Notes under the pieces: model-generated | Told to the model about the DNA's origin: nothing | Database searches by the model: none | The model's input: only the letters and a program-made list of their open reading frames with translations | Translations under genes and position numbers: made by a program | Virus record (IMG/VR): IMGVR_UViG_3300025652_000237 | Location: 1-35,013 of that record | From: a virus | Length of the DNA: 35,013 nt | Strand: one strand, 5' to 3' | Shown here: positions 1-35,013 of the stretch, piece by piece | Position numbering within the stretch: position 1 is the stretch's first letter | Layout of the letters: every line of letters starts with the position of its first letter

Positions 1-980
1 ATGTCCCATTCGTCAACTCCTCCGTCGGCTACGTTTAATCTATACGCTAACGAAAATCTACTTGTCTTTTTATGGTTTGAATTAGGAAGTTCTGAACTAT
101 TGCTTTTATTTGCCAAAAACCCAGGATTATCTTGTCCTGGCACTGAAACTGCTTTTAACTTTCCAAAGTTTTCTGACTGCTCATTAACGTTCAACCAATA
201 TTCATTTAATGTTAATTTGTCATATCCGAAAAAGTCAATTGCTCGCAACAACGCCTTATATGTTCCAATAAATGGCTTGATTTGGCTTGCCTCTAATAGT
301 AATTCCTTTCTCTTTTGGTTCATTAATATCCAATCCGGGGAAATTTCATTAATATTAGAATCTCTAAGAATTATATAATCCTCAGGTGATAGCGTCATTC
401 CAATGTTTGATAGCAATACGCCTAATCTCTCATCTTCTTCTACAGTTTCACCATATATTCTGATATTTGCTAATGCAGTTTCATTACCTAGCGCGTCAAC
501 TTCTGTAATAGATAAAACTCTGGTGTGGTAGTGGTCATGTTCACTCATAAGTGCAACATTACACTTAACCGGTACTAATGGTAAATTACTTCCAACGATT
601 TTAAATCCATTAGAGTCAACCCCTGTACTTGTACTTGCATCTAATAAATCAACATTCAATTCCTCAAGTATTTCAATCTCTGATCTACCATTTATGTCCT
701 TAGATCCATATAAGAATATGTCATTACTAAAGTCATATCCACTTATAAATTTAAAGTTAAACTTACTGATTCCAGGATTCTCTGAAATTGGAGTAATATG
801 ATCAGTGCTCCCTATGTTACTTTTAACTTCTTCTAATATATAAATAGTAAGTGTTTCATAAAGACCTGTAGAAACCTCAGGCAAATAGCAGTTACCTTCC
901 CATATTCCTCTATCCGAATTATATTTAAGGTTTAAGCTATTTGATTCACTATCAAAAAATCTTAATTTGTTATACGCCAT
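1..980 (-). CDS. Large baseplate/tail protein, 3' part missing (cut by window edge)
   Basis: An open minus-strand frame starts at an ATG (978-980) and runs without a stop off the left edge, giving at least 326 residues. It begins MAYNKLRFFD and contains FIGTYKALLRAIDFFGY followed by EYWLNV, in a soluble sequence without signal peptide or membrane segment. It comes directly after the gp6-like gene and a small ORF, the place where T4 has gp7, so a baseplate-wedge role is likely from position. I do not recognise a defined domain, so gp7 equivalence is an inference. The frame was checked by hand across most of its length. A plus-strand ORF inside it is only a shadow. Confidence 0.75.
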   Translation of the reverse strand, partial: MAYNKLRFFDSESNSLNLKYNSDRGIWEGNCYLPEVSTGLYETLTIYILEEVKSNIGSTDHITPISENPGISKFNFKFISGYDFSNDIFLYGSKDINGRSEIEILEELNVDLLDASTSTGVDSNGFKIVGSNLPLVPVKCNVALMSEHDHYHTRVLSITEVDALGNETALANIRIYGETVEEDERLGVLLSNIGMTLSPEDYIILRDSNINEISPDWILMNQKRKELLLEASQIKPFIGTYKALLRAIDFFGYDKLTLNEYWLNVNEQSENFGKLKAVSVPGQDNPGFLANKSNSSELPNSNHKKTSRFSLAYRLNVADGGVDEWD

Positions 981-982
981 GG

Positions 983-1252
983 TTATTTAACTTTTTTATC
1001 ACCTTTACGTACGGTAAATGATTTATACGCCTTTAGGTATGTAACTGAATCTACTAAATCTGCTACGACATGCTGTATTAATATAACAAAATCATTCATC
1101 GCGTCATTCCTAAGAATATACTTAGATACTGAATTCATTAAAATGCCGTCTCTGTAATTATTGACAATATTCTTTCTATCATCCTTCACAACACGTCGAC
1201 TGTCATATAGCTTAGTCTGTCTAGTTTTAAATAAATTATCGTATATACTCAT
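983..1252 (-). CDS. Small hypothetical protein in baseplate operon
   Basis: An 89-residue basic protein starting MSIYDNLFKTRQ and ending in a lysine-rich tail. Its ATG overlaps the stop of the gp6-like gene by one base (TAATG), so it is probably translationally coupled to it, and it ends 2 bases before the next start. No domain or catalytic motif is visible. The position between two baseplate genes suggests a virion or assembly role, but that is inference only. Confidence 0.75.
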   Translation of the reverse strand: MSIYDNLFKTRQTKLYDSRRVVKDDRKNIVNNYRDGILMNSVSKYILRNDAMNDFVILIQHVVADLVDSVTYLKAYKSFTVRKGDKKVK

Positions 1253-3072
1253 TATAGTGCTTTTCTATTTTGTGATTGTATTGTTGTAAATATACTGGAA
1301 GGTACAGCAGGCTCATCGAAGTAAACTGACAGTGCAGCCATTTCTCCAATTGCTGCAGAATCTTGAACCAATACACCATCTCTATCTGTCCATCCACCTC
1401 TAAACAATGCTATCTCCTCCTTTTCTAGTATAATATCCCCAAATGAATCTAGGTTGATTACACTCTCTGGAAGAGCTGCTCCTGTTTCGAAGTTGACTTT
1501 GTTCTCAGAAACTGTTCTCTTAAAGAAAACATATTTTTGTTTTCCATTACCAATATCCTCCAATACTGGAGTACTTGGTGTTACCGTAATCGTTTCAGTT
1601 ACATAGTATCCATTCTTTCTTGCAGTTTCTTCTTTCTCAGAAACAAATCTCACATTTACTGAATCAACGCCTTCAACGCCTTCTATTATTGCTATAATAT
1701 CGGACTTAGGTAAACGATCTCTTCTTGTTATATTAATTAGGTAGTTAGAAATTTTAGCCCTGATTTCAGAGTATATGTTTGATTTATTATGGCCTTCGAA
1801 ATATCTAACCTTTATGTCCATTCTAAAATATTGAATCTTAGGTTGTACGACCTTTACTTCAGTTGTTACCATTTGTCTACCTGATTTTTCCAATACATTT
1901 AATATTCCACCAATCTCATCCTCAGAGAATAAAAACTCCTCCTTATTAAGATTAAAATAGTCATTGTTGCCTGCAAGTTTTCTAGCAGTATCGGGTAGCA
2001 TGAATAGGTATATCACGTTGTCATCATCAATATATCCATCGTCAGTTGTATTATATGCGTCTAAGTATGAAAACATACCATACTTTGCAAGGAATGCCTC
2101 GTAGTTACGTGGTGTTGCCAGGACAAACGACTGGCTTTGTAACGGTGCTATTAATTTTGTAAGCTCTACACTCTCTGGTTCTGCTCCCATACTAGGTGCA
2201 ATACTAAAACTAGCCTCTAACATGTCATTTAGATTATGTGGATTTCCAAGTGAATCAAATCCATCAGTTTTAAATTTAAAATTAAGGTCTTTAGTACCTG
2301 CAAGATTTCCAGCAGATCCATCCGTAATCACATACTCTATTGAAATACCTGCTCCAGCTACTGGTATAATTCCAAAGGAACCATTACCGAAATAAATATC
2401 AAGTCCACCCGTTATTCCGGTTTTAACTAAATATCCTTTAGTGTCTGCTTTCATATCATATAGAGAATCATACTTTGTCCATGGAACTCCGTTTACTGCA
2501 ACCTTTACCGCACCATGATCCGTTGTTCTCTTAACAATAATATTAAAGGATTGTAAGTTCTCACCGGTGCCTGTAACAGTTTGTGATTCTACAGCTCCTT
2601 GTGTCACTGGTATATAGATATAGTCTGTATTGCTTTTTTCAATTCTAAATTGATCAGCACTTGTTTTTAGAACATAATCAAGCCCGTTATTACTTGCTGT
2701 AATTATTGTATTTGCTGGAATATTAAGAGCATCTCCTGCGATTTCTCCAAATGCGCTTGTGCTTAGCCTAACTCTAATTTCCCCAACAGCCGAAGAACCT
2801 CTAAATGGATCGTGTCCTGCAAGTCTCGAAAGTCCGTATATTGATTCAGGATTTTGAGCTGTTAATATGTTCTGTTCAACAGTAGCATCCTCGATATAAA
2901 AGAATACTAAATTGGTTAATTCAGTAAGAACTTCAAGTATTTGTGCAAATGGTGAGGCGGTTGTAAATAACTCACCAGTCCTACCATAAAGTCGACTGAT
3001 ATATGTTCTGATGTCGGTTAACATCTCACTAGACTTTATTCTAGCCGTTGATAAAAATTTAAGTTCTGCCAT
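1252..3072 (-). CDS. Baseplate wedge protein, gp6-like (baseplate J-like)
   Basis: A 606-residue protein resembling T4 gp6 and the baseplate-J family, which forms the wedge ring around the hub of a contractile tail. The N-terminus (residues 1-105) has the helical pattern seen in this family, with ISRLYGRTGELFTTASPF and later YGLSRLAGHDPFRGS. A long beta-rich middle follows, then a C-terminal region with a SNIYSEIRAKISNYLIN helix and DIIAIIEGVEGVDSVNV, typical of baseplate-J ends. It sits directly after the gp25-like gene, the same order as 25-6 in T4. The length is close to T4 gp6. Family assignment is by eye but well supported by order. Confidence 0.85.
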   Translation of the reverse strand: MAELKFLSTARIKSSEMLTDIRTYISRLYGRTGELFTTASPFAQILEVLTELTNLVFFYIEDATVEQNILTAQNPESIYGLSRLAGHDPFRGSSAVGEIRVRLSTSAFGEIAGDALNIPANTIITASNNGLDYVLKTSADQFRIEKSNTDYIYIPVTQGAVESQTVTGTGENLQSFNIIVKRTTDHGAVKVAVNGVPWTKYDSLYDMKADTKGYLVKTGITGGLDIYFGNGSFGIIPVAGAGISIEYVITDGSAGNLAGTKDLNFKFKTDGFDSLGNPHNLNDMLEASFSIAPSMGAEPESVELTKLIAPLQSQSFVLATPRNYEAFLAKYGMFSYLDAYNTTDDGYIDDDNVIYLFMLPDTARKLAGNNDYFNLNKEEFLFSEDEIGGILNVLEKSGRQMVTTEVKVVQPKIQYFRMDIKVRYFEGHNKSNIYSEIRAKISNYLINITRRDRLPKSDIIAIIEGVEGVDSVNVRFVSEKEETARKNGYYVTETITVTPSTPVLEDIGNGKQKYVFFKRTVSENKVNFETGAALPESVINLDSFGDIILEKEEIALFRGGWTDRDGVLVQDSAAIGEMAALSVYFDEPAVPSSIFTTIQSQNRKAL

Positions 3073-3084
3073 GGTTAATATTTT

Positions 3085-3438
3085 TTATATCGATAGTCCG
3101 ATTCCATAAGTATCATTTATTATGACATTTATTAGGACTATACTTCTTTCTGTTTCTTCTGTGAATTCCACTTCAACATCTACTTTATAATAGCTTGAGA
3201 GTGGAATGTAATCGTTTATTGCAGCTTTAACAACTCCCTGTAACATGGAATCATTATATCTAAAGGAGTATACATAGTCCTCAAGATTTAATCCAAAATC
3301 AGGGTTTCCAATTACATCTCCTTTATTTGTAAAAAAAAGGGTTTCAATCTGCGTAAGCAGCATTGCTAATTCCTCATCAACCTGTAGTTGATCTGGCCTC
3401 CAATTAGGATCAGTATTAGACTTTATATATAGTTCCAT
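3085..3438 (-). CDS. Baseplate wedge protein, gp25-like
   Basis: A 117-residue protein of the GPW/gp25 family, a small conserved wedge component that joins sheath and baseplate in contractile machines. The usual features are present: an N-terminal region with DEELAMLLTQIETLFFT, the GDVIGNPDFGLNLEDYVY core (G-x-x-x-x-x-P-x-F-G-x-x-L), and a C-terminal strand pair. The length is normal for the family. It lies 12 bases upstream of the gp6-like gene. The leader is A/T-rich with no Shine-Dalgarno sequence. Confidence 0.92.
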   Translation of the reverse strand: MELYIKSNTDPNWRPDQLQVDEELAMLLTQIETLFFTNKGDVIGNPDFGLNLEDYVYSFRYNDSMLQGVVKAAINDYIPLSSYYKVDVEVEFTEETERSIVLINVIINDTYGIGLSI

Positions 3439-3454
3439 ATTATTATATATTTGT

Positions 3455-4294
3455 TTAAGAATGCATCATCCAGTCAGTACCTTCATCTGACTTAATCTCT
3501 TCAATTACGTTTTCTAACTCTTCCTCGCCTAATCCCTTAATTGCGTCTGCATTTACTTCAATATTTCCAGGCAGTGCAAATCCAAAGATGGATAATTTTT
3601 GTCCTAGAGAAATCTTAATCTTTGCAGCACAATATCTAAAGAAAGCCTCATCTCCAAATAGCGCACATTCAGGAATAGTTTCGTAAACCTCAAGAATTAC
3701 ATCCTTCGTAGGCGTTTCTCCAGTAAATCTAAGTTCATGCGTTAATTGATTATAATTATAACTTAAAGGATTCTGTATTATTTGTCGTGCTAAATCAAAG
3801 AAACTTTCGTTAATTACATAGTACTGTAAATTTTCAGCTGCGGCTCCTGTTTGAGAACCACCATACATTCCACCTGCTAACATTCTCTCAACTGCAAAAT
3901 CACCCTGTGTGAAGTTAATATCCATACTTCCTCCCCAGTTTGATCCTGTTTCAAATAACCCATACACTGAATAAACCTCATTCCCTTTTGTTAAACCGTT
4001 TGGTCCAGGCAGTGTAAAGCTTCTTGTTGCTTTAAAATGGTCAGATGAAAACAATGCAATCGGTAAAACCATGAAATTTTCTCTAACAGAATACTCATAG
4101 TTCTTGTAGAACCATTTCTTTGCTCTATTTACAATATTTCCAACTTCCTTTCTTGGAAGATTCATTGGAATCATACATGACCCCGTGACTTCTTCTGCCA
4201 ATTCAGTAACAAACGCATTGAAACACGCATTGTCATCTGTATCATAGCTAGGGTTTATTAGCGAATCATCGCCTCCTACAATTATATCACTCAT
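3455..4294 (-). CDS. Virion structural protein, possibly neck/connector type
   Basis: A 279-residue soluble protein. It has an early helical stretch, KEVGNIVNRAKKWFYKNYEY, followed by a segment of the type VLP...RSFTLPGPNGLTKG...VYSVYGLF, a pattern I associate with phage head-tail or tail connector proteins. The C-terminus is acidic. It lies between the amidoligase-like gene and gp25, so a virion role is likely. I cannot assign it to a named T4 protein; neck, tail completion or baseplate adaptor are all possible. Confidence 0.65.
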   Translation of the reverse strand: MSDIIVGGDDSLINPSYDTDDNACFNAFVTELAEEVTGSCMIPMNLPRKEVGNIVNRAKKWFYKNYEYSVRENFMVLPIALFSSDHFKATRSFTLPGPNGLTKGNEVYSVYGLFETGSNWGGSMDINFTQGDFAVERMLAGGMYGGSQTGAAAENLQYYVINESFFDLARQIIQNPLSYNYNQLTHELRFTGETPTKDVILEVYETIPECALFGDEAFFRYCAAKIKISLGQKLSIFGFALPGNIEVNADAIKGLGEEELENVIEEIKSDEGTDWMMHS

Positions 4295-4310
4295 TCTAAT
4301 ATTTTATTTT

Positions 4311-5603
4311 TTATATAGTTTCATATTTAATGATTTCAGTATCATTAAATTTTGCTAATCTTTTATCATATATTCCTTCTCTAAATATACCACCGTTCAT
4401 TGTACCCTTGAATACTCCTTTGCCAAATATATATGCATCATTTAATACACATGAACCATGCACATATGATGACTTTACTTTGCTTGAGTTTACCTGAGAG
4501 CCTAAATAAAGGTTACATTGATCTAATGATGAACCTTTAATGTCACATCCATACATATCACATTCGGTAAACTCTCCTCTGAGAAGGCATCCTATGAATT
4601 CGTATCCTGCCAGATCTACGCAATATGGAAGCTTACCATTACTTACCTGAATCCTACCCGCATCCGAATCATAATTAATATGCCCCTTCTCTAAGTCACC
4701 ATGTGTAAATAATTTCATAACAGCGTCTTTAACCTTTGGCCAATAGATATCAAGGATTATTGGATCCTCCTTAAGGTCAACTGTGAAATTAACGTGTTTC
4801 CAATTATCTTTAATAGTTTTGCAATCCTTTCTGGCATCAATTATTCTTTGATTATTTGAGATTATTTTCTTAAGTTCAATTGCATTGTTAACTGAAAATT
4901 CAGATGTTTCAGTAGAATTCCATAATTGTATTAGGAAGCTGTCTACTAGGTGTAAAATTGATTTTGTTTTCTTTTCCCAATCTACTCCTCCAACATATCT
5001 AAACTCCAAATAATTTTTAAGTCTTTTTTCAAAGTTAACTCCATAGTATTTAGAATTTGGAAATATAAAGTTTTGTTGATTGATATATTTACCATCAAAG
5101 AAATAAGTGTCCTCCTTTGGTAAAACAAATTTTATTGATTTTGCGTATGCTGAATCCTCCCTGGTAGGAAAGAACTTAAATACCTGTTCCTCGTTGAAAT
5201 CTAGAATGAATTTAAGAACATTCATCTTGGAGATTCTGTATTTGTTATCTATCTTTGATTTATCAAACGAGAGGTTCAAGTGTATTGAAGAGCGGTCATT
5301 AGTATATCCGTTCTCCTTTATCCAATCACATACTTTAATAATCATTAAACGAGCTGCAAAATATGGAAGAGCACCTGTAACTAACTCGAGTAGTTTTTTA
5401 CCACCACTCATATCTGGTTCGATTTTAAATTCGTCCTGCGTTACTTCGAAATCGCTATGTGCCTTTGTTTCAACACGTATCTTTTTGCCGATTAATTCGG
5501 CAAGTTGCTTGGCAGTTTCTTCAGCAGATAGATTTGAATAGAATTCAAACTCAACGCCCACCAGGGCATTTTTCAGAATATTTGCATCGTTAAGATTGTT
5601 CAT
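4311..5603 (-). CDS. Amidoligase-like protein with pentapeptide-like C-terminus
   Basis: A 430-residue protein. Residues 1-210 carry the signature of the COOH-NH2 amidoligase superfamily related to glutamine synthetase and gamma-glutamylcysteine ligase: GVEFEF (16-21), EPDMSGGKKLLELVT (62-76), SIHLN (106-110) and EFRYVGG (200-206). These enzymes join a carboxylate to an amine using ATP. From about residue 340 the sequence becomes a chain of short repeats such as YEFIGC-LLRGEF-TECDMYGC-DIKGSS, like a pentapeptide-repeat right-handed helix. It is embedded in the baseplate operon, 16 bases before a structural gene. The substrate is unknown; a virion-associated or virion-modifying role is inferred. 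Confidence 0.7.
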   Translation of the reverse strand: MNNLNDANILKNALVGVEFEFYSNLSAEETAKQLAELIGKKIRVETKAHSDFEVTQDEFKIEPDMSGGKKLLELVTGALPYFAARLMIIKVCDWIKENGYTNDRSSIHLNLSFDKSKIDNKYRISKMNVLKFILDFNEEQVFKFFPTREDSAYAKSIKFVLPKEDTYFFDGKYINQQNFIFPNSKYYGVNFEKRLKNYLEFRYVGGVDWEKKTKSILHLVDSFLIQLWNSTETSEFSVNNAIELKKIISNNQRIIDARKDCKTIKDNWKHVNFTVDLKEDPIILDIYWPKVKDAVMKLFTHGDLEKGHINYDSDAGRIQVSNGKLPYCVDLAGYEFIGCLLRGEFTECDMYGCDIKGSSLDQCNLYLGSQVNSSKVKSSYVHGSCVLNDAYIFGKGVFKGTMNGGIFREGIYDKRLAKFNDTEIIKYETI

Positions 5604-5655
5604 TTACTATATGGATATATTATGTATTAGATTATATATCCCTATAAAAATGTTA

Positions 5656-6462
5656 CTATAGAAGTGCGTCTATTTTCTTTTGAAGTTTTACAATTTCTTT
5701 AGAAGCTATTTCTATTGTTCTTTCTTTCCTAGTAATACCGTAATATTTCCAATCTTCTATTTTTTTAGCAAAGCTATCTTCCATTTGTTGATTGTAATAT
5801 GCCTCATCATTATTGTAATTTTTGGCAGCATCTCTCTTTACAATCTCAGCCCATGTTGGCCACTCATACCAATTATCATCACCCCTTAGTGCCTGAATAA
5901 TTTCATCATCATTCATTTTTGAATTAATCACAATATCTTCTTTCGCCTTTGTAATTCTATCTTGATATTGTTTAAGCTCAGTATTTAACTTTTCGAGTTT
6001 AGACAGTTTCTTGTATTTTGCATCATACTCTTTAGTAAGTGTACTGTTACCTGTTTTTGGTAATCTTGTTTTGGTAATATATCTATAATGAAGGACTTGT
6101 ATATTACGCCCACCTGCATAAATTGCTTCGGTTCTAAAATCATACACTTCTCCATCTCTCTGAATTTTAGCGATTATTTCAATGTTACCTTTATTTCCGT
6201 TGTTTGATTGAATATCTACTAATGTATCGGATGGTAGTGTATATTTTTCAACAGCTTTAACCATATCCCTAGTTAAAGTTATTCTCCAACTTTCTCTATC
6301 ATATTTTGTGATATTGTTTTTTGGGAATTTCTCTCGAAACCACGCTTCGATTTCTGCTGCCATCTCAGTAATGGTCTGCTCCAATGAATCTAAAATAACA
6401 TTCATAATGTCATTTTCCTTTGATTCGTTTATAAATTGATTGTATGATTTTATATTTGCCAT
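5656..6462 (-). CDS. Hypothetical protein with capsid-targeting-like N-terminus
   Basis: A 268-residue protein starting MANIKSYNQFINESKEND. The first 13 residues match the tag seen on the cluster at 18100-21591 and resemble the T4 capsid-targeting sequence, which the gp21 protease cleaves after (L/I)xE; here the motif is INE followed by S. The rest is charged, with a C-terminal coiled-coil-like region (about 150-180 and 245-268). No catalytic motif is visible. It follows the repeated terminator/promoter-like element at 6496-6564, so it may be separately transcribed. Function unknown; a head-packed, injected protein is the inference. Confidence 0.7.
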   Translation of the reverse strand: MANIKSYNQFINESKENDIMNVILDSLEQTITEMAAEIEAWFREKFPKNNITKYDRESWRITLTRDMVKAVEKYTLPSDTLVDIQSNNGNKGNIEIIAKIQRDGEVYDFRTEAIYAGGRNIQVLHYRYITKTRLPKTGNSTLTKEYDAKYKKLSKLEKLNTELKQYQDRITKAKEDIVINSKMNDDEIIQALRGDDNWYEWPTWAEIVKRDAAKNYNNDEAYYNQQMEDSFAKKIEDWKYYGITRKERTIEIASKEIVKLQKKIDALL

Positions 6463-6495
6463 GGTTTATATATCAGGGTTTGTTTTTAATTATAA

Positions 6496-6504
6496 GTAAA
6501 TATA
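6496..6504 (-). promoter_or_regulatory. Promoter-like box TATATTTAC
   Basis: On the minus strand TATATTTAC lies 34 bases upstream of the ATG at 6462. It fits the first seven positions of the Bacteroidota -7 element TAnnTTTG except the final G. The same box occurs in copies B and C and at 28727-28735 and 7785-7792, always upstream of a start. No clear -33 TTG is at the ideal distance, so this is tentative. Confidence 0.35.
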
Positions 6505-6512
6505 ACTAAAAA

Positions 6513-6538
6513 AGCCCAAACAAAAAAATGTTTGGGCT
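6513..6538 (-). terminator. Rho-independent terminator after the S1-like gene
   Basis: A perfect 10-bp stem (AGCCCAAACA / TGTTTGGGCT) with a six-base T loop, followed on the minus strand by a T-run. It lies about 25 bases after the stop of the S1-like gene. Confidence 0.8.
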
Positions 6539-6563
6539 ATTATTTTCACAAAGTTATGAACAA

Positions 6564-7763
6564 TTATAGTTTTAAGAAAACCTTTCTTGTTTCAGTATCA
6601 ATTCGTGTTATCTGTACAGATATACCTTCGTTTCTTGAAAGATCGTTAGGATTAGTACCTTCCGGTAATTCACTAACATGTAATAATCCAACAATTCCGT
6701 CCCCAATATCAACAAATACTCCGTAATCCTTAACAGATTTAATTAAACCTGCAACTTCTACTGGAAATGATGTATATTTGCCTGCAATTTCTTGCCATGG
6801 ATCTACTGTTTCAACAACCTCTAATTGTGTTAATGTTATTTTCTTATCACTAATGATTTCTTTAACCTTAAATTCAATTGGATCTCCTGGCATGATTTGC
6901 CTAGCCCTATGTTTATCTGCCATGTCAGGAGTTAAGTCATTTGCATGAATCATTCCTGTAAGACAATCATCGAATTCAACAAATACTCCGTATTTTGCAG
7001 AACCTGTAACATTACCATTCTTAGTAATCCCAATATTGTTTTTAAGTTCTTCTAATTTTGCAGGTATCATTGCCTGTAAATACTTTCTGTGAGATACTAT
7101 AACAGTTCCTCTGTCTGCTGAATAGCTCATTGGCACTACATATAATTCAGTTCCAACAATAGAACCAAAGTCTACAAGTTTGTTAATTCCAGCAAGTGAA
7201 CCTGGCATAAAGCAATCTATTCCTTGGATATTTACAAAATATCCTCCGTTTGGAATCATTCCTGTAACTGTTCCAGGGTATGCTGCATCTTCGGTTTCAA
7301 TTGATGCTAAAATATCTTTAAGTACTGCTGCCTTCATTCCGGCCTCAACTGATCCAATAATAAATCCTTTCTGTTTTTTATCATCTATGATTTTTACAGA
7401 TATTTCTTCACCTGGGATTAATTTTGATTTTGCTACATCTGACTCCTTAGCCATATTAACATAAATTAATTCCTTGTGGCCTATTTCGATCGTTGCCCAT
7501 TCGATGTCTACTGAATGTACTTTTCCATTATGGGTTTCGCCGGCTTCTACATTAAATACATGATCGTATGTTTCTAATATACCTTGAATTGTGTTGTACA
7601 TTTCCTGCGCATACGGCTCTCTTGAAAAAACTCTATCACCATTCTTTGTTTTGATGTTAGGGTTATGTTTTCTAGTAACTGTTGGGCAATCTTTTGTGTG
7701 TGCATCCCAGTCAAATCCTGGAACACCTTCTACTAATGTTTTGTTTTTTACGTCTTGTGACAT
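6564..7763 (-). CDS. S1-domain RNA-binding protein (ribosomal protein S1-like)
   Basis: A 399-residue protein with what look like four S1-type OB folds: a degenerate one near 74-138, then about 161-226 (PGTVTGMIPNGGYFVNIQGI), 247-314 (GNVTGSAKYGVFVEFDDCLTGMIH) and 332-399 (GLIKSVKDYGVFVDIGDGIV). Bacterial S1 carries mRNA to the 30S subunit and usually has six such domains, so this is shorter. It sits inside the baseplate cluster but has its own promoter-like box (7785-7792) and a strong terminator, suggesting separate expression. It may act on phage or host mRNA initiation, or on RNA protection; the choice is open. Confidence 0.85.
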   Translation of the reverse strand: MSQDVKNKTLVEGVPGFDWDAHTKDCPTVTRKHNPNIKTKNGDRVFSREPYAQEMYNTIQGILETYDHVFNVEAGETHNGKVHSVDIEWATIEIGHKELIYVNMAKESDVAKSKLIPGEEISVKIIDDKKQKGFIIGSVEAGMKAAVLKDILASIETEDAAYPGTVTGMIPNGGYFVNIQGIDCFMPGSLAGINKLVDFGSIVGTELYVVPMSYSADRGTVIVSHRKYLQAMIPAKLEELKNNIGITKNGNVTGSAKYGVFVEFDDCLTGMIHANDLTPDMADKHRARQIMPGDPIEFKVKEIISDKKITLTQLEVVETVDPWQEIAGKYTSFPVEVAGLIKSVKDYGVFVDIGDGIVGLLHVSELPEGTNPNDLSRNEGISVQITRIDTETRKVFLKL

Positions 7764-7784
7764 TTGTTTTTTGTTAAGTGTGAA

Positions 7785-7792
7785 TAAATATA
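7785..7792 (-). promoter_or_regulatory. Promoter-like box upstream of the S1-like gene
   Basis: On the minus strand TATATTTA lies 21 bases before the ATG at 7763, in the 74-base gap after the 192-residue gene. It matches the box found in the repeat elements A-C. No hairpin is evident in this gap. Confidence 0.3.
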
Positions 7793-7837
7793 AATTGATT
7801 AGAATATATATACCTTTTTTCTAGGGCATATATGTGA

Positions 7838-8416
7838 TTATACAGGGATTTTAGATATAATACTGTTAAGATTTCCTATCTGTGTGGCCATACGTTGCAC
7901 TGCATCTGGCAGGACAAATGATAATTCATTAGCCTTTGCAAATAAAGTAACTAAAATTCCTACAATAAGTGTTACAACCTGTTTAAGTTTTTCAACGTTC
8001 TCTTTGTTTGATAAAAAATCTCTAATAGGGTTAGATATACCTGGAGCAGTTGGAATAGGAATAGTAGGTGGTATTAAATTTTTAGCAACCATGGTCTGAA
8101 TTTGCTTGGGAATTGACGCTATTTGATCAAATGCCTCCTTAACTGCCTGTTGAATTCCTGCAATTTTGTTTTCAATCTCGGTTTTTGCTGCGCCACTTGT
8201 AAAAAATTCAACCAAACGATCCTTAGTCGCCTTTATCTCCTCTGCTGCCTCCTCTGCATTTTCAGCCTGTGCCTTAATATCATCAAATACTGGTTTAAAT
8301 TGTGCCTCTATTATGCCCTCGACAATATCTTTAAGAGATAGTCCTGGTATTTCCATAGGTGCTCCACCTGATGCTAACACAGCCATTGTGGTTCCTTGTT
8401 CTTTTATCGTTGCCAT
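7838..8416 (-). CDS. Hypothetical baseplate-operon protein, helical
   Basis: A 192-residue protein. Residues 30-100 are alanine/glutamate-rich and likely coiled-coil. A P/I-rich stretch (PPTIPIPTAPGISNPIRDF) follows, then a hydrophobic helix around VVTLIVGILVTLFAKA that could cross a membrane or pack in a bundle. It starts 13 bases after the gp5-like gene, so it is probably cotranscribed with the hub genes. No family recognised. A tail-tip or tape-associated protein is one option, a membrane-contacting injection protein another. Confidence 0.65.
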   Translation of the reverse strand: MATIKEQGTTMAVLASGGAPMEIPGLSLKDIVEGIIEAQFKPVFDDIKAQAENAEEAAEEIKATKDRLVEFFTSGAAKTEIENKIAGIQQAVKEAFDQIASIPKQIQTMVAKNLIPPTIPIPTAPGISNPIRDFLSNKENVEKLKQVVTLIVGILVTLFAKANELSFVLPDAVQRMATQIGNLNSIISKIPV

Positions 8417-8429
8417 TTCTTATTTTATA

Positions 8430-9128
8430 TTATTTACCTTCTTGTTGGTATGGTTTATGTTTAGGCGCCCATTGCTTAACTACCGGACCGGTGTTTGGTC
8501 CAGCGACTGGATGGGTGTGTGCATTATATTCAGCCTTTAATTTATCAAGAAACTTTTCTAATGATTTTCCCCTTACTGCCGGTTCTGATGTGTCATCACC
8601 CTCTTCTCCGGTATTGGATAGATATACATTACCTGCATCGAGAAATATCTTATCATCGGATGAAATTTTAATTGTTCCATTCTCATCCAATTGAATGATA
8701 GGTCTTTCCTTAGCTCCCGTACCTCTTGTAATAACTAGCCCATCCTCTGGTGAATGATAAATCCTAACGTTACGTACTTCATCGTATATTAATGAAACAA
8801 CATTATGCGCCTCCCCTGAATCTTCTAATATGTCTGATTTAAGGGCGGTGCTTTGATCTACTTGAAACCAATACTCCGGATGATAAATGTTACCGTTATC
8901 AAATCTAACAGCAACCACCGAACCAACATGTGGGGTATTATGCGAACCTACAAAATCACGATTCATTGGAGTTGCCCATGGAATAGCGTCACTTGTTAGT
9001 TTATCAAATTTTCCAAATACTTTAACCTTACATCTGCCAAGTAACTTAGGGTCATTATTATCTACGACCTCACCTATCCAGTGGGTCTCCCTAATATTAT
9101 CATTCATTAATTCTTTACTTGTTGCCAT
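8430..9128 (-). CDS. Baseplate hub/spike protein with gp5-type OB domain
   Basis: A 232-residue protein whose N-terminus (about 12-95) matches the gp5 OB fold of T4-like spikes: THWIGEVVDNNDPKLLGRCK, VKVFG and IPWATPM, with HVGSVVAVRFDNGN. The later part (HSPEDGLVITRGTGAKE, IQLDENGTIKISSDDKIFLDA) looks like the short strands leading into a spike, and AEYNAHTHPVAGPNTGP is typical of spike tips that bind metal through HxH. No lysozyme domain is present, unlike T4 gp5, so cell-wall digestion must come from elsewhere. It lies next to the gp27-like hub. Confidence 0.88.
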   Translation of the reverse strand: MATSKELMNDNIRETHWIGEVVDNNDPKLLGRCKVKVFGKFDKLTSDAIPWATPMNRDFVGSHNTPHVGSVVAVRFDNGNIYHPEYWFQVDQSTALKSDILEDSGEAHNVVSLIYDEVRNVRIYHSPEDGLVITRGTGAKERPIIQLDENGTIKISSDDKIFLDAGNVYLSNTGEEGDDTSEPAVRGKSLEKFLDKLKAEYNAHTHPVAGPNTGPVVKQWAPKHKPYQQEGK

Positions 9129-9136
9129 ATATAGTA

Positions 9137-10414
9137 TTATTCGTGTACGTTTCCTAGGTTAATTGATGCGGCTGCAACTGAATCAAGGGCATCTCTGGCT
9201 GAAATTCCAGAAGCATCTCCGTATACATTATCATGTATCGCTCTAGCCACATCAGCGGCCTGTCGTCCAGGATCCGTATCGTTAGACGCGTCGAGGTTAG
9301 ATAATGTCTTTCCAAAAATGTTTTCGTTGGATTGTTTTCTGCCTCTAATAAGATTAATTGCAGAATCCTGTAACTCTAATACCTTTTCCTTTCCCAACCT
9401 TCTTAATTCAGATGCTCCACGCTGCTTTAATTTATCTAAATTTCTGCTAGCAACTCGCTGTAGTAGAGTATCTCCATATACATTCCCTTGTGGATTCTTT
9501 TTAAATCTGTCTACTAATCTACTAAAGAAATTTGATTTCTTTTGCTCAGGGCTTTCATATGCCTCAAGTGCTTCATCATCGGGAGCAGGTGCTAAATATC
9601 CATCCATTCTTACCTTTGTCGCAGATCCCTCTTTAATCATACCATTAAGCGCCCTAGCTTCTATTCTTTCGATTGCTTCATATGAAATTGCTATATTATT
9701 TTTAGCCATTTCAGGATTTTTAGAAAGCGTATCAAATATTGCAGTACCTCTTGTTATATCAAACTCACAATACTTTAAAAAGGTTGCAAAGAAAGGTCTA
9801 CCGCTTACTCCCATTATTTCTGCATTATAATTTATTACAGTACTTCCTTTCTTTTCTGCTGTGGCACTTTCACCACTAACTGGTGGAATAGGCCTAACGG
9901 TTCCATCTGACTTAATACGTCTAACATCAGTGACATAAACTACCATTTTAAACTTTCTAAGGTTTTTAGGAAGTATGTATGACCATTTTCTTTCATCAAA
10001 AATAGCCCTCCTATACAAGTGCATTAGACCTGCTATTGGAAGGTTTAAAGATTCTAACGTTTGAATTTCTAAAACAGCATCGTCACCTCCAAGATATGGT
10101 TTCATGGGATCATACTGATGTATCTTTGCAAGGCCACCTAGTGATTCCCAATACCATGGCATTTCTCTATTGATTAATTTAAGAGATTCTATAAACGTTG
10201 TTAAGTCCGCTAGGCGATCGGCATAGAACTTATCTTCACCCCCTCCCTTTGACAGCTTTTCTAGAAAAGCTTCGGCAGGACCAGATAATAATGGAGAGTG
10301 CTCCGGATCGTGAAAATTAAATAGTAGTGCGAACGAAAGATACGTCGGGTCCTGGTATGGAAATCTACTAATCGATCCCTTTCTAAAGTCTTGTATGGTT
10401 TTAAAGTCTGACAT
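9137..10414 (-). CDS. Baseplate/tail-tube-like structural protein
   Basis: A 425-residue protein lying between the gp27-like hub and the gp5-like spike. It has SFALLFNFHDPEHSPLLSG near the start, then MPWYWESLGGLA, and LPKNLRKFKMVVYVTDVRRI around 160-180, a pattern I associate with tail-tube-initiator or tube-like baseplate proteins. The last 130 residues are charged and probably helical (ASRNLDKLKQRGASELRRLG). No enzymatic motif. A gp48/gp54-like role is an inference from neighbours. Confidence 0.65.
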   Translation of the reverse strand: MSDFKTIQDFRKGSISRFPYQDPTYLSFALLFNFHDPEHSPLLSGPAEAFLEKLSKGGGEDKFYADRLADLTTFIESLKLINREMPWYWESLGGLAKIHQYDPMKPYLGGDDAVLEIQTLESLNLPIAGLMHLYRRAIFDERKWSYILPKNLRKFKMVVYVTDVRRIKSDGTVRPIPPVSGESATAEKKGSTVINYNAEIMGVSGRPFFATFLKYCEFDITRGTAIFDTLSKNPEMAKNNIAISYEAIERIEARALNGMIKEGSATKVRMDGYLAPAPDDEALEAYESPEQKKSNFFSRLVDRFKKNPQGNVYGDTLLQRVASRNLDKLKQRGASELRRLGKEKVLELQDSAINLIRGRKQSNENIFGKTLSNLDASNDTDPGRQAADVARAIHDNVYGDASGISARDALDSVAAASINLGNVHE

Positions 10415-10443
10415 GTATTATATATCTTATTTTTAAAAATAGG

Positions 10444-12654
10444 TTAACCTGCGCTTTGCCATTCTGATTTCCATGCAGATTCTGTCTGGTTCTTTAATGT
10501 ACTAATGTCACTTCCTGTAATAACACCACTCATAAGACTTCCAGTCGCATTTAGGGAAGCCTCACTACTAAGTGTGTATTTTCCTTCATATACTCCGATA
10601 TCGTTGCTGCTAAATACGGCCCATGAATATATCCTTTTATTCTTCTTCTTACCATTTGATATAGCCCCACCATCACCAATCTTTTTGTTAGGTTCCCATG
10701 GCACAAACTTAATTGTCCTTTCAATAGTCTTTGTTATATCCTTATGTTTCAAGGTAATTTCAACCTTAAATTCCTCATTTTCTTTACCCTCGTATAATCC
10801 GCCAGGTATTAATACCTTTGCATTATATTCTTTCTTATTCCAGCTACTGCCTTCAACCTGCGTTTCAGTGAATACTTCCCCGCTTAATATTTTTTCATTA
10901 GGCCCTCCTGCATCAATTTTAATTTTAATAGATGGTGTTACTTCAATTTCACCAGTAAGCGCTGTCCATTTAAACAATCTAGTTTGTTCTAGCCAAGATC
11001 CATAGCCTGCTCTCCAGTCCAATGCCTTCAATTCAAATGTTAAAGCAGGCGGAGGCGGTGGAGTAGGGGCTGGTGGTGGAACTGGAACAGGCACTGGTGC
11101 CACAGGCGGAGTTGGCGGTGGTAATGGCACTGGCACTGGCACCTTAACAGTTGGTGTTGGAGCCTTTGCGACTGTCTTGGGATTAATATTATTTATTCTT
11201 GCAGGCCACTCTCTACGCAATAACTTTAATCGTTGTTTAACGTTTGTTTGTCCAGATTTATATGTATATGTAATTCCATCAACGATATAATACCCGCTTA
11301 TAAATTCATCCAAAACATGCGCTGCAGGATCTCCTATAGCATCTTCAGACACTTTCTCTGTATCGAATTCAGATTCAGCTTTTTTCTCTTTAAGAAATTT
11401 ATCTGCACGTAATCTATCCATATCATTTGTATATACTGCAATAGGAATTCTTTGATATCTATGTACTGCTGGATTAAACGTTTCTAAGCTAACTTCCAAT
11501 GACATTTTTCTACATTCATCCATGTTTTGTTCGTTTGCAACAGCAGCATACTCATAGTTTATATGTGTGTTAGTGGTTTCTACATCACCAGTTCTTCTAC
11601 CTAAATACTTATACTTAACCTCATGTTTATATCTATCCTCATCTCTCCTACCTCTCATAGGCTCTTCAATATCCTTCATGTTCTTGGTAGACATTGGTGT
11701 GATATCATGTGAAACCAATCCATCTTCCGAATCCATTTCATAATATTGTATGGTTCTTTTATATCCGTTTTTCATGGTTATCCCACCACTTATATTCTGT
11801 AATGCCTGTCCAGTAATATATCTATTAGTACCTTCGTCTCTTGCGTGATTTGATAAAAATAGAGGTAAAGTTCTCTGATTCACATCATCATCCTTAGCAG
11901 TAGGGGAGTCATCTAATATTGCATTGTATGCCATTATCGCATCGTCAAATGTATCTTCGCCATTAAAAATAGAATTAAGGTTAACATAGTTAATGTTATA
12001 ATATGCATCAATACTAACCGCCTGGAAGCTCTCATCGTCCACGTACGAATGCCTAACCAAGTCGATCATAGTTTCATATCTTGTGGTAAATGGTAGAATC
12101 AGGTGCATCGAGTCATTAGACGTTTCAATATTAGTTGCAAACCCTAGACCTAAGTCATTAGCTATTAATTCCAGATGCTCTAGTGAAGTTCCTTCCCCGT
12201 ATGATTTACATTCATCCGCAAAAAATCCTGGAATTTTAGCCCTTCCCATAAACATATATGTTCCATTGGTTGCATCGCTCTGTTGTGGTGGAGTATCGAC
12301 GTAAGTAATGTCAAAATCCATCCTAATATCTTTATATGTTTTCTTATCGAGAGTTCCTATCCTAAGATTAATTACATCGCCATCCCTTGGAAAGGTATCG
12401 ACATTAAACATTCCTGTACTGTCATTTATAACAAGACTGATTGTAGGTACTGATCCATTACAATCTAATTCCATGTTAGTGATGTCATCTTCATCAAAGG
12501 TATATTGATTAATCATAATAAGGATATTCATACCCTTACTTGTATTTGCCCTAGAATCTTCAGTCTCACCCTCGCCAACAGAATCGAACTCAAGTGTATC
12601 GAGTTTTAAGGTTGGCTTCGTTATAGTTACTATTTTTCCTTTAAGTGATGCCAT
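10444..12654 (-). CDS. Baseplate hub protein, gp27-like, with proline-rich linker and extra C-terminal domain
   Basis: A 736-residue protein. Residues about 40-480 resemble the hub family of gp27/late-control D: a beta-domain with ISLVINDSTGMFNVDTFPRDGD, then GEGTSLEHLELIANDLGLGF, and a C-terminal turn containing GYYIVDGITYTYKSGQTNVK. A proline-rich linker follows at about 495-540, made of PVPVPLPPP-type units, then a beta-rich domain (540-736) ending near KNQTESAWKSEWQSAG. T4 gp27 is only 391 residues, so the linker and tail are additions. The neighbouring gp53- and gp5-like genes fit the hub role. Confidence 0.82.
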   Translation of the reverse strand: MASLKGKIVTITKPTLKLDTLEFDSVGEGETEDSRANTSKGMNILIMINQYTFDEDDITNMELDCNGSVPTISLVINDSTGMFNVDTFPRDGDVINLRIGTLDKKTYKDIRMDFDITYVDTPPQQSDATNGTYMFMGRAKIPGFFADECKSYGEGTSLEHLELIANDLGLGFATNIETSNDSMHLILPFTTRYETMIDLVRHSYVDDESFQAVSIDAYYNINYVNLNSIFNGEDTFDDAIMAYNAILDDSPTAKDDDVNQRTLPLFLSNHARDEGTNRYITGQALQNISGGITMKNGYKRTIQYYEMDSEDGLVSHDITPMSTKNMKDIEEPMRGRRDEDRYKHEVKYKYLGRRTGDVETTNTHINYEYAAVANEQNMDECRKMSLEVSLETFNPAVHRYQRIPIAVYTNDMDRLRADKFLKEKKAESEFDTEKVSEDAIGDPAAHVLDEFISGYYIVDGITYTYKSGQTNVKQRLKLLRREWPARINNINPKTVAKAPTPTVKVPVPVPLPPPTPPVAPVPVPVPPPAPTPPPPPALTFELKALDWRAGYGSWLEQTRLFKWTALTGEIEVTPSIKIKIDAGGPNEKILSGEVFTETQVEGSSWNKKEYNAKVLIPGGLYEGKENEEFKVEITLKHKDITKTIERTIKFVPWEPNKKIGDGGAISNGKKKNKRIYSWAVFSSNDIGVYEGKYTLSSEASLNATGSLMSGVITGSDISTLKNQTESAWKSEWQSAG

Positions 12655-12657
12655 TTA

Positions 12658-13158
12658 TTAAATAGTTATTGTACCATTATTAATTGTTAAATTGGATTCT
12701 CCATCCTGTAGGATATTTGGCGGAAGTGGTTCTGCACCGTTTGCCTTTTCCTTAGCTTTACGTTTTAAATATTCAACACGAGAAGCATCCACAGGCGCTA
12801 ATCTCTTAGTATCTATGAATTGATCCTTTATTGAAGGCGCAGCACTGGAAACTTGTGTCATTTTAATGTCCGGTACTTCTGCCAAAACATCCATGTGTGC
12901 AGGTATTAGTAAAACATCTCCAAAGTTAACTGCAAACGGATTTGATATATTGTTGAATTTTAAAATATAGTCAACATATATTGTATCGCTGTAGTATTTT
13001 TGGGAAATAAAATCTATTCTACCGACTTCATGGAAATCAACAGTATGTTCTGCTATCGTTTCAGTACTGTCTAGAAACACAACACTTGGTTTGGCAAATA
13101 CTACTTTAGTACCATCCTTCGATAATCTTTTACCCGATAAGCTTTTTAAATCATTCAT
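12658..13158 (-). CDS. Baseplate wedge protein, gp53-like (LysM-like fold)
   Basis: A 166-residue protein. Residues 40-95 read VDFHEVGRIDFISQKYYSD, DYILKFNNISNPFAVNFGD and LLIP, a LysM-like pattern (start, repeat, NPF, GD-x-L-x-IP) that is found in T4 gp53. gp53 clamps wedges together. The remainder is polar and less conserved. The start codon overlaps the stop of the upstream 623-residue gene (TAATG). Assignment rests on the LysM-like core and position in the baseplate cluster. Confidence 0.85.
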   Translation of the reverse strand: MNDLKSLSGKRLSKDGTKVVFAKPSVVFLDSTETIAEHTVDFHEVGRIDFISQKYYSDTIYVDYILKFNNISNPFAVNFGDVLLIPAHMDVLAEVPDIKMTQVSSAAPSIKDQFIDTKRLAPVDASRVEYLKRKAKEKANGAEPLPPNILQDGESNLTINNGTITI

Positions 13159-15029
13159 TAACCGTTACTTATTTTTCTAAATATATTGACAAAGGAATCC
13201 TTAGTGGGCTTAGCTGTTGTGTCTTTATTTCCATATGCGCTAACATCAGCCGTTCTATTGATATCAGCGACATCATCTGGCTGTACATAAAATCTTCCTC
13301 TACCTGCATTAAACATTGATTCAATCTCTGCCTTATCACGTGGCCTGGCAGGTTTAAGTTTTATAGTTGCAACTAATTTTTCAGGAAAATCCTCAATAGT
13401 ATTAGCACCTTCAAATGCTATATCACAATCTGTCATTGCAAGATTTCCTAATACCATAATAGGATTAAGTGGATTACCAACAGTAAGGTGCCATTGGCCC
13501 GTAGGATCACCTGTTAATAATGATTGTGCGGCCTGTCCTCCTCCTGGTGTATTAAACATTTTCATTAACGGTCCACCTATTAGGTTGTTTAGCATTTTAT
13601 TCTTTCCTAGATTCTTCCAATTTGCCGGATCAAGTACACTTTCAAAGGTTTTACCTAAATCCTCAATAACGGATCCTAGGAAACCCGCATAGTCACCTGA
13701 TTTAAGTTTATTAAGATTACCAAGTGGTGGAACTACTGATCCTCCGGATCCACCTCCAACATATCTAACAGAACCTCCCCAAAAGGGTGCATTGTTATAT
13801 GTTAGTGCCAATAGATTTGCCAACTGATCGAGCATCATTACCTTTGGACTTGCTCCTTCAAAACTTTTTAATTCATATTCAAACTTTAATGTAAATTCTT
13901 GACTAAATTTTAATCCCTGTTCTCTTATCAAAACATTCTTAATAATATTAAGGGGTCCGAACACATGGTTTGGATATGTGTCTGACATTGAATCATATCC
14001 GGAGCTGCGTTCCTTTGCAGCGGTTTCTACTGCACCTCTACCTGCTGCTCCATTCGCAGCAGCTGACAGAAACCTATTGTTACTAATAAAACTACCGACC
14101 TTTCCTGCCTTATTTCCACCAGAGGAGTTTATGGTTTGTACTGCCGCTTCTGCGTCCTTCCAGTTGAATCCATGTGAGAACTTAACAATATCACCTATAG
14201 CGTTACCGGTTCCTTCTCCAAACCATGTTACTGCTCTAGCAATATCTGGCTGTGTTATTGGTACCATTTTGTGTTTTGGCTTTGCGGGGTCATCTGACAT
14301 ATTTGCAAGACCTTTAGGTGTGATGATATCGTCAGGTGCAGGATATGCAAACCTTCTAAGTGTTAACATCATGTTATTTGGAATTTTACCATAAAATTTA
14401 GTAAGTGCAAAATCAGAGTATTGATATCTATATGCATAGTTATCTCCACTCTTTCCTGTAATTTCTATAATCTTACTTGCAGTAGGGTTAATTAAAGAAT
14501 TTGCATGAACTCGTTGATACGCTCCATTTCCTCCAGAAAATCCATTTTCATCAGTACTGTCCGGCTCAAAGATATCTAATGGGTTACCTCTATAATTAAC
14601 TAATGAATATTTATTGAATACTGAATATGGTCTCTCACCTAGAGTTACGACTCTTCCTGTTGCCACCCCCTTCTTCGTTTTGACATTTCCATTACTATCC
14701 CTTACTTCTTTACCAGCACCTGTCTCGGCATATGATTCAGATTTATTAGAGTCGGAGTAATATCTTGACCCGGATTGACCTGTTGAAAATGGCTTATCAG
14801 TAACCATTGCTCTCTCAGTTGTCTTTGGGTTAAAATCCGCCTGGATCGTATTACCCTTCGGCTTACCTACAACACCAACGCCATCTGGACCTTGGCCTGT
14901 TATGGTGTTACCTGCCTTAACGAAAGAATTTATTAGCGAATCAGGGGAGGATTGTCCGTGTTTTGAAAGTCCGGCTGTCCAGGTCGTAGGATCCGTGTAT
15001 GAGAATACTGTATCTGAGTATAGAGCCAT
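13158..15029 (-). CDS. Large tail/baseplate structural protein, probably tube-cap type
   Basis: A 623-residue protein rich in Gly, Ser and Asn. Two segments stand out: VLIREQGLKFSQEFTLKFEY (mid-protein), and near the end QWHLTVGNPLNPIMVLGNLA with EDFPEKLVATIKLKPARPRD and MFNAGRGRFYV. The second resembles tail-tube-like strands used by tube-initiator proteins, so a gp48/gp54-type cap is possible. It is the first gene of the baseplate run in transcription order and has a TATAAATA box just upstream. Function otherwise unproven. Confidence 0.65.
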   Translation of the reverse strand: MALYSDTVFSYTDPTTWTAGLSKHGQSSPDSLINSFVKAGNTITGQGPDGVGVVGKPKGNTIQADFNPKTTERAMVTDKPFSTGQSGSRYYSDSNKSESYAETGAGKEVRDSNGNVKTKKGVATGRVVTLGERPYSVFNKYSLVNYRGNPLDIFEPDSTDENGFSGGNGAYQRVHANSLINPTASKIIEITGKSGDNYAYRYQYSDFALTKFYGKIPNNMMLTLRRFAYPAPDDIITPKGLANMSDDPAKPKHKMVPITQPDIARAVTWFGEGTGNAIGDIVKFSHGFNWKDAEAAVQTINSSGGNKAGKVGSFISNNRFLSAAANGAAGRGAVETAAKERSSGYDSMSDTYPNHVFGPLNIIKNVLIREQGLKFSQEFTLKFEYELKSFEGASPKVMMLDQLANLLALTYNNAPFWGGSVRYVGGGSGGSVVPPLGNLNKLKSGDYAGFLGSVIEDLGKTFESVLDPANWKNLGKNKMLNNLIGGPLMKMFNTPGGGQAAQSLLTGDPTGQWHLTVGNPLNPIMVLGNLAMTDCDIAFEGANTIEDFPEKLVATIKLKPARPRDKAEIESMFNAGRGRFYVQPDDVADINRTADVSAYGNKDTTAKPTKDSFVNIFRKISNG

Positions 15030-15045
15030 AATTAATTATCGAATA

Positions 15046-15053
15046 TATTTATA
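15046..15053 (-). promoter_or_regulatory. TATAAATA box, T4 late-promoter-like
   Basis: On the minus strand TATAAATA, the T4 late-promoter consensus, lies 16 bases upstream of the first baseplate-run gene. The DNA is very AT-rich and the same string appears by chance elsewhere (28202-28209, 28223-28230), so this is weak. Confidence 0.3.
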
Positions 15054-15081
15054 TTGTTATTATATATATCCGATTCTTTAA

Positions 15082-15669
15082 TTACTCTAAATCTTCCAGT
15101 TCAAATGATTTTGGTCTGTGTAGTAATTTATCAAAATAATCCGTTGAATCACCTGCGCGATTCCCTAGGAATTTCTTGATGTGTGCAGTAAATACACCTT
15201 TACTCTCGTAATAATAGTTTCCGTTTTTATATGAATTCCTATTTGTTAATTCATATAAATTCTTAATGGTTCTTTCAATAAAAAAGTCTTGTATATTACA
15301 ATATAATGTATCAACTTCCTTATACGTTCTCACACACATTACTGAATCTACGACAATTAGATATGTTTCCCAGGATGCTTCAATATAATTTTGGAATTCC
15401 TTAACAGTGTTGAACTTACTTCTTGACATTCTAAATGTTGTTTTACCACCATCAAAATCTCTGTCAAATTTCATATCAAACATATATCTTTTTAGAAAGT
15501 TTAGGTCATCATAAAATTTAGTGATTTTAACCTGATATCTTGGCATCTTATCATCAAACTTTATATCATGTATAATTGCCCTTACCGGAAAGACTATATT
15601 TTCATATCTATTATTATATATTAGAACATGTATATGTTCTCCTTTTGAAAAAAGTTTGTGTTTAATCAT
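15082..15669 (-). CDS. Hypothetical protein of the overlapping small-gene run
   Basis: A 195-residue, tyrosine- and lysine-rich soluble protein starting MIKHKLFSKGEHIHVLIYNN. Strands and helices alternate, with no catalytic motif I recognise. Its start overlaps the stop of the upstream gene by four bases (ATGA), so it is translationally coupled and probably cotranscribed with it. It is the last of six coupled genes after dCMP deaminase and lies directly before the baseplate run. Function unknown; tail or head assembly is possible from position. Confidence 0.7.
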   Translation of the reverse strand: MIKHKLFSKGEHIHVLIYNNRYENIVFPVRAIIHDIKFDDKMPRYQVKITKFYDDLNFLKRYMFDMKFDRDFDGGKTTFRMSRSKFNTVKEFQNYIEASWETYLIVVDSVMCVRTYKEVDTLYCNIQDFFIERTIKNLYELTNRNSYKNGNYYYESKGVFTAHIKKFLGNRAGDSTDYFDKLLHRPKSFELEDLE

Positions 15670-16070
15670 CCTTTAACGATATTAATCCTATCGAACATAT
15701 TACGCATTTCATCGGAAATCGAAGGGATTGATTGGACAATTGTTAATTCCATAGATACTTCCTTTTCGGATCTAGAATCTATTAATTCTTTAAAATTCTC
15801 TACTATTTCTAATTCAAGATTTTTAAATAAATAAATCACACGTTTTATTTCAGGTTTGTCTGCCCTCAAAAATCGTGTGATTTCATTAATAATAGTAAAT
15901 CCAACAATTGCACTGTTAGGTTCTTCACAATACGGATCAGCTTTAATAAGTTTCTTTTTGATAGCAATATAGTCGATAACCTTGGTTTCTACCCTATTTA
16001 TATCCTTTATAATCTTATTAAATTCCCTTCGAGAAGGAGACCATACGCATTCAATTGTTATATTATTCAT
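15666..16070 (-). CDS. Hypothetical protein of the overlapping small-gene run
   Basis: A 134-residue protein starting MNNITIECVWSPSRREF, mainly helical by eye, without cysteine clusters or membrane segments. The start overlaps the previous gene by eight bases and its stop overlaps the next start by four (ATGA). No family recognised. Part of a compact set of small coupled genes. Confidence 0.7.
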   Translation of the reverse strand: MNNITIECVWSPSRREFNKIIKDINRVETKVIDYIAIKKKLIKADPYCEEPNSAIVGFTIINEITRFLRADKPEIKRVIYLFKNLELEIVENFKELIDSRSEKEVSMELTIVQSIPSISDEMRNMFDRINIVKG

Positions 16071-16383
16071 TTAGTTTAAGTGAGGCTTGCAGCGTTTCTA
16101 ATTGCATTTCTAACCTCTCTATTTTTTCAAGTCGTTCAGCGTCATCGGGAATATAATCATTACCCCATTCTTCAACAACATGTATTTGATTTTTAGATTT
16201 AGAATTTCCAAATATTAATCCAATATCTATACTTAATTCTCTGATAAACTTTATTTTTGTTTCGTTGTTTTCAAAGTTGTATATTGTAGTTGATTCGAAG
16301 CTTTCCCCTGCCGCGTTTATGTTATCATCAAAAACTGTTTTGATAACTCCATTATCTGCTAGGGTTATTTTAACCGTTTGCAT
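16063..16383 (-). CDS. Hypothetical protein with C-terminal coiled coil
   Basis: A 106-residue acidic protein. The N-terminal 80 residues look beta-rich (VKITLADNGVIKTVFDD); the end, ERLEKIERLEMQLETLQASL, is a heptad-like coiled coil suggesting an oligomer. It overlaps the upstream gene by 14 bases and the downstream gene by eight. Family not recognised. Confidence 0.7.
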   Translation of the reverse strand: MQTVKITLADNGVIKTVFDDNINAAGESFESTTIYNFENNETKIKFIRELSIDIGLIFGNSKSKNQIHVVEEWGNDYIPDDAERLEKIERLEMQLETLQASLKLNE

Positions 16384-16762
16384 TTTTTCTAGAATTTAGG
16401 GATAAGTTAGCTTCTTTACGTAGTTTTTTCGCTTCCTTTTTATCTTCTCTGTATGTTTCTTTAACCTTAACAGCGTCCAATAACCATGCCTCCTCTAGCA
16501 TTTTTACCTCCTCTTCGTTATATCCTATAGTCTTCCAGGATTCTTTAGCAGTATTTAATTTAGTTTGCATTTCATTTTCTAATCTGTCATGCATTTTATT
16601 CATATTGGCTTCATGTGACTGTTTGCCATCCTCTTGGATTTTGCCATACCATGCTTCTCCTTCTCCGGAGAATCTCCCAAACATGTTTTTAATTTGTAAA
16701 TAACCTGCAGCCTTAAACTGCCCTCTTCTCTGTCTTCTTGATGATGATGCTCCTTTACCCAT
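16370..16762 (-). CDS. Hypothetical basic protein
   Basis: A 130-residue, highly charged protein. The first 15 residues are basic (MGKGASSSRRQRRGQFKAAG) and could bind nucleic acid; the rest is mostly helical with many lysines and glutamates (KETYREDKKEAKKLRKEA). It overlaps neighbours by 8 and 14 bases. No family recognised, and the nucleic-acid idea is inference from charge only. Confidence 0.65.
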   Translation of the reverse strand: MGKGASSSRRQRRGQFKAAGYLQIKNMFGRFSGEGEAWYGKIQEDGKQSHEANMNKMHDRLENEMQTKLNTAKESWKTIGYNEEEVKMLEEAWLLDAVKVKETYREDKKEAKKLRKEANLSLNSRKNANG

Positions 16763-17363
16763 TGTAATAGTTGTTTATAAAATTAGTAACTTCTTCCGTT
16801 AAATATTCTTGTAGTTTATTTATCTCTATTTGTGAGATTGCCACCCTAGCAATTGCTAGCATTAAATCTTCTTTATCCTCGTCTGCATTATCAATTAACA
16901 TATTGAAAATATCTTTATTCGGTATGTTTAAATTTATTACAGCATGCAGTGGTTCTATGTTCTTTTTGGAAAGCTTTCCAACTAATTCCTCAAGAGGAGA
17001 TGGTTGGTTAGGTTCCACTATATTAATAGTTTCTTTAGGAGTATTTAATACCGGCTTATTTTTAATAGGGGATTCACCTAAAGATAATGCGTTTATTTGA
17101 TCAGAGCCAGGAAATGGTAATTTCCCATCTATCACCTCATCTAAAAATTCAGGTAGAACGCTATTAAAGATCTGCGATCCGTCTGTAAAAATTGTGAATT
17201 TACTATCGGTTGATTCAACCTCGACGACTTTGCCAAAGTTCTCTCCCTTTTTCCATTGATATTGTTTTACTTTTTCTTCCACCTTTTCCATTATTTGTGT
17301 ATTTTGATAATTATACTCATTTTTCTTAAATTGTTTCTTAATGCCCTTAATTAACTTTATCAT
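16755..17363 (-). CDS. Hypothetical protein
   Basis: A 202-residue protein. The N-terminus is basic (MIKLIKGIKKQFKKNEYNY), a central segment is beta-rich (GKVVEVESTDSKFTIFTDG), and the C-terminal 70 residues are helical and acidic (NADEDKEDLMLAIARVAISQ). Between them lies a proline/asparagine-rich linker. It overlaps neighbours by 17 and 8 bases. No family recognised. Confidence 0.7.
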   Translation of the reverse strand: MIKLIKGIKKQFKKNEYNYQNTQIMEKVEEKVKQYQWKKGENFGKVVEVESTDSKFTIFTDGSQIFNSVLPEFLDEVIDGKLPFPGSDQINALSLGESPIKNKPVLNTPKETINIVEPNQPSPLEELVGKLSKKNIEPLHAVINLNIPNKDIFNMLIDNADEDKEDLMLAIARVAISQIEINKLQEYLTEEVTNFINNYYNG

Positions 17364-17538
17364 TGAGTCTATTGATATATTCAGTTCCTATCATGTGTAC
17401 AAACTCATGACTCTCTGTTGGCCCTGCGATCATATCACGGTTCCTTATGTATCTATTGTAAAATGCTTCCTCTCCATTTTCTATAAGGTAGGATTCTAAT
17501 ACTTCTAATTTTGGTAAATAAATTTTATTTATACTCAT
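17347..17538 (-). CDS. Small hypothetical protein
   Basis: A 63-residue protein starting MSINKIYLPKLEVLESYL, overlapping dCMP deaminase by 14 bases and the next gene by 17. Such tight overlaps on both sides support it as a real gene. No motif is visible beyond a histidine-containing HEFVHMIG stretch, which loosely recalls a metal-binding HExxH but lacks the second histidine spacing (HEFVH is present). Confidence 0.6.
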   Translation of the reverse strand: MSINKIYLPKLEVLESYLIENGEEAFYNRYIRNRDMIAGPTESHEFVHMIGTEYINRLNDKVN

Positions 17539-18040
17539 TTTCTAATTTTAAATGTTCAACTACAATTCCTGCTTTACCTAATAAAGCAACTCCACTCATA
17601 TCTCTATATTCTTCTGTATAATATACCTTTGAAATTCCTGCCTGTATAATTAACTTAGCGCATCCAAAACAGGGACATGTTGTTGTGTATAATTCAGCTC
17701 CTTCACAGCTCATTGTTGATTTTGCAACTTTCATAATTGCGTTTGATTCTGCATGCAAAACCTCAGGCTTTGTTTTTGCACCATGTTTATGACAAATACC
17801 ATTATTACATTCATATCCCTGGTCCATTAAATCTATAGCCCAGTCTGGGTTTTCGTAATACTTGGTATCTGTTTCTTCACATTCATTATCGAACCCATGT
17901 GGAGTCCCATTATAACCAAACGATATTACCTGATGATCTTTTACAATAACGCATCCTACTTTACGTCTTTCTGCGTAACTTAGTGTTGCGTATTGATATG
18001 CATTTTGCATGTATACTGTTTTAATCGAAATTCTGGGCAT
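17525..18040 (-). CDS. cd: dCMP deaminase
   Basis: A 171-residue zinc deaminase that converts dCMP to dUMP, feeding dTMP synthesis for phage DNA replication. The signature is complete: HAES with H96 and catalytic E98, then TCPCFGC with C124 and C127 as the other zinc ligands. An N-terminal helix (QYATLSYAERRKVGCVIVKD) is typical. The extra Cys/His segment (CNNGICHKHG, 78-87) matches the insert of the T4/ComEB-type enzymes. The ATG lies only two bases after a long hairpin (18043-18080); M11 at 18010 is an alternative start. It heads the overlapping small-gene run. Confidence 0.93.
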   Translation of the reverse strand: MPRISIKTVYMQNAYQYATLSYAERRKVGCVIVKDHQVISFGYNGTPHGFDNECEETDTKYYENPDWAIDLMDQGYECNNGICHKHGAKTKPEVLHAESNAIMKVAKSTMSCEGAELYTTTCPCFGCAKLIIQAGISKVYYTEEYRDMSGVALLGKAGIVVEHLKLENEYK

Positions 18041-18042
18041 AA

Positions 18043-18080
18043 AAAAAGTCTATATATGTTATATTATATATAGACTTTTT
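18043..18080 (-). terminator. Perfect 15-bp hairpin abutting the dCMP deaminase start
   Basis: Arms 18043-18057 and 18066-18080 form a perfect 15-bp stem (AAAAAGTCTATATAT) with an eight-base loop. A-rich on one side and T-rich on the other, it could terminate on either strand. It ends the tagged-protein operon, but its T-run ends two bases before the deaminase ATG, so it may also act as a translation or processing control. Confidence 0.75.
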
Positions 18081-18099
18081 AAATTGTTTATTATATGTA

Positions 18100-18573
18100 C
18101 TATCCAATGTCCTCTGCGTCCACTGCTGTTTTAGTTTCCTTAGATTCATTGATTTTATTAGTGTATGATTCTGCCATCTTGTTTAAACAAGCCTCATACG
18201 CCTCAGTTGCCATCTCTTCCTTTAATTCAGTTAAAGCATTAACTCCCATCTTTGCAACTAATGCCGAGTTTTCAGCCATATAGCTTTCGATAGTGTGCCC
18301 ATCATGCTCGTCTCCTGCCCAATTAGACGCTTCTTTAATTACTGCTTCGTAACATTTTTCAAGCATTCCGTATACTGGAATTGGAGCTTCTTCCTTATCC
18401 TTTAAATCAGGTAAAGGTGTTGCATCTTCTGCCTCCTGTACTGTTTCAGCCTCATCTTCAACTTCTTCAACTGATTTTGAATCTACTGCTGTCTTTTTTT
18501 CTAAATCCTTTTCGATTTCTTCTGACCTGTCCATCTCTGAGATGTATTGATCGAATGATTTTAATTTTGCCAT
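18100..18573 (-). CDS. Acidic tagged protein, putative head-packed protein
   Basis: A 157-residue strongly acidic protein starting MAKLKSFDQYISEMDRS. The tag-like start is followed by an (I)SE site, matching the IxE rule for T4 gp21 cleavage. Residues 20-65 are almost all Glu, Asp, Val and Ala; the rest is helical. Acidic head-core or packed proteins are typical of T4-like phages. It is the last gene before the hairpin at 18043-18080 and belongs to the tagged cluster. Function otherwise unknown. Confidence 0.7.
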   Translation of the reverse strand: MAKLKSFDQYISEMDRSEEIEKDLEKKTAVDSKSVEEVEDEAETVQEAEDATPLPDLKDKEEAPIPVYGMLEKCYEAVIKEASNWAGDEHDGHTIESYMAENSALVAKMGVNALTELKEEMATEAYEACLNKMAESYTNKINESKETKTAVDAEDIG

Positions 18574-18585
18574 TTTATTTGTGTA

Positions 18586-19122
18586 TTATTCTTCAAGCAA
18601 ATATTCGAAACTCGAAGGTATGATATGTTTTTGTAGTTTAAGTGCTTTTATAATTAGTGCAACAATTATTCCGCCAGGCATAATTGCTATCGCAGAAAGA
18701 CCTATTGTCTTTAATACGTCCTTTAATTGATCTCCAACTTCCTTTTTCTCAGAAGGTGACATTTTATCTCCATGTTTAAAGGCAGTGTATATCCTTTTAA
18801 ATGCTTCTATCGTTTCTTGACTTTCGTTTGCTAGCGCTTTAAAGAAATCTTTAGCATTCTTTTTAAAGTCCTGTAACTTTCCTTCCGATATCATAGATTC
18901 GTATACTTCGGCGTTCGTACCCTCTGTAATATGCTTACCTACGATCTTATATATTTCAGTTTCTAAATCATGTGGAGAAACTCCAAGTTCATCAGCAAAT
19001 GCATGCACCTCGTCGTCCGATGGTGTAGGGTTAGCTTTGAAAAAATCATGAATCTTATCTTCTAGCTTTTCGCTAACAGAAGAATTAGATGTAAATTCTT
19101 CAAATAATTTTATTCTTTTCAT
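18586..19122 (-). CDS. Tagged protein with hydrophobic C-terminal segment
   Basis: A 178-residue protein starting MKRIKLFEEFTSNSSVSEKL. The tag resembles its neighbours, but the cleavage-like Glu is displaced (FTSN rather than FINE; VSE is the next option). Residues about 140-165 (GLSAIAIMPGGIIVALIIKA) are hydrophobic and long enough to cross a membrane. The PGG turn then IIPSSFEYLL recalls LETM1-like C-termini, although this is a weak likeness. If packed and injected it could reach the host membrane, but this is inference. Confidence 0.7.
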   Translation of the reverse strand: MKRIKLFEEFTSNSSVSEKLEDKIHDFFKANPTPSDDEVHAFADELGVSPHDLETEIYKIVGKHITEGTNAEVYESMISEGKLQDFKKNAKDFFKALANESQETIEAFKRIYTAFKHGDKMSPSEKKEVGDQLKDVLKTIGLSAIAIMPGGIIVALIIKALKLQKHIIPSSFEYLLEE

Positions 19123-19138
19123 TTATTTTAATATTTTT

Positions 19139-19489
19139 TTATGATTTATATATCTTAATTCTAAGATCAGTTGTTCCAGGTATAATTCTGTGAATAATTC
19201 CTCTAGGTATTTTAATGTCGACTCCGGTAATCATCAGTGTTGGTAGTTCATTATCATATTGAAATCTCCAGTCCGAATCTTCTAATACTTCTACTAATCT
19301 ATCTTCCGGATCTGCATGCCATTTATATAAATGATCAGGATGCCCTGGCGTAAATTCTCTGACAACTTCAGTTTCAGATATAATAGTTTCAATAAATGGT
19401 TTAGTGTAATCATCAATCATTCTAATCATCTCATCATGTGACCCCTTACTGCATTTACAGTCTAAACATTTACAGTCTGGATTTACCAT
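19139..19489 (-). CDS. Cupin-like protein with N-terminal cysteine cluster
   Basis: A 116-residue protein. The N-terminus has CKCLDCKC, four cysteines that could bind zinc. The rest resembles a small cupin barrel: YKWHADPEDRLVEVLED (His and Glu metal-site-like), then GVDIKIPRGIIHRIIPGTTD with P-x-G-x2-H, the second cupin motif. Cupins include oxygenases, isomerases and sugar-binding proteins, so the reaction cannot be stated. It has no tag but sits inside the tagged cluster, overlapping the 179-residue gene by seven bases. Confidence 0.7.
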   Translation of the reverse strand: MVNPDCKCLDCKCSKGSHDEMIRMIDDYTKPFIETIISETEVVREFTPGHPDHLYKWHADPEDRLVEVLEDSDWRFQYDNELPTLMITGVDIKIPRGIIHRIIPGTTDLRIKIYKS

Positions 19490-20022
19490 GGCTGGTCAGA
19501 TTTAAGACCTAGTTGCTTACCAAATAATGTGGGTCCATAACATGCCCAAAATCCTGCCTTCATTGGATCCATCTTTTTTGCTTGATCGCATTGATGTCTA
19601 GCCCAAAAACTTGCAGCTCTGCCTGGATCATCATTCTTTACAGTAGTTGAAGGATCTCCCCACTCAACCTTCTTTGCAATAATATTACCCTCTTTATCAG
19701 TTCTGCCACTGTTTCTATAAACTATAAATTTAGCCTTACCTCCTCTTTTAGGAGAATCCAATTTTACATTAATTTGATTACCTCCCCTTGGTTTATAAAT
19801 AGCCTTTGTTCCAACTTCTAGATTTTTAGCCATCCAACCACTAGGTCCTTTAAGAATGATATTATCCTTCGCCCAATACTGTTTTACCTCTTCGAATAGT
19901 TCAGTGTATTTATCACTACCTAGTCTAAATAATGAATTGGTTAAATCAAGGCCCTCATCAATATGTGCCTTTAGTTCTGGAGATACTTCACTCCAATCTT
20001 CAAATGTCTTAATAAATTTCAT
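19483..20022 (-). CDS. Tagged protein with RARHxC-like motif
   Basis: A 179-residue protein starting MKFIKTFEDWSEVSPEL, a diverged version of the neighbouring tag. The C-terminal third carries GRAASFWARHQCDQAKK and AGFWACYGP; similar R-x-R-H-x-C ... W-x-C pairs occur in other phage proteins of unknown role and may coordinate metal through Cys and His. The middle is beta-rich and basic. The stop overlaps the cupin-like start and its ATG shares one base with the previous stop, so the genes are coupled. Confidence 0.65.
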   Translation of the reverse strand: MKFIKTFEDWSEVSPELKAHIDEGLDLTNSLFRLGSDKYTELFEEVKQYWAKDNIILKGPSGWMAKNLEVGTKAIYKPRGGNQINVKLDSPKRGGKAKFIVYRNSGRTDKEGNIIAKKVEWGDPSTTVKNDDPGRAASFWARHQCDQAKKMDPMKAGFWACYGPTLFGKQLGLKSDQPW

Positions 20023-20363
20023 TAGTCTTCAAATTTGTATGGTAGTTTCTTATCATGGCCACCGTCTCTAACTTCTTTAGCAACGTCAGCATCAGCACCT
20101 CCCCATGTTCCTTTTCCTTTTTCTAAAAATGCATTTACTCTCGCATATCCCCAGCCTTCCTGTGTCATTCCAGGATGATGGCTACTATTCCATGCGTCCA
20201 TTCCACGTCTCATTATAATTCTGAGAATAGGTAAAGGTACTCCGCTTTCCTTTGATTTGTTCTTGATTCCGGTTTCTACAGCCTTGCCTTTAAGTGGGCC
20301 TCTGTCTCCTTTAGCCTTTTCAGCCTCGTTTATGAATTGTTCAAATAATTTAATGTGCTTCAT
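20022..20363 (-). CDS. Tagged DUF5824-like protein
   Basis: A 113-residue protein starting with MKHIKLFEQFINEA, identical in the tag to the two genes that precede it. Residues 35-100 resemble a small phage domain that I recall as DUF5824: SGVPLPILRIIMRRGMDAWN, HPGMTQEGWGYARVNAFL and GADADVAKE. No function is established for the domain that I know of. If the tag is cleaved after INE the mature protein would be the bare domain. It lies between two other tagged genes, four bases from one. Confidence 0.75.
   Translation of the reverse strand: MKHIKLFEQFINEAEKAKGDRGPLKGKAVETGIKNKSKESGVPLPILRIIMRRGMDAWNSSHHPGMTQEGWGYARVNAFLEKGKGTWGGADADVAKEVRDGGHDKKLPYKFED
20325..20363 (-). repeat. 5' tag-coding repeat (MKHIKLFEQFINE), copy 1
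   Basis: The first 13 codons encode the same peptide as at 20910-20948 and 21553-21591, but with synonymous base changes, so the peptide rather than the DNA is what is kept. Confidence 0.85.
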
Positions 20364-20366
20364 TGT

Positions 20367-20948
20367 TTACTCTTTTAATTTATATACATAAAAATCATAA
20401 CCCCAGTCATTATCTTTATCGCCAGCTTTAGATATTACAATTTTATCACTAGAGTGCCAGCCAGTAAATAAGTTATCTGGATAGTCTGTTATTTTATCTA
20501 ACTTCTTTTTAACATCTTTCCAATTAACACCATCAACAAATGTTTTTCGTTTTTTAAGCATCTCATCAAATGTATTAAAAGTTTCAGAAAAACCTGAGCC
20601 TGTTTCTGGATCTGCTTTTTGGAATTTGTATCTGTATTGTGTTACTTTAGGTCCTAAAATGTTTAAGTGTACCCATTCATCAACTTCTTCAATACTAACC
20701 CTTAAATCCGGAAATTTCTTGTTAATTAGCTTCTGAACTCTTTCAGCTTCTGCGACATCTTCGCTACCAGCTTCTTCATATCCAACATCACCGTTTTCTC
20801 TTGTTTGTAACATGATTTCTTCAGTATTGTCTTCATCATAAACATCCATATATGTTTTAGTAGATTCAATGAATTTCAATATCTTTTTATGTAAAGGCTT
20901 ATCAAAACCTTCATTTATAAATTGTTCAAATAATTTAATATGTTTCAT
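20367..20948 (-). CDS. Tagged hypothetical protein, putative head-packed protein
   Basis: A 193-residue protein starting MKHIKLFEQFINEGFDKP. After the tag come an acidic region (residues 35-70, DVYDEDNTEEIMLQTREN) and a mixed fold with WHSSDKIVISKAGDKDNDW near the end. No catalytic motif recognised. Gaps of 3 and 4 bases join it to its tagged neighbours, so the trio is cotranscribed. Injection with DNA, as for T4 internal proteins, is the inference. Confidence 0.7.
   Translation of the reverse strand: MKHIKLFEQFINEGFDKPLHKKILKFIESTKTYMDVYDEDNTEEIMLQTRENGDVGYEEAGSEDVAEAERVQKLINKKFPDLRVSIEEVDEWVHLNILGPKVTQYRYKFQKADPETGSGFSETFNTFDEMLKKRKTFVDGVNWKDVKKKLDKITDYPDNLFTGWHSSDKIVISKAGDKDNDWGYDFYVYKLKE
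20910..20948 (-). repeat. 5' tag-coding repeat, copy 2
   Basis: The 13 codons encode MKHIKLFEQFINE with synonymous differences from copies 1 and 3. Confidence 0.85.
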
Positions 20949-20952
20949 AGTT

Positions 20953-21591
20953 CTATTCTTTTATTTTAATATCTTCCGCCTTAATATCATTATATGTAAA
21001 CACTGACTTCATACCAGGTGGCATCAAAGGATCCGGCATCCAGCCATATCCCTTACCATTTATCTCTAAGATAACAGGATCATCACCAAAATCAAAATAT
21101 TGATCTAATTTTCTAGCTGCTCCAATTGAAGTAACTGCAAACGTAGCTCTGTATAATTGTTCAGTTGAATTACTACCAGATAATCCAGATCCAAACGTAT
21201 CACTGTGTCCATTTGCTTCTCTAGCAGACATACCATTCTTTAAAATAGCTTCTGCATTTTTACGTGCAGTTTTATGATATGCTTTACCAACTCTTGCAGA
21301 TCCAGATGCTATCATAACACTAAAGTCATTACCGCTTGAATAACCAACGGCAGTTTTAGTTGTTAATACTCCATCATTAGATTTAGCCCACTTTTTAATT
21401 TCTTTTTCTAATTTAACTATCTCAGGTGGAGCTTTCTTAGTATCATTAGGTAATTTAACAGATATACTTCGCGAGCCAATTACTGGATCATTAAATCCTG
21501 CCTTAATAAATAACTTAACTATATCATCTTTCACCTTGTCTGATGAATATGCCTCATTAATAAATTGTTCAAATAGCTTAATATGCTTCAT
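20953..21591 (-). CDS. Tagged ADP-ribosyltransferase-like protein
   Basis: A 212-residue protein with the tag MKHIKLFEQFINE at its start. Residues 105-120 read YHKTARKNAEAILKNG, the Tyr-His-x-Thr then N-A-x-x-I-L-x-x-G signature of several ADP-ribosyltransferase-fold proteins that bind NAD. Residues 150-180 supply a beta-alpha segment (ATFAVTSIGAARKL then PVILEING) and the end has YNDIKAEDIKI, as in that fold. The later Tyr and Glu of the H-Y-E triad were not assigned. T4 Alt is likewise packed, tagged and injected, so this may modify host RNA polymerase or another protein. Tpt1-like or toxin-like folds are alternatives. Confidence 0.65.
   Translation of the reverse strand: MKHIKLFEQFINEAYSSDKVKDDIVKLFIKAGFNDPVIGSRSISVKLPNDTKKAPPEIVKLEKEIKKWAKSNDGVLTTKTAVGYSSGNDFSVMIASGSARVGKAYHKTARKNAEAILKNGMSAREANGHSDTFGSGLSGSNSTEQLYRATFAVTSIGAARKLDQYFDFGDDPVILEINGKGYGWMPDPLMPPGMKSVFTYNDIKAEDIKIKE
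21553..21591 (-). repeat. 5' tag-coding repeat, copy 3
   Basis: The 13 codons encode MKHIKLFEQFINE with synonymous differences from copies 1 and 2. Confidence 0.85.
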
Positions 21592-21703
21592 ATACTATAT
21601 ATCTATGATAGTATGCCATAATCTTGTAGCTCGTATAAAACTCCTATTTTTAATAATGGACCCATATTGTTTTATTTTCAAAAAGTTTAAAGTTCACTAG
21701 ATA
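21592..21703 (-). promoter_or_regulatory. 112-base gap before the tagged cluster, likely regulatory
   Basis: No convincing gene: the only start gives a 20-residue ORF. On the minus strand it contains AACTTTTTGAAAATAA, matching the arm of the repeat elements A-C, and A/T-rich sequence leading to the ATG at 21591. It may hold the promoter of the tagged operon. Confidence 0.35.
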
Positions 21704-22333
21704 TTATAGATTCTTTGGATTGTTGGTGTCGATTGTGCCTGCAAATGGTACACTATTATCGAAGTGCATTAATGAAAAGAAAGTTTCATAGTCCATGAAT
21801 GGAACTTCTTCTACCTTTTTCATAACACACCATAAAGTATTACCTAGATCCCATATATGGTCATCAAGCTCTAATATCTTATAGCCATAATTTTCGAACG
21901 AATTAAAGAATTCTCTAGTCGTAAAATACCTGCCATGTCCTGGCCAGCTTCCAACCTCAGGGAGTTCATGTATCATAATACCTCCAACTTCTAACCAACT
22001 ATGTAGATTTCTCCAACAGTTATATTGTCCTTGTTCATACTCAACATGTTCAGTGGTTCCGATGTTCGTTATAATATTTGCTTTAAATAAATCCGGAGAA
22101 TACACTGATAAATCTGTTATAGTAACATCTTCACCCTGTAAATCAAGTGTATGGTATTCTTTAAAATAATTATGCATTATGCTTTTTATTCTATACTTTT
22201 CTCCAGCGTCGTTTCGTATGAGATCATTAAACGAAGTTTGGTCTCCAAGTTCAAGTAGAACTGACACCTTAGGATCCACATAATTATTAGTGGCTAGCAT
22301 TACATTTCGTAGTGTTCGTGTTACATATCCCAT
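21704..22333 (-). CDS. SAM-dependent methyltransferase-like protein
   Basis: A 209-residue protein resembling class I methyltransferases. The first glycine-rich motif is modified (VSVLLELGDQTSFND). Later come HTLDLQGEDVTITDLSVYSP, ANIITNIGTTEHV (motif IV-like strand and helix), and the C-terminal GGIMIHELPEVGSWPGHGRY with a YGYKILELDDH strand. The substrate cannot be told; small-molecule, nucleic-acid or sugar are all possible. It sits between UvsE and the tagged cluster, followed by the regulatory gap. Confidence 0.75.
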   Translation of the reverse strand: MGYVTRTLRNVMLATNNYVDPKVSVLLELGDQTSFNDLIRNDAGEKYRIKSIMHNYFKEYHTLDLQGEDVTITDLSVYSPDLFKANIITNIGTTEHVEYEQGQYNCWRNLHSWLEVGGIMIHELPEVGSWPGHGRYFTTREFFNSFENYGYKILELDDHIWDLGNTLWCVMKKVEEVPFMDYETFFSLMHFDNSVPFAGTIDTNNPKNL

Positions 22334-22374
22334 ATTAAAAATTATTTGATTTTATGTTAATTGTTTTCTATATG

Positions 22375-23301
22375 TTATGATAAGATTAATTCCTTTGAAT
22401 ATTCCTTATGATACTTTATTAGTGCTAATTCCTTTGCCTTGACTTCTAGTTCAATATCTAGGTCCATTCCATATGTTTCTATATACTCATATATGTAATC
22501 GGCATGTGCTCTTAGAATCACTGAGTCATCTTCATTTAGTTTCTTAGATGATGAATAGTGACATAGTTGTCTAATACCCTTTGGCCATGTTTTAGCGCAT
22601 AATTCTAATGCATCTTTTTCTGCCATTGGATCTTCATAGCACATGTGATGAAAATAATCAAATGTAATTGGAGTTCCACATAACTTATAAATTTCATATA
22701 GATCTTTAACGCCATATTGACTTGGCTTATCATCATTTTCTAATACTAATCGAGATGCAGCAGTTTCAGGTAATAGTTTAAAGCTTTCCGCAAATCTTTT
22801 AATTGCAGATTCTTTATCGCCATATGTGCCACCGACATGAATGTTCATTGCTGCATAGTGCGTTCGCGGTAATCCCATTAGGTCAAATACTTTGCCGTGT
22901 TGCGTTAATTCATGAATTGCACTATCGACTACACTTTTTCTTGGGCTTGCAAGAATATTGAATGGACCTGGATGGAATGTAAGTCTTTGACCTACCTTTG
23001 TTGCATAATCTCCTGCCTCTTTGAGTAATATTTTGATTGCTTCATAGTTGGGTAATTCGGATATATCGTATTCAGAATTCCAAGGAAACATACTAGATGA
23101 CATCCTGTACATTGTAATTCCATTGTCATGATTCCATTTAAGGATTTTTATCATGTCTGTGAGGTTGGCTTCGGCCAACTCACCTGCGTATTTAATTCCC
23201 TTTGCTTGGAATGTTCGTTTAATCATTCCTCTGCCAATCTTTACCTTTTCGTTTTTATCCATCGTAAGATTGATACAACAGTATCCATAGTTTGCAGCCA
23301 T
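22375..23301 (-). CDS. uvsE: UV-damage endonuclease (UvsE/UvdE family)
   Basis: A 308-residue TIM-barrel enzyme that nicks DNA 5' to UV photoproducts. Landmarks are GYCCINLTM at the start, WNHDNGITMYRMSSSMFPW (70-92), LTFHPGPFNIL (HxG metal-site), NIHVGGTYGDK, LVLENDDKP, and ITFDYFHHMCY (DxHH). These follow the family order and metal-binding residues. T4 uses the unrelated glycosylase DenV for this job. A short A/T-rich gap with A-tract precedes the ATG. It lies downstream of the small 89-residue gene in the same unit. Confidence 0.93.
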   Translation of the reverse strand: MAANYGYCCINLTMDKNEKVKIGRGMIKRTFQAKGIKYAGELAEANLTDMIKILKWNHDNGITMYRMSSSMFPWNSEYDISELPNYEAIKILLKEAGDYATKVGQRLTFHPGPFNILASPRKSVVDSAIHELTQHGKVFDLMGLPRTHYAAMNIHVGGTYGDKESAIKRFAESFKLLPETAASRLVLENDDKPSQYGVKDLYEIYKLCGTPITFDYFHHMCYEDPMAEKDALELCAKTWPKGIRQLCHYSSSKKLNEDDSVILRAHADYIYEYIETYGMDLDIELEVKAKELALIKYHKEYSKELILS

Positions 23302-23352
23302 ATTTTTATTTTATTATAAGTAATTTTTTGATTTTGTTTATTATTCAGAGTA

Positions 23353-23622
23353 TTAATGTACTTGAGTTTCAGATTTTGGATATTTATTACAAATGTCATA
23401 TATTCTCAATACCTTTGAAGCCAATTCAGTTGGAAGTTCCAATGCATATAATTGAATATCTTCGTATAAGAATCCATCAAATAAACCGGCTAACATATTT
23501 TCGAAATGAAACAATCTATCCATTTCCATATTAGAGTTTCTAATTTCTCTTTTGATGTCCATAATTTCAGAAAGAGTTTCTGAGTTCATTGATACATGTC
23601 TGTTAAATTTTGTAACGTTCAT
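23353..23622 (-). CDS. Small hypothetical protein
   Basis: An 89-residue, probably helical protein starting MNVTKFNRHVSMN. No motif recognised. It is the first gene after repeat element B (23655-23723) and probably cotranscribed with UvsE, which starts 51 bases after its stop. Confidence 0.65.
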   Translation of the reverse strand: MNVTKFNRHVSMNSETLSEIMDIKREIRNSNMEMDRLFHFENMLAGLFDGFLYEDIQLYALELPTELASKVLRIYDICNKYPKSETQVH

Positions 23623-23654
23623 ATTGTTTGATTTAGTTTGATTAATTATTATAT

Positions 23655-23663
23655 GTAAATATA
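23655..23663 (-). promoter_or_regulatory. Promoter-like box TATATTTAC
   Basis: On the minus strand, within copy B, 33 bases before the ATG at 23622. It is identical to the box in copy A. Confidence 0.35.
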
Positions 23664-23672
23664 ACTAAAAAA

Positions 23673-23696
23673 GCCCAAACAAAAAAATGTTTGGGC
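23673..23696 (-). terminator. Rho-independent terminator after the lipoprotein gene
   Basis: A perfect 9-bp stem (GCCCAAACA / TGTTTGGGC) with a six-base loop and T-run on the minus strand, nearly identical to the hairpin at 6513-6538. Confidence 0.8.
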
Positions 23697-23737
23697 AATT
23701 ATTTTCACAAAGTTATTAACAATGTTAAATATTTGTG

Positions 23738-24511
23738 TTATTTAGTGAATGCATTTATGAATTGTAATCCCCATGATTCTTTTTTAAATATGATTAATGC
23801 AAATGAAATGTCTCTTTGTTTCCATGTAACATCTCTATCAATTTCAAAATCTAAATTTATTACCATTCCTCTAGATGCGCCGGTGGTTGTAATTTGATAA
23901 CCGAAATTTCTAGTAACTCCAACCGTAATTGGCGTTGCTATTCCTGCAACATAGTTTTTATGTATTGTGAAGTTTCCATCTGGATTTCCATTTTGATATC
24001 CAACAAGATTGTCAACTATTAAATATGGTGCTAAATAATATTCACCATCAATGTCATTAAAGAATTTAGTGGTTGTTCTTAGTTTGATATTATCACCATT
24101 TATTTCCATTTCGTAATTGGAATTAGCTACAACATAATCTTTATCGATATGCTGTGTTAATACGCTATCAGGTGCGTTTGCAATAAAATTATAAAAGAAC
24201 GTTGGTACACCTCCTCCTAAATTAAAGGTTGGACCTACTTCATCAAATAACTCCGATCCTTTATTAGTTTTGAACGCATCTTTCCATGCCATGTATACTA
24301 CATCATCTTTACCCCATACGTCTTTTAAAGATTGAAATTGTGGAAATCCCCAATCACCACATGGATTACACCACGTTGCAGTTCTTTTACCAATTATGGC
24401 CATATTTGATTCTGTCACCTCTAGTGCATTTTCAGAGATTGTTGATTCTGTTGTCTTTCGACATGATAACATTGACACTATTATTAGTGCACTTAAAATT
24501 ATTCTTTTCAT
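23738..24511 (-). CDS. Thioredoxin-fold lipoprotein, Omp28-like
   Basis: A 257-residue protein with a lipoprotein signal peptide: MKRIILSALIIVSML then SC, with Cys17 as the lipid site. A thioredoxin-like motif WCNPC (C48, C51) follows with GFPQFQSL, then PTFFYNF (cis-Pro loop-like). The beta-rich C-terminal half resembles Bacteroidota Omp28-type outer membrane proteins. It would sit in the host envelope, probably periplasm-facing or on the surface. It could change a receptor, oxidise disulfides or resist superinfection; none is shown. A poly-A leader precedes the ATG. Confidence 0.8.
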   Translation of the reverse strand: MKRIILSALIIVSMLSCRKTTESTISENALEVTESNMAIIGKRTATWCNPCGDWGFPQFQSLKDVWGKDDVVYMAWKDAFKTNKGSELFDEVGPTFNLGGGVPTFFYNFIANAPDSVLTQHIDKDYVVANSNYEMEINGDNIKLRTTTKFFNDIDGEYYLAPYLIVDNLVGYQNGNPDGNFTIHKNYVAGIATPITVGVTRNFGYQITTTGASRGMVINLDFEIDRDVTWKQRDISFALIIFKKESWGLQFINAFTK

Positions 24512-24526
24512 ACTGTTATTTTTTTT

Positions 24527-24703
24527 TTATAATATTTTTATTAGTAGAACCGCCATACTAGTCCACCAGATTGCAAGTAATAATAATGTTGCGGATTCTG
24601 GTGTTATTATAGCGTATTCCTTGTATTTTCGAGCTGGTTTCGATTTAAACCTTCTGTTATATCGATCCCATAATTCCTTTTCGATTGTTTCTCTATCTTC
24701 CAT
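24527..24703 (-). CDS. Small membrane protein (58 residues)
   Basis: A 58-residue ORF starting MEDRETIEKELWDRYNRRF with one C-terminal membrane helix (SATLLLLAIWWTSMAVLLIK). It fits tightly between the upstream membrane-protein stop (7 bases away) and the lipoprotein start. The soluble N-terminus is charged, so topology is probably N-in. No family recognised; lysis regulation or membrane modification are possible. Confidence 0.65.
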   Translation of the reverse strand: MEDRETIEKELWDRYNRRFKSKPARKYKEYAIITPESATLLLLAIWWTSMAVLLIKIL

Positions 24704-24710
24704 ATTCTAT

Positions 24711-25055
24711 TTATTTCCAAAATATTTGTACACATATTATCATTACAGCAAGAATTAGTGAAATTATTGTTTTAGTGCTTAGGCCTTCTCCCATCATAAT
24801 ATAGGTTAGGAGTGCAAAGGATAGTATTCCCATTGTAAATCCTATGAATCTTCCTGGCCATAATTGTCCATCGTAATACACTGCAACCATATATGTTGCC
24901 TTAATAAAAATGTATGATATAAATGAACCCCCTATTATTGACACCAGTATCGGATTACGCTTAAACCATGGCCAAACAAACTGACCATTTGTTTGAAACC
25001 ATATTAATGATTGCCCGATTAGGAATAGTAATATTCCATATATTAAATTAATCAA
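24711..25055 (-). CDS. Four-helix membrane protein
   Basis: A 114-residue hydrophobic protein with about four membrane helices and conserved-looking polar loops (FQTNGQFVWPWFKRN, AVYYDGQLWPGRFIG). A TTG start overlaps the stop of RNase HII (TTGA); no ATG is available before residue 55, so the TTG start is likely. The general form recalls small transporter-like proteins seen in phages, but I cannot assign a substrate. Confidence 0.7.
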   Translation of the reverse strand: MINLIYGILLFLIGQSLIWFQTNGQFVWPWFKRNPILVSIIGGSFISYIFIKATYMVAVYYDGQLWPGRFIGFTMGILSFALLTYIMMGEGLSTKTIISLILAVMIICVQIFWK

Positions 25056-25684
25056 AATAGCGAACCTGTTGCAGTTAATAAATGGGAAATGAAGCTTGGT
25101 CGATGTGCTTCATTTGGACCTATTTCCTTAATTGCGTCAATATGCTGTTTTGTGCCATACCCTTTATTAGAATTCCATCCATATCCTGGTGTTTCAATAT
25201 CTAATTGTTTCATCATTGCATCCCTGCTTGTCTTTGCTAGAATACTTGCTGCGGCAATTGAAATATATTTATTATCTCCACCTATTATTGTTTCGAATGG
25301 CATACCATCAAATCCATGGAATTGATCTCCATCAACAAGAATAAAATCAAAATCATGATTTTTTCTAACCTCCCCGAGACACTTATTCATGCCAGTAAGG
25401 GTAGCTCGTAGTATATTGGTTGATTCTATCTCATCTGGAAATATGTGCTCCACGTGATATGCGAGTGCATACTGTAGTACAATTTCTCTAGCACTCTTAC
25501 GTTGACTTTCATTTAACAATTTAGAATCCTTTATTAATTCATGTTGAAAATCAAATGGCATTATACATGCTGCAACAGTTACTGGACCTGCAAGTGCTCC
25601 TCTGCCTGCCTCATCAAGTCCTATTTCAATAGTACTCTCGTCCTTAGTGTAACTTGATTTTAGGTATATGTGTTTTGATTCCAT
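25052..25684 (-). CDS. rnhB: Ribonuclease HII
   Basis: A 210-residue enzyme that cuts RNA in RNA-DNA hybrids, useful for primer removal in phage replication. Signatures: IGLDEAGRGALAGPV (D24, E25), ILVDGDQFHG (D118), ILAKTSRDAMM with D155, and a C-terminal PSFISHLL. The ATG at 25684 is preferred to an upstream GTG at 25711 because the extra residues are unconserved and the ATG lies in a normal A-rich leader. It follows the PhoH gene and overlaps the membrane protein. T4 RNase H is an unrelated 5' nuclease, so this is a different solution. Confidence 0.93.
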   Translation of the reverse strand: MESKHIYLKSSYTKDESTIEIGLDEAGRGALAGPVTVAACIMPFDFQHELIKDSKLLNESQRKSAREIVLQYALAYHVEHIFPDEIESTNILRATLTGMNKCLGEVRKNHDFDFILVDGDQFHGFDGMPFETIIGGDNKYISIAAASILAKTSRDAMMKQLDIETPGYGWNSNKGYGTKQHIDAIKEIGPNEAHRPSFISHLLTATGSLF

Positions 25685-25728
25685 GGTATATTGTTTAGAT
25701 ATTATATACACAAAATCAAAATAGTTTC

Positions 25729-26436
25729 TTATTTATCAGGATTGTTCATCTTCCACTTGTCATATCTATCAACAACGATTTGAAGTATCTTAGCTCTTAC
25801 AATATCCTTTGTAGTAAAGAAGTGCATGCCAATTCCCTTGACACCTTGCACTAATTGAATAAATCCAGGAAGACCAATGTTATTTTTTGGAATATCATAC
25901 TGGCTAATATCTCCAGTAACTATTACTTTAGAACCTTTACCCATCCTGGTTACAAATAACATAATCTGTTTAAATGTTGCATTTTGTGCTTCATCTAATA
26001 TCATTAATGAATTGTCAAATGTATCTCCTCGCATATAAGCCATTGGCCTAAAAACGATAACTTCGCTTTCAACGAGAGCTTGTGCAACTTCATGCCCTAC
26101 TATTTTTGTGATGTTTGAAATATATGATTGCATGAAAGGATCTATCTTATCCGCGATATCGCCAGGTAAGAATCCTAGTTTTTCACCAGCCTCTTGGATT
26201 GGTTTACACAAAACTATTTGTGAAATTTCTTTATTAGCTAATAACTTTAATGCTGTATAACATGCTGTAAATGTTTTTGAAGTTCCGGCAGGACCTTGAC
26301 ATAGTGTTATTTCATTTTCAAGTATTGTATGGACGTATCTGTCCTGGGATTGTCGTAATTGGGCTTTTATGTTTTCGGGTTTAATATTAATCAATTTTTT
26401 GTTATTTGGTCTTTTTGAATTATTTCCTTTATCCAT
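25729..26436 (-). CDS. phoH: PhoH-like ATPase
   Basis: A 235-residue P-loop ATPase from the PhoH family, common in phages but of uncertain role (RNA helicase-like or phosphate-linked). Walker A is GPAGTSKT (about 48-55), Walker B is LMILDEAQN (144-152), followed by GDISQYDIP and a C-terminal helix. The ATG at 26436 is preferred; an alternative GTG at 26460 would add eight residues and overlap the previous stop. Neighbours are the UVR-like small gene and RNase HII. Confidence 0.9.
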   Translation of the reverse strand: MDKGNNSKRPNNKKLINIKPENIKAQLRQSQDRYVHTILENEITLCQGPAGTSKTFTACYTALKLLANKEISQIVLCKPIQEAGEKLGFLPGDIADKIDPFMQSYISNITKIVGHEVAQALVESEVIVFRPMAYMRGDTFDNSLMILDEAQNATFKQIMLFVTRMGKGSKVIVTGDISQYDIPKNNIGLPGFIQLVQGVKGIGMHFFTTKDIVRAKILQIVVDRYDKWKMNNPDK

Positions 26437-26452
26437 GTATTTCTTTAAATGA

Positions 26453-26713
26453 TTAATCACCTGCCATTATGACAAGTTCCCTTAGTTTTGAAAGCTTATT
26501 ACATTTTTCATATTCCTCAAGTTCAATAAAATACCCAATGAGTAAATCGATGAACATGCTTCTTTGCCCTATTCCATGTGGAATATCTATTGTATTTTTA
26601 TTATCTTTATAGACAACAAACCAATTAACTGTTTTAGTAAAGTTACTGGTTATTGTATAATAACTAGACCTCATTAGAGAATCTCTCTCCGTACCTTCAT
26701 CAATTCCTTCCAT
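26453..26713 (-). CDS. Small protein with UVR-like C-terminal motif (1 of 3)
   Basis: An 86-residue protein ending IELEEYEKCNKLSKLREL, resembling the UVR motif (EEYEKAAxLRD) that mediates protein contacts in UvrB, UvrC and Clp ATPases. Two other genes here (26978-27244 and 28226-28504) share this ending and size. The leader has AAGGATCTGG seven bases before the ATG, which is a rare Shine-Dalgarno-like sequence in this window. Function unknown. Confidence 0.7.
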   Translation of the reverse strand: MEGIDEGTERDSLMRSSYYTITSNFTKTVNWFVVYKDNKNTIDIPHGIGQRSMFIDLLIGYFIELEEYEKCNKLSKLRELVIMAGD

Positions 26714-26817
26714 TTCCAGATCCTTTTTTTAATAAACAATATTAGTGTTATACTATTATAATTTATATATTCGAGATAAGGCTATGAAATGGTCAGTTAT
26801 AGAGAAAGGTTATTATA

Positions 26818-26997
26818 TTATATGTTCTTAGATTGCTTGTATTTTGCCTTAATATTCATTTTCCTCTTAGAAACAGAGGGCTTAATATATTCCTTTCTTT
26901 CTCTTAATTCCTGAAGCTGCTTTGTATCTCTAGTCTTTTTCTTTAGAGTCTTAAGAGCTCGATCTATGTTTGAGTTTTCAACCTTTACTATTATCAT
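26818..26997 (-). CDS. rpsU: Ribosomal protein bS21 homologue
   Basis: A 59-residue protein: MIIVKVENSNIDRALKTL, then KKKTRDTKQLQELRER and KEYIKPSVSKRK, with MNIKAKYKQ at the end. This matches bS21 (a central basic R-E/Y-x-KPS-x-x-(K)R block). bS21 binds the 30S platform beside the anti-Shine-Dalgarno tail. It starts inside the last 20 bases of the upstream gene, so it is translationally coupled, and its leader lacks a Shine-Dalgarno sequence. It was missed by size filters. Short but the frame is intact and the similarity is clear. It may replace or compete with host bS21. Confidence 0.88.
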   Translation of the reverse strand: MIIVKVENSNIDRALKTLKKKTRDTKQLQELRERKEYIKPSVSKRKMNIKAKYKQSKNI

Positions 26998-27244
26998 ATA
27001 ACTTGTTTATTATTTTCAGTAGTTTTCCACATTTTTCATATTCTTCTTTCTCTTTAAAAAACGATAATACACTATGTAGTCCTTCTATCTTGCTGTCTGC
27101 AGGAGCCTCGTGGCTTAACGCACCCATCTCTCCATTTATTACAGAATTATATATCATCTCCATCATTTCTGCCTTTGGTGACTGATACATTTTGCGCATG
27201 AAGCTAAGGGGTCTTCCATCAGGTTCATCCAATTCATCCATCAT
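26978..27244 (-). CDS. Small protein with UVR-like C-terminal motif (2 of 3)
   Basis: An 88-residue protein starting MMDELDEPDGRPL and ending with FKEKEEYEKCGKLLKIIN, the same EEYEKC signature as at 26453-26713. The N-terminal part is acidic then helical. Its start overlaps the DnaJ stop by four bases (ATGA), and its own end overlaps the bS21 start. The linked position suggests a regulatory or adaptor role, without proof. Confidence 0.7.
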   Translation of the reverse strand: MMDELDEPDGRPLSFMRKMYQSPKAEMMEMIYNSVINGEMGALSHEAPADSKIEGLHSVLSFFKEKEEYEKCGKLLKIINKLYDNSKG

Positions 27245-28026
27245 GATTCTTTAATCTTTTTAAGTAATTCAATTTGCTCGTTATTGAGATTAATTGAATT
27301 TGTTCTAAGTTTTACCATTAAATTGCCATATCCATCTCCATCCGGTAATGGCATTCCTTTGCCAATAACTCTAAGTGTTTTAGATTCCTGTGAACCTGTT
27401 GGAACTTTAATCTTTACACGATTTACCTTTGTCTTGATTTCAAATTCTCCGCCTAGTAATATGTCAATCCAATCTAAATATAGGTCAATATAGATATCTG
27501 ATCCATTTATAATTAGATCAGCATCTGGTAGTATATTTATCGTGATAATTATGTCGCCATTTGGCGCGCTTGAATTGATTGGATGTGCCTGTCCTCTGCC
27601 TTTGACTTTAAGTTTTGATCCATTTAAAATTCCTTGAGGGATTTTAATATTAAATCCACCAGTCCCGACATCGATGTATCTTCGAGTTCCTTCATAGCAT
27701 TCCTCCACTGTTATATTTAATGATACTCTGACATCATGTCCCCTGGCACCTTGGTTAAATGTATTGTCAAATGCATCAGCGAAATTATATCTACTAAATA
27801 TATCCTCCCATGCACTATTAACATTGCCAAAACTTTCCTTAGTATCGTGGCTTCTTCTTTTGTCAGGATCTCCTAAAACCCCATACGCCTCAGAAAGCCG
27901 TTTGAACATGGAGTCATCTCCACCTGTTTTATCAGGATGGTATTGCTTGACTAATGTTCTATAGGATTTTTTTATATCATCATGTGATGCATCCTTAGAA
28001 ACATTTAATGTTTCATAATAGTCCAT
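27241..28026 (-). CDS. DnaJ/Hsp40 co-chaperone (class B)
   Basis: A 261-residue protein. The J domain (1-70) has KSYRTLVKQYHPDKTGG with the HPD that activates DnaK. A short linker is followed by two C-terminal peptide-binding domains (95-245) with VSLNITVEECYEGTRRYI, GSKLKVKGRGQAHP and GKGMPLPDGDGYGNL. The zinc-finger domain of class A DnaJ is absent, so CbpA-type is likely. No DnaK or GrpE was found in the window, so it presumably recruits host DnaK for phage folding or assembly. It starts 5 bases after the 55-residue gene. Confidence 0.92.
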   Translation of the reverse strand: MDYYETLNVSKDASHDDIKKSYRTLVKQYHPDKTGGDDSMFKRLSEAYGVLGDPDKRRSHDTKESFGNVNSAWEDIFSRYNFADAFDNTFNQGARGHDVRVSLNITVEECYEGTRRYIDVGTGGFNIKIPQGILNGSKLKVKGRGQAHPINSSAPNGDIIITINILPDADLIINGSDIYIDLYLDWIDILLGGEFEIKTKVNRVKIKVPTGSQESKTLRVIGKGMPLPDGDGYGNLMVKLRTNSINLNNEQIELLKKIKES

Positions 28027-28030
28027 TGAT

Positions 28031-28198
28031 TTATTTAGAAGATGGTGCCTTTGTATGTGGTGTTTTAGGAGGTGTGTTCAATTTAACATTCTTTCGCTCC
28101 TTCATATTTATGTTAATTTCTCTGGCCTGTTTATTTTCCATACAAATGGCTATCCTCTCCAGGCTTTTTGCGATATGTTCTAATGCTTGCTCGTTCAT
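28031..28198 (-). CDS. Small hypothetical protein (55 residues)
   Basis: A 55-residue ORF starting MNEQALEHIAKSLERIAI, helical then basic and Pro/Lys-rich (NTPPKTPHTKAPSSK). It fits exactly between the UVR-like gene and DnaJ with a four-base gap to the latter. Frame intact, no homology recognised. Confidence 0.55.
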   Translation of the reverse strand: MNEQALEHIAKSLERIAICMENKQAREININMKERKNVKLNTPPKTPHTKAPSSK

Positions 28199-28225
28199 AA
28201 TTATTTATATTATTATATTATATAT

Positions 28226-28504
28226 TTATATTTGTTCGAGTACATTTCTTAAGTCTGCACATTTTTCATATTCCTCAAGTTCAACAAAAATATCAAGCAT
28301 TTGATTAATGGTATTAGTAAGCTCAGTCTCGTCTATTCCATGATTTCGCATGGCATTGACGTCAATACCATTATCCATTATCCTATTATAATTCTCAATT
28401 GCTAATCTTATCTTTAGCTCTTTAAGTAATATTTTCTGTTCAGCTTCCATCTTAATTGTTTCGGTTTCGTTTTCTTCGTTGAATACTTCTTCCCATTCTT
28501 CCAT
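28226..28504 (-). CDS. Small protein with UVR-like C-terminal motif (3 of 3)
   Basis: A 92-residue acidic protein ending FVELEEYEKCADLRNVLEQI, the closest of the three to a UVR motif (EEYEKxAxLR). The N-terminal part (MEEWEEVFNEENETE) is very acidic. It is the first gene after repeat element C. Role unknown; a protein-protein adaptor is the inference. Confidence 0.75.
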   Translation of the reverse strand: MEEWEEVFNEENETETIKMEAEQKILLKELKIRLAIENYNRIMDNGIDVNAMRNHGIDETELTNTINQMLDIFVELEEYEKCADLRNVLEQI

Positions 28505-28525
28505 GTTGTATGTTTTTAATTATAG

Positions 28526-28534
28526 TTAAATATA
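28526..28534 (-). promoter_or_regulatory. Promoter-like box TATATTTAA
   Basis: On the minus strand, 22 bases before the ATG at 28504, in copy C. An upstream ATGTCA is shared with the gap at 28722-28770 at the same spacing (11 bases). Confidence 0.35.
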
Positions 28535-28537
28535 ACT

Positions 28538-28574
28538 AAAATAAGTGACATAAAAAAATTATATCACTTATTTT
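28538..28574 (-). terminator. Rho-independent terminator in copy C
   Basis: An 11-bp perfect stem (AAAATAAGTGA / TCACTTATTTT) with a 15-base loop, ending in a T-run on the minus strand. It follows the 44-residue gene. Confidence 0.7.
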
Positions 28575-28586
28575 TTCAAAAAGTTA

Positions 28587-28721
28587 TTAACAATTGTCCT
28601 TTCCTTTATGCTTGTTCTTTCGATAGAACTTCTTTTTGTTTCGATGAGGTGATGGAGTTTTTAGCGCATCAAACCACTCTGTTATGCTAAGTTCTATTTT
28701 TTTTATTTTCTTATTTTTCAT
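28587..28721 (-). CDS. Small basic protein (44 residues)
   Basis: A 44-residue ORF starting MKNKKIKKIELSITEWFDAL and continuing KTPSPHRNKKKFYRKNKHKG. Strongly basic, with a WFDAL-KTPSPHR motif I cannot place. The stop codon lies in the arm of repeat element C. It has its own promoter-like box just upstream. Probably real given the intact frame and fitted position; nucleic-acid or ribosome binding is plausible from charge. Confidence 0.55.
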   Translation of the reverse strand: MKNKKIKKIELSITEWFDALKTPSPHRNKKKFYRKNKHKGKDNC

Positions 28722-28726
28722 GATAT

Positions 28727-28735
28727 GTAAATATA
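28727..28735 (-). promoter_or_regulatory. Promoter-like box TATATTTAC
   Basis: On the minus strand, five bases before the ATG at 28721. It has the ATGTCA motif upstream at the same spacing as in copy C. A transcript from here would be almost leaderless, so this may be a different kind of site. Confidence 0.3.
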
Positions 28736-28770
28736 AACAAAATCTTTGACATAAAAAAATATTTTAACAA

Positions 28771-29235
28771 TTATTTTATTTTAATTTTCTTTTGTTTTTT
28801 TGTTCTGCTAATTTTAATTTCTAGAAGTCCATTCTTTAATTCAGCAGATGTGTTTTCTATATCATATTTTGAAGAGACTTCATATCTTTTTGTGAAGCTC
28901 TTTCTGAAATATGTCGACTCTTCAATATCTGCTGAAATTACGAGATAATTACTATCTATTTCAATTGTCACGTCATCCTTGGCATATCCAGGTAATGGGA
29001 ATTCAAACATAATTGAATCTTCCAACTCACTAACTCTACCGTCCTTGTAGATATTAAAGTTGCCGGCGATTGAGTTGAAAATTGATTCATCAATTTCATT
29101 TTCAAACACTCTTTCAAATAAATTTTTTATGTACATAGGTTTTATTTTTGTTTTTGTTAAATTGTTTTGTGGTTCGTAAACCATATAGAATACTAATAAA
29201 ATTATGCCAATCGTTATAATAAGACTTTTTGTCAT
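28771..29235 (-). CDS. Hsp20/alpha-crystallin-type chaperone with membrane anchor
   Basis: A 154-residue protein. Residues 5-22 (SLIITIGIILLVFYMVYE) form a membrane helix, which is unusual for this family. The alpha-crystallin domain follows (about 73-150): EFPLPGYAKDDVTIEID, LVISADIEES, and ELKNGLLEIKI, the A-x-x-x-N-G-x-L family signature. The C-terminal I-x-I is represented by KIKIK. Small heat-shock proteins hold misfolding proteins; here at the membrane. Its start overlaps the exonuclease stop by one base. Confidence 0.88.
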   Translation of the reverse strand: MTKSLIITIGIILLVFYMVYEPQNNLTKTKIKPMYIKNLFERVFENEIDESIFNSIAGNFNIYKDGRVSELEDSIMFEFPLPGYAKDDVTIEIDSNYLVISADIEESTYFRKSFTKRYEVSSKYDIENTSAELKNGLLEIKISRTKKQKKIKIK

Positions 29236-29957
29236 TATAGTATTTGCATATATGACAGTTTTAACATAACGTTCATTGTTGATTCTACATCTGCCTCACA
29301 ATATGTCTTTATCTTTTCCAGATTTCCTGACCAATATTCGACTGTTGTTTCATCACCTTTCATAATTGCCTTAGGTGAAGGTATATTTAATGAATCACAG
29401 ATTAAATCAAGGGATGCACTATTCCAGCCTGCAAATTTCCATATATCATATGTATCTAATAGGCAATTTTCCCAAGGTTTCTTGTTCTGGAGATGGAATT
29501 GATGTGGTGTTTGAACTCCATTAATAATAGATCTTTTTATTAGAAAAGGAAAGTCAAAGTTCTTAACGTTATGACCAACAAAGTTAACACCAGGATTAGC
29601 TTTAAATATTGATTGACTTGTTTGCATAAAATCATTTAGCATTGATGTCTCATCGTCACCATAGAATGATTTAATCTTAGACGTAAGTGGAACATCATTT
29701 TCGTCAAATTTAATTTGACCAATAGAGATTACAATTATCTTTGCAAATTCAGGGTGGAGTGCAGCGTTTTTCATATACATCTCAGCATCCGATAATTCTG
29801 CTAATTCAGTATCGTTCTTTCGATATATAACCGCCTTCTTCTCCCAATGAACAATTGCATTAGGTCTTGTATCGCAAAACTCTTGATATGAACTAAATTC
29901 TGAAGTTGTTTCAATGTCTATAAACAACATTGCCTTTATCGTACTTGCGCTATACAT
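29235..29957 (-). CDS. DEDDy 3'-5' exonuclease, PolB-exonuclease-like
   Basis: A 240-residue nuclease with the three exonuclease motifs: FIDIETT (D14, E16), NFVGHNVKNFDFPFL (D135), and YCEADVEST (Y219-x3-D223). This is the DEDDy arrangement of predicted exonucleases related to the proofreading domain of family B polymerases. Likely acts on phage DNA processing or repair. It overlaps the upstream 86-residue gene by eight bases. No polymerase domain is fused. Confidence 0.9.
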   Translation of the reverse strand: MYSASTIKAMLFIDIETTSEFSSYQEFCDTRPNAIVHWEKKAVIYRKNDTELAELSDAEMYMKNAALHPEFAKIIVISIGQIKFDENDVPLTSKIKSFYGDDETSMLNDFMQTSQSIFKANPGVNFVGHNVKNFDFPFLIKRSIINGVQTPHQFHLQNKKPWENCLLDTYDIWKFAGWNSASLDLICDSLNIPSPKAIMKGDETTVEYWSGNLEKIKTYCEADVESTMNVMLKLSYMQIL

Positions 29958-30210
29958 CTTTTTTATTTTTTAAAATGTTATAAATTGGAACCGGGTATCT
30001 CGTTGGTTTTCGGGTCTTGGGTGATAGGGAGTTTCTTTCCGGATTCTCTTCAACCATCCAATAATATTTACAATCATGCGATTCACTAAAATCTTTCATA
30101 TACTCGACCACAGGCCCGTACATCGTGCTGCCAGCAAACCTAAATCTATAACATTCGCCTATTTTAGGATTTTTTACCTCAATGATATTAATTTTATTTT
30201 TCTTTGCCAT
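29950..30210 (-). CDS. Small hypothetical protein
   Basis: An 86-residue basic protein starting MAKKNKINIIEVKNPKIG. The region GECYRFRFAGSTMYGPVVEY looks like a small beta-barrel of the SH3 type, but this is a guess. It overlaps the exonuclease by eight bases. No family recognised. Confidence 0.7.
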   Translation of the reverse strand: MAKKNKINIIEVKNPKIGECYRFRFAGSTMYGPVVEYMKDFSESHDCKYYWMVEENPERNSLSPKTRKPTRYPVPIYNILKNKKDV

Positions 30211-30240
30211 ATAATATTATATATGGAATTCTAATAAAGT

Positions 30241-32073
30241 TTAATCTTCAGTATATAATATGTTAGCAACCATCTCCTCTTTACCATATCTCGGAGGAGT
30301 ATGCAAAGGAGCATGTGGGTTTTCCTCATATGCCCAGTCATGCAATCCTAGGTCAGTAAATCTGTCTTTGATTTGTTCATTATAGTAATAACCAATTGTT
30401 CTTACACGTCTTTGAATATCTGCTCTCGCCATATCGTGTGTGTTTTGGCCATTTGCGTTATTATATAAGAATTGAACATATCCTAGTTTTGGTATTTTAC
30501 ATGTAATAGTATTAAGGAAAGTTCTTATAACTAATTCATAATCATCAGCAACTGCAAGATTTCTATTATGTCCTCCGATTTCAAAGTACGTTGAACGTCT
30601 CCATGCCCTTACATGATTTGGAATTCCAACAATATGTCTAATTGTTTTTGGATTAATGTTATGTTGATTTGCAACCTTCATCATTTTGCCATTATACTCC
30701 TCATCTCTATATGAACCATATGCAAATGCAAATCCATCTGGATATGTCTGAGATTCCCAGTCTTCATTAACTTCTAATGTATCGTTAAAAAAGAATCCAG
30801 CTTCTGGATGTTTCTTTGCTGCTTTATATAAATCCTCAGTACACCATGGAACTAATAAATCATCATGGTCCAATTCTGCAAGAATAAATCCCTTTGCCAT
30901 ACAGTTTGCTCTCCATTTAACTTCGCCGATAAGACCACCACTCTTTTCTCTAAAATCATATACCTTAACTCTAGGATCTTTACTAGCAATATCTTCCGCT
31001 ATTTTAAGAGTTCTTCCTCCATCTGTAGAATCATTCAACAATACCCACTCCCAATTAGCATATGTCTGTTGCCTCAGGGAATCATACGTGTTATATAATT
31101 TATCTCCAGTGTTATATATTGGTGTTGTATATGAAATCATCTCAGAGTCTTCGAGAGAATCCGTGTCAAGCATTACAGCCATAGCACACTGATACGCGGC
31201 TTGGCCCACTTCGTCAGTAGACATATTCTCTGGCATATTCATCCACTTCCTACGAAACTGTAAAGGCATGCTTGCCATTTCTTGAAAATCTTTCCATGAA
31301 TCACCTCTGGTTATAATACTATCTGGGTTAAATTCTGCTAAATGAATATGAATGCCATTATCATTCTTTAAGTACTTAACATCTAGATTGTCTGCCTCGT
31401 AATTTAATATTTTTAAGGATTTAAGTTCTGGCTCATCTTTACCAATATACAATACTTTAGGAACTTTGGCAGTTGATTTCTTTTCAAGTGCATTATAGTT
31501 ACATAATACCTCATTAATAAATGTAAATTTACTGGCAACATTCTTATATAACTGTGTTACGAATTCACCATCCGCAACATAGCCAGATCCGTATTCTTGA
31601 TTTTCATGTAAATCTGAATGAATTAACCATTGTGCTAAATCTATTTTAGAAACTGCAACGTTCTCAGGCTTTGCTTCTCTAACTTCAAGGCCACTAAAAT
31701 CAATTCCACCAACCCATTGTGAAAATATAAATGCAAGCGTATCTGGATTCTTTTTATAATTACTTTCAATAGACTTATAAAAATCAGGGTGTAATAAATT
31801 ATCATCATCTAGGTGATATATCCAACCATCTGCTGATTTAATTATATCATTCAATTGGCTGAGTCCCCATCCATCACCCTTCCTAAAGTGCAAGGTAGTA
31901 TTCTCATCATCTAATCGGTTTAACAGTTCGGCATCAATATCTTTAAGCATCTTTGTGTCGAACACAATGTGCCAATCTATTTTTGTATTTTCAGTTGTAT
32001 TAGAGAAAACCGAATTTTTAACACATTCAATGTTACCTAATCGAGTGCATCTTGTAATTATACTAAATTTCAT
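30241..32073 (-). CDS. Glycosyltransferase with two GT-A (GT2-like) domains
   Basis: A 610-residue protein with two glycosyltransferase domains. The first (about 1-200) has LDDDNLLHP at 88-96; the second (about 310-540) has YTTPIYNTGDKLYNTYDSLR and LDHDD at 401-405, a DXD-like metal site typical of GT2, plus RRSTYFEIGGHN. Between lies a linker (210-310). No membrane segment is seen, so it is probably cytosolic. It is close behind an oxygenase and a collagen-like fibre and may glycosylate the fibre or host-derived sugar. Substrate is not proven. Confidence 0.88.
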   Translation of the reverse strand: MKFSIITRCTRLGNIECVKNSVFSNTTENTKIDWHIVFDTKMLKDIDAELLNRLDDENTTLHFRKGDGWGLSQLNDIIKSADGWIYHLDDDNLLHPDFYKSIESNYKKNPDTLAFIFSQWVGGIDFSGLEVREAKPENVAVSKIDLAQWLIHSDLHENQEYGSGYVADGEFVTQLYKNVASKFTFINEVLCNYNALEKKSTAKVPKVLYIGKDEPELKSLKILNYEADNLDVKYLKNDNGIHIHLAEFNPDSIITRGDSWKDFQEMASMPLQFRRKWMNMPENMSTDEVGQAAYQCAMAVMLDTDSLEDSEMISYTTPIYNTGDKLYNTYDSLRQQTYANWEWVLLNDSTDGGRTLKIAEDIASKDPRVKVYDFREKSGGLIGEVKWRANCMAKGFILAELDHDDLLVPWCTEDLYKAAKKHPEAGFFFNDTLEVNEDWESQTYPDGFAFAYGSYRDEEYNGKMMKVANQHNINPKTIRHIVGIPNHVRAWRRSTYFEIGGHNRNLAVADDYELVIRTFLNTITCKIPKLGYVQFLYNNANGQNTHDMARADIQRRVRTIGYYYNEQIKDRFTDLGLHDWAYEENPHAPLHTPPRYGKEEMVANILYTED

Positions 32074-32090
32074 ATTATTATATTATATTA

Positions 32091-33044
32091 TTATACGTCA
32101 AAGAAAAACATGTGAAAGAATCTTGCATTGTCTATTGCATCTCCAAAATATTCGGTGGCTGCATGTATATTTTTTGCATCAAATAAAACAAGTCTATTAT
32201 ATACGTTTCCTACTTCATCTATTTTTTCAAAGTGTGTACCATCGTAAAAATTCATTTCTTTGCTATTACCTGTAAACGCGTCAACATATGCTCGAGTACT
32301 TCTCTTTGCATCATCAAACTTATAATCCCTTGTTAGTTTACTTCTATAAAACGAGGTACCTGTTCCTGCAGGGGCTTCAGGTGTTAAATACACCATCCCT
32401 GCATATGTTTGGTTGTCCACATGATAGACGATAGGTTGGTCTGCTGTACAGAATTGAAATATTCCGTTTGCATAACTATCATGATTCCAGTTATAAATAG
32501 GCTTGCCTATAATTTCTTCTAACCTTTCCTTTGTTCCATCCACAATAAATCTAGATGTGGCTCTTTCTCCCTTATGATAATCTGAAGGAGAATATTCTAT
32601 TTCGCTCATTGCCCATTCTCTAATTAAGTCAGGGTTAGCATAAAAATTATCTACTACAATTAATCCTTTATCATTGTTTGCAAATCCTGAATAGTATGAA
32701 ACCCATTTAGCTAATGATTCTATTTCATAATCTATGATTTCATTAGTATCATTGTCGGTTACTGAAACGATAATGTTTTCTGACAAATTATATCCATCGA
32801 TCGTAATTACAAATCCGATATTTGTATCCTTTAACTTTGGATAAAATAAACCAACGTCAGATCTATCTAAAAATCCAGGGAAAGGATCAGACGCAATAGA
32901 CCCCTTTAATCTAATATTCGTTATTTTACCATTATTTGCAAAAATCCAGCCAGTAAGTTCATGTTTAGACTCCTTTGTTTCAACAGCATCAATATACATT
33001 AATATATTACTTGATGATGTTTGATGTTTGATAATATCTGCCAT
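32091..33044 (-). CDS. 2OG-Fe(II) oxygenase-like protein (DUF6445-like) with beta-sandwich N-terminus
   Basis: A 317-residue protein. Residues 115-317 carry the 2OG-Fe(II) dioxygenase triad: H208-x-D210 (YHVDNQTYAGMVYLTP), H294 (NRLVLFDAKNIHAATEYFGD) and R308 (NARFFHMFFF). This arrangement resembles what I recall as DUF6445. The N-terminal 110 residues form a separate beta-rich region (GWIF..., RSDVGLFYP) of a kind seen in sugar-acting proteins. It may hydroxylate the collagen-like protein upstream, by analogy with prolyl and lysyl hydroxylases. The reaction is not shown. Confidence 0.8.
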   Translation of the reverse strand: MADIIKHQTSSSNILMYIDAVETKESKHELTGWIFANNGKITNIRLKGSIASDPFPGFLDRSDVGLFYPKLKDTNIGFVITIDGYNLSENIIVSVTDNDTNEIIDYEIESLAKWVSYYSGFANNDKGLIVVDNFYANPDLIREWAMSEIEYSPSDYHKGERATSRFIVDGTKERLEEIIGKPIYNWNHDSYANGIFQFCTADQPIVYHVDNQTYAGMVYLTPEAPAGTGTSFYRSKLTRDYKFDDAKRSTRAYVDAFTGNSKEMNFYDGTHFEKIDEVGNVYNRLVLFDAKNIHAATEYFGDAIDNARFFHMFFFDV

Positions 33045-33168
33045 GCTTATTATACACTTGTTTTCTGATTAGTTTATTATTATATTATATTATTATATAT
33101 CACTAAAAAAGGGACCCTCGTATGAGGATCCCTTTAATTACTATTACTTAGATATAAGGTATTAGTTA
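33045..33168 (-). promoter_or_regulatory. Gap after the collagen-like gene
   Basis: 124 bases with no gene. The distal half holds the terminator at 33108-33134; the part near 33044 is an A/T-only alternating tract, which may contain a promoter for the oxygenase gene but has no distinct box. Confidence 0.4.
33108..33134 (-). terminator. Terminator after the collagen-like fibre gene
   Basis: A stem of 12 pairs (AAAGGGATCCTC / GAGGGTCCCTTT on the minus strand) with a four-base loop, followed by a T-run. One pair is G-U on the minus strand but a C-A mismatch on the plus strand, so it favours leftward termination. Confidence 0.88.
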
Positions 33169-35013
33169 TTACATCGGCTGTAACATATACATCTCTCCGT
33201 CTATATCGACAACAAGCATGCCCATCTCCGGATCAAAGTATATATTTGCTCCACCGCCGCCTCCAGCAGGTCCAGCAGGTCCAGTTGCTCCAGTTGCTCC
33301 GGCAGGTCCAGTTGCTCCAGCAGGTCCAGCAGATCCTGTATTACCAGTATTACCTTTAGCGCCAGCAGGTCCAGTAGGTCCAGCGGGTCCAGTTGCTCCA
33401 GCAGATCCTGTATTACCAGTTGCTCCAGCAGGTCCAGTAGGTCCAGCGGGTCCAGTTGCACCAGTTATGTTTACGTTATTAACAGGTACAGTACCGTTTG
33501 TTAAATCAACATATAATTTACCAGAATTTAATGCTACTGTTTTTATACCAACTCCAGTTCCTCCAATAGGTCCAGTTGTACCAGTAGATCCTTTAGCTCC
33601 AGCAGGTCCAACAGATCCAATAGGTCCAACAGGTCCAACGGATCCCGTATTACCAGTATCTCCTTTAAGACCGGTATTTCCTTTAGCTCCAGTTGCTCCA
33701 GAAGAACCAGCTATTCCTTGATAACCTTGATAACCTCTAGCTCCAGCAGGTCCGACAGATCCAGTAGGTCCAACAGGTCCAACGGATCCCGTATAACCTG
33801 TATCTCCTTTAAGACCGGTATCTCCTTTAGCTCCAGTTGCTCCGTTTGTACCATTAGTACCAGCGGCTCCTTGTGGTCCAACAGATCCAATAGGTCCAAC
33901 AGGTCCAACGGATCCCGTATAACCCGTATCTCCTTTAAGACCGGTATCTCCTTTAGCTCCTTTAGCTCCGTTTGTACCATTAGTACCGGCGGCTCCTTGT
34001 GCTCCAACAGGTCCAACAGGTCCAACAGATCCAATAGGTCCAACAGGTCCAACGGATCCCGTATAACCTGTATCTCCTTTAAGACCGGTATCTCCTTTAG
34101 CTCCAGTTGCTCCGTTTGTACCATTAGTACCAGCGGCTCCTTGCGCTCCATTAGAACCATCAAATCCTTCAGGTCCTTGTGGTCCTTGAACACCAGTAGA
34201 ACCAGTTGCTCCCGTAGGTCCAGTAGGTCCAACAGGTCCCATTGCTCCGTCTCCACCGTCATCTCCTTTGACTCCAGTTACTCCTATTGGACCAGCTATA
34301 CCCTGTGCTCCAGTATCTCCTTTAGCTCCAGTAGCTCCTTGAATACCATTAGTACCATTAGTACCATTAGTACCAGCAGTTCCTTGATCTCCTTTAGCTC
34401 CAGTTGCTCCTTGGGCTCCAGTTGCTCCAGTATTACCATATACTCTACCAACGTTTAGTGAACCAAATGCTTCTCCTTCAATTACTAGGTTTACTCCTTC
34501 TAAAGCTGCACCTACGATGGATGCTCCTATTGGACCAATTGGTCCAGTGAAACCTTGATCTCCTTTAGCTCCAGTAGCTCCTTGAATACCATTAGTACCA
34601 GCAGTTCCTTGATCTCCTTTAGCTCCAGTTACTCCTATTGGACCAATTGGTCCAGTGAAACCTTGATCTCCTTTAAGACCAGTATCTCCTTTAAGACCAG
34701 TATCTCCTTTAAGACCAGTATCTCCTTTAATACCAGTATCTCCTTTAATACCTTGAATACCATCGTCTCCTTTAGTACCCTGAACTCCGATAACTCCTTG
34801 AATACCATCGTCTCCTTTGAATCCTTGATCTCCTTTTAATCCAGTATCTCCTTTAGTACCTTTAACTCCTTGAATACCATCGTCTCCCTTGAAACCTTGA
34901 TCTCCTTTAAGACCAGTATCTCCTTTGAATCCTTGATCTCCTTTTAATCCAGTATCTCCTTTAGTACCTTGAACTCCTTGAATACCATCGTCTCCTTTAG
35001 TACCCTGAACTCC
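33169..35013 (-). CDS. Collagen-like fibre protein, 5' end missing (cut by window edge)
   Basis: The frame continues from the right edge to the stop at 33169, giving at least 614 residues, mostly Gly-X-Y triplets such as GPT, GPV, GAT and [10 protein letters not shown]. Three non-collagen segments break the repeat: [18 protein letters not shown] (near 34440-34520), [18 protein letters not shown] (near 33466-33570) and a C-terminal cap ending GEMYMLQPM (33172-33260). A start at 34242 is artificial, since the Gly-X-Y frame stays open upstream. Such proteins form trimeric rods; here a tail or head fibre is likely. Thr in the Y position (GPT, GAT) could be a glycosylation site, as in Bacillus BclA. 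Confidence 0.92.
33781..33873 (-). repeat. Collagen-gene tandem repeat, copy 1
   Basis: A 93-base unit identical to copy 3 (34051-34143) and differing from copy 2 by a few bases. It encodes [20 protein letters not shown] followed by GDTGYTGSV. Confidence 0.85.
33907..33999 (-). repeat. Collagen-gene tandem repeat, copy 2
   Basis: As copy 1 but with GAKGAKG in place of GATGAKG and a few synonymous changes. It lies 126 bases from copy 1, which keeps the nine-base Gly-X-Y register. Confidence 0.85.
34051..34143 (-). repeat. Collagen-gene tandem repeat, copy 3
   Basis: Identical to copy 1 over all 93 bases; 144 bases from copy 2, again a multiple of nine. A degraded fourth version lies around 33640-33710. 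Confidence 0.85.

Follow-up and report, generated by a model that had tools for sequence, protein, structure and literature searches.

Why does a virus of Bacteroidota carry its own gene for ribosomal protein bS21, and why does that gene start without the Shine-Dalgarno (SD) sequence that its host counterpart, rpsU, so often bears? Bacteroidota bS21 sets whether ribosomes read SD sequences, and rpsU is the main user of this switch: it is autoregulated via ribosomes without bS21, with bS21-free ribosomes favouring the SD-bearing rpsU mRNA and replete ones favouring SD-less mRNA (PMC9976891). The window analysed here, the whole stretch of 35,013 nucleotides, is a 35-kb IMG/VR virus record with T4-like baseplate genes, and its source is a large virus of Bacteroidota bacteria. 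Judged by the baseplate wedge protein, the phages of the collection that come closest to it are huge and uncultured: LR756500 (462 kb, 40% identity) first, followed by genomes of 636-735 kb and the Prevotella Lak phages.

Identity and conservation of the phage bS21

The gene that raises the question is:

26818..26997, minus strand: phage bS21 gene, 59 aa, ATG start, no SD (Pfam, NCBIfam and PDB matches; SD energy -1.8)

The reading frame is intact, running from an ATG at 26997 to a stop at 26818-26820. Its 59-residue product matches the Pfam family Ribosomal_S21 (PF01165; E=6.7e-13, 48.6 bits against a cut-off of 27, profile positions 2-54 of 55) and the NCBIfam bS21 model TIGR00030 (E=1.1e-11, 44.4 bits, cut-off 28.95), and its nearest solved structures are 9i5v and the Flavobacterium johnsoniae bS21 in 7jil. 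The preliminary description of this DNA, made from the letters alone, had taken the product for an intact 59-residue bS21 homologue; with both profiles above their cut-offs and the PDB matches in agreement, that identification holds.

An alignment with host and phage bS21 proteins, which the preliminary description had also proposed, places the protein in the Bacteroidota type, with the aromatic residue that locks the anti-SD (ASD) kept and the mRNA-facing helix altered. The alignment, in F. johnsoniae numbering, covers 71 distinct host proteins, 52 distinct proteins of this phage lineage and 62 from other phages, with ribosome-contact residues taken from McNutt (PMC9976891) and Chen (PMC9723584). 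Tyr53 of the phage protein aligns with F. johnsoniae Tyr54, the residue already published as conserved in phage bS21 of Bacteroidota (PMC9723584), and position 54 is aromatic in 51 of the 52 lineage proteins and in 71 of 71 hosts. The C-terminal half of the 52 lineage proteins also keeps K40, R46, K51 and A52. In the N-terminal half, positions that are invariant or nearly so in hosts (P5, R18, R21, F23, D24, G27 and T28) are changed: position 5 is never proline, F23 is replaced by V or T, G27 mostly by K, and T28 by Q in 52 of 52 proteins, Q not being among the host residues listed at that position. This pattern agrees with Chen 2022 and carries those observations over to another lineage of phages. 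Position 54 is non-aromatic in a single lineage bS21, from a 170-kb contig (L250, a fragment), which is also the only tested lineage contig in which no bS1-like protein (see below) was found.

Where it is present, bS21 is under purifying selection (dN/dS ~0.05): 11 closely related, non-independent pairs give dN/dS values of ~0.053 for bS21, and of 0.09 and 0.015 for the small genes on either side of it, here called A and B. The bS21 tree, built on 64 columns, is mostly unresolved and does not reject a single origin of the lineage proteins (p-AU 0.27). Searches of 50,697 phage records by tblastn with the bS21 and the gene B proteins gave no match, nor did a scan of viral contigs with the gene A protein alone.

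Gene neighbourhood and expression

The surroundings of bS21 contain the following features, given from upstream to downstream:

28226..28504, minus strand: third small EEYEKC-motif protein, recognised by sequence (weak UVR match, E=0.006, for the L003 counterpart)
28031..28198, minus strand: small gene of 55 aa that opens the DnaJ-A-bS21 unit (spacing; position matched in L002)
27241..28026, minus strand: DnaJ-type co-chaperone with J domain and DnaJ C-terminal domain (Pfam E=2.7e-28 and 2.2e-21; 4-nt overlap with gene A)
26978..27244, minus strand: gene A, 88-aa helical protein with an EEYEKC motif (model pLDDT 80); its stop overlaps the bS21 start by 20 nt
26764..26771, minus strand: conserved AATATATA element, probable phage promoter, downstream of bS21 and 35-60 nt upstream of gene B
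26453..26713, minus strand: gene B, 86 aa, highly conserved, C-terminal EEYEKC motif (8-nt overlap with phoH)
25729..26460, minus strand: PhoH-like ATPase (Pfam E=2.4e-62)
25052..25711, minus strand: RNase HII (Pfam E=3.6e-34)

The genes thus follow one another on a single strand as small gene, DnaJ, gene A overlapping bS21, then after 104 nt gene B overlapping PhoH, and RNase HII. The cluster from DnaJ to RNase HII, bS21 included, is found in 62 of the 80 IMG/VR loci carrying gene B, a count that corresponds to 65 of 83 listed entries when the window and two repeats are included. Gene B shows 80% mean column identity over 15 loci.

In 45 of 50 distinct loci gene A runs past the start of bS21, most commonly by 7 nt, which points to translational coupling. 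The preliminary description had spoken of coupling to a UVR-like gene; the 20-nt overlap in the window agrees with the coupling, and the UVR label could not be confirmed. Both A and B close with an EE[YF]EKC motif (hhalign 95% over 25 columns), but scans of 15 members of each family gave no match to Pfam UVR (PF02151), and hhalign of gene A against UVR reaches a probability of 11%, if in the right register (host ...EDYEKAAKIRDQI...). Only weak leads to a UVR identity for A or B came from Foldseek, VIA-align and a search of PDB sequences: McsA (8wtb_B) is among the weak fold matches of both models, and by VIA it scores Z 5.0 with an rmsd of 2.5 over 44 residues, not above unrelated entries. The relevance of gene A here lies in the expression of bS21 more than in its own function.

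Downstream of bS21, AATATATA precedes gene B by 35-60 nt in 62 of 65 distinct loci, where shuffled sequence would give 2.6, and is invariant in 15 loci. It is probably a phage promoter for B-PhoH, in which case bS21 would belong to the preceding transcription unit. A more general use of AATATATA as a promoter within the window was rejected, its counts being no higher than in shuffled sequence; only the conserved position before gene B stands out. The DnaJ unit is preceded by a similar element at 28219-28226.

Several other features of the window were recorded. At least seven ORFs in 18100-21591 and 5656-6462, on the minus strand, start with a similar leader, MKHIKLFEQFINE and variants of it, which bS21 does not have; by eye this leader resembles the T4 capsid-targeting sequence, which suggests proteins that may be packaged and injected. 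One ORF at 20953-21591 looks ADP-ribosyltransferase-like by eye and has no match in Pfam, NCBIfam or PHROGs. A UV-damage endonuclease, UvdE, is encoded at 22375-23301 (minus strand, Pfam E=2.5e-59). In 30241-35013, also on the minus strand, a collagen-like repeat protein (Pfam E=1.4e-42) lies beside a DUF6445 protein and a family 2 glycosyltransferase, possibly a collagen-modifying set for the tail fibre.

Leaders of host rpsU and phage bS21

SD strength was calculated as the energy of pairing between the 21 upstream bases from -23 to -3 and the 16S tail AUCACCUCCUUUCU. The leader of this bS21 gives -1.8 kcal/mol, that is, no SD, as the preliminary description had stated, and is far weaker than the extended SD of an autoregulated rpsU (pairing below -13 kcal/mol). 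By contrast, all 80 Flavobacteriales rpsU leaders pair at -13 kcal/mol or lower (median -19.75), in a set that was seeded with F. johnsoniae rather than drawn at random. Among distinct phage bS21 genes, 4 of 76 are at or below -7 kcal/mol (median -1.1), and the median for the leaders of this lineage is -1.35 kcal/mol. In 30 genomes from across the Bacteroidota, 20 rpsU leaders reach -9 or lower and 10 are weaker; a strong rpsU SD is a firm rule in Flavobacteriales and is not universal in the phylum. The contrast with host rpsU is real and strong, and some Bacteroidota nevertheless have an rpsU without an SD.

The phage genome itself is poor in SD sequences, again in line with the preliminary description. 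The 48 main genes of the window have a median of -1.15 kcal/mol, with four at or below -5 compared with 4.9% of shuffles; their leaders are A-rich, with SD energies like those of shuffled sequence. SD-less leaders are thus the default for the genes of this phage, so the absence of an SD before bS21 need not be an adaptation for escape from feedback. The exceptional leader is that of host rpsU, rather than that of the SD-less phage bS21.

There are exceptions on both sides. The bS21 gene of the 735-kb phage LR756501 (L029 / L348) keeps a strong SD, AAAGGAGGAU, at -12.1, where 21 ORFs nearby have a median of -2.2, and further phage exceptions are L064, L089 and L090. Among hosts, a chromosomal rpsU without a strong SD (L200, G053:C27) has integrase-like and hpf-like genes for neighbours, and its genome holds another bS21 gene (G053:C34); two bS21 copies also occur in the host genomes G104 and G119.

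Loss of bS21 and retention of a bS1-like protein

In 14 of the 80 loci, genes A and B are present and bS21 is absent from between them; among the others, three are truncated too near gene B for a decision, and in L282 neither gene A nor bS21 is seen. An in-frame deletion of 135 bp within bS21, bordered by a short ATTATAAA repeat and leaving codons for MLIINAKYKQPRDL, separates L232 from its sister L231; the two clusters are otherwise nearly identical. The L237-L254 group, which includes two 234-kb records, has no bS21 at all. On the PhoH tree the presence and absence of bS21 require at least four changes, one of them resting on L282, which sits on a long branch. This tree alone cannot separate gain from loss; the remnant in L232 shows that loss has occurred. 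The neighbourhood is thus stable while bS21 itself is accessory, and at least some relatives can do without it. The persistence of A and B without bS21 in these 14 relatives also means that neither depends on it, and gene A as an obligate partner of bS21 was rejected on this ground.

A second protein of the window with a counterpart in the ribosome behaves differently:

6564..7763, minus strand: bS1-like protein, 399 aa, S1 domains colinear with bS1 domains 1-4 (Pfam S1 E=2.2e-23; NCBIfam bS1 E=8e-40; PDB bS1 E=2.6e-35)

NCBIfam bS1 models cover residues 54-397; the curated cut-off for full-length bS1 is not reached (136.7 bits against 524) because the protein is a four-domain short form. A bS1-like protein was found in 25 of the 33 records tested and in 18 of 19 lineage contigs, including 6 of 6 tested lineage contigs that lack bS21, as well as in 6 of 6 huge phages. 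In this lineage it is bS21 that varies, whereas bS1 is stable. The bS1-like protein is a possible functional partner of bS21 in mRNA recruitment.

Possible roles of the phage bS21

The reading that we favour, and regard as fairly probable, is that of a substitute bS21, which would replace host bS21 in the 30S subunit, leave the ASD locked and be translated outside the rpsU feedback. It starts from the protein family, the residues kept and changed, the missing SD, the overlap with gene A, the purifying selection and the gene order. During infection the phage protein would enter host 30S subunits and displace host bS21, its C-terminal half would hold the 16S rRNA 3' tail in its pocket, and the ribosomes would remain in the SD-independent mode that host and phage mRNAs both need; the altered N-terminal helix would change the surface near the mRNA. 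We infer this incorporation for the present protein; elsewhere, a phage bS21 has been incorporated into E. coli ribosomes, the sole phage bS21 tested left such ribosomes nearly inactive in vitro (PMC6375957), and phage bS21 is expressed late (PMC9723584).

With no SD and a start that overlaps the end of gene A, the bS21 mRNA would be translated by ordinary replete ribosomes with the aid of coupling, and would thus not come under the rpsU feedback, which favours SD-bearing rpsU mRNA only where ribosomes are without bS21. The preliminary description had suggested that the phage copy could escape host control. The missing SD and the strong contrast with host rpsU stand; the escape itself is what this contrast, taken together with McNutt 2023 (PMC9976891), leads us to expect, presumably to the benefit of the phage. 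Judged from the leaders, the phage bS21 is probably made outside host control, and as a prediction the idea of escape from feedback is well founded.

Taken further, the same contrast could turn the feedback against the host: phage bS21 would fill the ribosomes with the ASD locked, no bS21-free ribosomes would be left for rpsU, host bS21 would be shut off and the pool would become phage-typed without a protease. The retained Tyr54 and C-terminal contacts, the missing phage SD and the extreme SD of host rpsU are consistent with such a hijack, as is the 3-5 fold better translation of rpsU when bS21 is missing or carries Y54A (PMC9976891). McNutt 2023 (PMC9976891), however, speculates the reverse, with autoregulation protecting the host or restoring host bS21; moreover, control of this kind could not reach a host whose rpsU has no SD (of 30 leaders sampled, 10 are weaker than -9), and infection may be too short. 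We consider the hijack possible but rather unlikely, and put forward only tentatively its fullest, improbable form, in which the SD-less phage bS21 would satisfy the host sensor, silence rpsU and, together with the phage bS1, convert the ribosome pool without proteolysis.

Chen 2022 (PMC9723584) and Al-Shayeb 2020 (PMC7162821) proposed mRNA-selective ribosomes, the preliminary description likewise thought that phage mRNA might gain the ribosomes, and here the altered N-terminal helix, perhaps with the bS1-like protein, might favour phage mRNAs. The concentration of divergence in the mRNA-facing half, in agreement with PMC9723584, and the presence in the same phage of a bS1-like protein with domains 1-4 would fit such selection, but we found no feature that distinguishes phage mRNAs, the 48 leaders being A-rich and SD-less like those of the host. 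In addition, L232 has lost bS21 with its neighbouring leaders almost unchanged, and bS1 persists without bS21, which leaves selection of phage mRNAs doubtful.

A simpler possibility, to which we would give a similarly low weight, is that the phage tops up the supply of bS21 for fast SD-less initiation during heavy late translation, with specificity unchanged. Initiation on SD-less mRNAs suffers when bS21 is lost (PMC9976891), the ASD-locking half is kept and a gene without an SD would be constitutive; such a top-up nevertheless leaves unexplained the consistent replacement of host-invariant N-terminal residues. An extraribosomal RNA-binding role with gene A as dedicated partner, for which the conserved overlap and the reported occurrence of bS21 outside the ribosome in the OLE complex (PMC12054373) might be cited, is very improbable given that A and B persist where bS21 is gone and that ribosome-contact residues are conserved.

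The extreme SD of host rpsU, set against the near-constant lack of one in phage bS21, turns a vague idea of ribosome hijack into one that is directly testable in F. johnsoniae. The deleted sister L232 beside L231, and the 735-kb phage that keeps its SD, offer ready-made comparisons.

Comparison with known systems

The closest published parallel is with myophage clades a-e of Chen 2022 (PMC9723584), which share with the window a Bacteroidota-type bS21, an aromatic residue at position 54, N-terminal divergence and a large myovirus genome. In those clades bS21 is a neighbour of TerL, portal, protease and MCP but is encoded on the opposite strand from them; in the window two EYEKC genes enclose it, DnaJ and PhoH are close by, and it shares their strand and overlaps the upstream gene. 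TerL, portal, protease and MCP are all missing from the ten scanned products (bS21 and nine neighbours), which are encoded on a single strand. The main text of Chen 2022 makes no mention of autoregulation or of the rpsU SD, and we found no discussion of the missing SD of phage bS21 genes there or in McNutt 2023 (PMC9976891).

Al-Shayeb 2020 (PMC7162821) described rpS1 and rpS21 in huge phages and linked rpS1 with scarce SD sequences. The huge phages LR756500-LR756504, LR745206 and Lak resemble the window in their baseplate wedge (28-40% identity) and in carrying a bS1-like protein, and four of six tested also carry bS21. The closest of them, LR756500 (462 kb), differs from the window in having bS1 and no bS21, and LR756501 (735 kb) in the strong SD before its bS21 (-12.1). 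F. johnsoniae rpsU (PMC9976891) encodes a protein of the same family with the same ASD-locking C-terminal half, but is autoregulated via an extended SD, which the phage gene lacks. The bS21 of Pelagibacter phage HTVC008M (Mizuno 2019, PMC6375957) is likewise phage-encoded, and enters ribosomes; it is, however, of alphaproteobacterial type, from a phage of another host phylum. Phage bS21, its Tyr54 and the joint carriage of bS1 and bS21 are thus already published (Mizuno 2019, Al-Shayeb 2020, Chen 2022), whereas the SD contrast, this lineage with its gene context and the natural deletions look new.
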